Shown here piece after piece: positions 1 through 64,000 of a stretch of DNA of 64,000 bases. Under the pieces are notes generated by a model. It was not told where the DNA came from, searched no databases, and worked only from the letters and a program-made list of their open reading frames with translations. A program made the position numbers and the translations under genes. Position 1 is the stretch's first letter. Every line of letters begins with the position of its first letter. The stretch is taken from contig JAHLKG010000028.1 in assembly GCA_025526995.1 (NCBI GenBank), positions 62,001-126,000 on the forward strand. The letters are read 5' to 3'. This DNA is from Powellomyces hirtus (lineage: Eukaryota > Chytridiomycota > Chytridiomycetes > Spizellomycetales > Powellomycetaceae).

Positions 1-116
1 TCAAACAGTTCTCCAAGTCCTCAGCAGCACCAGTGATAGGCACAGTGACGTGTTTCCCAGATAGGGATAGAGGTGGAGTCAGTAATGTTCAGACAGCTGT
101 GTCAGGGCTCATAACC
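1..116 (-). mobile_element. copia-C copy A, leader only (continues off the left edge)
   Basis: This is the untranslated leader that follows the 5' LTR in copia-C, read on the minus strand. It is identical to the leader of the next copy at 2917-3032. It opens with the primer binding site next to the LTR (about 102-116). The body of this copy lies outside the window. With the LTR at 117-616 it looks like an element that inserted, in the same orientation, into the end of the integrase region of copy B. Confidence 0.85.
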
Positions 117-616
117 TGTTGAGACGTCTTGACATCTACAAACAGGAACTCAGCATACCAGATAGGTTGCTAGGTTGTTGTCAAGACTTGCAGAGGGTCT
201 GAAGGTGCTTCCCAAGGTAGGGAAGGTCGCCTGTAGTGTTTGGCAGAGTGTACTAGACAAGTAGAGTGTGTTGGACTGTTATTATATTGGTTGGGGATGC
301 CCAGAGGGCGTCCTTTAATAACAATTTGGATCATAGTACATGTGTAGTGACAATCTAACTGTGCCCTAGCTTGGCCAAGACGGCCCTGGCCTGGCCTAGT
401 ATTGTTCCCAATCACAGGGTGTCTTTTTGCCTTTTCTTGGCGCTTCTATCAGCGCTCCAGACGTGTTCTAGGCCTTCCCAGGCCCTCTCCAGCTATTCTG
501 GATCGTTCTAGACCATTCTGGACCATTCCAGACCATTCTAGACACAAGTGGATGTCCTCCCACATGTCCCGTGTGCTCTAAGTCCTCCCAGAGGCGCCCA
601 CAGGTAGATTCCAACA
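117..616 (-). repeat. copia-C LTR (5' LTR of copy A)
   Basis: A 500-bp LTR with ends TGTTG/CAACA. On the minus strand it is followed by the half-tRNA primer binding site GGTTATGAGCCCTGA. It is base-for-base identical to the inverted LTR at 4864-5363 and differs from the LTR at 3033-3532 at about 7 positions. Its U3 holds five degenerate 10-bp repeats of the AGAATGGTCT type. Confidence 0.93.
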
Positions 617-2801
617 TGAAGCTCTTCTCATCGAATTTGACACTTCTGGAGAACAGGATCTTCTTAGTCTGTATGTCCATAAGCCGGTATTCCTTGCTGT
701 GGGAGCTATACCCCAGCATGATGCACTTGACAGCAGCATCATCCAGCTTCTGGCGCTTGTTGGGTTGAATGTAGGCATAGGCAATGCATCCAAACGTCCT
801 CAAATGTCCCAGAGATGGTGGGATACCAAGGAACATCTCATAAGGCGTCTTGGGGCATGCAACAGTGGGAGATCTGTTCCTCAGATAGACTGCTGTCATG
901 ATTGCTTCTCCCCAGAAACGCTTGTCCAAGCCTGACTGCTTCAACAAACATCTCCCCATCTCCACAAGGGTACGGTTGGCTCGTTCAGCAACACCATTTT
1001 GCTGTGGAGTATTTACTGAACTCCTCTGATGCTGTGTGCCCTTCTCCTTGAAGTGGTCCCTTAGCAAGTTGCTCATGTACTCGCCTCCTGGGTCGGATCT
1101 GACAGCTTTGATCTGCTTGCCATGTAGGGGGACAAGTGCTGCTTCCAGCTCCTGATAGTGCCTAGCAACTTCTCCCTTGGTCTTCATAAGGCAAACATGG
1201 AAATATCTTGTCTTGTCATCAATGAATGTGACAAAATAGCGATATCCAGTGATCGTGGGTGGTTCAACTGGTCCCCAGACATCTGTGTGGATCAATCCCA
1301 GCTTCTCTGATGCTCTGGAGGCCTGTGCCTTGGGGAATGGCGCTCTGCTTGCTTTGCTGAGTGCACAAGTGTCACAAATGCTCAAGCTCCCACTAGTTTG
1401 AACGCCCTTGGCAAGCTTGGTGAGCCTTCCAATGTCTGCAACGTTCAAATGGCCGAGTCTCTGATGCCATAGGGACAAGTCCTGACTTGTTGTGTCCCTT
1501 CCAACATTGTGGGCAATCCCAGCATTTGCCTGCCCATGTGTTGTCTCGAATGTGTAGACAAATTGGTTCTCTTTGGCAAGGAAAGCCATCCCATCCTTTG
1601 CAATGATCCGAGCAGCCTGTGGTCCCACTTCAAAACAAGCTCCAGCTTTGGCAAGGCGAGCCAGTGATAGGAGGTTCTTGGTCATCTTGGGGACGTGCCA
1701 GCAGTTCTGGATTTGCAGGGGCACTGTCTTCCCCTCTGTGTTGATCACCCATGTGTGAAGCGTTCCATGCCCCACAGCTTCCAATGTGTGATTGTCTGCC
1801 ATCTCAATGGCGACAGGAGACATCTTCTCATAGTCCCCAAACAGCTCTCTGCGGCCAGTCATGTGCTGAGAGGCTCCTGAGTCCAAAATCCAAGTGTTGG
1901 ATGTCAGGGATGGCATCTGAGTTCCAATGGTGGTGAAAGCAAAGCCTCCAGGCGTCTGTTGAGTTGAGTTGGCCTGGTTTAGGCCCTTCTTCTCGTCTGC
2001 TGCCCTCTTGTGGCATTCCTTCTTGATGTGGCCCTTCTTGTTGCAGTAGTGACAGACTGCCTCCTTCTTCCAATCTGGCTTTCCCCCAGCCTTGTTGGTC
2101 TTCTGAGCATTCCCTTTGGTGTCAGCTTGTGTGAAGAAGGCTTTTGCTGCCTTTCCAGAGTTCTTCTTTCCATCTGCACGCCTCATTTCCTCCTGCAACA
2201 GCCTGGATGTCACAAAAGCCAAGTCCAGCTTCTCACTGGTCGACTCCAGAGTCATCACAAGGGTGTCAAAGGCTTCTGGAAGGGAAGAGAGCAAGGAGAA
2301 CACATGGTCCTCCTCAGAAACGGGAGCTCCGATGGCTGCAAGTTCCTGGGTCATCCTCTTGATCTTGTTGATGTGGATGGTCATGGAATCAGTTGGGTCC
2401 ATTGTCACAGTGAGGAACCGACGTCTCAGGAAGTGTCTGTTGGCAACCCCCTTCTTCTCATGCACCTCCCTCAGCTTTTCCCATGCTTCAAGGGCGGATT
2501 CAGCCTCATGAACATGCATCAATTGCTCATCATTCAAAGACATGATCAGCAGAGCCAGAGCTCTCTCATCTCGACATATCCAGTCGTCTGATGCTGTGTT
2601 GGTGGCCTTGGCAGTTCCTGAGCCGTCCTTGATGTCAATGGCATCCCAAAGTCCCTTCTCAATCAACAGCATCTTCATTTTCAACTTCCAAAGGTGAAAG
2701 TTCTCCCCAGTGAACCTCTCAATGGACACTCGGCTGTCAGAGTCGCCAGCCATCTTGTGCAAAGAGTGTGGCAAAATGGGATAGTCCCGGTGTTCAACCA
2801 C
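468..2801 (-). CDS. copia-C copy B Gag-protease-integrase polyprotein, RT missing
   Basis: Open reading frame of 777 codons starting MAGDSD just after the leader. In order it has a Gag (UBN2-type) region at about residues 20-230, a CX2CX4HX4C zinc knuckle (CHYCNKKGHIKKEC), an aspartic protease motif LDSGASQHM, the integrase HHCC region (LWHQRLGH...CDTC) and the integrase core with IHTDVWGP, RSDPGGEY and NGVAERANR. The frame is intact up to residues SVKFDEKSF at about 617; after that it reads into the LTR and stops at 468. The RT and RNase H of a normal copia Pol are absent, so the copy could supply capsid, protease and integrase but not reverse transcriptase. The likely cause is insertion of copy A at this point, not a natural gene end. 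Confidence 0.9.
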   Translation of the reverse strand: MVEHRDYPILPHSLHKMAGDSDSRVSIERFTGENFHLWKLKMKMLLIEKGLWDAIDIKDGSGTAKATNTASDDWICRDERALALLIMSLNDEQLMHVHEAESALEAWEKLREVHEKKGVANRHFLRRRFLTVTMDPTDSMTIHINKIKRMTQELAAIGAPVSEEDHVFSLLSSLPEAFDTLVMTLESTSEKLDLAFVTSRLLQEEMRRADGKKNSGKAAKAFFTQADTKGNAQKTNKAGGKPDWKKEAVCHYCNKKGHIKKECHKRAADEKKGLNQANSTQQTPGGFAFTTIGTQMPSLTSNTWILDSGASQHMTGRRELFGDYEKMSPVAIEMADNHTLEAVGHGTLHTWVINTEGKTVPLQIQNCWHVPKMTKNLLSLARLAKAGACFEVGPQAARIIAKDGMAFLAKENQFVYTFETTHGQANAGIAHNVGRDTTSQDLSLWHQRLGHLNVADIGRLTKLAKGVQTSGSLSICDTCALSKASRAPFPKAQASRASEKLGLIHTDVWGPVEPPTITGYRYFVTFIDDKTRYFHVCLMKTKGEVARHYQELEAALVPLHGKQIKAVRSDPGGEYMSNLLRDHFKEKGTQHQRSSVNTPQQNGVAERANRTLVEMGRCLLKQSGLDKRFWGEAIMTAVYLRNRSPTVACPKTPYEMFLGIPPSLGHLRTFGCIAYAYIQPNKRQKLDDAAVKCIMLGYSSHSKEYRLMDIQTKKILFSRSVKFDEKSFMLESTCGRLWEDLEHTGHVGGHPLVSRMVWNGPEWSRTIQNSWRGPGKA

Positions 2802-3032
2802 AAGTGGTCAGAACCTGCTCCAGAAAATCCACTCCAGTCCAGTCCAGTCCAGACAATAGCTCGTTTGATGGTCAGACGCAGGTGTCCTATGCCTGCTATC
2901 TAGGCTTCTCGAGTGCTCAAACAGTTCTCCAAGTCCTCAGCAGCACCAGTGATAGGCACAGTGACGTGTTTCCCAGATAGGGATAGAGGTGGAGTCAGTA
3001 ATGTTCAGACAGCTGTGTCAGGGCTCATAACC

Positions 3033-3532
3033 TGTTGAGACGTCTTGACATCTACAAACAGGAACTCAGCATACCAGATAGGTTGCTAGGTTGTTGTCAA
3101 GACTTGCAGAGGGTCTGAAGGTGCTTCCCAAGGTAGGGAAGGTCGCCTGTGGTGTTTGGCAGAGTGTACTAGACAAGTAGAGTGTGTTGGACTGTTATTA
3201 TATTGGTTGGGGATGCCCAGAGGGCGTCCTTTTATAACAGTTCGGATCATAGTACATGTGTAGTGACAATCTAACTGTGCCCTAGCTTGGCCAAGACGGC
3301 CCTGGCCTGGCCTAGTATTGTTCCCAATCGCAGGGTGTCTTTTTGCCTTTTCTTGGCGTTTCTATCAGCGCTCCAGACGTGTTCTAGGCCTTCCCAGGCC
3401 CTCTCCAGCTATTCTGGATCGTTCTAGACCATTCTGGACCATTCCAGACCATTCTAGACACAAGTGGATGTCCTCCCACATGTCCTGTGTGCTCTAAGTC
3501 CTCCCAGAGGCGCCCACAGGTAGATTCCAACA
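3033..3532 (-). repeat. copia-C LTR (5' LTR of copy B)
   Basis: A 500-bp LTR, TGTTGG...CTCAACA on the minus strand, followed by PBS and leader (2802-3032, non-coding). Its outer end sits at 3532 and abuts RT sequence of a plus-strand copy, so copy B appears to have inserted into that copy. The 5 bases GTTTG at 3533-3537 are the possible target duplication; the partner would lie off the left edge. Confidence 0.93.
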
Positions 3533-3560
3533 GTTTGCTCCTGTTGCCAAGTTTGGTCCC

Positions 3561-4856
3561 ATGAGACTGCTGTTCTCCATCATTGCCACAGATGACTTGG
3601 AGGCACATCAGATGGACGTGAAGACAGCATTCTTGCAAGGGGATCTGGACTATGTGATCTACATGCGCCAACCGGAGGGCTTTGAGGATTCCAAGCATCC
3701 AGGACGGGTCTGCAAGCTTGGGAGACCCCTCTACGGCCTCAAGCAATCAGCAAGGCGCTTCAACCACAAGATAGACCACAAACTGAAGTCTATGGGCTTT
3801 GTGCAGTCGACTGCAGAGCCTTGCATGTACTACAGGAGTCAGAATGGGACAACAGAGTACATTCTGATCTATGTGGACGACCTCATTGTGGCCTCATCAA
3901 GCAAGGAACAGCTGGGGGATGTCAAGAAGGAGCTGAGGCGAGCTTTTGAGATGACAGACCTTGGAGAGCTGAATTACTTCCTTGGGATTCACATCAGACG
4001 GAGCAGAAGCACCCGCACCATCTGGTTGTCTCAGAAGAAGTATGTTGAAGAGGTCGTTTCGAAATTCAACATGGGAGATGCCAAGGTTCATGCCACGCCT
4101 ATGGAACATGGACAGCACCTCAGAAACAACATGGCACCTCAGAATGAGACGGAGGAGCTGGAGATGAGCTCTGTGCCATACAGGAATGCAGTGGGCAGTT
4201 TGATCTATGCCATGCTAGGAACACGCCCTGACATTGCTGCTGCAGTTGGAATTGTGTCCAAGTACCTTGCAAAGCCTGGAAAGGAGCATTGGAGTGCTGC
4301 CAAGCGGATCATCAGATACCTGAAGGGCACAAGCGAACTTGGAATCCTTCTGGGAGGCAAAGAGAATGTCTCTGAGCCTAGGAAGCTGGTTGGATACTCG
4401 GATTCCGACTATGCTGGATGTTTGGACACAAGGAGATCAACCACTGGATTCATCTTCATGTTCAACGGGCCTATCACCTGGCAATCCAAGCGGCAGACCA
4501 CTGTAGCTCTTTCAAGCACGGAAGCAGAGTACATGGCACTAGCCCAGTGCACCAAGGAAGCTGTTTGGCTTCGTCTGCTTGCAGGGGAGCTTGGATTCAA
4601 GCAGGATGGACCCACAATGCTCTTTGAGGACAACCAGGGTGCCATCGCTCTTGCTAAGAACCCGACATTGCATGCCAGCACCAAACACATTGAAGTGAGG
4701 TACCACTTTATCAGAGAAGCACTAGGACGCTTGGAGATTGCATTAGAGTATCTCTCGACTCAGGACATGGTTGCAGACATCTTGACAAAACCACTGGCTA
4801 GGGATCAGTTCTTGAAACTGAGGGACGCCTGTGGGATCACAAAACATGTTTCGTGA
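3561..4856 (+). CDS. copia-C reverse transcriptase-RNase H, 5'-truncated
   Basis: Open frame of 431 codons; the frame is open back to the LTR junction at 3533, so the listed ATG is internal and not a natural start. The RT part has the copia motifs HQMDVKTAFLQGDL, LYGLKQSARR and the catalytic YVDDLIVAS. The RNase H part has YSDSDYAG, SSTEAEYMAL and EDNQGAIALA, and it ends with TKHIEVRYHFIRE and ADILTKPLA. The stop lies only 7 nt before the 3' LTR, across a short purine tract (GTGGGAG, 4857-4863), so this family has no extra 3' gene. Gag, protease and integrase of this copy would lie left of copy B, outside the window. Confidence 0.92.
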   Translation: MRLLFSIIATDDLEAHQMDVKTAFLQGDLDYVIYMRQPEGFEDSKHPGRVCKLGRPLYGLKQSARRFNHKIDHKLKSMGFVQSTAEPCMYYRSQNGTTEYILIYVDDLIVASSSKEQLGDVKKELRRAFEMTDLGELNYFLGIHIRRSRSTRTIWLSQKKYVEEVVSKFNMGDAKVHATPMEHGQHLRNNMAPQNETEELEMSSVPYRNAVGSLIYAMLGTRPDIAAAVGIVSKYLAKPGKEHWSAAKRIIRYLKGTSELGILLGGKENVSEPRKLVGYSDSDYAGCLDTRRSTTGFIFMFNGPITWQSKRQTTVALSSTEAEYMALAQCTKEAVWLRLLAGELGFKQDGPTMLFEDNQGAIALAKNPTLHASTKHIEVRYHFIREALGRLEIALEYLSTQDMVADILTKPLARDQFLKLRDACGITKHVS

Positions 4857-4863
4857 GTGGGAG

Positions 4864-5363
4864 TGTTGGAATCTACCTGTGGGCGCCTCTGGGAGGACTT
4901 AGAGCACACGGGACATGTGGGAGGACATCCACTTGTGTCTAGAATGGTCTGGAATGGTCCAGAATGGTCTAGAACGATCCAGAATAGCTGGAGAGGGCCT
5001 GGGAAGGCCTAGAACACGTCTGGAGCGCTGATAGAAGCGCCAAGAAAAGGCAAAAAGACACCCTGTGATTGGGAACAATACTAGGCCAGGCCAGGGCCGT
5101 CTTGGCCAAGCTAGGGCACAGTTAGATTGTCACTACACATGTACTATGATCCAAATTGTTATTAAAGGACGCCCTCTGGGCATCCCCAACCAATATAATA
5201 ACAGTCCAACACACTCTACTTGTCTAGTACACTCTGCCAAACACTACAGGCGACCTTCCCTACCTTGGGAAGCACCTTCAGACCCTCTGCAAGTCTTGAC
5301 AACAACCTAGCAACCTATCTGGTATGCTGAGTTCCTGTTTGTAGATGTCAAGACGTCTCAACA
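4864..5363 (+). repeat. copia-C 3' LTR
   Basis: A 500-bp LTR, TGTTGG...CTCAACA, preceded by a polypurine tract. It ends in the leader of a copia-E element; the next bases GAGAC match that leader's own sequence at the insertion point, so they are the likely 5-bp target duplication. Tandem 10-bp U3 repeats lie at 4941-4990. Confidence 0.93.
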
Positions 5364-5465
5364 GAGACTGGTCGAATTCGAATCATTCTCCCTTCGTAAA
5401 ACCTGTAAACTACAAGTCTTCCGTCAAAATTCAAGTGCCAAGAAAGTACCGCGCACACCGTCAAG

Positions 5466-6578
5466 ATGCCTACTGCAAGATCTCCCATTCAAGGAGTGCA
5501 GACCCGCCAACAAGCCCGTCAAGCCACACGAGAAGCCCAACAGGGTCCTGACGCTGAAGAAGACATTAATATCGATGCCTCAATCTACCATGATTCCCAC
5601 GATGCAGATGCCGATGTGGATGAGATGAATCATGGAGAAATTCATGCAGACTCGGCGATAGTACCGTCCGAAGTACCGACTGACATTGTCATGCAAATTC
5701 TGCAGAGGTTCAAGATGGAAATCGACGAAAAGCTTGACCATCGGATGGACAGGTTGGAGAGGACTTTATTGACTAGTTCAAACCCTCTCGCTACATCAAC
5801 TTCCCATCAACAACCCGAGAAGTACGAAAAGCCTCATATCGGTGGTCATCCTATGGCCGTTTCACCGATGAGAAGCCCAAAAGCGGGCCTTGAGTACCCT
5901 TTTCTACATCAACACATTACTCACGGCGAAGTTGAAGCCCGAGTTGCCCCTCACTTTCGTCCGTCTTCCCCAACGGAGAGCACAACAACTACGAGCAGCA
6001 GAAAGAGCAATGATCGTGACGCACAACGTACATCATTCGCATACTTCAAATCTGCGATCGATGCAGTATCTACATTCGACGGGACGGGAAATCTCTCAAA
6101 ACTCGCCGACTTCATCGATCAACTTACTCTAGTCTTTCGCCTAAAACCTGTATCTGAAGAAGAACAACTCTCATTCATCTTCACGAAGCTCTCTGGCGAA
6201 GCAAAACAATGGTATCGAAATTACTGCAAAGAGGCCGAAAAGGGGAATGCTGACCCCATCACAAATTGGCAAACTTTCAAGCGACCATTCCTCCGGAGTT
6301 ATCAACCAACCAATCACGAGGAAGTCCTACTCACTCAACTAGAAAGATTGCGACAAGGAAGCCATACCATCTCACAGTACAATACCTTGTTCACAAAGAT
6401 TACCAGTCAACTCGTCTCAGACATCCCGTTTCTAGTCTACAAATGGTTCTACCTTCGAGGCATGAACAAACATCAAGCGGAGCTCGGCAGAACCCAAAGT
6501 TTCGTTGATCTTGAAGGCCTACAAGCGGCTGCCAAACATTTGGACAACGGAAGTAACAAGAGTAACCAAAATAACTGA
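5466..6578 (+). CDS. copia-E Gag
   Basis: Open frame of 370 codons starting MPTARSPIQG. The same start and N-terminus occur in the minus-strand copy at 20578. The C-terminal half has the usual retrotransposon Gag helices (FDGTGNLSKLADFIDQL, LSGEAKQWYRNY, FLRSYQPTNHEEVLLTQL). The frame continues past the TGA at 6576-6578 into the zinc knuckle, so this stop is probably a mutation inside a single gag-pol reading frame. Confidence 0.85.
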   Translation: MPTARSPIQGVQTRQQARQATREAQQGPDAEEDINIDASIYHDSHDADADVDEMNHGEIHADSAIVPSEVPTDIVMQILQRFKMEIDEKLDHRMDRLERTLLTSSNPLATSTSHQQPEKYEKPHIGGHPMAVSPMRSPKAGLEYPFLHQHITHGEVEARVAPHFRPSSPTESTTTTSSRKSNDRDAQRTSFAYFKSAIDAVSTFDGTGNLSKLADFIDQLTLVFRLKPVSEEEQLSFIFTKLSGEAKQWYRNYCKEAEKGNADPITNWQTFKRPFLRSYQPTNHEEVLLTQLERLRQGSHTISQYNTLFTKITSQLVSDIPFLVYKWFYLRGMNKHQAELGRTQSFVDLEGLQAAAKHLDNGSNKSNQNN

Positions 6579-8403
6579 TTTGCCAAGAAGAGCAAAAACA
6601 TTGTGCTCGAAGCCCAACCTTTGAAGAAAGACAGCTAAAGTCACAAGAAGACTGACGCAAAGAAGACCACAGATTTGCAGAAAAGACAGAACTTCCCCTG
6701 TTGGTTATGCAATTCAAATGAACATACCCCATTCAATTGTCCCCTCAAAGCCAAGGCAGTTGAAGCCTTAAAACCCGCTGCTAATGCCAACATTGCAGAA
6801 GCACACAATGCCACTACATTGGCTTACCTGGATTCGGGCTGTTCACAGCACATGACAAATGACATTTCCATTCTTGAATCCTACGAAGAGCACTCAACGC
6901 GCGTCAGATTTGGAAACAACGCCTTTCTCGATGCCGAAGCGAAAGGGAATGCTATCTTGTAGCTTCCAGATGGAGATGTACCTCTCACTGATGTTCTCTA
7001 GGTTCCGAAACTCGCCAAAACTCTCATCTCGATCTCCGCACTCGCCAAAGATGGAAAGAGAGTCACCTTTGAAGATGAGAGCGCTATCATTCAAGACTGC
7101 AATGGCACTACGAATGACATCACCATACCTCTTGTTCGAGGAATGTATCACATCTTGCCAACTCCGATGGCTTTCGCTACTCAAACTCGCTCAAGAACAA
7201 ATGCGCCCAACCTGTCGACAGACGCTACCGGTATCTCGGTCACGCGTTCTACTCCGATCCAAGCCACAACGGAGGAGCCGGCCGCCCCAAATCGGAGCTG
7301 GTTGGCCCCATCGGGCCCATCCTCACTGAGGATGCCCCCCCCCCTCCAAAAGCATCGAGGGGTCCTCCCCGCCGTCAACCAGACCGGCGGGGGGGCCCGC
7401 CCCCTCGGTGCTCTCAGAAAGGGGGGGGGGGGGCACGCACCCTTGCAGAGGGGGCGGGGCACGCCCCCCTGCAGAGGGGGCAGGCAGCTTTAGCACTGCC
7501 TCCGCTGCTGCTTCGGCGGCCTCTTCTGGGGCTTGTTCTGGTCCCTCTTCTCCTGTCAACAAAGGAACCCTCTGGCATCACCGTTTGGGCCATCCTGACA
7601 CTCACATCATGAAGCAACTCAAGCTCCCATTGACCAACAAGGTCTGCAAAGGTTGCAAGTTTGGTAAGCACAAGCGCTCACTATTCAACGGTATGATGAC
7701 ACGGTCCAAGACGCCACTCGATCCCCTACATTTCGACCTCAACGGTCCGCACATACCCGCGGTTGGCAACGAGAAATATGCCTTTGTTGTGATCGATGAC
7801 TATTCACGCTTCACATGGATCTTCTTCTTGAAGACAAAGAGCGAATCTACTGCAAAATTGATTGATTTCATCAATTTCATCGAAAATCAGACCAACAAAC
7901 GGGTCAGACGACTTCATTCCGATCGAGGGGGGGAGTTTGTCAATACCGATCTGAAAGAATTCATTTCAAAAAAGGGCATCCTGCACGAACTCACTGCTGC
8001 AGATTCCTTACAGTCCAACAGTGTAGCAGAAAGGTTCAACCTCACCCAGTTTACCACCATTCGTTCATTGGAACACTCATACGGCATCCCGAAACAACTC
8101 TGGACCAAGTTAGCAGCTACATCAGTTTACTTACGGAATTGCCTTCCTCACAAGTCCAATAACAACATTTCTCCTTACAAACGGCTCAAAGGCGAAGAGC
8201 CCTCGCTTTCTCACCTTTGTGTGATTTGGGCCGATGCCTTTGTGCATCTTGTCAAGAGAAAACAAGTCTCAAAGTTGGCACCGCGTGCCACACGTCTCAA
8301 ACTCATCGGTTACGAATTTGACGGCGCTTACCGCTGTTGGGATGACAACCGTCAAGAAATAGTCATTTCGAAACGAACGGCATGCTGCACATGCGACCGG
8401 TGA
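6579..8403 (+). pseudogene. copia-E zinc knuckle, protease and integrase remnant
   Basis: In the gag frame there is a zinc knuckle CWLCNSNEHTPFNC (about 6700-6745) and the protease motif YLDSGCSQHMTND (about 6826-6865), followed by stops at about 6960 and 7001. A G/C-homopolymer block at about 7335-7490 then shifts the frame. Integrase resumes in another frame (7408-8403) with LWHHRLGH, a CKGC pair, FDLNGPH (first Asp), HSDRGGEF (second Asp) and NSVAERFN (Glu), so the catalytic triad is still visible. The part ends at about 8370-8400. RT is absent. Confidence 0.8.
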
Positions 8404-8512
8404 TGCTGAAGAACCTGATCATCCATCATCCAGTTCTGAGGGTGACCCGTCCAAACCAAGTAATCCCCAGGACACTGCTTCTGAGGGGGAACCTCCCCAT
8501 TGGGCCATCCGC

Positions 8513-10807
8513 ATGGCTAAGGACATCAACACACTCAAAAAAGCTTTTAGTATCCAACCAGAAATCACTGATGGTCTTCGGACAGCCCTCATTGAGACCC
8601 ATGACTTTATTGGAACGGTCATGTCTCCTATGACGAGGGGCACTTCTCCAACTAAAGCGCCGGAGGAGGAACCAAACCGTGTCATACAGCATGAGGGCAG
8701 CACTACACCCTCAGCTGGGCCCATGCATTCAGCCCGTCCGCACAAAAACCTTAGCATTGCCAGCCCTACCCCCTTAGCTGCGCCCGCACCTATGTTTTGT
8801 GAAGAGACTACTAGACCTGCAAGCCCAACGACTAGTAGCTATCTCGCCCACGTGGGTCCACCCCTGTCTACTGCAAGTCAGGATGACCCCGATGCCATCA
8901 AAGCTATGATTGCTTCTCTTTCCAAGAACCTGAAGAACTTCTCTGGATGCAACAACAGTGGCCAACCCGACTATCAGCGTCTCTTTGACTACATCCGTGC
9001 GTTCAACAACTACCTTTCACTTGCCCAGCTCAGTGACGCCAACCAAGTACTTCTGGCTGTCTCTTACCTGACTCGCAAAGTGGCTCAATGTTACCAATCC
9101 TACCAATTGGCAATGAATGCTGGCACCAAACCTTTGATTGCAACTTGGGAACAACTACAGACTTACCTCAAGAAAGCCCACTGCCCTATTGACATCGTCC
9201 TTGAAAAGTTCTATAATCTTAAAGGGGAGGCGCTCAGTGGATCAGCTTAACAAGGCATTTCTGGATCTGCGGATGCAACTCCCTTGTCCTCCCACCTCTG
9301 AAGAAGAACGCAACTTCTACAAGAGGGCCCTTGATCCCCATTACCTTCTGTCAATCACGACTGGCAATACTGATTGTCAGCATAGTCTGGCCGAACTTCA
9401 AGCCACTGCCGTAGGATTGGAGGCTTTAAACAAGCGGATCAATCAGTCGGACTCATCATCTTCTTCAGCCCTTCAGTCTGGCAACAAGAAGAAACACAAG
9501 TCATCTCCAGCTGCCAATACTGCACGTGTGCCGACTACCCCTTCTGTCGCAGCTCCTGCCGGTCTCTCGCAGCTCCTAAGAAACCTTCTAAACGGGAGGC
9601 TATTCCAGTCAAGGCAAATGTGACTTGTCCCTTTTGCTCTGCTACCGGCAAACACAACTATTGGGATTGCCATAGAGCCACAGACTCCCAAAAGCAAGCC
9701 GAACGCAAAAAGCGCAAATTGGAATACCCCCAGAAGCAACTGGCCTTCGCTAATGCCATAATGGCTTCTGCCTCAGGCCTTCTAGTTGCCTCTACCGCTC
9801 CCACCTTTGCCTTGGAAGATTTGGACTCTTCTAGAGCATTTAAAGCAGCCTCTAATGGCAAACTCAATTGGGTGGTTGATTATGGCGCCTCTGACCACAT
9901 GTGCTATCAGGAATCCACTTTCCTACACCTCAAGCCTATCTCCCACACTGTGGAAGTGGCTAACAGTGTTATTGTTGATGCTACTGGCCTTGAAGACATT
10001 TCAGTGACATATCAAGGACATGGACTGATCATCCGGGACGTACTTTTCGTTCCATCCTTTCACCACAACCCACTCTCTGAGCCTACTTTGTCAAAGCAGG
10101 GAATCAATCTTTCCTTCAAGCATACCCATTGTTCTATGGACCTACCAGACAGGATCTCTCTTACCATCCCCTGCACGCCATCCGGTCAATTGCCCTTCAC
10201 CTGCAAACTTAGAACGGCTGCACCGGCCTCCGGCTTGGCACTGGCTACTGGGGCTCCCACTATCCTCTTTTTGGGAGACTATCTCCTTTGGCATGCTCGA
10301 CTTGGTCATCCTTCCTATGACTGCTTTAAAGAGCTAGCCACTGCTTTACCTCTTGCCTTCACTTTTCCGCCTTCAGATGCCATCCCTCCTTGTGCTGAAT
10401 GTGCCATCGGCAAGGGCCATATAGTGGCCAATCCCCAAGTCATCCTGACGATTCCTGCCTGATCCACGTTGATCTCTTTTGGCCCGGTTTCAGATCCTTC
10501 TCTGTCAGGAGCTATCTGTTGTCTGGTTATCCTTGACCAAGACACACGTTATTCCAAGAGCTACTTCTTAAAGGACAAGTCGGCCCATACCGTTCATACC
10601 TGCCTATTGGACTATGCTGCCCTCTACAAGACCCAACGTGGCTACCCTATCAAGCAAGCCCACCCGGATCAAGGCTCTAAATTCCACAACAATGTGATTC
10701 AGGGTTGGAGTGCTTCCCAAGGCACACCACGGCTGCTTATTCTTCCTCCCAAAATCTGGTTGAACGTACTCATTGTACGCTTGCTGACATGGGACGTACA
10801 CTACTTC
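8513..10807 (+). pseudogene. copia-G gag, protease and integrase remnant
   Basis: A different copia family. Gag runs 8513-9250 and continues in another frame to about 9623 after an indel near 9235. Then 9620-10462 carries a zinc knuckle CPFCSATGKHNYWDC, a protease motif in which DYGASDHM replaces the usual DSG, and the integrase HHCC region (LWHARLGH, CAECAIGK). The integrase core continues in broken frames (IHVDLF near 10470, DQDTRYSKSYF, HPDQGSKFHN) and is cut at 10807 by a copia-C LTR. The junction with copia-E upstream is not marked by an LTR, and the exact start of G is uncertain (about 8.4-8.65 kb). Confidence 0.78.
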
Positions 10808-11307
10808 TGTTGGGGTCTACCTGTGGGCGCCTCTGGGAGGACTTAGAGCACACAGGACATGTGGGAGGACATCCACTTGTGTCTAGAATGGTCTGGAATG
10901 ATCCAGAATGGTCTAGAACAATCCAGAATAGCTGGAGAGGGCCTGGGAAGGCCTAGAACACATCTGGAGCGCTGATATAAGCGCCAAGAAAAGGCAAAAA
11001 GACACCTTGTGATTGGGAACAATACTAGGCCAGGCCAGGGCCGTCTTGGCCAAGCTAGGGCACAGTTAGATTGTCACTACACATGTACTATGATCCAAAA
11101 TGTTATAAAAGGACACCCTCTGGGCATCCCCAACCAATACAATAACAGTCCAACACACTCTACTTGTCTAGTACACTCTGCCAAACACTACAGGTGACCT
11201 TCCCTACCTTGAGGAGCACCTTCAGACCCTCTGCTAGTCTTGACAACAATCTAGCAACCTATCTAGTATGCTGAGTTCCTGTTTGTAGATGTCAAGACGT
11301 CTCAACA
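10808..11307 (+). repeat. copia-C 5' LTR
   Basis: A 500-bp LTR starting TGTTGGGG (others have TGTTGGAA) and ending CTCAACA. It is more diverged than the LTRs at the left edge, consistent with the decay of this copy. Confidence 0.92.
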
Positions 11308-11322
11308 GGTTATGAGCCCTGA
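11308..11322 (+). promoter_or_regulatory. primer binding site, initiator tRNA-Met anticodon arm
   Basis: GGTTATGAGCCCTGA directly follows the LTR. Its complement fits the anticodon arm of eukaryotic initiator tRNA-Met (CAGGGCUCAUAACC), not the tRNA 3' end. This is the half-tRNA priming used by Drosophila copia. The same site follows the LTRs of copia-E and copia-F here. Confidence 0.8.
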
Positions 11323-11585
11323 CACAGCTGTCTGAACATTACTGACTCCACCTCTATCCCTCGAAGGGAAACACGTCACTGTGCCTATCACTGGTACTGC
11401 TGAGGACTTGGACAACTGTTTGAGCACTCGAGAGCCTCAATAGCAGGCATAGAACACCTGCGTCTGACCATCGAACGAGCTATTGTCTGGACTGGACTGG
11501 ACTGAAGTGGATTTTCTGGAGCAGGTTCTGATCACTTGCGGTTGAACACCGGGACTTTCCCATTTTGCCACACCCTTTGCACAAG

Positions 11586-13258
11586 ATGGCTGGCGACTCT
11601 GACATTCGATTGTCCATTGAGAGGTTCACTGGGGAGAACTTTCACCTTTGGAAGTTGAAAATGAAGATGGGATGCCATTGACATCAAGGATGGCTCTGGA
11701 ACTGCCAAGGCCACCAACATAGCATCAGACGACTGGATACATTGAGATGAGAGAGCTCTGGCTCTGCTGATCATGTCTTTGAATGATGAGCAATTGATGC
11801 ATGTTCATGAGGCCGAGTCTGCCCTTGAAGCATGGGAAAAGCTGAGGGAGGTGCATGAGAAGAAGGCGGTTGCCAACAGACACTTCCTGAGACGTCGGTT
11901 CCTCACTGTGACAATGGACCCGACTGATTCCATGACCATCCACATCAACAAGATCAAGAGGATGACTCAGGAACTTGCTGCCATTGGAGCTCCCGTTTCT
12001 GAGGAGGACCATGTGTTCTCCTTGCTCTCTTCCCTTCCTGAAGCCTTTGACACCCTTGTGATGACTCTGGAGTCGACCAGTGAGAAGCTGGACTTGGCTT
12101 TTGTGACATCCAGGCTGTTGCAGGAGGAAATGAGGCATGCAGATGGAAAGAAGAACTCTGGAAAGGCAGCAAAAGCCTTCTCCACACAAGCTGACGCCAA
12201 AGGGAATGCTCAGAAGACCAACAAAGCTGGGGGAAAGCCAGATTGGAAAAAGGAGGCAACTGCAACCAGAAGGGCCACATCAAGAAGGAATGCCACAAGA
12301 GGGCAGCAGATGAGAAGAAGGGCCTAAACCAGGCCAACTGAACAGATGCCTGGAGGCTTTGCTTTCACCACCATTGGAACTCAGATGCCATCCCTGACAT
12401 CCAACACTTGGATTTTGGACTCAGGAGCCTCTCAGCACATGACTGGCTGCAGAGAGCTGTTTGGGGACTATGAGAAGATGTCTCCTGTTGCCATTGAGAT
12501 GGCAGACAATCACACATTGGAAGCTGTGGGGCATGGAACGCTTCACACATGGGTGATCAACACAGAGGGGAAGACAGTGCCCCTGCAAATCCAGAACTGC
12601 TGGCAGGTCCCCAAGATGACCAAGAACCTCCTATCACTGGCTTGCCTTGCCAAAGCTGGAGCTTGTTTTGAAGTGGGACCACAGGCTGCTCGGATCATTG
12701 CAAAGGATGGGACGGCTTTCCTTGCCAAAGAGAACCAATTTGTCTACACATTCGAGACAACACATGGGCAGGCAAATGCTGGGATTGCCCACAACATTGG
12801 AAGGAACACAACAAGTCAGGACTTGTCCCTATGGCATCAGAGAGTCAGCCATTTGAACATTGCAGACATTGGAAGGCTCACCAAGCTTGCCAAGGACGTT
12901 CAAACCAGTGGGAGCTTGAGCATTTGTGACACTTGTGCACTCAGCAAAGCAAGCAGAGTGCCATTCCCCAAGGCACAGGCCTCCAGTATTGGAATGTTGA
13001 GACTTGCGTACTCAGCGTTTGGTCCTTACATTAGATCCTTACTTGGATTCTCCAACTAGAACGCGTGACCACCATACCAGTAACGCTAAGAGCTGAATTG
13101 GATCACGTGTGATCAGGTGATTGGAGAAAAAGTAGGTTAGAATGCTCGACAAGCGAGACATTACCGATAAGACTTTAAGACATAAATACATTCACATACG
13201 TTACATCTCAGTGCATCTGACAATGTTACATTGTCAACTGCATCACAGAAGAGCTCTG

Positions 13259-13289
<31 letters not shown>

Positions 13290-14727
13290 TTTACGAAGTA
13301 TACTGGAGGCCACATTGAATTTGGCCAATCCTTTGCATTTCCGATAAAGTACTGGAAACGCCAATATATCCAATATCCAGAGCATCAGAGAAGCTGGGAT
13401 TGATCCACACAGATGTCTGGGGACCAGTTGAACCACCCACAATCACTGGATATGCTCTTTCGTCACATTCATTGATGACAAGACAAGATATTTCCATGTT
13501 TGCCTTATGAAGACCAAGGGAGAAGTTGCTAGGCACTATCAGGAGCTGGAAGCAGCACTCGTCCCCCTACATGGAAAGCAGATCAAAGCTGTCAGATCCG
13601 ACCCAGGAGGCGAGTATATGAGCAACTTGCTAAGGGACCACTTCAAGGAGAAGGGCACACAGCATCAGAGGAGTTCAGTAAATATTCCACAGCAAAATGG
13701 TGTTGCTGAACGAGCCAACCGTACCCTTGTGGAGATGGGGAGATGTTTGTTGAAGCAGTCAGGCTTGGACAAGAGTTTCTGGGGAGAAGCAATCATGACA
13801 GCAGTCTATCTGAGGAACAGATCTCCCACTGTTGCATGCCCCAAGACCCCTTATGAAATGTTCCATGGTATCCCACCATCTCTGGGACATTTGAGGACGT
13901 TTGGATGCATTGCCTATGCCTACATTCAACCCAACAAGCGCCAGAAGCTGGATGATGCTGCAGTCAAGTGCATCATGCTGGGATATAGCTCCCACAGCAA
14001 GGAATACTGGCTTATGGACATACAGACTAAGAAGATCCTGTTCTCCAGAAGTGTCAAATTCGATGAGAAGAGCTTCATTCCATCCCTCCAGTCTGCTCAG
14101 ATGCCCCAAGTGCCTGCTGAGAGCTTGGAAGTGGGCATTGGGCCTGAAATGAAGCTGCAGGATGTCAGTGACGAGCTGCAGGATGTCAGTGCCGACTCTG
14201 AGAACACAGACATGTCAGAGGGAGAGGAGAACTTGAGGGACTGGACCCCTGAGCCGTACTCTGACTATGAGAGTGCTGCAGAGCCTTCTCCAACCCCCAA
14301 AAGACTCAGAAAACTGCCAGGAGAATGGTGGAAGGCTTCAAGCAATGCTGCAAACATTGCTGCAGTTGCCTATGCTGTCTCCTTTGTCACAAACGAGCCC
14401 ACAAGCTACAAGGTGAGCCAGACCATGCCAGATGCTTCACAATGGCGTCAGGTTGCTCAGGAAGAGATGGATGCTCTTGCCAAGAATGGGACATGGCAAC
14501 TTGTGGATCTGCCAAAGGGCAGAAAAGCTATTGGATGCAAGTGGGTCTTCAAACGAAAGCTGAAGGACACAGGAGAGCTTGACAGATACAAGGCACGACT
14601 TTGCCAAAGGATTCTCACAGAGAGAGGGATTGGACTATCAGGAGACATTTGCTCCTGTTGCCAAGTTTGGTCCCATGAGACTGCTGTTCTCCATCATTGC
14701 CACAGACGACTTGGAGGCACATCAGAT
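11586..14727 (+). pseudogene. copia-C gag-pol, frameshifted
   Basis: Compared with copy B, the gag start MAGDSD is kept. Then there is a short deletion after KLKMKM (about 11670), a TGA near 11744 where copy B has CGA, a deletion that removes part of the zinc knuckle (about 12258), and an integrase interrupted by the solo LTR at 12987-13375. A small deletion lies near 13456 and a 2-nt deletion in RT near 14600. The longest remaining frames are 11773-12327 (Gag), 12346-13059 (protease LDSGASQHM and HHCC) and 13507-14865 (integrase core with RSDPGGEY and NGVAERANR, then RT start KWVFKRKLKD). Not functional. Confidence 0.9.
12987..13375 (+). repeat. solo LTR of copia-E with 5-bp target duplication
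   Basis: A 389-bp solo LTR with inverted ends TATTGG/CCAATA, flanked by the direct repeat TCCAG (12982-12986 and 13376-13380) inside copia-C integrase. It matches the copia-E 5' LTR at 20694-21066 on the other strand. It contains a run of 28 C (13262-13289) where the other copy has about 11, which accounts for nearly all of the length difference. Removing the LTR and one TCCAG restores the copia-C sequence seen in copy B. Confidence 0.93.
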
Positions 14728-14745
14728 GGTTGCACAAATGCAAAT

Positions 14746-15394
14746 GCAGACGGCCGCCGCTGCAAACCCTCACGTCTTCCCGGAGGACCGCCCACACTCT
14801 TGCTCATCAGAGAATTCTTCTCCCACGTCGTCCTCAATGAATTCCGTCGCAAAGGAGCTCCTTAAACAAGTTCCCAACTTCGATGGCGATATGAGTAGCC
14901 CACAATTACTTCTCGAATTCATTGCAAAACTGGACGACTTTTCCGAGGTTGCATACCTTCCGCCACTTCTCGAAGCAAAAATGGCGGTAAGCAAACTCAC
15001 ATCTACCGCTCACATCTGGTGGAGGACCCAGGAAAGCCAGGGGACCGCCCCTCGAACATGGAATCATCTCAAAACAACGCTACGCCTGAGATTCACACCA
15101 CCAGCGTTCAGCTCGATGATCCGCGATAAACTGGATGATCTTTCGCAGACCACGTCGGTTATTGCATACAACAATGCGTTCAACAAACTCGTCATGCAGA
15201 TTCCCGACATGAACAAAGGAGAAATCGAGCATCGCTATCTCAAGGGACTCAAGCGTCCTATCTACTCAGCCATCATCTCAAAGGATCTCTTGGATCTGGA
15301 CGCCATGCAGGAAGCCGCAATCCGACAGGAACAGCTTACCTCAGAACAGGGCGCTCGTGTGCCCAAAACCGAGTCTCACGTTGAAGCCATGTGA
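14746..15394 (+). CDS. copia-D Gag
   Basis: Frame 2 reads from the junction with copia-C; the natural start is probably an ATG at about 14739-14746 (MQTAAAANP). The retrotransposon Gag region is clear: FDGDMSSPQLLLEFIAKL, STAHIWWRTQESQG, LRLRFTPPAFSSMIRDKL, AYNNAFNKLVMQIPDM. It stops at TGA 15392-15394. The pol frame, one base back, starts in overlap, so Gag and Pol are in different frames here, either by programmed shift or by a small indel. The zinc knuckle lies in the pol frame. Confidence 0.82.
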
Positions 15395-18300
15395 TGCATG
15401 GCAATTCGGACGCCAACACCAATGAACACGCGCCCCGAAAATCGTGGAAAAAACAACGCCGCCGCTCAGTTCCAGGATCTCCCTGCCTCCTCTGCGAACA
15501 AACCGGTCATTGGATGAAGGACTGCCCGAAAATGAAGGACGCGCGCGAGCTCCTTAAACAACATCAGCAAGAACCTGTTGCCGAAGCAAACCTCGTTTTG
15601 GCAACTAACCACAGGTCCTCGCACTCAATCGCCCTTGATTCTTGCGCAACGCACCACATTATCAAGGACGCTATTCTCCTTACTGACCTGCGACCCATCC
15701 CGGCAGTCCAAATCAGCGTCGCAAACGGCGAAAACCTTACCGCTCGCGAAGCAGGCACACTCACCATCAGCAATAACGACACGGACGAAGCCATTGTCTG
15801 CGTCGACGTGCTCTACGTACCTGAAGCGAGCCGCAACTTGGTTTCCACATCGCCACTGAACCGGGACGGTTACGAAATCACATTCTCAACTAACGGTTCC
15901 TCCATTTTAAAGAACGGCTGCGTCATCATGCCGCTCCGCCACAACGGAAACCAGCCATTTATCGATGGCTACGTCGAGAACAACCGCTGCTGCTTTTGCG
16001 ACCGAAACTGCAAAACAAAGGACCGCAATGTCTATAAACTATGGCATCAACGCTTTGGGCACATTGGACAACGAGCGCTTCAAGCTGCAAATCTGATCTA
16101 CTCTCTCGATCTGCCAAACAACGTCGAACCAGAACACGCGCTGTGCTCCGGCTGCTCCCTCGGTAAATCCACTCGGCTGCCCTTCAATGGGCAAAACTCT
16201 CGACCTGCAACCAAACCACTTGATCGCATACACTCAGACATTCTTGACATGGGCGCCAATCTTCTCTCCCTCTCTGGCGCCCGCTACATCCTCACGTTCA
16301 TTGATGAATACACACGGTATTCCGTCATCTACCTCCTCAAGACCAAAGATCAAACCAACGATTATTGGCAAAACTACCGCGTGTACGCTAAACGCCATCT
16401 CGACTCCAAGATCAAGGAGCTGCGCTGCGATAACGGCGGTGAATACTATCCCCTACAGGCTGAGCTGCTCGCCGATGGGATCACGTTAAACCCTACTCAC
16501 CCGTATTCCTCTCAGCAAAATGGCATTGCTGAACGGTTCAACCGTACGCTCATGGACCAGGTCCGAGCGATTCTTCATGACAGCCGCGCTCCTTTCAAAC
16601 TTTGGGGAGAACTCGCTATGGCCGTCAACTACCTGCGTCAACGGACGCCATCAACGTCTCTCAACAGAGAGACCCCATACCAACGTTGGTTTGGGACCCC
16701 TGCCGATGTATCGAACCTCCGCACCATCTGGAGCGTGGCCTATATGCATCAACCTGTGCGCCGTCGCACACACCGCAAGCTCGGAGCTCGCGCTGTCGGA
16801 CCGTTCCGACTAGTGGGATATCACCCCACTAAACAAGGCAACTATCGCCTTTACGATGCATCGATGGATTCGATCATCGACGCACGAGACGTCACAATTA
16901 ACGAGGCTGATTACGTCAGCCCTGTCGCTCAGAGCGACACCACTCCTGAATATGTGGTTGAGCGCATCTTACTCTCTCGCAACGACAAAGGGGGAGAGGA
17001 ATTCCTGGTCAAGTGGCTTGGCTACGACGAACCAACATGGGAACCCCTCGACAACGTCAAGGATTCAGAGGCCCTGACGCGATTCACCGGAATTGAAGAT
17101 GACGGCACACCCGTAATCGCCGAACTGCATGCCGCATGCAGCACTGACATTGACGAGCCCGCCACTTACCAGGCCGCAATCAACTCGCCGTACGCGAAAG
17201 AGTGGAAACAAGCGATCGACGCTGAACTCTCGTCTCACCGCACTAACAAGACGTGGGACACGGACACCATGCAAACACCGTCTGGCACTCACCTTGTTGA
17301 TTCCAAATGGGTCTTCAAAGTCAAACGCAACGCCGATGGTTCCATCAAGAAGTTCAAAGCCCGCCTCGTCGCCCGAGGCTTCACGCAGCGTGAAAGCATT
17401 GACTTCAACGAAACATATGCGCCCGTCGTCAAGTTTAACACCTTGCGGGCGCTACTCGCGCTTGCCGCTAAGCTCGACCTTCACGTCCATCAGATGGATG
17501 TCATCACCGCATTTCTCAACGGAGATCTCGACGTAGAAATCTGGATGCGGCTCCCAGCCGGCGTCGCTGACGACGTCGTCAAACTACGCCGTTCCCTTTA
17601 CGGCCTTAAACAATCACCGCGCCTATGGAACAAGGTTCTCGACTCCTTTCTTCAACAGCTCGGGTTCTCAGTATCAGAACTCGACACCGCGCTCTACATT
17701 AAGCGGACTGACAACACAAGGATCCTGATTGTTGCCGTCTACGTGGATGATCTCACGATTTTCGCATCAAACCTCGATGACCTGCTCGCTCTCAAATCCG
17801 CGCTTGCCGAACGCTTCAAGATGGAGGACATGGGGGAGATCTCTTTCCTTCTTGGTCTTCAGATTACGCGCGACCGGTCAAAGTGATGCATTACCATCGG
17901 CCAACAGAAGTACATCAAAGACATGATCGACAAGTTTAACCTTAACGGCATGCGGCCGCATCACATCCCGATGGACCCGACCTTACATCTAAACGCACAC
18001 GATGGAGCCGACGCCCTCGACGCATCAGGAATCAAGGAATATCAGTCGATCATTGGAACACTAATGTATCTGATGTTAGGGACTCGCCCTGACCTGGCCT
18101 ACTCAGTTTCCCGTTTATCTCAGTTTCTGGCAGCACCGACGGCCGCACACATGACGGCCGCAAAGAAAGTTTGCGCGTACGCAAACACAACCAGTGATCT
18201 CTCTCTTGTCTTCCAAGATGGGGGAGATATTGTCGGATATTTGGATGCCGACTACGCACGCTGTACGGACACGCGTCGCTCAACCTCCGGCTATGTATTC

Positions 18301-18717
18301 ATGCTCAACGGAGCTGCTATTTCATGGAAATCTCAACGTCAAAAATCAACGGCGCTATCCACAGCAGAAGCAGAATACATTGCACTCGCGGAATGTGCAA
18401 AGGAAGCACTCTGGATCCAGGGTCTCCTATCCGAACTGTCAGCAACGGAGCAGACAGCAGTTCTCATCTATGAGGACAATCAGGCCGCTATCAAGCTTGC
18501 CGCCAATCCGACGCATCACCAACAAACCAAACACATCGATGTCCGTTATCACTTCCTGCGAGACCTCGTCGGTAACGAGCGCATTCACCTACAGTACATT
18601 GAGTCCAAGCTCATGCTGGCTGACGCCCTGACAAAACCGCTACCTCGCCCATTACTTGATGATCTGCGACATCGAACTGGACTCCAAACGAAATCAGATT
18701 ACGCCAAATCTCACTGA
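15391..18717 (+). pseudogene. copia-D Pol: protease-integrase-chromodomain-RT-RNase H, one in-frame stop
   Basis: One frame over 3.3 kb with a single TGA at 17884-17886. It contains a zinc knuckle CLLCEQTGHWMKDC, a protease site LDSCATHHI (Cys replaces the Gly of the usual DSG), integrase HHCC (LWHQRFGH, CSGCSLGK) and the core with IHSDILDM, RCDNGGEY and NGIAERFN. A chromodomain follows at 16945-17085 (EYVVERILL, FLVKWLGYDEPTWEP). RT has KWVFKVKRNADG, HQMDVITAFLNGDL and YVDDLTIFA; RNase H has YLDADYA, STAEAEYIAL and EDNQAAIKLA. The stop reads SK-TGA-CITIGQQKYIKD and fits a CGA-to-TGA change. Apart from this stop and the Cys in the protease site the polyprotein looks complete. Confidence 0.88.
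16945..17085 (+). other. chromodomain inside copia-D Pol
   Basis: About 47 residues with the chromodomain pattern: EYVVERIL, then FLVKWLGYDEPTWEP and a C-terminal helix (DSEALTRF). The aromatic residues expected for a methyl-lysine cage (Tyr, Trp, Trp) are present. It lies after the integrase C-terminal part and before RT. If Pol is processed as in other copia elements, it would form the C-terminus of integrase. Confidence 0.85.
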
Positions 18718-18735
18718 TATACACCCGTTATAAGT

Positions 18736-19176
18736 CTAGTTGAAATACACCCGCCGCAACCACCATCTCAATCGACGGTCCGACTTGTTGCATTTCGGGC
18801 AATGTATTTCTCCACTTCGATGCACCAGACCCCGTGAACAGCTCTCACACAGAAAACAGGGGTTTCTTTCTCCACAGGCGTGCGGCGTCCGACAGTCTTT
18901 TCTTTCGTAACACCTGCCACACCGCCTTCTCGTTACTTCCCCCTCAAAGAGGTTAATCCACTCTTTTCTGTGCAATGCAAGATATCAGTACCCTGAAACC
19001 AGCACAACGGGGCTCCTTCCTCACCTGCAGATAACACATCTGCGTGCGGCGTCGTCAGGTGTCACCCAAATGTACTTCAAACACCGGAAGCACAGCAGGT
19101 GCCCGCAGTCCCCACAGAATTCGGCATCTCGAAAAAGACAAACGGGACACTTCGGAGCTCGACTGTTTTGTGGCAT
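18736..19176 (-). CDS. antisense RING-type zinc-finger gene in copia-D, two exons
   Basis: Exon 1 is 19176-19025 (50 codons plus 2 nt). The intron is 19024-18968 (57 bp, GTGAGG...CACAG, with TACTGAT as a likely branch site). Exon 2 is 18967-18736. The phase matches and gives 127 residues. Residues 10-50 fit the RING C3HC4 spacing: C10-x2-C13-x10-C24-x-H26-x2-C29-x2-C32-x14-C47-x2-C50. A second Cys/His-rich cluster follows (C67, C70, C88, C91, C94, H106, C107, C110) and then a basic tail. It ends 18 nt from the pol stop (tail to tail), and its ATG is 25 bp from the 3' LTR, so transcription would have to start in or beside the LTR. RING proteins are often E3 ubiquitin ligases; that role is only an inference here. 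Confidence 0.72.
18968..19024 (-). other. intron of the antisense RING gene
   Basis: 57 bp with GTGAGG donor, CACAG acceptor and TACTGAT 15-20 nt upstream of the acceptor. Without splicing, exon 1 stops at once (AGG TGA). With splicing the frame continues for 77 residues through a second Cys-rich cluster. Confidence 0.7.
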
Positions 19177-19190
19177 GTTTGGTCTCCAAA

Positions 19191-19200
19191 GTCGGGGGAG
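19191..19200 (+). promoter_or_regulatory. copia-D polypurine tract
   Basis: GTCGGGGGAG directly before the LTR start TGTTGAG; it would prime plus-strand DNA synthesis. Confidence 0.75.
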
Positions 19201-19457
19201 TGTTGAGATTGGACTTTTGAGATAAACCTGTCAAATCGACAGCGCTCCAAGACTCCACGTGACCCCAGCTGCGCAATGGTGCTTCATCTGACCGCGAGTG
19301 CTTAGATAGCTTGCACAGCCACCTTTCTTCTTCGAAGTGTAGCTCTCCTTCACCCATCGTTTACACTTAACAACAACACAATCTTTCCATTGTCATCGAG
19401 AGTGTCGAGCTAGCTTTTCTCTGTTGCACTACCCCTTAACCGGACCTACACACAACA
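19201..19457 (+). repeat. copia-D 3' LTR
   Basis: A 257-bp LTR with ends TGTTG/CAACA. It contains CCACGTGACC, an E-box-like core also found in the LTRs of copia-E, copia-F and the gypsy element. Position and orientation fit the 3' LTR of copia-D. Confidence 0.82.
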
Positions 19458-19626
19458 CATTCCTACTTTTCTTCTAGGCCGCGGAGCAGCCCTGGTCACG
19501 TGATGGCCATCCGTGGCCATCCCTGAGGTCTAGTACCCTTCGGAATGCTGACGCTAGCATCCATCTCGCGCGGGACCCTTCCCGACGCGTGTCTAGGCTT
19601 AGGCTGGTGAGCCACGCCTCATTACA
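19458..19626 (-). repeat. gypsy LTR fragment (3' LTR, cut by copia-D)
   Basis: 169 bp matching the gypsy LTR at 30279-30553 with three mismatches. The outer end (ATTACA, that is TGTAAT on the minus strand) is intact and is preceded by a polypurine tract; the inner part is missing at the copia-D insertion. Because a polypurine tract lies on its right, it is a 3' LTR of a minus-strand gypsy element. Confidence 0.85.
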
Positions 19627-19955
19627 CCCCCCTTAGATTCGCGACTATCTCTTAGGCTCGAATCTCTTCAGCGAGGTGAAGCTTGCCTAAGCCGGGCTGC
19701 GGCGGGTTAACGGATGCTGACGTGGTTGTGGGAAGATGAGGCTGGGGAGGCGGCCCCTGGCGCGGGTCGCGTCGCGGTAGTCTCCGACGGGTAGTCTCCG
19801 CCCTTCGTGGTGCGCGAAATCGTCGGAAAGTCTATTTCTCTCTTCGCAGGGGCCCTAGATGAATCACAAGTAGCTTCCTCCAGGCGGATTTCGATAAGTA
19901 ACATCTGCTGCGCTCCGTAGGGGATGAAACACTAACACCTGAATTTCCGAGCGTT
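19627..19955 (-). mobile_element. 3' internal end of a gypsy element
   Basis: Read on the minus strand this ends CTAAGGGGGG at the LTR, a typical polypurine tract. It holds an open frame (19707-19904, 65 codons, no recognised domain). It joins truncated copia-E gag at about 19955 without an LTR. It probably belongs to the gypsy element whose pol lies at 23200-27129, but the direct link is broken. Confidence 0.6.
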
Positions 19956-20578
19956 CCCTTCCCGTCAAATGTAGATACTGCATCGATCGCAGATTTGAAG
20001 TATGCGAATGATGTACGTTGTGCGTCACGATCATTGCTCTTTCTGCTGCTCATAGTTGTTGTGCTCTCCGTTGGGGAAGACGGACGAAAGTGAGGGGCAA
20101 CTCGGGCTTCAACTTCGCCGTGAGTAATGTGTTGATGTAGAAAAGGGTACTCAAGGCCCGCTTTTGGGCTTCTCATCGGTGAAACGGCCATAGGATGACC
20201 ACCGATATGAGGCTTTTCGTACTTCTCGGGTTGTTGATGGGAAGTTGATGTAGCGAGAGGGTTTGAACTAGTCAATAAAGTCCTCTCCAACCTGTCCATC
20301 CGATGGTCGAGCTTTTCGTCGATTTCCATCTTGAACCTCTGCAGAATTTCCATGACAATGTCAGTCGGTACTTCGGATGGTACTATCGCCGAGTCTGCAT
20401 GAATTTCTCCATGATTCATCTCATCCACATCGGCATCTGCGTCGTGGGAATCATGGTAGATTGAGGCATCTATATTAACGTCTTCTTCAGCGTCAGGACC
20501 CCGTTGGGCTTCTCGTGTGGCTTGACGGGCTTGTTGGCGGGTCTGCACTCCTTGAATGGGAGATCTTGCAGTAGGCAT
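19956..20578 (-). pseudogene. copia-E Gag, N-terminal part
   Basis: Starts MPTARSPIQG and closely matches residues 1 to about 205 of the plus-strand Gag at 5466-6578, with a few substitutions. From about 19955 the frame runs into unrelated gypsy 3' sequence and ends at 19832. Truncated and not functional. Confidence 0.85.
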
Positions 20579-20678
20579 CTTGACAGTGTGCTCGGTACTT
20601 TCTTGGCACTTGAATTTCGACGGAAGACTTGTAGTTTACAGGTTTTACGAAGGGAGAATGATTCGAATTCGACCGGTC

Positions 20679-20693
20679 TCAGGGCTCATAACC
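20679..20693 (-). promoter_or_regulatory. copia-E primer binding site
   Basis: GGTTATGAGCCCTGA on the minus strand, directly after the LTR end CCAATA. It is the same half-tRNA initiator-Met site as in copia-C and copia-F. Confidence 0.8.
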
Positions 20694-21066
20694 TATTGGA
20701 GATATCGGCACTTCCAGTACTTTATCGGAATTGCAGAGGATTGGCCGAATTCGATGTGGCCTCCAGTATACTTCGTAAAGGGGGGGGGGGGTTACAGAGC
20801 TCTTCTGAGATGCAGTTGACGATGTAGCGTTGTCAGATGCACGGAGATGTAATGTATGTGAATGTATTTTTATGTCTTAAAGTCTTATCGGTAATGTCTC
20901 GCTTCGAGCGTTCTAATCTACTTTTTCTCCAATCACGTGATCACACGTGATCCAATTCAGCTCTTAGCGTTACCGGTATGATGGTCACCCGTTCTAGTTG
21001 GAGAATCCAAGTAAGGATCTAATGTAAGGACCAAACGTTGAGTACGCAAGTCTCAACATTCCAATA
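20694..21066 (-). repeat. copia-E 5' LTR
   Basis: A 373-bp LTR with ends TATTGG/CCAATA, matching the solo LTR at 12987-13375. It holds a run of about 11 G (C on the sense strand) and two CACGTG-type motifs (CACGTGATCACACGTGAT near 20935). Confidence 0.9.
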
Positions 21067-21292
21067 CTATGAACGGTATGAACAAGGAATGGATGACGGA
21101 GATTCGTCCTCTCGCGGACGCATCCAGGAATCAGACCTCAAGAAGATTGCCGAAGAAGCAGCTCGGTCAGCCGCACAAGAGACGACGGCATCCCTAGGGA
21201 AGGAATTGGCCTCGATTAAACAGGAACTCCGCCTAACCAGCGCCAGCCGTAAGAATCCCGGCAAACGAATACAAAGCAGGTCGAGCCTTTAA
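21067..21292 (+). pseudogene. coding-like fragment cut by the copia-E LTR
   Basis: A plus-strand frame begins within the LTR and continues about 74 codons with a natural-looking charged, helical sequence (ESDLKKIAEEAARSAAQ, LGKELASIKQELRL), then stops. It may be the N-terminus of a retrotransposon or host protein, or part of the 5' region of the zinc-finger gene that follows. I do not recognise it. Confidence 0.35.
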
Positions 21293-21344
21293 AAGGTACT
21301 GCCCGTTGAATCTCCCCCCTCTGGCTCTTCTTTCCTTTGTAGCC

Positions 21345-21390
21345 CGACACACACACATCACACACACACACACATACATACATACATACG
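21345..21390 (+). repeat. CA / CATA microsatellite in a 5' leader
   Basis: (ACAC)n followed by (CATA)n just upstream of the ATG at 21397. A TTTAAAAGG sequence at 21288-21297 could act as a TATA-like element about 100 bp upstream. Confidence 0.7.
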
Positions 21391-21396
21391 AACAAC

Positions 21397-22135
21397 ATGG
21401 CCGACGTCGCCAACAACTCTCCTCTCCCCTCCAACACCACCACCGCGGGCAAGCGCCGGCCCACCCAACAACTCGCAAAGGGCGCAACCAAGCGGGCCCA
21501 GCCCGCCCGGGTAAGTAGGGGTCGGTGCTCATCCTCGGCTGTGGCAACTCGTCTCATGTTCCCCGTCTTCCCTTGTTGTCTCCAGGACCCCTCGGTTCAT
21601 GAAAAGTCCACCCCCGAGAGGTTGGCCGACTTGCCCGCCTGCTGGAAGTGCCGCCACTTCCGCAAGAGCAAGATGTTTATGTCTGAATGCCACCATCTGG
21701 TGTGCCGGCCCTGCATCGTGGCGGCAGCCAACGACACAATATGTTCCCCTTTGCTGAGAGGCGGCCTGATGTCTTCCTAACGGTATAGTTCTCTTGTTCC
21801 TTTGCTCTCCAGAACGACGGCCCTCAGGGCCAGTTGACGTGCGGCGCCCCCCACTGCGACCGGGTCCTCTTCTTTGCGGCCATCCCCGCCGGGTGCCAGT
21901 TTGCTGGCTGCAACCATGTCGGAGCGGACCTCCGCATGTTTCCATGCAACCATCTCCACTGCATGGGCCACATCCGTGCGTAAGTAGTACTCTTCGGCCT
22001 GCTGCTGTCTTACCTGACTAACTCAGCTCTCTTTGCAGCAAGATGAACGTGGCAAATTACACCCCCCTCCGGTGCGGGTTGGGCGACCGGTGCCACGGCA
22101 ACCGGTGCCAATTCTCCTTCACCAAGATTGGTTGA
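21397..22135 (+). CDS. multi-exon zinc-finger gene in the gypsy 3' region (antisense to gypsy)
   Basis: Four exons fit together: 21397-21510, 21586-21738, 21813-21979, 22039-22135 (531 nt, 176 residues). Introns 1 and 3 have GTAAGT donors; introns 2 and 3 have CTAAC branch sites. All phases agree. The product has a RING-like half, C57-x2-C60-x12-C73-x-H75-x2-C78-x2-C81, a second Cys/His group (C99, C104, C117, C122, C134, H136, C139, H142) and a third (C157, C163, C168). The donor of intron 2 reads ATATGT instead of GTATGT, so this copy may be mis-spliced. The gene lies tail to tail with gypsy pol, as the RING gene does with copia-D pol. Function unknown. Confidence 0.65.
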
Positions 22136-22386
22136 TTAGTTCTTCCCCCCCCTCCTTCTTGTACATACTTTCACTTGTTGTCTGTTGCTCCTTCGGGGCC
22201 TGGCCTTCGGCCCATATAATCAAATTCAGTACCACAATCTCATCGCTGTACTTGCCTTCTCATCGCTGTGCTCCCTTGAGCCTTGTAGCATTTCGTATGC
22301 ATCCGCTGTGTCCAATGTCACTCGGCTTCCTCCCAGCTATGGTGCTCATGGTAGATGCCCTGCATCACACTTCCCCGTTGGGAAGA
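22136..22386. other. 3' flank of the zinc-finger gene, no gene seen
   Basis: Pyrimidine-rich sequence with short open frames only; probably the 3' untranslated region before the minisatellite. Confidence 0.4.
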
Positions 22387-23140
22387 CCGCCCAGCGGTTC
22401 CCCGGCCATCGTCCAACGATGCCGGTATCTCACCTAGTGAGGTCTACTGCCTCGCAGTCTTCGGCTCATTGCCCAGCGATCCCGGCATCTTGCCCAGCGA
22501 GGTATGTCGCCCAGCGACCTTCGGCCCATCGTCAAACGATGCCGGCATCTCACCTCGTGAGGTCTACTGCCTCGCAGTCTTCGGCTCATCGCCCAGCGAT
22601 CCCAGCATCTCGCCCAGCGAGGTATGTCGCCCAGCGACCTTCGGCCCATCGTCAAACGATGCCGGTATCTTGGCCGAAGCCCTTCTCTTCCCCTTCGCGT
22701 GGGTATGTACTACGGCCATGGTCCCCGCGGGTCTCGAGGTACGCTGCCATGCAAATCTGGTGCCGGTCACCTTGCATCGGCAGCCGGTCGATGCCCAGCA
22801 TCACCCTTCTCACCCAGTGAGGTATGCCGCCCAGCGGCCTTCGGCCCATCGTCAAACGATGCCGGAATCTTGGCCGAAGCCCTTCTCTTCCCCTTCGCGT
22901 AAGTATGTACCACGGCCATGGTCCCCACGGGTCTCGAGGTACGCCGCCATGCAAATCTGGTGCCGGTCACCTTGCATTGGCAAGCCGTCGGCTCATCGCC
23001 CAGCGATCCCGGCATCTCACCCAGTGAGGTATGCTGCCCAGCAGCCTTCGGCCATCGTCCAACAATGCCGGCATCTCGCCCAGCGAGGTATGCTGCCCAG
23101 CAGCCTGCGGCCATTGTCCAACGATGCCGGAATCTCGCAC
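22387..23140. repeat. 60-bp minisatellite with 120-bp and 200-bp higher-order repeats
   Basis: Units of 60 bp built around CGATGCCGGCATCT (which contains the 12-bp perfect palindrome GATGCCGGCATC) and CCCAGCGAGGTATG. From 22417 to 22656 they alternate as A-B-A-B (120-bp period). From about 22660 to 23060 a longer unit with a 200-bp period holds CTTGGCCGAAGCCCTTCTC and CGGCCATGGTCCCC. Because 60 is a multiple of 3, several frames on both strands stay open; the long open frames here (for example 22355-23164) are not evidence of a gene. Confidence 0.85.
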
Positions 23141-23199
23141 TATAATGTCCTCTACCTCAAGTAGCATCTCTCTTGTTAATTTACGGTACAGCTCGCTAT

Positions 23200-26100
23200 C
23201 TAGGTTCTCTTACGTCGCCTGGCTGCTAGCCTTTGGCCGCGGTCCTCTCCGGGGTGCTCCCGGAGCCATTCTTCCAGTGCGGTCGTCCCCTTCACGTGTG
23301 CATACGGCTCCCACATGTTCTGGGTGCCGTCATAACCTGTCCACTTGACTAAGAACTGCTCGGTGTTCCTGTGCCATCTGGCATTTAGGATCTTGTCCAC
23401 TTGGTAGGTCTCCTGACCGTCTTCGTCCTTCTTGGGCTCAGGCGGAGCGGTGACCTGTCTGTACGGGGTATCGCCCGGGTCATGGTAACGTCTCAGAATG
23501 CTGACATGAAAGACTGGGTGCAACCCGGTGAACTCCTTGGGTAGTTCGAGCTCGTAGGTGTCAGGATGCGGCCCCTTGCCGCGTACTGGGAATGGCCCAA
23601 TCCATTGCTCAGCCAGCTTTTTGTTCCTTGTGGTGACGCTGGTAATCGCGATACCCTCACGATGGAGTAAGATCTTGTCACCCTCTCGGTATGCTTCCGT
23701 GTGCTTCTTGCGGTCGTAGTACTTTGCCTGCTGGTCCTGTGCGTCTCGGAGCCGTTGCTGCACGATGCGACTCACGTCGGCGAATTCCTTAACCCGTCTC
23801 TCCACGGCGGTTCGTGCCGATTGCCTTATCATCTCTCCGGGGTTAGGTGCTACCCATTGGTTCGGTACCCGGGGAACGCGGCCTAGGTCGATCTCGAAAG
23901 GGGATAGTCCCGTCGACGTCTGCGGCGTTCGGTTGTAGTTGTACTCGAGTGTGGGGAGTAAACTCTTCCAGTTGGAGCCGGCATAGTCGAGAAAGGGGCC
24001 CATGATTCCCTTGATCGTCTTGATGGCGTTCTCCGCCTTGCCGTTGATCTGTTGGTGTCGTGCCGACGACAGTTCTTGCTTGACGTCGAGTGCCCGCATG
24101 AGGTACCGCCAGAATTCTGATAGCCACTTGGGGTCCCGATCGCTCACGATGGTGTGGGGTAACCCCGTGTGGCGAAATGCCTGTTCCAGAAAGAGTTGAG
24201 CCGTCTCCTGAGCTGTAGCGGGTGTGTTAGTAGGTAGGAGTATCACGCGGCATGAAAGGTAGTCGACAATGAGGAGTACGGCGTCTGCCGTCTTGGTCAG
24301 TCTCTCGCCGGTGTGGTGCGGAGGGTTCTTTGTCACGTCGGGCTCTACCCGACGTTCCCCCCCCTTAGAGCCTGACGTGGGGAAGAATATATCCATGCCG
24401 ATTTGTTGCCAACGGGCATCGGGGATCGGTAAGCTGCGGAGGAAACCGATCGGCGTGGTTCGCTTGTGACGTTGGCAGGTAGGGCAGGTGCGGACATATT
24501 GGTACACATCACGCTCCATGTGGGGCCAGTAGTACGACTCCAGAAGTTTGGCGAGCGTCCGTTGGACACCGGAGTGACCACCATTCGCGAGGGAGTCGTG
24601 ATGAATCTGAAGGAGTGGCCCCCGCAAGCTGTCGGGGACGTACCGACGGTCATGGTACATCAAGAATCGGTGCGGAGGGGAGTCCACTGTCCGGAATCGG
24701 CGTGCATGGCCGGATAGGTTCTCCGGGGGACTGTTGATGGTTAGTAAGATGTTTTGGCCGAAATCATCCGATGCGAGCGCTTGGGTCCAGTCCGCATCGG
24801 TCGGCATGTGCGTCGGGACGGGCTTCTCCGTCTGCACAATGGCGGTGACCACGTCGATCTTGGCCTGGCAGTTTGCACACTTGGGGGCGTAAGTCGGGTC
24901 GCGACTGAGGAAGTCGGCGATCGAACTCCATGTGCCTGGGAGGTATTCCACTGAGAAATCGAACTGTTGGAGAAACTCGACTCAGCCTGCTTGGCAACGT
25001 GACAGGTGGGGTTGTTCCTGGAGGTAGATCAGGGATTTGTGGTCAACAAACGCGCGGAATGGGCGGCCGATGAGGTAATGGCGGTTGGCGCATATGGATT
25101 TGACTAATCCCAGTAGTTCTTGTTCATGCACGGGGTATCGAGTCTCGGCGGGTTGCATCATGCGGGAGTAGTATGTCACCGGGCGAAGTTGCGGGAGGTT
25201 GGCTAAGCCCGATTTGGTGGTTGGTAGTGGATGAGGGTAAGGGAAATCCCCTTTGGCCGGCTGCGCCAGCCATCCGCCGTAGGCGTAGCCCAATGCGTCC
25301 GTGAACAAGTAGGTGTCGAGCGCCGGGTCGAAGTACGCTAGGGTGGGTGCCAAGGAGCATAATTCCTTTAAGCGATTGAACGCTCGATCTTCCTCGTCAC
25401 CCCACTGCCATGGGCGGTTGCCGGATTGCAGATTCGTTAGGGGTAGGGCAATCTGTGCATACTTGGGGATGTATTCCTTGACATAGTTGACGAGGCCCAT
25501 GAAGCTAAGGAGCTCCAGGGAGTTGGTCGGGCGAGGTCGTTCCCGGACCGCGGTCACCTTGGAGGGGGCGATACTCAGGCCATCCTTGCCGACTCGGTGG
25601 CCGCAGAACTCGACTTCGTCAACCGCCCATTGACATTTGCTGGGTTTGACGTGGAGGCGATGTTCCGTCAAGGTCTTGAGGACCTCGTCGACGTGCTGAA
25701 TGTGCGAACTCATGTTGGTGCTGAATATGAGAATATCGTCGAGGTATGAGATCACGTAGGCGTCGTACTTGTCGCCCAAGAGCTTGTTGGTTAGTCGCTG
25801 GAATGTAGCAGGTGCATTAGTTAAGCCGCAAGGTAGAACATTGTATTCGAAATGTCCAAAACGTGTTCGGAACGCTGTTTTCTCCCTATCTTCCGGTCGG
25901 ATCATGATGCAGTGGTACGCGTCGCAAATGTCGATCGCGGTGAATACCCGCATGTTGACAAGCCTGTCGCGCAGCTCCGAGAGGTTCGGGAGTGGCGTGG
26001 CATCCTTGTGGGTCATCTTGTTCAGTGCCCGGTAGTCAATGCAGCAGCGTAAGCTGCCGTCCTTCTTTGGGGCAAATAGGACGGGCGCGCCCCACGGACT

Positions 26101-27129
26101 GCGAGAGTGTGAGATCCAACCCTTGTCCATTAAACGCTGCATCTGCTGGCCGAGCTCGTCCAGTTTGTCAGGGCTCAAGTGCCGGAGTGGCTGCATCACG
26201 GGCTTCGAGCCGGGTTTGAGCCGAATGGTGAAATTGTCCTCGCCTCGGTCCGGAGGCATGCCTGACTGCTCGGTGAATAGCGTCGTAACGTATTTCTCTA
26301 GGGTTAGTCGGAGTGGATGGTCGGCTGCCAGCGCCTCTAGCGGGTCTTCTTGATCTGCCGCCTTGGCTTCAGTGTTGGTGTGGCGTCGTTCCTCCAAGAT
26401 TGCCCTTTTCTTGGCGTCGACCGTCCGTACAAATTGAGCCTCTGCGAATGGAATCGCATCTACAATGTGTACCTCGAAGACTCCAGTGATTTCGCCCTTC
26501 TTCATCAAACGTTTCCATTGCTTGGCCGTGTAGATTCCCTCTGCATTGAGTGCTGGCTTCGCCGGCTGGAATCTGCGGGGCCGTACCACTCGTGGGGAGA
26601 GTAGGCGGGCGGCGCACGCGGACGGTGCTTCCCAGTGGCGGTTGGTCGATTTGGCTCGAAGGCTGAGGGTCTGGCCGTCGTGGTAGAACGTCATTGTCGG
26701 AAAGCCCTCTTGGTCGAAAAGCCCTCGGACGTCCAGCCCCAATATGAATGGCAAGCCCAGTATGGCATCGACCCTGATCGGCGCGACCACAAACGGTACG
26801 GTATCCTCCCGGTAGGTGATCTTCTCCTCGGTGAACACCGAGAGGTCCCCACAGGTCATCTTTGTTGCTCTGTAGTTTCCCGCTCTGTCGCCCCACCGGA
26901 CCTCCAGCGGAGTTGGAGAGGTGTAGGTCCAGAGGCCGTGTTTGGCGGCCCAAGTGTCGCTGATGATCAGGGTGTTACATCCGGTATCGATTAGGATGCG
27001 GGCAAAGTGCCCATGTACCATCCCGTAGACCACAAATGTCTTCCTGTGAATGCGGGGTCCCGGTCTGTCCGTGGGGATCTTGTCTTGCATCCAGGGTTGG
27101 GGTACTGAGACGGTGCAAGCGTTCAGCAC
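23200..27129 (-). pseudogene. gypsy chromovirus Pol: protease-RT-RNase H-integrase-chromodomain, one in-frame stop
   Basis: One reading frame of 3.9 kb broken only by a TGA at 24984-24982. Protease has the ILIDTGCNTLI motif. RT has RCCIDYRALNKMT and YLDDILIF. RNase H has YLFTDALGYAYGG. After the stop, integrase has the HHCC zinc finger (HHDSLANGGHSG, CPTCQRHK) and the core IGMDIFF, VSDRDPKW and NGKAENAIK. The C-terminus is a chromodomain (YQVDKILNAR, FLVKWTGYDG, MWEPYAHV). The order RT-RNase H-integrase-chromodomain marks a Ty3/gypsy chromovirus. The TGA follows CQAG and sits where a Trp is expected before VEFLQQFDF, consistent with TGG to TGA. The frame starts 7 nt inside the gag frame, one base back. 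Confidence 0.92.
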
Positions 27130-27412
27130 CCGGGGCGAAAATCTGAGCTGTTGACTGAGCCCCCGTTGCTGGCCGCCTCGTCTCCGGACCCTTCGGTGAT
27201 CTCTACAGGGGCGGCGAACGTCCTAAGCTCACCGGTTTTGCCTTTACTTGCTGGGCACCCACGGGCGTAATGCCCCTTGCCCCCGCAGTTGAAACATTTG
27301 TTGCGCTCACGACGTTTGTCGTAGATGGTGCGCTCACGGCGTGAAATCCCTTGGTAGTTGTCCATACCGCGTGTGGGGCGACTTGAGCCATAGGGGGTGT
27401 GGCGTCCCCTTT
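27123..27412 (-). CDS. gypsy Gag, C-terminal part with zinc knuckle
   Basis: The frame carries a CX2CX4HX4C knuckle (CFNCGGKGHYARGC) and ends at 27123, overlapping the pol frame. It is the continuation of the Gag at 29329-30250. The two parts are separated by the F1 insertion and join in frame when F1 and one copy of its CTCGT duplication are removed. Confidence 0.88.
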
Positions 27413-27772
27413 CTCGTTGTTGGTCTGAGAGTATCTGAGTAGATGATTGAGGAAGCTTTAGGGTAGTTGACTGAGCAGAACAACAAAGTAACTTAATCCC
27501 GCTCTACTGGAGAAAAAGAGAAAAGTCCCACCGATATATTAAGTATGGAAGGAAAACTACTTATATCGGAGTTGATCATGTGGGTTCACGTGATCGCGTG
27601 ATACGCCCTGCGATGGCGCAGTTGTGACTCGATGACAGAGTCTGTACGTGCTAACACCCCCACTCAGACCTGTCAGTCTGGCAGTGAGAGAGTTGCTCTA
27701 TCTACTTTTACTACACAGCCCCGCACACACCCCCAAACACCCCCATTTATTTCATTTTTAAAGATACGAGGA

Positions 27773-27997
27773 ATGGCCAGGGTACGTCTATGAGATCCGC
27801 GCCAATGAGGCGTACGTTTCTAATTATGTGCCGGTGTAGTTGTCAGGTTCGGGCAAAGCGAAGCAGACGGCAAGAAAGACCGGACCGCCGGTGACTGCTC
27901 CTGCGACGACCACAGCTCCTGCTGTGCCGTCGTCAGTGGTGCCCTCTGCGCCACAGGGAGGTGCACCCTTTTCGGCAGAGAGAATGCCAGCATGTTA
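27773..27997 (+). pseudogene. antisense gene of copia-F, 5' part, in F1
   Basis: Exon 1 (27773-27781, ATG GCC AGG), intron 27782-27839 (58 bp, GTACGT...TCTAAT...GTGTAG) and 43 codons of exon 2 (27840-27968), after which the deletion joins it to gag and a stop follows at about 27997. Against the complete gene at 31947-32636 there is one exon 1 change (GCC/GCT) and five exon 2 changes, all synonymous. The intron differs more and by one indel. Confidence 0.85.
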
Positions 27998-29085
27998 AAC
28001 TGAGTGATGTACTCATCCATGCGGCCTTTGGGACGCAATTCCCGTAGTTTCTGCAGCGAATCCCTAATGTGGTTTCGTGGCGCAAACCGCGCCAGAAGGG
28101 CGGACCTGAGACCGGTGTTGGTTCTTCCTGAATCAACGTCTTCAAAGTCATGCCACGTCGTAATTGCGTTCCTTTTATTTGGTGAGAGCGACTGCCACCA
28201 AGTGTATGCCCATCCTGTGAGTTTCGTAGCCACAAAATCCACGAGAAACTCGGGCGGAACCATTTCGTACTTCACAACTGTCTCGATCTTGTTGATGAAC
28301 GTTTGAAGTTTGACCATATTGGCTTCCCCGTTGTAAGATCCAATATCTTTCAGCGTTCCATCCACGAAAGCCTTCGCACCTCGACTGTCGACGATTTTGG
28401 TCGTCACGCTGTGTATGCTCGATGTCGGTGATGTAGGGCGGCGTTCAAATGGAGAACGTTGGTATTCCTGTTGAGCTCCAATCTCCTGATTGTACTCTGT
28501 CCACGGTGCAGCGAACCCGTCGTTGCGAGTGGGTGATGGTGTGCATACGCACCGTTGCGCCGTACGTACTTGAGGGTTGACCGGGATATTCACATCCTGA
28601 TCCATGCGCCATTTCATTTGGAGCATTTCCGTTAGTTGGGCTAGAGAATTCTCCAGCCTGTCTATCCTATCCACGTCCGCCTCACGCGGGCGGACATGCA
28701 CGGTGTTTGCTGATTCCCCACTTGGGAATGCTGCTGGAGTACTGTAGTTGATCGTTCTGTGATCATCTGTACTGCTTGATAGGGGACGGGTATCGACCTT
28801 GCCATCGTGTCGGTCGATGTTTCAGGTACGCCCTTCCAATGCGTCGTCGCCCTCGTTGGCGTTGACGCTCAAAGGCGTTGGCTCTGCCAGTGTATCGTCA
28901 CCGGCAGATTTCCCTCCATTGTCTGGTGATGTCCATTCACCAGGCACTCGTGCGCTCTTCTTAGCGGCACGTTCTACGGCTTGTTGTAGCGTATTGGACC
29001 CTGGGGTCTGCCGACCCGTTAGGCGTCTTAACATACTACGAGTGTACCGGGGGCTTGTTTCGTTGCCTACCATTTCAGGGCTCAT
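27969..29085 (-). pseudogene. F1 Gag, C-terminally truncated
   Basis: Gag from MVGNETSPRYTRS to FNMLAFSLPK. A TGA near 28825 (ACC TGA AAC, where other copies have CGA) splits it into 87 and 293 codons in the same frame. The 3' end reads out of Gag into the former 3' end of the element. Confidence 0.85.
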
Positions 29086-29328
29086 AACCTGTTGGTCTGA
29101 GAGTATCTGAGTAGATGATTGAGGAAGCTTTAGGGTAGTTGACTGAGCAGAACAACGAAGTAACTTAATCCCGCTCTATTGGAGAAAAAGAGAAAAGTCC
29201 CACCGATATATTAAGTATGGAAGGAAAACTACTTATATCGGAGTTGATCACGTGGGCTCACGTGATCGCGTGATACGCCCTGCGATGGCGCAGTTGTGAC
29301 TCGATGACAGAGTCTGTACGTGCTAACA

Positions 29329-30250
29329 CTCGTGCTTGATAGTTCCCTCGATGTACCTGAGCCGCCTGGACTGCAGCGTACTGACGTCTCCTTCCGTCGG
29401 GGGTTACCCGCGCGACATCGTCCGCATAGTCTCGAATCCTGTAGCATAGTAGAGCTTCGTTCTGTAGCTCGGTGATCGGGATCTTGGCGCCATTATTCCT
29501 CATGATTGCGGCATAGCAGTGGTCCCGAATGCGCTGGCCGACATGGTTGGTCGAGAATCCCGTCAAGAAGTAGTCACGCTCTTGCCTTGGGGTAAGCCGC
29601 TCCTTGTCGTCGAGGGTCGCGATCTGGGCCCGAAGGGTATTGAACTTGGCGATATACTCCGATATACTATTAGTGAAAACCAGCCGCTTCATCTTTGCTT
29701 CTGCGGTGTTTCGTAAGTTGGCGGGGTAGAAGCGGATGCGGAGGATCCTCGTGAATTCTTCCAATGTCATGGGCTGGTCGCCGGCATCTCTGAGCATTTG
29801 CCACCATTCGTCGGCGGTTTCCTTGAGGTACCCCGAGATGTGGTTGACGTCCCGGTGGTCCGTCCTGAAGTCGGTTGCCTCAAGGTAGCGCGTGTGGACC
29901 TTCAAGAACTCATCGACCTTCGACACCATTTCTTCACTGTTCCCTTTTCCGTCGAAGTGTGTCAGCTGCTTGCGAAGGTTCTCGCGGCGTTCCTTCTCGG
30001 CTTGCATTCGTGCGCGGTTTTCTTCCGCCAGGATGATGTCAACGTGCGGTGTTGCAACCGCTGGTTGGACTGGAGTCGGAATCCTTGAGAGAAGGGCTTC
30101 GAAGCGGGCCTCTCCCATTGCGATCTGTTCCTGCAGTAGGCGTTGGGTCTCCGCCAATTGTGCAGCTAACATTGCGACGGGGTTGTCGGTCGGTGTGTCG
30201 ACTTCGGGTTCTCCTACTGCCATTGGGCTGTTCCTGGTGCTACGTGCCAT
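29329..30250 (-). CDS. gypsy Gag, N-terminal part (unit 1)
   Basis: Starts MARSTRNSPM 28 nt after the LTR. Coiled-coil-like N-terminus (AMLAAQLAETQRLLQEQIAM), then the retrotransposon Gag domain at about residues 100-290 (FDGKGNSEEMVSKVDEFL, TADEWWQMLRDAGDQ, RIRFYPANLRNTAEAKM, YIAKFNTLRAQIATL). The natural coding sequence ends at 29329, where F1 interrupts it; the open frame runs a further 70 nt into the F LTR. Confidence 0.9.
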
Positions 30251-30263
30251 TGTTGTCGTCTAC

Positions 30264-30278
30264 GGGGTGGTGCTACCA
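30264..30278 (-). promoter_or_regulatory. gypsy primer binding site
   Basis: TGGTAGCACCACCCC on the minus strand directly after the LTR. The first seven bases and most of the rest agree with the complement of the 3' end of fungal initiator tRNA-Met, so this element probably uses the same tRNA as the copia elements but its 3' end. Confidence 0.6.
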
Positions 30279-30553
30279 TGTAATAATACTAGGTCCGTTG
30301 CCAGAGTCTAGTCTTCTATTCGGGAATTCCCTATCTCTAATTCTACTGTAAGATCTCTAAGTCTTGATTGCGCCCTTGTCGGAGCATTCCTACTTTTCTT
30401 CTAGGCCGCGGAGCGGCCCTGGTCACGTGATGGCCATCCGTGGCCATCCCTGAGGTCTAGTACCCTTCGGGATGCTGACGCTAGCATCCATCTTGCGCGG
30501 GACCCTTCCCGACGCGTGTCTAGGCTTAGGCTGGTGAGCCACGCCTCATTACA
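30279..30553 (-). repeat. gypsy 5' LTR (unit 1)
   Basis: A 275-bp LTR with ends TGTAAT/ATTACA, PBS on one side and GTATC (30554-30558) as candidate target duplication on the other. It contains GGTCACGTGATGGCC. Exact copies lie at 42349-42623 and 54419-54693. Confidence 0.92.
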
Positions 30554-30874
30554 GTATCACTCTCATGTGTGATGCCAGATGTATAGAGACTGGACGGCAG
30601 GAGCTGCATTCTCTGCTATGGCAACGCATGAGTATATAAACGGGTGGACCCAGGGTCCTCCCGGAGAAAGAACAGAGTTGTATACACCCCCATTACTGCG
30701 GTACACTGGAGGACAATTCTCCTAGGTCTATATGCAGAGGCGTGTAGTCTAGTACTAAGGATAGAGGTATTCATACAGAGCATCACTTCTACTCTTGCCC
30801 TTAGCACCAGGCATGCCAACATCAAAGCGGTTGTCACGGAATTTCTGGGACCCGGGCCTTGGGGATCCGCCAGA
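30554..30874. other. unassigned sequence with a TATA box, possibly a solo LTR
   Basis: No gene seen. There is a clear TATA motif (GTATATAAACG at about 30632) followed by a pyrimidine-rich stretch, and TGTGATGCC.../...GGCATGCCAACA ends about 250 bp apart that could be a solo LTR of another family. No target duplication was confirmed. Copies lie at 42624-42944 and 54694-55014. Confidence 0.3.
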
Positions 30875-31591
30875 TCAGAGATAGACTATTCCTTCCAATG
30901 AATCGATGGTGTCTATCAGCATAAATTGCAAGTCCAATTTTTGCCCAATGACCGTTTTGAAATTACCTCCCTTTGCAAAGTCTCCATTCCTGGCCTTTTG
31001 GCTTCCAAGGCTTTGCAATTTGCTTTCTTCAAGTCGCCAGCGATTGCGGTGATGATCAACGAGTTCTTTTACAAGAAACACCAAGGTCGCATTGTCCACG
31101 GCAGCCACGCTTGAGGTTGATGGCATTCGCTTCACATACCAAGCATATTGTTGTATTATGCGCCTGTAAGCAGTGTTTAATGAAAAGTTTGTCCAATTGA
31201 AATGTTGCATGACTTACCGCATGTCAATGCACTCCCTATTGCCTTCAAACTGCAATTTCTTGATGGCATCAATGCATTCATTGGGATCGGAATGAGTTTT
31301 CACAATGCCTTCAATAGCATTGAGAACTTTTATGATCTTCGTCTGGCATTCATGTTTGGCATTGCAAAGGAAGCCGTCTTCTTCAAAATCCTTCCGCATC
31401 TCACGGATTTTGTCATCAGTGAAGTGGGCTTGGAGAATTGCATAATAGAATGTTAGTTTTTGGTCTGGACATTCACGCACCACTTTGCAACATACATTTC
31501 CGACAGGAATTTGATTCCGAAATACCAATTATTCCCGACCAAAGAAGATTGGAAGCTCGGTCCTTGACCAGTATTGAGGCGCGTGCGCATT
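30875..31591 (-). pseudogene. 3' part of a decayed gene of unknown function (unit 1)
   Basis: Minus-strand exon ending at 31218 (LTFYYAILQAHFTDDKIREM, ECQTKIIKVLNAIEG), intron 31217-31164 (54 bp, GTAAGT...TTACAG) and a second exon to 30875 (RRIIQQYAWYVKRM...LIDTIDSLEGIVYL). The frame is open upstream of the listed start except for a TAA at 31531-31529 where CAA would fit. The natural 5' end lies beyond F5 at 61914-62009. I do not recognise the protein. Confidence 0.55.
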
Positions 31592-31830
31592 TGTTGGTCT
31601 GAGAGTATCTGAGTAGATGATTCAGGAAGCTTTAGGGTAGTTGACTGAGCAGAACAACGAAGTAACTTAATCCCGCTCTGTTGGAGAAAAAGAGAAAAGT
31701 CCCACCGATATATTAAGTATCGAAGGAAAACTACTTATATCGGAGTTGATCACGTGGGTTCACGTGATCGCGTGATACGCCCTGCGATGGCGCAGTTGTG
31801 ACTCGATGACAGAGTCTGTACGTGCTAACA
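31592..31830 (-). repeat. copia-F 3' LTR (F2)
   Basis: A 239-bp LTR, TGTTAG...CCAACA on the minus strand. Left flank GCATT is the same as at F5. It is followed on the right by the polypurine tract (CCCCCACTC on the plus strand, 31831-31839). It carries the CACGTG...CACGTGATCGCGTGAT motif cluster. Confidence 0.93.
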
Positions 31831-31946
31831 CCCCCACTCAGACCTGTCAGTCTGGCAGTGAGAGAGTTGCTCTATCTACTTTTACTACACAGCCCCGCGC
31901 ACACCCCCAAACACCCCCATTTATTACATTGTTAAGAATACGAGGA

Positions 31947-32636
31947 ATGGCTAGGGTACGTCTATGAGATCCGCGCAAATGAGGCGTAAGCTCTAACTAT
32001 GTGCCGGTGTAGTTGTCAGGTTCGGGCAAAGCAAAGCAGACGGCGAGAAAGACGGGACCGCCGGTAACCGCTCCTGCGACGACCACAGCTCCTGCTGTGC
32101 CGTCGTCAGTGGTGCCCTCTGCGCCACAGGGAGGTGCACCCGCTGCGGGGTTGTCCCGAGCGGAGATTCGAACAATATCGGCGGCGCATGCCCGACAGTT
32201 CCACCGCAAGGACCGTCAAGGGGTCCTTGAACGTCACATCGAGCAGGCGAAAGACCGGGTGAAAGACCGGGCGAGGTCTGGTACGCCTCTGGGTCGCGCA
32301 CGGGCGACCGGGACGCTTGATGGACTGAGGTCCATACTAGAGGACCGGCGGAGCCGGAAGCTGGCGGTTGGGAAGGGCAAGGATGCGGCCCAGGCGAAGA
32401 AGAGGGCTGCGGACAAGAAGTCTGTAGCGGAGGTGAAAAGGATGTGGGACATCCTGGAGCGTGAAGCTCCATATAATGATGAGGAAGAGGAGGAGGAGGA
32501 GGGGGCAGCCGAGGAGTTGGAGGGACCATTGGGTTCTTCAAGCCGACGCTCACCCTCAAGCGATGAGGATGATGGAGGAGGGGCCGGCCCATCCTCCTTG
32601 GGAGGCATTGCTTCGGGTTCCGCAATTGCGGTGTAG
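31947..32636 (+). CDS. antisense two-exon gene of copia-F (unit 1)
   Basis: Exon 1 31947-31955 (ATG GCT AGG), intron 31956-32012 (57 bp, GTACGT donor, CTCTAAC branch site, GTGTAG acceptor), exon 2 32013-32636. Product 210 residues: a Ser/Ala/Pro-rich N-terminus, a basic, probably helical middle (residues about 50-145, e.g. LERHIEQAKDRVKDRARSG, AAQAKKRAADKK), a run of seven Glu near 160 and an acidic Ser-rich tail. It lies opposite the 3' end of pol, and its ATG is 116 bp inside the LTR. The match to F1 shows only synonymous changes. No known domain is recognised; a nuclear or nucleic-acid role is only suggested by the composition. Confidence 0.8.
31956..32012 (+). other. intron of the copia-F antisense gene
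   Basis: 57 bp with GTACGT, CTCTAAC and GTGTAG. In F1 it is 58 bp with several changes but keeps donor, branch region (TTCTAAT) and acceptor. Confidence 0.78.
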
Positions 32637-34764
32637 TAGCCAAGGTAAGCCAGTGTTGTGAGTAATTCTCCTGACATTCAGCGAGTAACACTTGAGCTCG
32701 GTGTGCTTCCGTAGACGCGCCCTCATTGCGTATCCTTTCATCAAGTATATGAGTCCCATTCGTAATCCTCAGGACAGTGTCCTTATGTTTCACAGTAGGA
32801 AAAGGCTTCGTAAAGATGTCCGCCAGTTGATCGTCCATATGGGTGTCGATGATTTCGATAATTTGCTTCGCGAACGAATCGCGTATAGCGTGGTACCGAA
32901 CGTCGATGTGTTTGGTGCGTTGGTTGATAGCCTTAGACTGGATCAAGGCCCCGGCGCTCTGATTATCGACATGTGGAGGGACCGGTCGAGATTTGTAATC
33001 CGGTTGAGGTCCCAAAACTTCCGCCAGGAGTTGGCGTAGCCATTTGGCTTCGTTGTGGCCGGTACTTGCAGCTATATACTCCGCTTCGGTCGTACTTTGG
33101 GCGGTGCACTTCTGCTTGCTGCTTTTCCACAGAACAGGAAACCCATTGTAAAGGGCCAAAATACCTGTAGTGGACGTCCGGTCGGTGAGTTCTCCGGCAT
33201 AATCCGCATCCGTGAATACGCGTAGACCACGTGGATCATTTCGTTCGGATGTAAACTTGAGGGCATAATCGCGGGTACCCTTTAAATAGCGGAAAATGCG
33301 CTTAACATTGTTCCAGTCGGAGTTGGTAGGTGCGGTGACGCGGCGCGCAACGTAACCGACTGCAGTGGCGATGTCCCATCGCCATGTGATGGAGGCCCAA
33401 GTGAGGACCCCCACTGCTTCCTGATACATTTTCAGATTCGTGAATGGGGTTGAATCCTCCGGTTGTTGGTTACGCGCTGACACGGTGTACGGAGTGGAGA
33501 CAGGATGGCAGTCGCTCATGCCGAATTGTTCGAGAGCGTCGTCGATGTATTTGACATTTGAGATTTCGAGGGTACAAACAGGAGAGTCGAAGTCATATTT
33601 GTAAACGAGACCAAGGTGACTGGTTACGCAACCTTGTTCCGTAAACTTGAACTTCGAATGTAGCTCCATTTTGCTGTTCGCCAGAATCTCCTGATCCTTC
33701 GCTGCAATCAGCAGGTCGTCGACGAAGACCATAATAAGGATCAAGTTGTCGTTTGACGGAGGTGTACGGTCGTCTGTCGCGTACTTGAAAAAGATACACG
33801 GGCATACAGAAACTGCTTCGTAGCCGAGCTTTAACAGTGCAGTCTTCAAGGTCTCATACCAAAGAAGAGGTGATTGCTTCAGGCCGTAGAGAGCTTTCAG
33901 TAGCTTCAGGACCCAATTGCCTTTGGGGTGATCCGGATCTTCGAATCCCTCAAACTGCTCGATATAGATATCCTTATCAATATCACTGTTAAGGAAGGCG
34001 GTGACAGCGTCCATACTGTGGATGTCCAGCCCGTGCTGAACACAATACGCCAAGAAGAGGCGTAGCGCTGTGAATGGTAGCGTCGGTGAGTATGTATCAC
34101 CAAAGTCGCGACCGGGATGTTGAGAGAAGCCTTGAGCCACTGCTCTGGCTTTGAACTTGTTAAAGGTGCCATCGGGATTGACCTTCGTTCGAAAGACCCA
34201 TGTTGTGCCGATCACGCACTTGTTACGTGGACGCTTGGTGAGCTCCCATGTGCCGTTGTCGACCAGGGATTGGTACTCTATGCGTGCAGCCTTAAGAAAT
34301 TCCTCCTTCTGAGGGGTTTTCATTGCTTGCTTCCATGTCATGGCGTCTTCGTTGATCGTTGCTTGAGTCCGCGGGCGAGCGGCGTATGCAGCAATGGGGT
34401 CATTTTGTCGTGTGCCGACATTGTATGCGGCTACTCGATTCTCCCAGTCATCCAATGCGGTAGTATCGAGTAGTGAGAGTTGGGACTCCCACGTAGGTTC
34501 TTGATATCCCTCCCACTTAACCAAGTATTCTTCCGTGTGCACCTTACTGCGGCGCTCGTCGATAATCTCCTCCACGGTGTATTCGACGTCATCCTCCTGA
34601 CTCTCCTCATCTAGGAGATCAAGATGTGCTGGATCCTGCTGATATTTGGGTTCGAGTCCCAAGTCTTCTTTGAAGATCACGTCTCGTGACACTTCGACCT
34701 TGTCAGTGATAGGATCCCAAACCAGATACCCCTTGGTACCTGAGGGTTGAGCATAGCCTACCAA
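31993..34764 (-). CDS. F2 Pol 3' half: chromodomain-RT-RNase H
   Basis: 923-codon frame. Residues 1-45 are the end of integrase (YAQPSGTKGYLVWDP, SRDVIFKED). Residues about 60-112 are a chromodomain. RT has WVFRTKVNPDGTFNKFKAR, DIHSMDAVTAFLN, LYGLKQSPLLWYE and FVDDLLIAA (Phe in place of Tyr of YVDD). RNase H has FTDADYAG, TTEAEYIAAS and VDNQSAGAL. The domain ends near QENYSQHWL at about 32640. The last 210-odd codons, Pro-rich, run exactly opposite the antisense gene and are probably a by-product of it. Gag, protease and most of integrase are missing: the 5' end joins the first 30 codons of gag out of frame at about 34787. Confidence 0.88.
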   Translation of the reverse strand: MVGYAQPSGTKGYLVWDPITDKVEVSRDVIFKEDLGLEPKYQQDPAHLDLLDEESQEDDVEYTVEEIIDERRSKVHTEEYLVKWEGYQEPTWESQLSLLDTTALDDWENRVAAYNVGTRQNDPIAAYAARPRTQATINEDAMTWKQAMKTPQKEEFLKAARIEYQSLVDNGTWELTKRPRNKCVIGTTWVFRTKVNPDGTFNKFKARAVAQGFSQHPGRDFGDTYSPTLPFTALRLFLAYCVQHGLDIHSMDAVTAFLNSDIDKDIYIEQFEGFEDPDHPKGNWVLKLLKALYGLKQSPLLWYETLKTALLKLGYEAVSVCPCIFFKYATDDRTPPSNDNLILIMVFVDDLLIAAKDQEILANSKMELHSKFKFTEQGCVTSHLGLVYKYDFDSPVCTLEISNVKYIDDALEQFGMSDCHPVSTPYTVSARNQQPEDSTPFTNLKMYQEAVGVLTWASITWRWDIATAVGYVARRVTAPTNSDWNNVKRIFRYLKGTRDYALKFTSERNDPRGLRVFTDADYAGELTDRTSTTGILALYNGFPVLWKSSKQKCTAQSTTEAEYIAASTGHNEAKWLRQLLAEVLGPQPDYKSRPVPPHVDNQSAGALIQSKAINQRTKHIDVRYHAIRDSFAKQIIEIIDTHMDDQLADIFTKPFPTVKHKDTVLRITNGTHILDERIRNEGASTEAHRAQVLLAECQENYSQHWLTLATTPQLRNPKQCLPRRMGRPLLHHPHRLRVSVGLKNPMVPPTPRLPPPPPPLPHHYMELHAPGCPTSFSPPLQTSCPQPSSSPGPHPCPSQPPASGSAGPLVWTSVHQASRSPVRDPEAYQTSPGLSPGLSPARCDVQGPLDGPCGGTVGHAPPILFESPLGTTPQRVHLPVAQRAPLTTAQQELWSSQERLPAVPSFSPSALLCPNLTTTPAHS
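34429..34587 (-). other. chromodomain in copia-F Pol
   Basis: EYTVEEIIDER, then EYLVKWEGYQEPTWE and a C-terminal helix (LLDTTALDDWENRV). The cage aromatics are present. It lies between integrase and RT, as in copia-D. F5 has the same domain at 58569-58727 (EYAVEAIIDE). Confidence 0.85.
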
Positions 34765-34786
34765 GTAAGCCTTCTTTGTAGCGTAT

Positions 34787-34881
34787 TGGACCCTGGGGTC
34801 TGCCGACCCGTTAGGCGTCTTAACATACTACGAGTGTACCGGGGGCTTGTTTCGTTGCCTACCATTTCAGGGCTCATAACC
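34787..34881 (-). pseudogene. F2 PBS and gag stub
   Basis: After the LTR come the half-tRNA PBS (GGTTATGAGCCCTGA) and the first 30 codons of gag (MVGNETSPRYTRS to GSNTLQ), then a direct jump into the end of integrase. It marks the left end of a large internal deletion. Confidence 0.85.
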
Positions 34882-35120
34882 TGTTGGTCTGAGAGTATCT
34901 GAGTAGATGATTGAGGAAGCTTTAGGGTAGTTGACTGAGCAGAACAACGAAGTAACTTAATCCCGCTCTATTGGAGAAAAAGAGAAAAGTCCCACCGATA
35001 TATTAAGTATGGAAGGAAAACTACTTATATCGGAGTTGATCACGTGGGCTCACGTGATCGCGTGATACGCCCTGCGATGGCGCAGTTATGACTCGATGAC
35101 AGAGTCTGTACGTGCTAACA
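34882..35120 (-). repeat. copia-F LTR between F2 and F3
   Basis: A 239-bp LTR serving as 5' LTR of F2. On its right it abuts F3 pol at codon QQD (flank ATCCT) with no polypurine tract, so it is not a true 3' LTR of F3. Confidence 0.93.
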
Positions 35121-38015
35121 ATCCTGCTGATATTTGGGTTCGAGTCCCAAGTCTTCTTTGAAGATCACGTCTCGTGACACTTCGACCTTGTCAGTGATAG
35201 GATCCCAAACCAGATACCCCTTGGTACCTGAGGGTTGAGCATAGCCTACCAAGTAAGCCTTCTTTGCTCGATTCCCCATTTTATCACGTCCTTTGCTCGT
35301 TAGGACAGAATACGCCACGCAACCGATACGCCGGAGATGGGCGACATCAGGGCGCCGGCCAAACAGTATTTCATGCGGCGTCTTCTTGTTGATGCGGTTG
35401 TACGTAAGGGAATAGATGTATCCAGCCGCTACCAGTAAAGCAGGCCAGAATCTTTGAGGTAGTTTCGTATCCGCAAAGGTGGCGCGGACCCTGTCCAGCG
35501 CCGTGCGATGCCATTGTTCGGCAATCCCGTTTTGCTGACTCGAATAGGCCGCGGACTTTTGATGAGTGATACCATTTTTCAATAGGTACTCTAGAACCTC
35601 GCCAAAGTATTCGGTGCCTCGATCCGTACGTAGGATCTTGATTTGTTGGTCAGTCTGTTTCTCAATCCACGCCTTGTAAATGAGAAACTTGTCGAGTATG
35701 ACTGCTGAATCCTTTGAAGGAATAGGGAAAACAGTCACGTATCTGGATGCGTGTTCAATGAACTCCAGCAAATAGCGTGATCCTTCGTAACCAGGGATGC
35801 GAAATGGTCCTTGTAGGTCTGAATGAATCAGCTCACAGATCTCCCTGGTTTCAACATTACCAGGGGAGAATGGAAGACGAGCGGCTTTTCCTAACACGCA
35901 GGCTTCACAATCTTTGAAGTCGCTTAGATCCCCCACTACGGACCAACCGTCCGTAACCGATGCCATCTTCTCCAGGACGTGTTTTCCAACGTGTCCAAGA
36001 CGAGCATGAGCGAGTGTAGGAGAGACTTCAACAGTGCATGCTTCTGAATCTGACCACAGACTTTCAGACAGCAGCGTACCTTGCAGGTAATACGCGTTGT
36101 TGCGGCGTACGCCTTTGGCGATTTCTTTGCCGTCTCGCGTGAAAATGACGTCTCCATTCGACTTGAAGAGCACGTCAACGCCTTGATCGTTGCATTTCGC
36201 TACCGATACGAGATCTCGTTGTAATCCTGGCACATGCAGGACTCCGCCCAACTCGAGCGGATTTGGATAGTCGTTAACTTCTACTCGTACCGTACCTCGA
36301 ACTGTAGAGGGGAGTGATGTTTTGTCAGCAAGCATAACAGCTCTGACATCACTGTACACGGTTGAGTGATCCAAGGTCGCTTTGTGAGGTGTCATGTGGT
36401 CCGTAGCGCCAGAGTCGATGAGGGCTTCATACGGTTGTTCTTGGCGGACCCAGACGTGTAATGCTTCCACAGCATTTGTGCTAACAGCACCATCAGACGA
36501 CTGCTTCGTCTTGTTCTTCTCCATCTCGGATTTGAACTTCTTTAACACTTCGCACTCCTGCGTTCGGTGTTTAGGGTCTCCACAGGCCCAACAACCCGAC
36601 TTTTGTGATTGTTGACCTTTGTTTGATGGAGTGGATTCCTTGTCCTTCTTGCCGTTCGTTGACTTCTCCCCGTGGTTCTTGCCACCCTTTTGTTTCTTAG
36701 AGGCGTCAGTGTGTGCGGCACCTGGTCGCGTATCCGTTGAGGTCCCGCTAGGCTTCTTAGCCATGTTGGCGGCGATCCTGGATGCAGCGGCCTGTAAACT
36801 GCTCAAATCAGTTATGTTTTCTTCATTAGCCTGAACCAAGGCCGCAAGGTCTGGTGTTAGCGCGTTGATGAAGTAATCCTGAAGGACGTAATCTGGTGTT
36901 TTCGGCAGAGAGAATGCCAGCATGTTAAACTGAGTGATGTACTCATCCATGCGGCCTTTGGGACGCAATTCCCGTAGTTTCTGCAGCGAATCCCTAGTGT
37001 GGTTTCGTGGCGCGAACCGCGCCAGAAGGGCGGACCTGAGACCGGTGTTGGTTCTTCCTGAATCAACGTCTTCAAAGTCATGCCACGTTGTAATTGCGTT
37101 CCTTTTATTTGGTGAGAGCGACTGCCACCAAGTGTATGCCCATCCTGTGAGTTTCGTAGCCACAAAATCCACGAGAAACTTGGGCGGAACCATTTCGTAC
37201 TTCACAACTGTCTCGATCTTGTCGATGAACGTTCGAAGTTTGACCATATTGGCTTCCCCGTTGTAAGATCCAATATCTTTCAGCGTTCCATCCACAAAAG
37301 CCTTCGCACCTCGACTGTCGACGATTTTGGTCGTCACGCTGTGTATGCTCGATGTCGGTGATGTAGGGCGGCGTTCAAATGGAGAACGTTGGTATTCCTG
37401 TTGAGCTCCAATCTCCTGATTGTATTCTGTCCACGGTGCAGCGAACCCGTCGTTGCAAGTGGGTGATGGTGTGCGTACGCGCCGTTGCGCCGTACGTACT
37501 TGAGGGTTGACCGGGATATTCACATCCTGATCCATGCGCCATTTCATGTGGAGCATTTCCGTTAGTTGGGCTAGAGAATTCTCCAGCCTGTCTATCCTAT
37601 CCACGTCCGCCTCACGCGGGCGGACATGCACGGTGTTCGCTGATTCCCCACTTGGGAATGCTGCTGGAGTACTGTAGTTGATCGTTCTGTGATCATCTGT
37701 ACTGCTTGATAGGGGACGGGTATCAACCTTGCCATTGCGTCGGTCGATGTTTCGGGTACGCCCTTCCAATGCGTCGTCGCCCTCGTTGGCGTTGACGCTC
37801 AAAGGCGTTGGCTCTGCCAGTGTATCGTCACCGGCAGATTTCCCTCCATTGTCTGGTGATGTCCATTCACCAGGTACTCGTGCGCTCTTCTTAGCGGCAC
37901 GTTCTACGGCTCGTTGTAGCGTATTGGACCCTGGGGTCTGCCGACCCGTTAGGCGTCTTAACATACTACGAGTGTACCGGGGGCTCGTTTCGTTGCCTAC
38001 CATTTCAGGGCTCAT
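35115..38015 (-). CDS. F3 Gag-protease-integrase polyprotein
   Basis: 966-codon intact frame. The listed ATG lies inside the PBS; MVGNE four codons later is the alternative start. Gag domain at about residues 230-420 (TGWAYTWWQSLSPNKRN), zinc knuckle C475-C478-H483-C488, protease D534 in LIDSGATDHM, integrase zinc region H670/H675/C703/C706, and catalytic D733, D798 and E833 (D,D-35-E). It ends with VSRDVIFKED and GLEPKYQQD, where an LTR follows directly. RT and RNase H are absent, although neighbouring F2 encodes them. The copy could make capsid, protease and integrase only. Confidence 0.9.
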   Translation of the reverse strand: MSPEMVGNETSPRYTRSMLRRLTGRQTPGSNTLQRAVERAAKKSARVPGEWTSPDNGGKSAGDDTLAEPTPLSVNANEGDDALEGRTRNIDRRNGKVDTRPLSSSTDDHRTINYSTPAAFPSGESANTVHVRPREADVDRIDRLENSLAQLTEMLHMKWRMDQDVNIPVNPQVRTAQRRVRTPSPTCNDGFAAPWTEYNQEIGAQQEYQRSPFERRPTSPTSSIHSVTTKIVDSRGAKAFVDGTLKDIGSYNGEANMVKLRTFIDKIETVVKYEMVPPKFLVDFVATKLTGWAYTWWQSLSPNKRNAITTWHDFEDVDSGRTNTGLRSALLARFAPRNHTRDSLQKLRELRPKGRMDEYITQFNMLAFSLPKTPDYVLQDYFINALTPDLAALVQANEENITDLSSLQAAASRIAANMAKKPSGTSTDTRPGAAHTDASKKQKGGKNHGEKSTNGKKDKESTPSNKGQQSQKSGCWACGDPKHRTQECEVLKKFKSEMEKNKTKQSSDGAVSTNAVEALHVWVRQEQPYEALIDSGATDHMTPHKATLDHSTVYSDVRAVMLADKTSLPSTVRGTVRVEVNDYPNPLELGGVLHVPGLQRDLVSVAKCNDQGVDVLFKSNGDVIFTRDGKEIAKGVRRNNAYYLQGTLLSESLWSDSEACTVEVSPTLAHARLGHVGKHVLEKMASVTDGWSVVGDLSDFKDCEACVLGKAARLPFSPGNVETREICELIHSDLQGPFRIPGYEGSRYLLEFIEHASRYVTVFPIPSKDSAVILDKFLIYKAWIEKQTDQQIKILRTDRGTEYFGEVLEYLLKNGITHQKSAAYSSQQNGIAEQWHRTALDRVRATFADTKLPQRFWPALLVAAGYIYSLTYNRINKKTPHEILFGRRPDVAHLRRIGCVAYSVLTSKGRDKMGNRAKKAYLVGYAQPSGTKGYLVWDPITDKVEVSRDVIFKEDLGLEPKYQQDC

Positions 38016-38019
38016 AACC

Positions 38020-38258
38020 TGTTGGTCTGAGAGTATCTGAGTAGATGATTGAGGAAGCTTTAGGGTAGTTGACTGAGCAGAACAACGAAGTAACTTAATC
38101 CCGCTCTATTGGAGAAAAAGAGAAAAGTCCCACCGATATATTAAGTATGGAAGGAAAACTACTTATATCGGAGTTGATCACGTGGGCTCACGTGATCGCG
38201 TGATACGCCCTGCGATGGCGCAGTTATGACTCGATGACAGAGTCTGTACGTGCTAACA
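38020..38258 (-). repeat. copia-F LTR between F3 and F4
   Basis: 239-bp LTR, 5' LTR of F3. Right flank ATCCT, the same pol position as at 35121. The distance between LTRs is 3138-3140 bp, so F3 and F4 are tandem copies of one LTR-gag-protease-integrase unit. Confidence 0.93.
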
Positions 38259-41155
38259 ATCCTGCTGATATTTGGGTTCGAGTCCCAAGTCTTCTTTGAA
38301 GATCACGTCTCGTGACACTTCGACCTTGTCAGTGATAGGATCCCAAACCAGATACCCCTTGGTACCTGAGGGTTGAGCATAGCCTACCAAGTAAGCCTTC
38401 TTTGCTCGATTCCCCATTTTATCACGTCCTTTGCTCGTTAGGACAGAATACGCCACGCAACCGATACGCCGGAGATGGGCGACATCAGGGCGCCGGCCAA
38501 ACAGTATTTCATGCGGCGTCTTCTTGTTGATGCGGTTGTACGTAAGGGAATAGATGTATCCAGCCGCTACCAGTAAAGCAGGCCAGAATCTTTGAGGTAG
38601 TTTCGTATCCGCAAAGGTGGCGCGGACCCTGTCCAGCGCCGTGCGATGCCATTGTTCGGCAATCCCGTTTTGCTGACTCGAATAGGCCGCGGACTTTTGA
38701 TGAGTGATACCATTTTTCAATAGGTACTCTAGAACCTCGCCAAAGTATTCGGTGCCTCGATCCGTACGTAGGATCTTGATTTGTCGGTCAGTCTGTTTCT
38801 CAATCCACGCCTTGTAAATGAGAAACTTGTCGAGTATGACTGCTGAATCCTTTGAAGGAATAGGGAAAACAGTCACGTATCTGGATGCGTGTTCAATGAA
38901 CTCCAGCGAATAGCGTGATCCTTCGTAACCAGGGATGCGAAATGGTCCTTGTAGGTCTGAATGAATCAGCTCACAGATCTCCCTGGTTTCAACATTACCA
39001 GGGGAGAATGGAAGACGAGCGGCTTTTCCTAACACGCAGGCTTCACAATCTTTGAAGTCGCTTAGATCCCCCACTACGGACCAACCGTCCGTAACCGATG
39101 CCATCTTCTCCAGGACGTGTTTTCCAACGTGTCCAAGACGAGCATGAGCGAGTGTAGGAGAGACTTCAACAGTGCATGCTTCTGAATCTGACCACAGACT
39201 TTCAGACAGCAGCGTACCTTGCAGGTAATACGCGTTGTTGCGGCGTACGCCTTTGGCGATTTCTTTGCCGTCTCGCGTGAAAATGACGTCTCCATTCGAC
39301 TTGAAGAGCACGTCAACGCCTTGATCGTTGCATTTCGCTACCGATACGAGATCTCGTTGTAATCCTGGCACATGCAGGACTCCGCCCAACTCGAGCGGAT
39401 TTGGATAGTCGTTAACTTCTACTCGTACCGTACCTCGAACTGTAGAGGGGAGTGATGTTTTGTCAGCAAGCATAACAGCTCTGACATCACTGTACACGGT
39501 TGAGTGATCCAAGGTCGCTTTGTGAGGTGTCATGTGGTCCGTAGCGCCAGAGTCGATGAGGGCTTCATACGGTTGTTCTTGGCGGACCCAGAGGTGTAAT
39601 GCTTCCACAGCATTTGTGCTAACAGCACCATCAGACGACTGCTTCGTCTTGTTCTTCTCCATCTCGGATTTGAACTTCTTTAACACTTCGCACTCCTGCG
39701 TTCGGTGTTTAGGGTCTCCACAGGCCCAACAACCCGACTTTTGTGATTGTTGACCTTTGTTTGATGGAGTGGATTCCTTGTCCTTCTTGCCGTTCGTTGA
39801 CTTCTCCCCGTGGTTCTTGCCACCCTTTTGTTTCTTAGAGGCGTCAGTGTGTGCGGCACCTGGTCGCGTATCCGTTGAGGTCCCGCTAGGCTTCTTAGCC
39901 ATGTTGGCGGCGATCCTGGATGCAGCGGCCTGTAAACTGCTCAAATCAGTTATGTTTTCTTCATTAGCCTGAACCAAGGCCGCAAGGTCTGGTGTTAGCG
40001 CGTTGATGAAGTAATCCTGAAGGACGTAATCCGGTGTTTTCGGCAGAGAGAATGCCAGCATGTTAAACTGAGTGATGTACTCATCCATGCGGCCTTTGGG
40101 ACGCAATTCCCGTAGTTTCTGCAGCGAATCCCTAGTGTGGTTTTGTGGCGCGAACCGCGCCAGAAGGGCGGACCTGAGACCGGTGTTGGTTCTTCCTGAA
40201 TCAACGTCTTCAAAGTCATGCCACGTCGTAATTGCGTTCCTTTTATTTGGTGAGAGCGACTGCCACCAAGTGTATGCCCATCCTGTGAGTTTCGTAGCCA
40301 CAAAATCCACGAGAAACTTGGGCGGAACCATTTCGTACTTCACAACTGTCTCGATCTTGTCGATGAACGTTCGAAGTTTGACCATATTGGCTTCCCCGTT
40401 GTAAGATCCAATATCTTTCAGCGTTCCATCCACGAAAGCCTTCGCACCTCGACTGTCGACGATTTTGGTCGTCACGCTGTGTATGCTCGATGTCGGTGAT
40501 GTAGGGCGGCGTTCAAATGGAGAACGTTGGTATTCCTGTTGAGCTCCAATCTCCTGATTGTACTCTGTCCACGGTGCAGCGAACCCGTCGTTGCAAGTGG
40601 GTGATGGTGTGCGTACGCGCCGTTGCGCCGTACGTACTTGAGGGTTGACCGGGATATTCACATCCTGATCCATGTGCCATTTCATGTGGAGCATTTCCGT
40701 TAGTTGGGCTAGAGAATTCTCCAGCCTTGTCTATCCTATCCACGTCCGCCTCACGCGGGCGGACATGCACGGTGTTCGCTGATTCCCCACTTGGGAATGC
40801 TGCTGGAGTACTGTAGTTGATCGTTCTGTGATCATCTGTACTGCTTGATAGGGGACGGGTATCAACCTTGCCATCGTGTCGGTCGATGTTTCAGGGTACG
40901 CCCTTCCAATGCGTCGTCGCCCTCGTTGGCGTTGACGCTCAAAGGCGTTGGCTCTGCCAGTGTATCGTCACCGGCAGATTTCCCTCCATTGTCTGGTGAT
41001 GTCCATTCACCAGGCACTCGTGCGCTCTTCTTAGCGGCACGTTCTACGGCTCGTTGTAGCGTATTGGACCCTGGGGTCTGCCGACCCGTTAGGCGTCTTA
41101 ACATACTACGAGTGTACCGGGGGCTTGTTTCGTTGCCTACCATTTCAGGGCTCAT
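38253..41155 (-). pseudogene. F4 Gag-protease-integrase, two frameshifts in gag
   Basis: Same domains as F3. An 813-codon frame (40694-38253) covers the Gag domain to integrase. The N-terminal part is split by single-base insertions at about 40728 and 40892 relative to F3. Confidence 0.88.
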
Positions 41156-41159
41156 AACC

Positions 41160-41398
41160 TGTTGGTCTGAGAGTATCTGAGTAGATGATTGAGGAAGCTT
41201 TAGGGTAGTTGACTGAGCAGAACAACGAAGTAACTTAATCCCGCTCTATTGGAGAAAAAGAGAAAAGTCCCACCGATATATTAAGTATGGAAGGAAAACT
41301 ACTTATATCGGAGTTGATCACGTGGGCTCACGTGATCGCGTGATACGCCCTGCGATGGCGCAGTTGTGACTCGATGACAGAGTCTGTACGTGCTAACA
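41160..41398 (-). repeat. copia-F LTR at the unit 1/unit 2 junction
   Basis: 239-bp LTR. Its left side reads into F4 gag, its right side into gypsy gag with CTCGT, the duplication generated by F1. It is therefore a hybrid junction and the probable crossover site of the 12-kb duplication. Confidence 0.93.
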
Positions 41399-42320
41399 CT
41401 CGTGCTTGATAGTTCCCTCGATGTACCTGAGCCGCCTGGACTGCAGCGTACTGACGTCTCCTTCCGTCGGGGGTTACCCGCGCGACATCGTCCGCATAGT
41501 CTCGAATCCTGTAGCATAGTAGAGCTTCGTTCTGTAGCTCGGTGATCGGGATCTTGGCGCCATTATTCCTCATGATTGCGGCATAGCAGTGGTCCCGAAT
41601 GCGCTGGCCGACATGGTTGGTCGAGAATCCCGTCAAGAAGTAGTCACGCTCTTGCCTTGGGGTAAGCCGCTCCTTGTCGTCGAGGGTCGCGATCTGGGCC
41701 CGAAGGGTATTGAACTTGGCGATATACTCCGATATACTATTAGTGAAAACCAGCCGCTTCATCTTTGCTTCTGCGGTGTTTCGTAAGTTGGCGGGGTAGA
41801 AGCGGATGCGGAGGATCCTCGTGAATTCTTCCAATGTCATGGGCTGGTCGCCGGCATCTCTGAGCATTTGCCACCATTCGTCGGCGGTTTCCTTGAGGTA
41901 CCCCGAGATGTGGTTGACGTCCCGGTGGTCCGTCCTGAAGTCGGTTGCCTCAAGGTAGCGCGTGTGGACCTTCAAGAACTCATCGACCTTCGACACCATT
42001 TCTTCACTGTTCCCTTTTCCGTCGAAGTGTGTCAGCTGCTTGCGAAGGTTCTCGCGGCGTTCCTTCTCGGCTTGCATTCGTGCGCGGTTTTCTTCCGCCA
42101 GGATGATGTCAACGTGCGGTGTTGCAACCGCTGGTTGGACTGGAGTCGGAATCCTTGAGAGAAGGGCTTCGAAGCGGGCCTCTCCCATTGCGATCTGTTC
42201 CTGCAGTAGGCGTTGGGTCTCCGCCAATTGTGCAGCTAACATTGCGACGGGGTTGTCGGTCGGTGTGTCGACTTCGGGTTCTCCTACTGCCATTGGGCTG
42301 TTCCTGGTGCTACGTGCCAT
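41399..42320 (-). pseudogene. gypsy Gag, N-terminal part (unit 2)
   Basis: Identical to 29329-30250. Here the Gag C-terminus and Pol do not follow: F4 lies to the left. Truncated copy made by the 12-kb duplication. Confidence 0.9.
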
Positions 42321-42348
42321 TGTTGTCGTCTACGGGGTGGTGCTACCA

Positions 42349-42623
42349 TGTAATAATACTAGGTCCGTTGCCAGAGTCTAGTCTTCTATTCGGGAATTCC
42401 CTATCTCTAATTCTACTGTAAGATCTCTAAGTCTTGATTGCGCCCTTGTCGGAGCATTCCTACTTTTCTTCTAGGCCGCGGAGCGGCCCTGGTCACGTGA
42501 TGGCCATCCGTGGCCATCCCTGAGGTCTAGTACCCTTCGGGATGCTGACGCTAGCATCCATCTTGCGCGGGACCCTTCCCGACGCGTGTCTAGGCTTAGG
42601 CTGGTGAGCCACGCCTCATTACA
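42349..42623 (-). repeat. gypsy LTR (unit 2)
   Basis: Identical to 30279-30553, with PBS at 42334-42348. Confidence 0.92.
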
Positions 42624-42944
42624 GTATCACTCTCATGTGTGATGCCAGATGTATAGAGACTGGACGGCAGGAGCTGCATTCTCTGCTATGGCAACGCATG
42701 AGTATATAAACGGGTGGACCCAGGGTCCTCCCGGAGAAAGAACAGAGTTGTATACACCCCCATTACTGCGGTACACTGGAGGACAATTCTCCTAGGTCTA
42801 TATGCAGAGGCGTGTAGTCTAGTACTAAGGATAGAGGTATTCATACAGAGCATCACTTCTACTCTTGCCCTTAGCACCAGGCATGCCAACATCAAAGCGG
42901 TTGTCACGGAATTTCTGGGACCCGGGCCTTGGGGATCCGCCAGA

Positions 42945-43661
42945 TCAGAGATAGACTATTCCTTCCAATGAATCGATGGTGTCTATCAGCATAAATTGCA
43001 AGTCCAATTTTTGCCCAATGACCGTTTTGAAATTACCTCCCTTTGCAAAGTCTCCATTCCTGGCCTTTTGGCTTCCAAGGCTTTGCAATTTGCTTTCTTC
43101 AAGTCGCCAGCGATTGCGGTGATGATCAACGAGTTCTTTTACAAGAAACACCAAGGTCGCATTGTCCACGGCAGCCACGCTTGAGGTTGATGGCATTCGC
43201 TTCACATACCAAGCATATTGTTGTATTATGCGCCTGTAAGCAGTGTTTAATGAAAAGTTTGTCCAATTGAAATGTTGCATGACTTACCGCATGTCAATGC
43301 ACTCCCTATTGCCTTCAAACTGCAATTTCTTGATGGCATCAATGCATTCATTGGGATCGGAATGAGTTTTCACAATGCCTTCAATAGCATTGAGAACTTT
43401 TATGATCTTCGTCTGGCATTCATGTTTGGCATTGCAAAGGAAGCCGTCTTCTTCAAAATCCTTCCGCATCTCACGGATTTTGTCATCAGTGAAGTGGGCT
43501 TGGAGAATTGCATAATAGAATGTTAGTTTTTGGTCTGGACATTCACGCACCACTTTGCAACATACATTTCCGACAGGAATTTGATTCCGAAATACCAATT
43601 ATTCCCGACCAAAGAAGATTGGAAGCTCGGTCCTTGACCAGTATTGAGGCGCGTGCGCATT
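42945..43661 (-). pseudogene. 3' part of the decayed gene (unit 2)
   Basis: Identical to 30875-31591, with the intron at 43234-43287. Confidence 0.55.
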
Positions 43662-43900
43662 TGTTGGTCTGAGAGTATCTGAGTAGATGATTCAGGAAGC
43701 TTTAGGGTAGTTGACTGAGCAGAACAACGAAGTAACTTAATCCCGCTCTGTTGGAGAAAAAGAGAAAAGTCCCACCGATATATTAAGTATCGAAGGAAAA
43801 CTACTTATATCGGAGTTGATCACGTGGGTTCACGTGATCGCGTGATACGCCCTGCGATGGCGCAGTTGTGACTCGATGACAGAGTCTGTACGTGCTAACA
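43662..43900 (-). repeat. copia-F 3' LTR (F2 copy, unit 2)
   Basis: Copy of 31592-31830 with left flank GCATT. Confidence 0.92.
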
Positions 43901-44016
43901 CCCCCACTCAGACCTGTCAGTCTGGCAGTGAGAGAGTTGCTCTATCTACTTTTACTACACAGCCCCGCGCACACCCCCAAACACCCCCATTTATTACATT
44001 GTTAAGAATACGAGGA

Positions 44017-44706
44017 ATGGCTAGGGTACGTCTATGAGATCCGCGCAAATGAGGCGTAAGCTCTAACTATGTGCCGGTGTAGTTGTCAGGTTCGGGCAAA
44101 GCAAAGCAGACGGCGAGAAAGACGGGACCGCCGGTAACCGCTCCTGCGACGACCACAGCTCCTGCTGTGCCGTCGTCAGTGGTGCCCTCTGCGCCACAGG
44201 GAGGTGCACCCGCTGCGGGGTTGTCCCGAGCGGAGATTCGAACAATATCGGCGGCGCATGCCCGACAGTTCCACCGCAAGGACCGTCAAGGGGTCCTTGA
44301 ACGTCACATCGAGCAGGCGAAAGACCGGGTGAAAGACCGGGCGAGGTCTGGTACGCCTCTGGGTCGCGCACGGGCGACCGGGACGCTTGATGGACTGAGG
44401 TCCATACTAGAGGACCGGCGGAGCCGGAAGCTGGCGGTTGGGAAGGGCAAGGATGCGGCCCAGGCGAAGAAGAGGGCTGCGGACAAGAAGTCTGTAGCGG
44501 AGGTGAAAAGGATGTGGGACATCCTGGAGCGTGAAGCTCCATATAATGATGAGGAAGAGGAGGAGGAGGAGGGGGCAGCCGAGGAGTTGGAGGGACCATT
44601 GGGTTCTTCAAGCCGACGCTCACCCTCAAGCGATGAGGATGATGGAGGAGGGGCCGGCCCATCCTCCTTGGGAGGCATTGCTTCGGGTTCCGCAATTGCG
44701 GTGTAG
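44017..44706 (+). CDS. antisense two-exon gene of copia-F (unit 2)
   Basis: Exon 1 44017-44025, intron 44026-44082, exon 2 44083-44706. Identical to the unit 1 gene, so it adds no independent evidence on selection. Confidence 0.78.
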
Positions 44707-46834
44707 TAGCCAAGGTAAGCCAGTGTTGTGAGTAATTCTCCTGACATTCAGCGAGTAACACTTGAGCTCGGTGTGCTTCCGTAGACGCGCCCTCATTGCG
44801 TATCCTTTCATCAAGTATATGAGTCCCATTCGTAATCCTCAGGACAGTGTCCTTATGTTTCACAGTAGGAAAAGGCTTCGTAAAGATGTCCGCCAGTTGA
44901 TCGTCCATATGGGTGTCGATGATTTCGATAATTTGCTTCGCGAACGAATCGCGTATAGCGTGGTACCGAACGTCGATGTGTTTGGTGCGTTGGTTGATAG
45001 CCTTAGACTGGATCAAGGCCCCGGCGCTCTGATTATCGACATGTGGAGGGACCGGTCGAGATTTGTAATCCGGTTGAGGTCCCAAAACTTCCGCCAGGAG
45101 TTGGCGTAGCCATTTGGCTTCGTTGTGGCCGGTACTTGCAGCTATATACTCCGCTTCGGTCGTACTTTGGGCGGTGCACTTCTGCTTGCTGCTTTTCCAC
45201 AGAACAGGAAACCCATTGTAAAGGGCCAAAATACCTGTAGTGGACGTCCGGTCGGTGAGTTCTCCGGCATAATCCGCATCCGTGAATACGCGTAGACCAC
45301 GTGGATCATTTCGTTCGGATGTAAACTTGAGGGCATAATCGCGGGTACCCTTTAAATAGCGGAAAATGCGCTTAACATTGTTCCAGTCGGAGTTGGTAGG
45401 TGCGGTGACGCGGCGCGCAACGTAACCGACTGCAGTGGCGATGTCCCATCGCCATGTGATGGAGGCCCAAGTGAGGACCCCCACTGCTTCCTGATACATT
45501 TTCAGATTCGTGAATGGGGTTGAATCCTCCGGTTGTTGGTTACGCGCTGACACGGTGTACGGAGTGGAGACAGGATGGCAGTCGCTCATGCCGAATTGTT
45601 CGAGAGCGTCGTCGATGTATTTGACATTTGAGATTTCGAGGGTACAAACAGGAGAGTCGAAGTCATATTTGTAAACGAGACCAAGGTGACTGGTTACGCA
45701 ACCTTGTTCCGTAAACTTGAACTTCGAATGTAGCTCCATTTTGCTGTTCGCCAGAATCTCCTGATCCTTCGCTGCAATCAGCAGGTCGTCGACGAAGACC
45801 ATAATAAGGATCAAGTTGTCGTTTGACGGAGGTGTACGGTCGTCTGTCGCGTACTTGAAAAAGATACACGGGCATACAGAAACTGCTTCGTAGCCGAGCT
45901 TTAACAGTGCAGTCTTCAAGGTCTCATACCAAAGAAGAGGTGATTGCTTCAGGCCGTAGAGAGCTTTCAGTAGCTTCAGGACCCAATTGCCTTTGGGGTG
46001 ATCCGGATCTTCGAATCCCTCAAACTGCTCGATATAGATATCCTTATCAATATCACTGTTAAGGAAGGCGGTGACAGCGTCCATACTGTGGATGTCCAGC
46101 CCGTGCTGAACACAATACGCCAAGAAGAGGCGTAGCGCTGTGAATGGTAGCGTCGGTGAGTATGTATCACCAAAGTCGCGACCGGGATGTTGAGAGAAGC
46201 CTTGAGCCACTGCTCTGGCTTTGAACTTGTTAAAGGTGCCATCGGGATTGACCTTCGTTCGAAAGACCCATGTTGTGCCGATCACGCACTTGTTACGTGG
46301 ACGCTTGGTGAGCTCCCATGTGCCGTTGTCGACCAGGGATTGGTACTCTATGCGTGCAGCCTTAAGAAATTCCTCCTTCTGAGGGGTTTTCATTGCTTGC
46401 TTCCATGTCATGGCGTCTTCGTTGATCGTTGCTTGAGTCCGCGGGCGAGCGGCGTATGCAGCAATGGGGTCATTTTGTCGTGTGCCGACATTGTATGCGG
46501 CTACTCGATTCTCCCAGTCATCCAATGCGGTAGTATCGAGTAGTGAGAGTTGGGACTCCCACGTAGGTTCTTGATATCCCTCCCACTTAACCAAGTATTC
46601 TTCCGTGTGCACCTTACTGCGGCGCTCGTCGATAATCTCCTCCACGGTGTATTCGACGTCATCCTCCTGACTCTCCTCATCTAGGAGATCAAGATGTGCT
46701 GGATCCTGCTGATATTTGGGTTCGAGTCCCAAGTCTTCTTTGAAGATCACGTCTCGTGACACTTCGACCTTGTCAGTGATAGGATCCCAAACCAGATACC
46801 CCTTGGTACCTGAGGGTTGAGCATAGCCTACCAA
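44063..46834 (-). CDS. F2 copy Pol 3' half: chromodomain-RT-RNase H (unit 2)
   Basis: Identical in translation to the unit 1 frame at 31993-34764, with the same gag stub junction at about 46857. Confidence 0.88.
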   Translation of the reverse strand: MVGYAQPSGTKGYLVWDPITDKVEVSRDVIFKEDLGLEPKYQQDPAHLDLLDEESQEDDVEYTVEEIIDERRSKVHTEEYLVKWEGYQEPTWESQLSLLDTTALDDWENRVAAYNVGTRQNDPIAAYAARPRTQATINEDAMTWKQAMKTPQKEEFLKAARIEYQSLVDNGTWELTKRPRNKCVIGTTWVFRTKVNPDGTFNKFKARAVAQGFSQHPGRDFGDTYSPTLPFTALRLFLAYCVQHGLDIHSMDAVTAFLNSDIDKDIYIEQFEGFEDPDHPKGNWVLKLLKALYGLKQSPLLWYETLKTALLKLGYEAVSVCPCIFFKYATDDRTPPSNDNLILIMVFVDDLLIAAKDQEILANSKMELHSKFKFTEQGCVTSHLGLVYKYDFDSPVCTLEISNVKYIDDALEQFGMSDCHPVSTPYTVSARNQQPEDSTPFTNLKMYQEAVGVLTWASITWRWDIATAVGYVARRVTAPTNSDWNNVKRIFRYLKGTRDYALKFTSERNDPRGLRVFTDADYAGELTDRTSTTGILALYNGFPVLWKSSKQKCTAQSTTEAEYIAASTGHNEAKWLRQLLAEVLGPQPDYKSRPVPPHVDNQSAGALIQSKAINQRTKHIDVRYHAIRDSFAKQIIEIIDTHMDDQLADIFTKPFPTVKHKDTVLRITNGTHILDERIRNEGASTEAHRAQVLLAECQENYSQHWLTLATTPQLRNPKQCLPRRMGRPLLHHPHRLRVSVGLKNPMVPPTPRLPPPPPPLPHHYMELHAPGCPTSFSPPLQTSCPQPSSSPGPHPCPSQPPASGSAGPLVWTSVHQASRSPVRDPEAYQTSPGLSPGLSPARCDVQGPLDGPCGGTVGHAPPILFESPLGTTPQRVHLPVAQRAPLTTAQQELWSSQERLPAVPSFSPSALLCPNLTTTPAHS

Positions 46835-46951
46835 GTAAGCCTTCTTTGTAGCGTATTGGACCCTGGGGTCTGCCGACCCGTTAGGCGTCTTAACATACTA
46901 CGAGTGTACCGGGGGCTTGTTTCGTTGCCTACCATTTCAGGGCTCATAACC

Positions 46952-47190
46952 TGTTGGTCTGAGAGTATCTGAGTAGATGATTGAGGAAGCTTTAGGGTAG
47001 TTGACTGAGCAGAACAACGAAGTAACTTAATCCCGCTCTATTGGAGAAAAAGAGAAAAGTCCCACCGATATATTAAGTATGGAAGGAAAACTACTTATAT
47101 CGGAGTTGATCACGTGGGCTCACGTGATCGCGTGATACGCCCTGCGATGGCGCAGTTATGACTCGATGACAGAGTCTGTACGTGCTAACA
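46952..47190 (-). repeat. copia-F LTR (unit 2, F2/F3 junction)
   Basis: Copy of 34882-35120. Confidence 0.92.
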
Positions 47191-50085
47191 ATCCTGCTGA
47201 TATTTGGGTTCGAGTCCCAAGTCTTCTTTGAAGATCACGTCTCGTGACACTTCGACCTTGTCAGTGATAGGATCCCAAACCAGATACCCCTTGGTACCTG
47301 AGGGTTGAGCATAGCCTACCAAGTAAGCCTTCTTTGCTCGATTCCCCATTTTATCACGTCCTTTGCTCGTTAGGACAGAATACGCCACGCAACCGATACG
47401 CCGGAGATGGGCGACATCAGGGCGCCGGCCAAACAGTATTTCATGCGGCGTCTTCTTGTTGATGCGGTTGTACGTAAGGGAATAGATGTATCCAGCCGCT
47501 ACCAGTAAAGCAGGCCAGAATCTTTGAGGTAGTTTCGTATCCGCAAAGGTGGCGCGGACCCTGTCCAGCGCCGTGCGATGCCATTGTTCGGCAATCCCGT
47601 TTTGCTGACTCGAATAGGCCGCGGACTTTTGATGAGTGATACCATTTTTCAATAGGTACTCTAGAACCTCGCCAAAGTATTCGGTGCCTCGATCCGTACG
47701 TAGGATCTTGATTTGTTGGTCAGTCTGTTTCTCAATCCACGCCTTGTAAATGAGAAACTTGTCGAGTATGACTGCTGAATCCTTTGAAGGAATAGGGAAA
47801 ACAGTCACGTATCTGGATGCGTGTTCAATGAACTCCAGCAAATAGCGTGATCCTTCGTAACCAGGGATGCGAAATGGTCCTTGTAGGTCTGAATGAATCA
47901 GCTCACAGATCTCCCTGGTTTCAACATTACCAGGGGAGAATGGAAGACGAGCGGCTTTTCCTAACACGCAGGCTTCACAATCTTTGAAGTCGCTTAGATC
48001 CCCCACTACGGACCAACCGTCCGTAACCGATGCCATCTTCTCCAGGACGTGTTTTCCAACGTGTCCAAGACGAGCATGAGCGAGTGTAGGAGAGACTTCA
48101 ACAGTGCATGCTTCTGAATCTGACCACAGACTTTCAGACAGCAGCGTACCTTGCAGGTAATACGCGTTGTTGCGGCGTACGCCTTTGGCGATTTCTTTGC
48201 CGTCTCGCGTGAAAATGACGTCTCCATTCGACTTGAAGAGCACGTCAACGCCTTGATCGTTGCATTTCGCTACCGATACGAGATCTCGTTGTAATCCTGG
48301 CACATGCAGGACTCCGCCCAACTCGAGCGGATTTGGATAGTCGTTAACTTCTACTCGTACCGTACCTCGAACTGTAGAGGGGAGTGATGTTTTGTCAGCA
48401 AGCATAACAGCTCTGACATCACTGTACACGGTTGAGTGATCCAAGGTCGCTTTGTGAGGTGTCATGTGGTCCGTAGCGCCAGAGTCGATGAGGGCTTCAT
48501 ACGGTTGTTCTTGGCGGACCCAGACGTGTAATGCTTCCACAGCATTTGTGCTAACAGCACCATCAGACGACTGCTTCGTCTTGTTCTTCTCCATCTCGGA
48601 TTTGAACTTCTTTAACACTTCGCACTCCTGCGTTCGGTGTTTAGGGTCTCCACAGGCCCAACAACCCGACTTTTGTGATTGTTGACCTTTGTTTGATGGA
48701 GTGGATTCCTTGTCCTTCTTGCCGTTCGTTGACTTCTCCCCGTGGTTCTTGCCACCCTTTTGTTTCTTAGAGGCGTCAGTGTGTGCGGCACCTGGTCGCG
48801 TATCCGTTGAGGTCCCGCTAGGCTTCTTAGCCATGTTGGCGGCGATCCTGGATGCAGCGGCCTGTAAACTGCTCAAATCAGTTATGTTTTCTTCATTAGC
48901 CTGAACCAAGGCCGCAAGGTCTGGTGTTAGCGCGTTGATGAAGTAATCCTGAAGGACGTAATCTGGTGTTTTCGGCAGAGAGAATGCCAGCATGTTAAAC
49001 TGAGTGATGTACTCATCCATGCGGCCTTTGGGACGCAATTCCCGTAGTTTCTGCAGCGAATCCCTAGTGTGGTTTCGTGGCGCGAACCGCGCCAGAAGGG
49101 CGGACCTGAGACCGGTGTTGGTTCTTCCTGAATCAACGTCTTCAAAGTCATGCCACGTTGTAATTGCGTTCCTTTTATTTGGTGAGAGCGACTGCCACCA
49201 AGTGTATGCCCATCCTGTGAGTTTCGTAGCCACAAAATCCACGAGAAACTTGGGCGGAACCATTTCGTACTTCACAACTGTCTCGATCTTGTCGATGAAC
49301 GTTCGAAGTTTGACCATATTGGCTTCCCCGTTGTAAGATCCAATATCTTTCAGCGTTCCATCCACAAAAGCCTTCGCACCTCGACTGTCGACGATTTTGG
49401 TCGTCACGCTGTGTATGCTCGATGTCGGTGATGTAGGGCGGCGTTCAAATGGAGAACGTTGGTATTCCTGTTGAGCTCCAATCTCCTGATTGTATTCTGT
49501 CCACGGTGCAGCGAACCCGTCGTTGCAAGTGGGTGATGGTGTGCGTACGCGCCGTTGCGCCGTACGTACTTGAGGGTTGACCGGGATATTCACATCCTGA
49601 TCCATGCGCCATTTCATGTGGAGCATTTCCGTTAGTTGGGCTAGAGAATTCTCCAGCCTGTCTATCCTATCCACGTCCGCCTCACGCGGGCGGACATGCA
49701 CGGTGTTCGCTGATTCCCCACTTGGGAATGCTGCTGGAGTACTGTAGTTGATCGTTCTGTGATCATCTGTACTGCTTGATAGGGGACGGGTATCAACCTT
49801 GCCATTGCGTCGGTCGATGTTTCGGGTACGCCCTTCCAATGCGTCGTCGCCCTCGTTGGCGTTGACGCTCAAAGGCGTTGGCTCTGCCAGTGTATCGTCA
49901 CCGGCAGATTTCCCTCCATTGTCTGGTGATGTCCATTCACCAGGTACTCGTGCGCTCTTCTTAGCGGCACGTTCTACGGCTCGTTGTAGCGTATTGGACC
50001 CTGGGGTCTGCCGACCCGTTAGGCGTCTTAACATACTACGAGTGTACCGGGGGCTCGTTTCGTTGCCTACCATTTCAGGGCTCAT
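47185..50085 (-). CDS. F3 copy Gag-protease-integrase (unit 2)
   Basis: 966-codon intact frame identical in translation to 35115-38015, ending at the same QQD|LTR junction. No RT. Confidence 0.9.
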   Translation of the reverse strand: MSPEMVGNETSPRYTRSMLRRLTGRQTPGSNTLQRAVERAAKKSARVPGEWTSPDNGGKSAGDDTLAEPTPLSVNANEGDDALEGRTRNIDRRNGKVDTRPLSSSTDDHRTINYSTPAAFPSGESANTVHVRPREADVDRIDRLENSLAQLTEMLHMKWRMDQDVNIPVNPQVRTAQRRVRTPSPTCNDGFAAPWTEYNQEIGAQQEYQRSPFERRPTSPTSSIHSVTTKIVDSRGAKAFVDGTLKDIGSYNGEANMVKLRTFIDKIETVVKYEMVPPKFLVDFVATKLTGWAYTWWQSLSPNKRNAITTWHDFEDVDSGRTNTGLRSALLARFAPRNHTRDSLQKLRELRPKGRMDEYITQFNMLAFSLPKTPDYVLQDYFINALTPDLAALVQANEENITDLSSLQAAASRIAANMAKKPSGTSTDTRPGAAHTDASKKQKGGKNHGEKSTNGKKDKESTPSNKGQQSQKSGCWACGDPKHRTQECEVLKKFKSEMEKNKTKQSSDGAVSTNAVEALHVWVRQEQPYEALIDSGATDHMTPHKATLDHSTVYSDVRAVMLADKTSLPSTVRGTVRVEVNDYPNPLELGGVLHVPGLQRDLVSVAKCNDQGVDVLFKSNGDVIFTRDGKEIAKGVRRNNAYYLQGTLLSESLWSDSEACTVEVSPTLAHARLGHVGKHVLEKMASVTDGWSVVGDLSDFKDCEACVLGKAARLPFSPGNVETREICELIHSDLQGPFRIPGYEGSRYLLEFIEHASRYVTVFPIPSKDSAVILDKFLIYKAWIEKQTDQQIKILRTDRGTEYFGEVLEYLLKNGITHQKSAAYSSQQNGIAEQWHRTALDRVRATFADTKLPQRFWPALLVAAGYIYSLTYNRINKKTPHEILFGRRPDVAHLRRIGCVAYSVLTSKGRDKMGNRAKKAYLVGYAQPSGTKGYLVWDPITDKVEVSRDVIFKEDLGLEPKYQQDC

Positions 50086-50089
50086 AACC

Positions 50090-50328
50090 TGTTGGTCTGA
50101 GAGTATCTGAGTAGATGATTGAGGAAGCTTTAGGGTAGTTGACTGAGCAGAACAACGAAGTAACTTAATCCCGCTCTATTGGAGAAAAAGAGAAAAGTCC
50201 CACCGATATATTAAGTATGGAAGGAAAACTACTTATATCGGAGTTGATCACGTGGGCTCACGTGATCGCGTGATACGCCCTGCGATGGCGCAGTTATGAC
50301 TCGATGACAGAGTCTGTACGTGCTAACA
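50090..50328 (-). repeat. copia-F LTR (unit 2, F3/F4 junction)
   Basis: Copy of 38020-38258. Confidence 0.92.
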
Positions 50329-53225
50329 ATCCTGCTGATATTTGGGTTCGAGTCCCAAGTCTTCTTTGAAGATCACGTCTCGTGACACTTCGACCTTGTC
50401 AGTGATAGGATCCCAAACCAGATACCCCTTGGTACCTGAGGGTTGAGCATAGCCTACCAAGGTAAGCCTTCTTTGCTCGATTCCCCATTTTATCACGTCC
50501 TTTGCTCGTTAGGACAGAATACGCCACGCAACCGATACGCCGGAGATGGGCGACATCAGGGCGCCGGCCAAACAGTATTTCATGCGGCGTCTTCTTGTTG
50601 ATGCGGTTGTACGTAAGGGAATAGATGTATCCAGCCGCTACCAGTAAAGCAGGCCAGAATCTTTGAGGTAGTTTCGTATCCGCAAAGGTGGCGCGGACCC
50701 TGTCCAGCGCCGTGCGATGCCATTGTTCGGCAATCCCGTTTTGCTGACTCGAATAGGCCGCGGACTTTTGATGAGTGATACCATTTTTCAATAGGTACTC
50801 TAGAACCTCGCCAAAGTATTCGGTGCCTCGATCCGTACGTAGGATCTTGATTTGTTGGTCAGTCTGTTTCTCAATCCACGCCTTGTAAATGAGAAACTTG
50901 TCGAGTATGACTGCTGAATCCTTTGAAGGAATAGGGAAAACAGTCACGTATCTGGATGCGTGTTCAATGAACTCCAGCGAATAGCGTGATCCTTCGTAAC
51001 CAGGGATGCGAAATGGTCCTTGTAGGTCTGAATGAATCAGCTCACAGATCTCCCTGGTTTCAACATTACCAGGGGAGAATGGAAGACGAGCGGCTTTTCC
51101 TAACACGCAGGCTTCACAATCTTTGAAGTCGCTTAGATCCCCCACTACGGACCAACCGTCCGTAACCGATGCCATCTTCTCCAGGACGTGTTTTCCAACG
51201 TGTCCAAGACGAGCATGAGCGAGTGTAGGAGAGACTTCAACAGTGCATGCTTCTGAATCTGACCACAGACTTTCAGACAGCAGCGTACCTTGCAGGTAAT
51301 ACGCGTTGTTGCGGCGTACGCCTTTGGCGATTTCTTTGCCGTCTCGCGTGAAAATGACGTCTCCATTCGACTTGAAGAGCACGTCAACGCCTTGATCGTT
51401 GCATTTCGCTACCGATACGAGATCTCGTTGTAATCCTGGCACATGCAGGACTCCGCCCAACTCGAGCGGATTTGGATAGTCGTTAACTTCTACTCGTACC
51501 GTACCTCGAACTGTAGAGGGTAGTGATGTTTTGTCAGCAAGCATAACAGCTCTGACATCACTGTACACGGTTGAGTGATCCAAGGTCGCTTTGTGAGGTG
51601 TCATGTGGTCCGTAGCGCCAGAGTCGATGAGGGCTTCATACGGTTGTTCTTGGCGGACCCAGAGGTGTAATGCTTCCACAGCATTTGTGCTAACAGCACC
51701 ATCAGACGACTGCTTCGTCTTGTTCTTCTCCATCTCGGATTTGAACTTCTTTAACACTTCGCACTCCTGCGTTCGGTGTTTAGGGTCTCCACAGGCCCAA
51801 CAACCCGACTTTTGTGATTGTTGACCTTTGTTTGATGGAGTAGGATTCCTTGTCCTTCTTGCCGTTCGTTGACTTCTCCCCGTGGTTCTTGCCACCCTTT
51901 TGTTTCTTAGAGGCGTCAGTGTGTGCGGCACCTGGTCGCGTATCCGTTGAGGTCCCGCTAGGCTTCTTAGCCATGTTGGCGGCGATCCTGGATGCAGCGG
52001 CCTGTAAACTGCTCAAATCAGTTATGTTTTCTTCATTAGCCTGAACCAAGGCCGCAAGGTCTGGTGTTAGCGCGTTGATGAAGTAATCCTGAAGGACGTA
52101 ATCCGGTGTTTTCGGCAGAGAGAATGCCAGCATGTTAAACTGAGTGATGTACTCATCCATGCGGCCTTTGGGACGCAATTCCCGTAGTTTCTGCAGCGAA
52201 TCCCTAGTGTGGTTTTGTGGCGCGAACCGCGCCAGAAGGGCGGACCTGAGACCGGTGTTGGTTCTTCCTGAATCAACGTCTTCAAAGTCATGCCACGTCG
52301 TAATTGCGTTCCTTTTATTTGGTGAGAGCGACTGCCACCAAGTGTATGCCCATCCTGTGAGTTTCGTAGCCACAAAATCCACGAGAAACTTGGGCGGAAC
52401 CATTTCGTACTTCACAACTGTCTCGATCTTGTCGATGAACGTTCGAAGTTTGACCATATTGGCTTCCCCGTTGTAAGATCCAATATCTTTCAGCGTTCCA
52501 TCCACGAAAGCCTTCGCACCTCGACTGTCGACGATTTTGGTCGTCACGCTGTGTATGCTCGATGTCGGTGATGTAGGGCGGCGTTCAAATGGAGAACGTT
52601 GGTATTCCTGTTGAGCTCCAATCTCCTGATTGTACTCTGTCCACGGTGCAGCGAACCCGTCGTTGCAAGTGGGTGATGGTGTGCGTACGCGCCGTTGCGC
52701 CGTACGTACTTGAGGGTTGACCGGGATATTCACATCCTGATCCATGTGCCATTTCATGTGGAGCATTTCCGTTAGTTGGGCTAGAGAATTCTCCAGCTTG
52801 TCTATCCTATCCACGTCCGCCTCACGCGGGCGGACATGCACGGTGTTCGCTGATTCCCCACTTGGGAATGCTGCTGGAGTACTGTAGTTGATCGTTCTGT
52901 GATCATCTGTACTGCTTGATAGGGGACGGGTATCAACCTTGCCATCGCGTCGGTCGATGTTTCGGGTACGCCCTTCCAATGCGTCGTCGCCCTTGTTGGC
53001 GTTGACGCTCAAAGGCGTTGGCTCTGCCAGTGTATCGTCACCGGCAGATTTCCCTCCATTGTCTGGTGATGTCCATTCACCAGGTACTCGTGCGCTCTTC
53101 TTAGCGGCACGTTCTACGGCTCGTTGTAGCGTATTGGACCCTGGGGTCTGCCGACCCGTTAGGCGTCTTAACATACTACGAGTGTACCGGGGGCTTGTTT
53201 CGTTGCCTACCATTTCAGGGCTCAT
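50329..53225 (-). pseudogene. F4 copy Gag-protease-integrase, frameshifted (unit 2)
   Basis: Gag frame 53225-51780 (481 codons) and protease-integrase frame 51931-50399 (510 codons). The breaks are single-base insertions at about 51842, just before the zinc knuckle, and about 50461, near the end of integrase. These differ from the insertions in unit 1, so each copy is intact where the other is broken. Confidence 0.88.
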
Positions 53226-53229
53226 AACC

Positions 53230-53468
53230 TGTTGGTCTGAGAGTATCTGAGTAGATGATTGAGGAAGCTTTAGGGTAGTTGACTGAGCAGAACAACGAAG
53301 TAACTTAATCCCGCTCTATTGGAGAAAAAGAGAAAAGTCCCACCGATATATTAAGTATGGAAGGAAAACTACTTATATCGGAGTTGATCACGTGGGCTCA
53401 CGTGATCGCGTGATACGCCCTGCGATGGCGCAGTTGTGACTCGATGACAGAGTCTGTACGTGCTAACA
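53230..53468 (-). repeat. copia-F LTR at the unit 2/unit 3 junction
   Basis: Hybrid junction of the same kind as 41160-41398: F4 gag on the left, gypsy gag with CTCGT on the right. Confidence 0.92.
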
Positions 53469-54390
53469 CTCGTGCTTGATAGTTCCCTCGATGTACCTGA
53501 GCCGCCTGGACTGCAGCGTACTGACGTCTCCTTCCGTCGGGGGTTACCCGCGCGACATCGTCCGCATAGTCTCGAATCCTGTAGCATAGTAGAGCTTCGT
53601 TCTGTAGCTCGGTGATCGGGATCTTGGCGCCATTATTCCTCATGATTGCGGCATAGCAGTGGTCCCGAATGCGCTGGCCGACATGGTTGGTCGAGAATCC
53701 CGTCAAGAAGTAGTCACGCTCTTGCCTTGGGGTAAGCCGCTCCTTGTCGTCGAGGGTCGCGATCTGGGCCCGAAGGGTATTGAACTTGGCGATATACTCC
53801 GATATACTATTAGTGAAAACCAGCCGCTTCATCTTTGCTTCTGCGGTGTTTCGTAAGTTGGCGGGGTAGAAGCGGATGCGGAGGATCCTCGTGAATTCTT
53901 CCAATGTCATGGGCTGGTCGCCGGCATCTCTGAGCATTTGCCACCATTGGTCGGCGGTTTCCTTGAGGTACCCCGAGATGTGGTCGACGTCCCGGTGGTC
54001 CGTCCTGAAGTCGGTTGCCTCAAGGTAGCGCGTGTGGACCTTCAAGAACTCATCGACCTTCGACACCATTTCTTCACTGTTCCCTTTTCCGTCGAAGTGT
54101 GTCAGCTGCTTGCGAAGGTTCTCGCGGCGTTCCTTCTCGGCTTGCATTCGTGCGCGGTTTTCTTCCGCCAGGATGATGTCAACGTGCGGTGTTGCAACCG
54201 CTGGTTGGACTGGAGTTGGAATCCTTGAGAGAAGGGCTTCGAAGCGGGCCTCTCCCATTGCGATCTGTTCCTGCAGTAGGCGTTGGGTCTCCGCCAATTG
54301 TGCAGCTAACATTGCGACGGGGTTGTCGGTCGGTGTGTCGACTTCGGGTTCTCCTACTGCCATTGGGCTGTTCCTGGTGCTACGTGCCAT
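53469..54390 (-). pseudogene. gypsy Gag, N-terminal part (unit 3)
   Basis: As in units 1 and 2 but with a few changes, including Asn to Asp (VDHISGYL) and Glu to Gln (TADQWWQML). Truncated, no Pol attached. Confidence 0.9.
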
Positions 54391-54418
54391 TGTTGTCGTC
54401 TACGGGGTGGTGCTACCA

Positions 54419-54693
54419 TGTAATAATACTAGGTCCGTTGCCAGAGTCTAGTCTTCTATTCGGGAATTCCCTATCTCTAATTCTACTGTAAGATCTCTAA
54501 GTCTTGATTGCGCCCTTGTCGGAGCATTCCTACTTTTCTTCTAGGCCGCGGAGCGGCCCTGGTCACGTGATGGCCATCCGTGGCCATCCCTGAGGTCTAG
54601 TACCCTTCGGGATGCTGACGCTAGCATCCATCTTGCGCGGGACCCTTCCCGACGCGTGTCTAGGCTTAGGCTGGTGAGCCACGCCTCATTACA
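54419..54693 (-). repeat. gypsy LTR (unit 3)
   Basis: 275-bp LTR as at 30279-30553, with PBS at 54404-54418. Confidence 0.92.
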
Positions 54694-55014
54694 GTATCAC
54701 TCTCATGTGTGATGCCAGATGTATAGAGACTGGACGGCAGGAGCCGCATTCTCTGCTATGGCAACGCATGAGTATATAAACGGGTGGACCCAGGGTCCTC
54801 CCGGAGAAAGAACAGAGTTGTATACACCCCCATTACTGCGGTACACTGGAGGACAATTCTCCTAGGTCTATATGCAGAGGCGTGTAGTCTAGTACTAAGG
54901 ATAGAGGTATTCATACAGAGCATCACTTCTACTCTTGCCCTTAGCACCAGGCATGCCAACATCAAAGCGGTTGTCACGGAATTTCTGGGACCCGGGCCTT
55001 GGGGATCCGCCAGA

Positions 55015-55731
55015 TCAGAGATAGACTATTCCTTCCAATGAATCGATGGTGTCTATCAGCATAATTTGCAAGTCCAATTTTTGCCCAATGACCGTTTTGA
55101 AATTACCTCCCTTTGCAAAGTCTCCATTCCTGGCCTTTTGGCTTCCAAGGCTTTGCAATTTGCTTTCTTCAAGTCGCCAGCGATTGCGGTGATGATCAAC
55201 GAGTTCTTTTACAAGAAACACCAAGGTCGCATTGTCCACGGCAGCCACGCTTGAGGTTGATGGCATTCGCTTCACATACCAAGCATATTGTTGTATTATG
55301 CGCCTGTAAGCAGTGTTTAATGAAAAGTTTGTCCAATTGAAATGTTGCATGACTTACCGCATGTCAATGCACTCCCTATTGCCTTCAAACTGCAATTTCT
55401 TGATGGCATCAATGCATTCATTGGGATCGGAATGAGTTTTCACAATGCCTTCAATAGCATTGAGAACTTTTATGATCTTCGTCTGGCATTCATGTTTGGC
55501 ATTGCAAAGGAAGCTGTCTTCTTCAAAATCCTTCCGCATCTCACGGATTTTGTCATCAGTGAAGTGGGCTTGGAGAATTGCATAATAGAATGTTAGTTTT
55601 TGGTCTGGACATTCACGCACCACTTTGCAACATACATTTCCGACAGGAATTTGATTCCGAAATACCAATTATTCCCGACCAAAGAAGATTGGAAGCTCGG
55701 TCCTTGACCAGTATTGAGGCGCGTGCGCATT
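55015..55731 (-). pseudogene. 3' part of the decayed gene (unit 3, next to F5)
   Basis: Exon to 55358, intron 55357-55304 (54 bp), exon to 55015. In-frame TAA at 55671-55669. The frame enters from F5's target site: with F5 and one GCATT removed, it joins the ATG at 62009 in phase, giving MPPKSK at the start. Confidence 0.6.
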
Positions 55732-55970
55732 TGTTGGTCTGAGAGTATCTGAGTAGATGATTCAGGAAGCTTTAGGGTAGTTGACTGAGCAGAACAACGA
55801 AGTAACTTAATCCCGCTCTGTTGGAGAAAAAGAGAAAAGTCCCACCGATATATTAAGTATCGAAGGAAAACTACTTATATCGGAGTTGATCACGTGGGTT
55901 CACGTGATCGCGTGATACGCCCTGCGATGGCGCAGTTGTGACTCGATGACAGAGTCTGTACGTGCTAACA
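55732..55970 (-). repeat. F5 3' LTR
   Basis: 239 bp, matching the F2 3' LTRs at 31592 and 43662. Confidence 0.93.
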
Positions 55971-56086
55971 CCCCCACTCAGACCTGTCAGTCTGGCAGTG
56001 AGAGAGTTGCTCTATCTACTTTTACTACACAGCCCCGCGCACACCCCCAAACACCCCCATTTATTACATTGTTAAGAATACGAGGA

Positions 56087-56776
56087 ATGGCTAGGGTACG
56101 TCTATGAGATCCGCGCAAATGAGGCGTAAGCTCTAACTATGTGCCGGTGTAGTTGTCAGGTTCGGGCAAAGCAAAGCAGACGGCGAGAAAGACGGGACCG
56201 CCGGTAACCGCTCCTGCGACGACCACAGCTCCTGCTGTGCCGTCGTCAGTGGTGCCCTCTGCGCCACAGGGAGGTGCACCCGCTGCGGGGTTGTCCCGAG
56301 CGGAGATTCGAACAATATCGGCGGCGCATGCCCGACAGTTCCACCGCAAGGACCGTCAAGGGGTCCTTGAACGTCACATCGAGCAGGCGAAAGACCGGGT
56401 GAAAGACCGGGCGAGGTCTGGTACGCCTCTGGGTCGCGCACGGGCGACCGGGACGCTTGATGGACTGAGGTCCATACTAGAGGACCGGCGGAGCCGGAAG
56501 CTGGCGGTTGGGAAGGGCAAGGATGCGGCCCAGGCGAAGAAGAGGGCTGCGGACAAGAAGTCTGTAGCGGAGGTGAAAAGGATGTGGGACATCCTGGAGC
56601 GTGAAGCTCCATATAATGATGAGGAAGAGGAGGAGGAGGAGGGGGCAGCCGAGGAGTTGGAGGGACCATTGGGTTCTTCAAGCCGACGCTCACCCTCAAG
56701 CGATGAGGATGATGGAGGAGGGGCCGGCCCATCCTCCTTGGGAGGCATTGCTTCGGGTTCCGCAATTGCGGTGTAG
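56087..56776 (+). CDS. antisense two-exon gene of copia-F (F5)
   Basis: Exon 1 56087-56095, intron 56096-56152, exon 2 56153-56776. Identical in translation to units 1 and 2. This is its natural place in a full-length element: between the RNase H coding region and the 3' LTR, on the opposite strand. Confidence 0.8.
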
Positions 56777-58970
56777 TAGCCAAGGTAAGCCAGTGTTGTG
56801 AGTAATTCTCCTGACATTCAGCGAGTAACACTTGAGCTCGGTGTGCTTCCGTAGACGCGCCCTCATTGCGTATCCTTTCATCAAGTATATGAGTCCCATT
56901 CGTAATCCTCAGGACAGTGTCCTTATGTTTCACAGTAGGAAAAGGCTTCGTAAAGATGTCCGCCAGTTGATCGTCCATATGGGTGTCGATGATTTCGATA
57001 ATTTGCTTCGCGAACGAATCGCGTATAGCGTGGTACCGAACGTCGATGTGTTTGGTGCGTTGGTTGATAGCCTTAGACTGGATCAAGGCCCCGGCGCTCT
57101 GATTATCGACATGTGGAGGGACCGGTCGAGATTTGTAATCCGGTTGAGGTCCCAAAACTTCCGCCAGGAGTTGGCGTAGCCATTTGGCTTCGTTGTGGCC
57201 GGTACTTGCAGCTATATACTCCGCTTCGGTCGTACTTTGGGCGGTGCACTTCTGCTTGCTGCTTTTCCACAGAACAGGAAACCCATTGTAAAGGGCCAAA
57301 ATACCTGTAGTGGACGTCCGGTCGGTGAGTTCTCCGGCATAATCCGCATCCGTGAATACGCGTAGACCACGTGGATCATTTCGTTCGGATGTAAACTTGA
57401 GGGCATAATCGCGGGTACCCTTTAAATAGCGGAAAATGCGCTTAACATTGTTCCAGTCGGAGTTGGTAGGTGCGGCAACGCGGCGCGCAACGTAACCGAC
57501 TGCAGTGGCGATATCCCATCGCCATGTGATGGAGGCCCAAGTGAGGACCCCCACTGCTTCCTGATACATTTTCAGATTCGTGAATGGGGTCGAATCCTCC
57601 GGTTGTTGGTTACGCGCTGATACGGCGTACCGAGTGGAGACAGGATGGCAGTCGCTCATGTTGAATTGTTCAAGAGCGTCGTCAATGTACTTGATGTTTG
57701 AGATTTCGAGGGTACGAACAGGAGATTCGAAGTCATATTTGTAGACGAGACCGAGGTGACTGGTTACGCGACCTTGTTCCGTAAACTTGAACTTCGAATG
57801 TAGCTCAATTTTGCTGTTCGCCAGAATCTCCTGATCCTTTGCTGCAATCAGCAGGTCGTCGACGAAGACCATAATAAGGATCAAGTTGTCGTTTGACGGA
57901 GGTGTACGGTCGTCTGTCGCGTACTTGAAAAAGATACACGGGCATACAGAAACTGCTTCGTAGCCGAGCTTTAACAGTGCAGTCTTCAAGGTCTCATACC
58001 AAAGAAGAGGTGATTGCTTCAGGCCGTAGAGAGCTTTCAGTAGCTTCAGGACCCAATCGCCTTTGGGGTGATCCGGATCTTCGAATCCCTCAAACTGCTC
58101 GATATAGATATCCTTATCAATATTACTGTTAAGGAAGGCGGTGACAGCGTCCATACTGTGGATGTCCAGCCCGTGCTGGACACAATACGCCAAGAAGAGG
58201 TGTAGCGCTGTGAATGGTAGCGGCGGTGAGTATGTATCACCAAAGTCGCGACCGGGTTGTTGAGAGAAGCCTTGAGTCACTGCTCTGGCTTTGAACTTGT
58301 TAAAGGTGCCATCGGGATTGACCTTCGTTCGGAAGACCCATGTTGTGCCGATCACGCGCTTGTTACGTGGACGCTTGGTGAGTTCCCATGTACCGTTGTC
58401 GACCAGGGATTGGTACTCAATGCGTGCAGCCTTGAGAAATTCCTCCTTCTGAGGGATTTTCATCGCTTGCTTCCATGTCATGGCGTCTTCGTTGATCGTT
58501 GCTTGAGTCCGCGCGCGGGCGGCGTATGCAGCAATGGGGTCATTTCGTCGTGTGCCGACATCGTACGCGGCGACTCGATTCTCCCAGTCATCCAATGCGG
58601 TAGTATCGAGTAGTGAAAGTCGAGACTCCCATGTAGGTTCTTGATATCCCTCCCACTTAACTAAGTACTCTTTTGTGTGCACCTTACTGCGGTGCTCGTC
58701 GATAATCGCCTCCACGGCGTATTCGACGTCATCCTCCTGACTCTCCTCATCTAGAAGGTCAAGATGTGCTGGATCCTGCTGATATTTGGGTTCGAGTCCC
58801 AAGTCTTCTTTGAAGATCACGTCTCGTGACACTTCGACCTTGTCAGTAACAGGATCCCATACCAGATACCCCTTGGTACCTGTGGGTTGAGCATAGCCTA
58901 CCAAGTAAGCCTTCTTTGCTTGATTCCCCATTTTATCGCGTCCTTTGCTTGTTAGAACGGAATATGCCAC
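56133..58970 (-). CDS. F5 Pol 3' half: integrase end-chromodomain-RT-RNase H
   Basis: 945-codon frame. It begins in the integrase C-terminal part, then the chromodomain (58569-58727), RT with FVDDLLIAA, and RNase H as in F2. Several substitutions from F2 lie upstream of about 57474, none downstream. The frame is separated from the gag-protease-integrase frame by a 2-nt deletion near 59078. The C-terminal extension after about 56780 is opposite the antisense gene and doubtful as protein. Confidence 0.9.
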   Translation of the reverse strand: MAYSVLTSKGRDKMGNQAKKAYLVGYAQPTGTKGYLVWDPVTDKVEVSRDVIFKEDLGLEPKYQQDPAHLDLLDEESQEDDVEYAVEAIIDEHRSKVHTKEYLVKWEGYQEPTWESRLSLLDTTALDDWENRVAAYDVGTRRNDPIAAYAARARTQATINEDAMTWKQAMKIPQKEEFLKAARIEYQSLVDNGTWELTKRPRNKRVIGTTWVFRTKVNPDGTFNKFKARAVTQGFSQQPGRDFGDTYSPPLPFTALHLFLAYCVQHGLDIHSMDAVTAFLNSNIDKDIYIEQFEGFEDPDHPKGDWVLKLLKALYGLKQSPLLWYETLKTALLKLGYEAVSVCPCIFFKYATDDRTPPSNDNLILIMVFVDDLLIAAKDQEILANSKIELHSKFKFTEQGRVTSHLGLVYKYDFESPVRTLEISNIKYIDDALEQFNMSDCHPVSTRYAVSARNQQPEDSTPFTNLKMYQEAVGVLTWASITWRWDIATAVGYVARRVAAPTNSDWNNVKRIFRYLKGTRDYALKFTSERNDPRGLRVFTDADYAGELTDRTSTTGILALYNGFPVLWKSSKQKCTAQSTTEAEYIAASTGHNEAKWLRQLLAEVLGPQPDYKSRPVPPHVDNQSAGALIQSKAINQRTKHIDVRYHAIRDSFAKQIIEIIDTHMDDQLADIFTKPFPTVKHKDTVLRITNGTHILDERIRNEGASTEAHRAQVLLAECQENYSQHWLTLATTPQLRNPKQCLPRRMGRPLLHHPHRLRVSVGLKNPMVPPTPRLPPPPPPLPHHYMELHAPGCPTSFSPPLQTSCPQPSSSPGPHPCPSQPPASGSAGPLVWTSVHQASRSPVRDPEAYQTSPGLSPGLSPARCDVQGPLDGPCGGTVGHAPPILFESPLGTTPQRVHLPVAQRAPLTTAQQELWSSQERLPAVPSFSPSALLCPNLTTTPAHS

Positions 58971-59022
58971 GCACCCGATACGCCAAAGATGGGCAACATC
59001 AGGACGCCGGCCAAATAAGATT

Positions 59023-61665
59023 TCATGCGGCGTCTTCTTGTTGATGCGGTTGTACGTAAGGGAATAGATGTATCCAGCCTATCAGTAGAGCAGGCCAGAA
59101 TCTTCGGGGTAGTTTCGTATCCGCAAAGGTGGCGCGGACCCTGTCCAGCACCGTGCAATGCCATCGTTCGGCAATCCCGTTTTGCTGACTCGAATAGGCC
59201 GCGGACTTTTGATGAGTGATACCATTTTCCAATAGGTACTCTAGAACCTCGCCAAAGTATTCGGTGCCTCGATCCGTGCGTAGAATCTTGATGTGTCGGT
59301 CAGTCTGTTTCTCAATCCAAGCCTTGTAAATGAGAAACTTGTCGAGTATGACTGCTGAATCCTTTGAAGGAATAGGGAAAACAGTCACGTATCTGGATGC
59401 GTGTTCAATGAACTCCAGCGAATAGCGTGATCCTTTGTAACCAGGGATGCGAAATGGTCCTTGTAGGTCTGAATGAATCAGCTCACAGATCTCCCTGGCT
59501 TCAACATTACCAGGGGAGAATGGAAGACGAGCGGCTTTTCCTAGCACGCAGGCTTCACAATCTTTGAAGTCACTTAGATCCCCCACTACGGACCAACCGT
59601 CCGTAACCGATGCCATCTTCTCCAGGACGTGTTTGCCAACGTGTCCAAGACGAGCATGAGCGAGTGTAGGAGAGACTTCGACAGTGCATGCTTCTGAATC
59701 TGTCCACAGACTTTCAGACAGCAGCGTACCTTGCAGGTAATACACGTTGTTGCGGTGTACGCCTTTGGCGATATCTTTGCCGTCTCGCGTGAAAATGACG
59801 TCTCCATTCGACTTGAAGAGCACGTCAACGCCTTGATCGTTGCATTTCGCTACCGATACGAGATCTCGTCGTAATCCTGGCACATGCAGGACTCCGCCCA
59901 ACTCGAGCGGATTTGGATAGTCGTTAACTTCTACTCGTACCGTACCTCGAACTGTAGAGGGGAGTGATGTTTTGTCAGCAAGCATAACAGCTCTGACATC
60001 ACTGTACACGGTTGAGTGATCCAAGGTCGCTTTGTGAGGTGTCATGTGGTCCGTAGCGCCAGAGTCGATGAGGGCTTCATACGGTTGTTCTTGGCGGACC
60101 CAGACGTGTAATGCTTCCACAGCATTTGTGCTAACAGCACCATCAGACGACTGCTTCGTCTTGTTCTTCTCCATCTCGGATTTGAACTTCTTTAACACTT
60201 CGCACTCCTGCGTTCGGTGTTTAGGGTCTCCACAGGCCCAACAACCCGACTTTTGTGATTGTTGACCTTTGTTTGATGGAGTGGATTCCTTGTCCTTCTT
60301 GCCGTTCGTTGACTTCTCCCCGTGGTTCTTGCCACCCTTTTGTTTCTTAGAGGCGTCAGTGTGTGCGGCACCTGGTCGCGTATCCGTTGAGGTCCCGCTA
60401 GGCTTCTTAGCCATGTTGGCGGCAATCCTGGATGCAGCGGCCTGTAAACTGCTCAAATCAGTTATGTTTTCTTCATTAGCCTGAACCAAGGCCGCAAGGT
60501 CTGGTGTTAGCGCGTTGATGAAGTAATCCTGAAGGACGTAATCCGGTGTTTTCGGCAGAGAGAATGCCAGCATGTTAAACTGAGTGATGTACTCATCCAT
60601 GCGGCCTTTGGGACGCAATTCCCGTAGTTTCTGCAGCGAATCCCTAATGTGGTTTCGTGGCGCGAACCGCGCCAGAAGGGCGGACCTGAGACCGGTGTTG
60701 GTTCTTCCTGAATCAACGTCTTCAAAGTCATGCCACGTCGTAATTGCGTTCCTTTTATTTGGTGAGAGCGACTGCCACCAAGTGTATGCCCATCCTGTGA
60801 GTTTTGTAGCCACAAAATCCACGAGAAACTCGGGCGGAACCATTTCGTACTTCACAACTGTCTCAATCTTGTTGATGAACGTTTGAAGTTTGACCATATT
60901 GGCTTCCCCGTTGTAAGATCCAATATCTTTCAGCGTTCCATCCACGAAAGCCTTCGCACCTCGACTGTCGACGATTTTGGTTGTCACGCTGTGTATGCTC
61001 GATGTCGGTGATGTAGGGCGGCGTTCAAATGGAGAACGTTGGTATTCCTGTTGAGCTCCAATCTCCTGATTGTACTCTGTCCACGGTGCAGCGAACCCGT
61101 CGTTGCGAGTGGGTGATGGTGTGCGTACGCGCCGTTGCGCCGTACGTACCTGAGGGTTGATCGGGATATTCACATCCTGATCCATGCGCCATTTCATTTG
61201 GAGCATTTCCGTTAGTTGGGCTAGAGAATTCTCAAGCCGATCTATCCTATCCACGTCCGCCTCACGCGGGCGGACATGCACGGTGTTCGCTGATTCCCCA
61301 CTTGGGAATGCTGCTGGAGTACTGTAGTTGATCGTTCTGTGATCATCTGTACTGCTTGATAGGGGACGGGTATCGACCTTGCCATTGCGTCGGTCGATGT
61401 TTCGGGTACGCCCTTCCAATGCATCGTCGCCCTCGTTGGCGTCGACACTCAAAGGCGTTGGCTCTGCCAGTGTATCGTCACTGGCAGATTTCCCTCCATT
61501 GCTTGGTGATGTCCATTCACCAGGCACTCGTGCGCTTTTCTTTGCGGCACGTTCTACGGCTCGTTGTAGCGTATTGGACCCTGGGGTCTGCCGACCCGTT
61601 AGGCGTCTTAACATACTACGAGTGTACCGGGGGCTCGTTTCGTTGCCTACCATTTCAGGGCTCAT
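59023..61665 (-). CDS. F5 Gag-protease-integrase, frameshifted at its end
   Basis: 880 codons with Gag domain, zinc knuckle CWACGDPKHRTQEC, LIDSGATDHM, HHCC, and D,D-35-E (IHSDLQGP, RTDRGTEY, NGIAERWH). After RFWPALL a 2-nt deletion near 59078 (CAGCCTATCAG versus CAGCCGCTACCAG in F3) shifts the frame and ends it at 59023. One small indel therefore separates this copy from a complete gag-pol frame. Confidence 0.9.
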   Translation of the reverse strand: MSPEMVGNETSPRYTRSMLRRLTGRQTPGSNTLQRAVERAAKKSARVPGEWTSPSNGGKSASDDTLAEPTPLSVDANEGDDALEGRTRNIDRRNGKVDTRPLSSSTDDHRTINYSTPAAFPSGESANTVHVRPREADVDRIDRLENSLAQLTEMLQMKWRMDQDVNIPINPQVRTAQRRVRTPSPTRNDGFAAPWTEYNQEIGAQQEYQRSPFERRPTSPTSSIHSVTTKIVDSRGAKAFVDGTLKDIGSYNGEANMVKLQTFINKIETVVKYEMVPPEFLVDFVATKLTGWAYTWWQSLSPNKRNAITTWHDFEDVDSGRTNTGLRSALLARFAPRNHIRDSLQKLRELRPKGRMDEYITQFNMLAFSLPKTPDYVLQDYFINALTPDLAALVQANEENITDLSSLQAAASRIAANMAKKPSGTSTDTRPGAAHTDASKKQKGGKNHGEKSTNGKKDKESTPSNKGQQSQKSGCWACGDPKHRTQECEVLKKFKSEMEKNKTKQSSDGAVSTNAVEALHVWVRQEQPYEALIDSGATDHMTPHKATLDHSTVYSDVRAVMLADKTSLPSTVRGTVRVEVNDYPNPLELGGVLHVPGLRRDLVSVAKCNDQGVDVLFKSNGDVIFTRDGKDIAKGVHRNNVYYLQGTLLSESLWTDSEACTVEVSPTLAHARLGHVGKHVLEKMASVTDGWSVVGDLSDFKDCEACVLGKAARLPFSPGNVEAREICELIHSDLQGPFRIPGYKGSRYSLEFIEHASRYVTVFPIPSKDSAVILDKFLIYKAWIEKQTDRHIKILRTDRGTEYFGEVLEYLLENGITHQKSAAYSSQQNGIAERWHCTVLDRVRATFADTKLPRRFWPALLIGWIHLFPYVQPHQQEDAA

Positions 61666-61669
61666 AACC
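61655..61669 (-). promoter_or_regulatory. copia-F primer binding site (F5)
   Basis: GGTTATGAGCCCTGA adjoining the 5' LTR. The same sequence lies at each F LTR that reads into gag. It includes the first in-frame ATG of gag. Confidence 0.8.
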
Positions 61670-61908
61670 TGTTGGTCTGAGAGTATCTGAGTAGATGATT
61701 GAGGAAGCTTTAGGGTAGTTGACTGAGCAGAACAACGAAGTAACTTAATCCCGCTCTGTTGGAGAAAAAGAGAAAAGTCCCACCAATATATTAAGTATGG
61801 AAGGAAAACTACTTATATTGGAGTTGATCACATGGGTTCACGTGATCGCGTGATATGCCCTGCGATGGCACAGTTGTGACTCGATGACAGAGTCTGTACG
61901 TGCTAACA
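61670..61908 (-). repeat. F5 5' LTR
   Basis: 239 bp with TGTTAG/CCAACA ends. It has lost one CACGTG core (CATGGGTTCACGTGATCG) relative to the other copies. Confidence 0.93.
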
Positions 61909-61913
61909 GCATT

Positions 61914-62943
61914 CAATTGTTTTGCCACCATCTTTGCCAGTCGACAATTTCCATCGCTGCCAATTTCTCGCTTGCTTTTTGGTGGTATTCATTTGCTCTT
62001 CGGTGGCATATGGGTCTGCCGGAGGCATTGTAAACTCAAGGGAAATATATGCTTGGCTTTCGACCCATGTTGCGCTATTTGCCTGGAAGTCATTACTTTA
62101 ATGATCAGTCATAGAGGGTTGAAGTATAAGGAGACAAGTCTCACCTCCAAATCTAGATGATTTCGTAGGTCCCCCACTGCTGGTGTGGGATTCCCAATAT
62201 TCCTTTGACAATTCCCTGTCATCATCATTGATAGTATAGGACAATGAATATGCCACAAATTTCCCTGGGGAAGTCTCGCTTGGACCTAGGGTGTCATTGA
62301 CCAGCCCGCTTGCGGCTTGTTCATGCGCAATGACTTCCACCGCCAATTTCCCGCGACTGGATATGACATCCAGTTTATGGACCAATTTGCCAAGAAGTTT
62401 GAAGTTTGAAGATTCACAAAAAGACTGCAATTGGCTGAAAGCGACACCATTGCCATGCTGTTTCTGTCCCAGTCAGCAAACAAGCAATTTATAAACAATC
62501 CATGCCAAATACCTGCCTTCAATTTGTCACCAATCCTTTTGGCATGGGTAACATGGGCTTGCGCCAGAATAAAAGGAATTATGACGTTCAACTCTTTTCA
62601 AATTGTACATTGCACCTTATCAAAATCCCGTGCAACGTGGTCTCGGCAAATGAGCAAATGGCGGGCGAGGTCCTTGGGATCCTATTGAGTTCCCTTCTGG
62701 GATTCCCAGAATTCTGGGTACATTGGCCGGGCCGAAAGACGGAATTTGTCAGCCATTTGAAATACACTCACATAGATGCCCTCTATCCGTTCTTCCAGCA
62801 ATGTATATACCGCAGAATTGGCAGCGAGCCAGACCATGCGGCATTATCCACGCTCGTGTGGATCCCAGAGTGGAAGAGCGGGATTGTTTGGATTGACTGG
62901 TATTGGTTGGAGTGGTATTATTTGTGGATGGTCTTTTGAGCAT
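61914..62943 (-). pseudogene. decayed gene(s) of unknown function, 5' part
   Basis: Minus-strand frame open over about 340 nt (from about 62940 to 62520) apart from TAA 62846-62844, TAG 62684-62682 and TGA 62600-62598, each explainable by one C-to-T change. It reads VYTLLEERIEGIYV, FQMADKFRLSARPMYPEFW and IIPFILAQAHVTHAKRIGDK. An intron-like 49-bp block follows, then a second stretch (FKLLGKLVHKLDVISSRGKL). Phases do not join cleanly. Separately, an ATG at 62009 starts MPPKSK, has a TGA at 61991-61989, and continues across F5 into 55731-55015. One gene or two cannot be decided. I do not recognise the protein. Confidence 0.5.
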
Positions 62944-64000
62944 CTTGTTTTGGAAACTGATGTTTAGATTTGAATGTCAAAAAGCAGATCAAAAGAAAGG
63001 CGGCACTGCTCCTAAACAGGCTTCAGCGCCCGAGACAATTCCACAATCCGCGTTGGGCTGCACCACGATTTCCACCCAAAACCAGCCTCGAGGGGGAGCA
63101 TTTATTAAAGGGTTTCAAAGCTAGCGTTTTAGGCCTTACAACACGTTGTAACTTTCAGCTTACAACAAAATGTTACAACATTGACAACTCAAGAGCCAAC
63201 TTTTGCACTTAGCGCATTTGGTCAATTTCTACCTCCGAAATAGTGGAACAACGGTCTAAACCTGCTTACAACATTTTTGGCAGTCATCTTGCAACGTTTT
63301 GCAACATCATAGTTGCTTAGCAATGGACATTGTGGTCCCCCCTCTCGTTGTTGTACTCATATTCATCTCTCACTCTCATCCACATTTGAGTCCACATTTG
63401 ATCCATCTGATCCATTTGATCTATCTGCAAACTTGTTTTTTTTGTTGTGACGATGACCTGCAACTTTCGTTTGTAAGCTGAAGTTGCTTACATCAGCTAA
63501 CCGCTCGAAAAACATTGTACCACTAAAACGAAAAAAGCTTTTGCTATTTTAGCAATACAACTCAGCTTTGAAACCCCCTAATGCTCTACAGTATCTCGAC
63601 GATCTTTCAATGGATGTCAGCGCAAAGCTGCCTGAAGGTCACGTGTCGCTTACATGAAAAGCGTCCCAGACAAAATTGGAAGGTAAGACTCTGTACTTCA
63701 TCCAGAGAATACTTTGTCCAGAGAACATTTTTTGAATGTGTGTACGGTCTGTGTACAGTTAGGAAGTATTGGATCATTGAAACACAGTTAAAAGAGACTA
63801 AGGGATCTAGAGAGATACAGTTTATAGAAATTTGAGTAAAGATTGTCAAAGTCAGACATGACACATGTCTACATTGAAATATAAAGAATAGAAGATAATA
63901 ACAAGCTTTATGTGAAACTGCATGATATCATTGAGTCATCTTTCGTGGTGCAAGACAGTGTGAATGCAATCGATACGTCCATTTAGCATAGACAGACTCC
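62944..64000. other. AT-rich sequence, no supported gene
   Basis: Short open frames only. Between 63139 and 63310 TTACAAC, GTTGTAA and TTGCAAC motifs recur, including the near-palindrome TTACAACACGTTGTAA, which could be remains of terminal repeats of a DNA transposon. Nothing else is recognised up to the window edge. Confidence 0.5.

Follow-up and report, generated by a model that had tools for sequence, protein, structure and literature searches.

Antisense open reading frames located between pol and the 3′ LTR of LTR retrotransposons (aORF-3R) are listed, in the cited portion of a review, for maize Grande (GENE23), rice RIRE2, Silene Retand (ORF4), PvRetro13 and the fungal element Boty of Botrytis (PMC7264820). 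The same portion describes GENE23 as nuclear and as transcribed from a promoter upstream of it, and considers what antisense ORFs do in LTR retrotransposons to be as yet undetermined (PMC7264820). The antisense ORFs of Retand are reported, in the cited excerpt, to carry a TRP28 domain, which is probably DNA-binding (PMC11963269). Among retroviruses, HBZ of HTLV-1 is, according to the excerpts cited, an antisense, spliced gene which starts in a first exon within the 3′ LTR and damps sense transcription (PMC1459196, PMC3185765). Among the literature matches listed, no Copia or chytrid element was seen with a gene that is antisense, carries an intron or is selected (an intron in Grande, RIRE2 or Boty is possible), and a check for the term "antisense" in two surveys of fungal LTR elements gave no occurrence (PMC5445492, PMC3248453). 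Here, we describe a locus that is very probably a protein-coding, selected accessory gene, fixed in one Copia-type LTR family and lying antisense between the constrained part of pol and the 3′ LTR.

The gene was studied in a stretch of DNA of 64,000 nucleotides (hereafter, the window). It runs antisense to a Copia-type LTR retrotransposon, its ATG lies 116 nt from the 3′ LTR, and it consists of ATGGCTAGG, a 57-nt intron (GT..CTAAC..AG) and a 207-codon exon (Table 1). The predicted splice junction, 31955/32013, would join ATGGCTAGG to TTGTCAGG in the antisense direction. In most copies a G is found at both −3 and +4 around the start ATG. Read without splicing, the frame meets an in-frame stop in every one of the 85 copies aligned (see below); in the window the intron itself ends with an in-frame TAG. 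The coordinates, codons, GTACGT, CTCTAAC and GTGTAG motifs and the 207-codon exon ending at the TAG at 32636, all given in a preliminary description of this DNA, were verified.

Table 1. Features of the antisense gene, of its host element and of the related copies in the window.
Feature	Position	Strand	Description
3′ LTR	31592..31830	−	239 bp, TGTTGG..CTAACA; bounds from repeats
Spacer, 3′ LTR to ATG	31831..31946	+	Putative 5′ UTR or promoter
Antisense gene	31947..32636	+	Exon 1, intron and exon 2
Exon 1	31947..31955	+	ATG-GCT-AGG (M-A-R); ATG in 85/85 aligned copies
Intron	31956..32012	+	Predicted, 57 nt; GTACGT 31956–31961, CTCTAAC 31991–31997, GTGTAG 32007–32012
Exon 2	32013..32636	+	207 codons and TAG; core basic, tail acidic
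pol ORF	31993..34827	−	Pfam: SH3-like (SH3_retrovirus), chromodomain, RVT_2
F1, diverged truncated copy	27773..27968	+	Exon 1, intron and first 129 nt of exon 2; 94.4% identity over 196 nt
Second gene copy	44017..44706	+	In second tandem unit; identical, 100% over 690 nt
Third gene copy	56087..56776	+	Inside 55732–61908; identical, 100% over 690 nt
Complete insertion	55732–61908		LTRs 55732–55970 and 61670–61908; GCATT flanks both sides

The assignment of the host element, called F, to Ty1/Copia follows from the presence of the integrase (rve) ahead of RVT_2, of LTRs and of a target duplication. In the pol ORF, RNase H is presumably located downstream of RVT_2, where it was placed from its motifs. 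The upstream ORF, in the third copy of the window, matches the Pfam families Pol_BBD, gag_pre-integrs and rve as well as a Ty3-type capsid, and the gag of the element matches the Ty3_capsid and Retrotrans_gag models; the F element appears to be a mosaic, with a Copia pol and a Ty3-like gag. The chromodomain adjoins RVT_2 in two Copia-type elements of the window, 55732–61908 and 15385–18717, and further proteins combining RVT_2 and Chromo are present in the list of homologues. A presumed polypurine tract, assigned by eye, is found on the − strand of the spacer. The 3′ LTR adjoining the spacer is a candidate source of antisense transcription, as a putative promoter. The window also contains a tandem repeat with a unit of about 12,070 bp (27969–58918; 99.5% identity over 18.9 kb), in which F copies lie together with partial elements and additional LTRs (at 34882 and 38020); it is either a true duplication or an artefact of assembly. 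Because the three identical gene copies of the window lie inside this repeat, they do not represent three independent transpositions and were counted once.

A search of the assembly (29.3 Mb in 60 contigs) with the antisense protein returned 127 matches, joined by hand into about 114 loci. We aligned 87 copies, namely 84 fetched loci and the three of the window, while F1 was compared apart and about 26 loci were left unread. Two of the window copies (W44 and W56, both identical to W28) were dropped from all counts, which leaves 85 rows; two rows with many indels (L090 and L091) were further dropped from the substitution counts, which thus refer to 83 rows, and a tree was built from 77, six more having been left out as short or interrupted in pol. 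Most loci differ by a few per cent and some by up to 12%. The antisense frame is intact in 66 of the 85 copies, a fraction that may be too high since the loci were fetched in the order of their score with the antisense protein.

The gene is a regular part of the element family, as it adjoins 86 of the 90 pol 3′ ends (out of 118 RNase H matches in the assembly) that extend to the end of the query, with identical spacing in 79. In two of the exceptions the match to the element ends 165 nt (L093) or 80 nt (L095) past pol, a third (L094) runs directly into a repeat known elsewhere in the assembly, and the fourth was left unread. The repeat behind this third pol end (G000:C1:114550-115413) has at least 44 matches in the assembly, 40 candidates having been scored out of 351, and its first 260 nt are also found in the window at 30298–30557.

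The predicted product has 210 residues, a mass of 21.9 kDa and a pI of 9.7. It begins with a region rich in Pro, Ala and Thr, followed by a basic middle part (pI 11.2) and an acidic end (pI 4.05), in agreement with the basic/acidic product described earlier. The basic middle part is predicted, with modest confidence, to be helical (AlphaFold2 with three sequences; a model of low confidence, mean pLDDT 56, pTM 0.33). The one named relative of the product is a Powellomyces hirtus protein, P0003 (89% identity over 40% of the query); a second, P0002, is from a metagenome. As P. hirtus is a chytrid belonging to the Spizellomycetales, the host of the element is probably related to the chytrids. Relatives beyond these two were not found by sequence or profile among the 3220 and 7991 exact-word candidates scored; the profile search of the product, which had been proposed earlier, recovered the same two and no homologue of known function. 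Searches of Pfam, NCBIfam and PDB sequences with the product gave nothing over the cut-off; in Pfam there was no match to TRP28 (PF04195), SMC or bZIP, and PDCD7 alone appeared, below the cut-off (E 0.34). A search for relatives of the pol in viral_contigs gave no match. By analogy, the product may be a nuclear accessory factor which binds nucleic acid or chromatin and so tunes or assists the life cycle of the element, as has been suggested for GENE23 of Grande and shown for HBZ of HTLV-1; we put this role forward tentatively.

Could the gene have been captured from the host, and still serve it? An intron is present, as in host genes, and transduced genes are known in LTR elements, as noted in the cited portion of the review (PMC7264820). 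However, the element is matched from its 3′ LTR onward in every one of the 80 loci for which long flanks were read, and 86 pol ends carry the gene (with about 26 loci unread); moreover, outside the assembly, word-based searches yielded only one Powellomyces and one metagenome relative among the candidates scored. We therefore regard a captured gene in the service of the host as improbable, and return to a gene that belongs to the element.

Which of the two overlapping frames is under selection can be judged from the positions of the variants, because antisense codon positions 1/2/3 correspond to pol positions 1/3/2, so that the two frames predict opposite patterns. Variants of exon 2 found in at least four of the 83 copies (hereafter, shared variants) fall 22/30/59 on the three antisense positions, that is 22/59/30 on those of pol, whereas variants found in a single copy (72/51/55) show no excess at third positions. 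For reference, in the region of pol encoding RT–RNase H (32800–34329) the shared variants are distributed 96/55/190 in the pol frame. Along the locus, in 120-nt intervals and with variants in at least three copies, the bias lies with the antisense class as far as 32440 and with the pol class beyond 32680, with no preference for either between 32441 and 32680. Two further counts gave the same picture: in 34 pairs diverged by 3–6%, with each copy used once, changes were distributed 136/179/348 in the antisense frame and 178/96/345 in the control pol, and changes counted on the tree of 77 rows were 187/252/401 and 227/127/424, respectively.

The strength of constraint was estimated with a permutation that preserves base and CpG context (2000 trials, hence a floor of 0.0005 on P). 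Since this permutation assumes independent sites, while the copies are related and probably recombining, the P values are to be taken as guides only. In the antisense frame of exon 2, 57 of the shared variants are synonymous against 37.5 expected (ω about 0.49, P about 0.0005); ω is 0.40 for variants in at least eight copies, 0.80 for those in two or three copies (P 0.11, not significant) and 0.96 for single-copy variants, of which 52 are synonymous against 51.2 expected. For the pol frame opposite exon 2 the relation is reversed, with fewer synonymous shared variants than expected (30 against 39.5; P 0.03) and an ω of about 1.5 (1.51). The RT–RNase H region, in its pol frame, has 193 synonymous shared variants against 120 expected (ω 0.42, P 0.0005), with an ω of 0.24 for variants in at least eight copies and of 1.14 for singletons. 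Conservation of the antisense gene is thus comparable with that of pol (0.49 and 0.42 at four copies, 0.40 and 0.24 at eight). Within the product, residues 55–143 are the most constrained (ω 0.38–0.40, P at or below 0.001); for residues 1–54, ω is 0.41, 0.49 and 0.54 (P 0.004, 0.029 and 0.068) at cut-offs of three, four and six copies, and in the acidic C-terminal part constraint is not significant (ω 0.78–0.90, P 0.26–0.44). The order in which loci were chosen is unlikely to have created the effect, as it should have biased singletons as well, and these look neutral.

In exon 2, each of the eight indels found in at least two copies has a length divisible by three, although five sit in a GAG repeat which slips by three anyway; none of the 13 in the spacer and intron is (none of 11 in the spacer itself), and among single-copy indels of exon 2 only 5 of 35 are. 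Judged by these patterns of substitution, the constrained frame is shown to be the antisense one and not that of pol, and the constraint to bear on shared and not on private variants. Such a difference between shared and single-copy variants is expected of a transposon gene, the sequence of which is filtered during copying and free to change after landing.

The case for selection was originally made from a comparison of the F copy with F1, and the test in both frames over many copies that had been called for is the one given above. The original observation stands: exon 1 differs at one site (GCT to GCC, synonymous) and the 129 nucleotides of exon 2 that are shared differ at five; all six are silent third-position changes when read antisense, and each of those in exon 2 alters a residue of the pol frame. 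The conclusion of a protein-coding pattern under selection is borne out far more strongly by the 83 copies than by these six changes. A second element of that comparison, a more diverged intron with an indel, is true of F and F1 (four substitutions and a 1-nt indel) but does not extend to the 83 copies, in which shared variants occupy 7 of 42 sites in the middle of the intron, 59 of 207 third positions of exon 2 and 111 of 621 positions of exon 2 overall. Likewise, a location opposite the 3′ end of pol is correct nominally, but the pol ORF is there without amino acid constraint.

This last point bears on the possibility of true dual coding, in which selection would act on two translated products, the antisense protein and a pol tail of some 215 codons. 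When the antisense protein was synonymously recoded, the pol frame opposite exon 2 (31993–32640) stayed open in 2.2–3.2% of 5000 trials each, with about 3.1 stops expected; the frame is nevertheless open, it can be read to a common terminal stop (index 332–335) in 51 of 85 copies, and over the same stretch 8 of 83 copies have an in-frame stop in it, compared with 15 in the antisense frame, all of which would suit a translated tail. Yet its ω of about 1.5 and the excess of variants at pol second positions do not, and two relatives of the pol, with 61–64% identity, lack the tail and end shortly past RNase H, although these records may be incomplete. Stop counts do not separate the frames (shared stop variants in the antisense frame, 2 against 3.2 expected, are not significantly rarer) and were set aside as evidence. 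As far as substitutions tell, constraint in the pol ORF is seen only from about 32681 upward, the stretch facing exon 2 being an extension free of constraint; it follows that the gene is not a dual-coded overlap, and we hold selection on both proteins to be very unlikely. For the open pol tail, the amino acids of which appear free to change, we have no good explanation beyond chance at the 2–3% level.

The second question concerning a gene selected in the antisense frame is where its protein begins. A GT donor is kept in 83 of 85 copies (AT in one and GC in another), the AG acceptor in all 85, and a CTRAY branch site (CTAAC or CTAAT) in 84; the intron is 56–58 nt long in all 85 copies, with 1-nt indels only. 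In addition, a gene model of NCBI, P0003, joins an unrelated DNA polymerase exon to the antisense protein at residue one of exon 2. This junction coincides with the predicted acceptor, so that an independent gene predictor picked the same site, P0003 being a prediction and not an RNA; a search of the assembly with P0003 (E up to 1e-10) recovered its antisense gene half and not the polymerase half. From the conserved signals, and because no start codon precedes residue 55 within exon 2, we infer that the intron is spliced. Alternatively, translation of an unspliced RNA might begin at Met55, inside exon 2, and give a protein of 153 residues, the intron being incidental: Met55 is found in 81 of 83 copies, P0002 begins there, and a stop two codons upstream is common to five copies. 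However, Met55 is replaced in the window copy (ATA), the ATG, GT, AG and branch site are kept in 83–85 of 85 copies, and residues 1–54 are themselves constrained. The last point matters since Met55 could serve an unspliced RNA, and yet the selected frame begins well before it. A product confined to the part from Met55 onward is accordingly given little credence, and the spliced product of 210 residues is retained in what follows.

The stop just mentioned affects codon 53 of exon 2, which is TGA in L024, L048, L054, L061 and L062 and CGA in most copies; it requires three changes on the tree, and may be explained by its CpG site or by tolerance through a restart at Met55. Finally, the idea that base composition or pol codon bias keeps the antisense frame open, and that no antisense protein exists, can practically be dismissed in spite of three GC-rich codon positions (0.67/0.58/0.62) that favour long open frames, since the third-position bias is antisense only here and lies in the pol frame past 32680, the context-matched permutation gave a P of about 0.0005, and, when the synonymous codons of the pol-tail protein were reshuffled, 0.1% of 3000 trials kept the antisense frame free of stops.

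A sequence of events consistent with a spliced antisense gene can be proposed. An antisense RNA would start in or beside the 3′ LTR, lose the 57-nt intron and then be translated into the 210-residue protein. The intron would survive transposition because it does not act as one in the sense RNA, which serves as the copied template; copying of the antisense mRNA would yield an intronless element, and intron loss, looked for in the 85 aligned copies, was found in none. As the protein would not be translated from the genomic RNA, selection on it is most easily explained if few source copies are active at once. It is conceivable, though we would not press the point, that the gene is a convergent HBZ-like regulator, that is a gene spliced from antisense RNA, whose intron goes unseen in the sense RNA that is copied and is kept at each transposition, whose full protein comes only from antisense transcription, which is selected without a co-translational cis-preference, and whose opposing sense frame is stop-free for a reason that is unexplained. 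Taken together, about 114 loci of a Copia family, in what is probably an early-diverging fungus, give frame-resolved evidence that an antisense gene of an LTR element is coding and maintained, its predicted intron being conserved; they raise the question of how selection sees a transposon protein whose translation does not draw on the copied RNA.

The comparison with HBZ concerns layout only, and nothing shows common descent. As described in the excerpts cited above, the SP1 isoform of HBZ is likewise antisense and next to the 3′ LTR, with a tiny coding exon 1 (four residues there, three predicted here), and at 206 residues HBZ is close in size to the 210 residues predicted here; its intron, however, is of 1400 nt as against 57 nt, and exon 1 lies here outside the LTR. 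The product described here has no bZIP match (Pfam) and no sequence relation to HBZ, and its acidic part is C-terminal. In HBZ the acidic part is at the N end. HIV-1 ASP, on the evidence of the excerpt cited, is likewise a retroelement gene on the opposite strand (PMC8156140). The sense frame is here without amino acid constraint. ASP overlaps a constrained sense gene. With the aORF-3R genes, as presented in the cited portions of the sources named at the outset, the present gene shares its position, its orientation, its presence in most copies and a conservation like that of gag–pol, and there too hints of nuclear location or DNA binding are found. The named examples are mostly plant elements and, where their class is known to us, Gypsy. 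The gene described here differs from them in the lack of a TRP28 (PF04195) or SMC match, in its setting, a Copia family of a probable relative of the chytrids, in a constraint measured for each frame, and in a predicted intron that follows an exon 1 of three codons.
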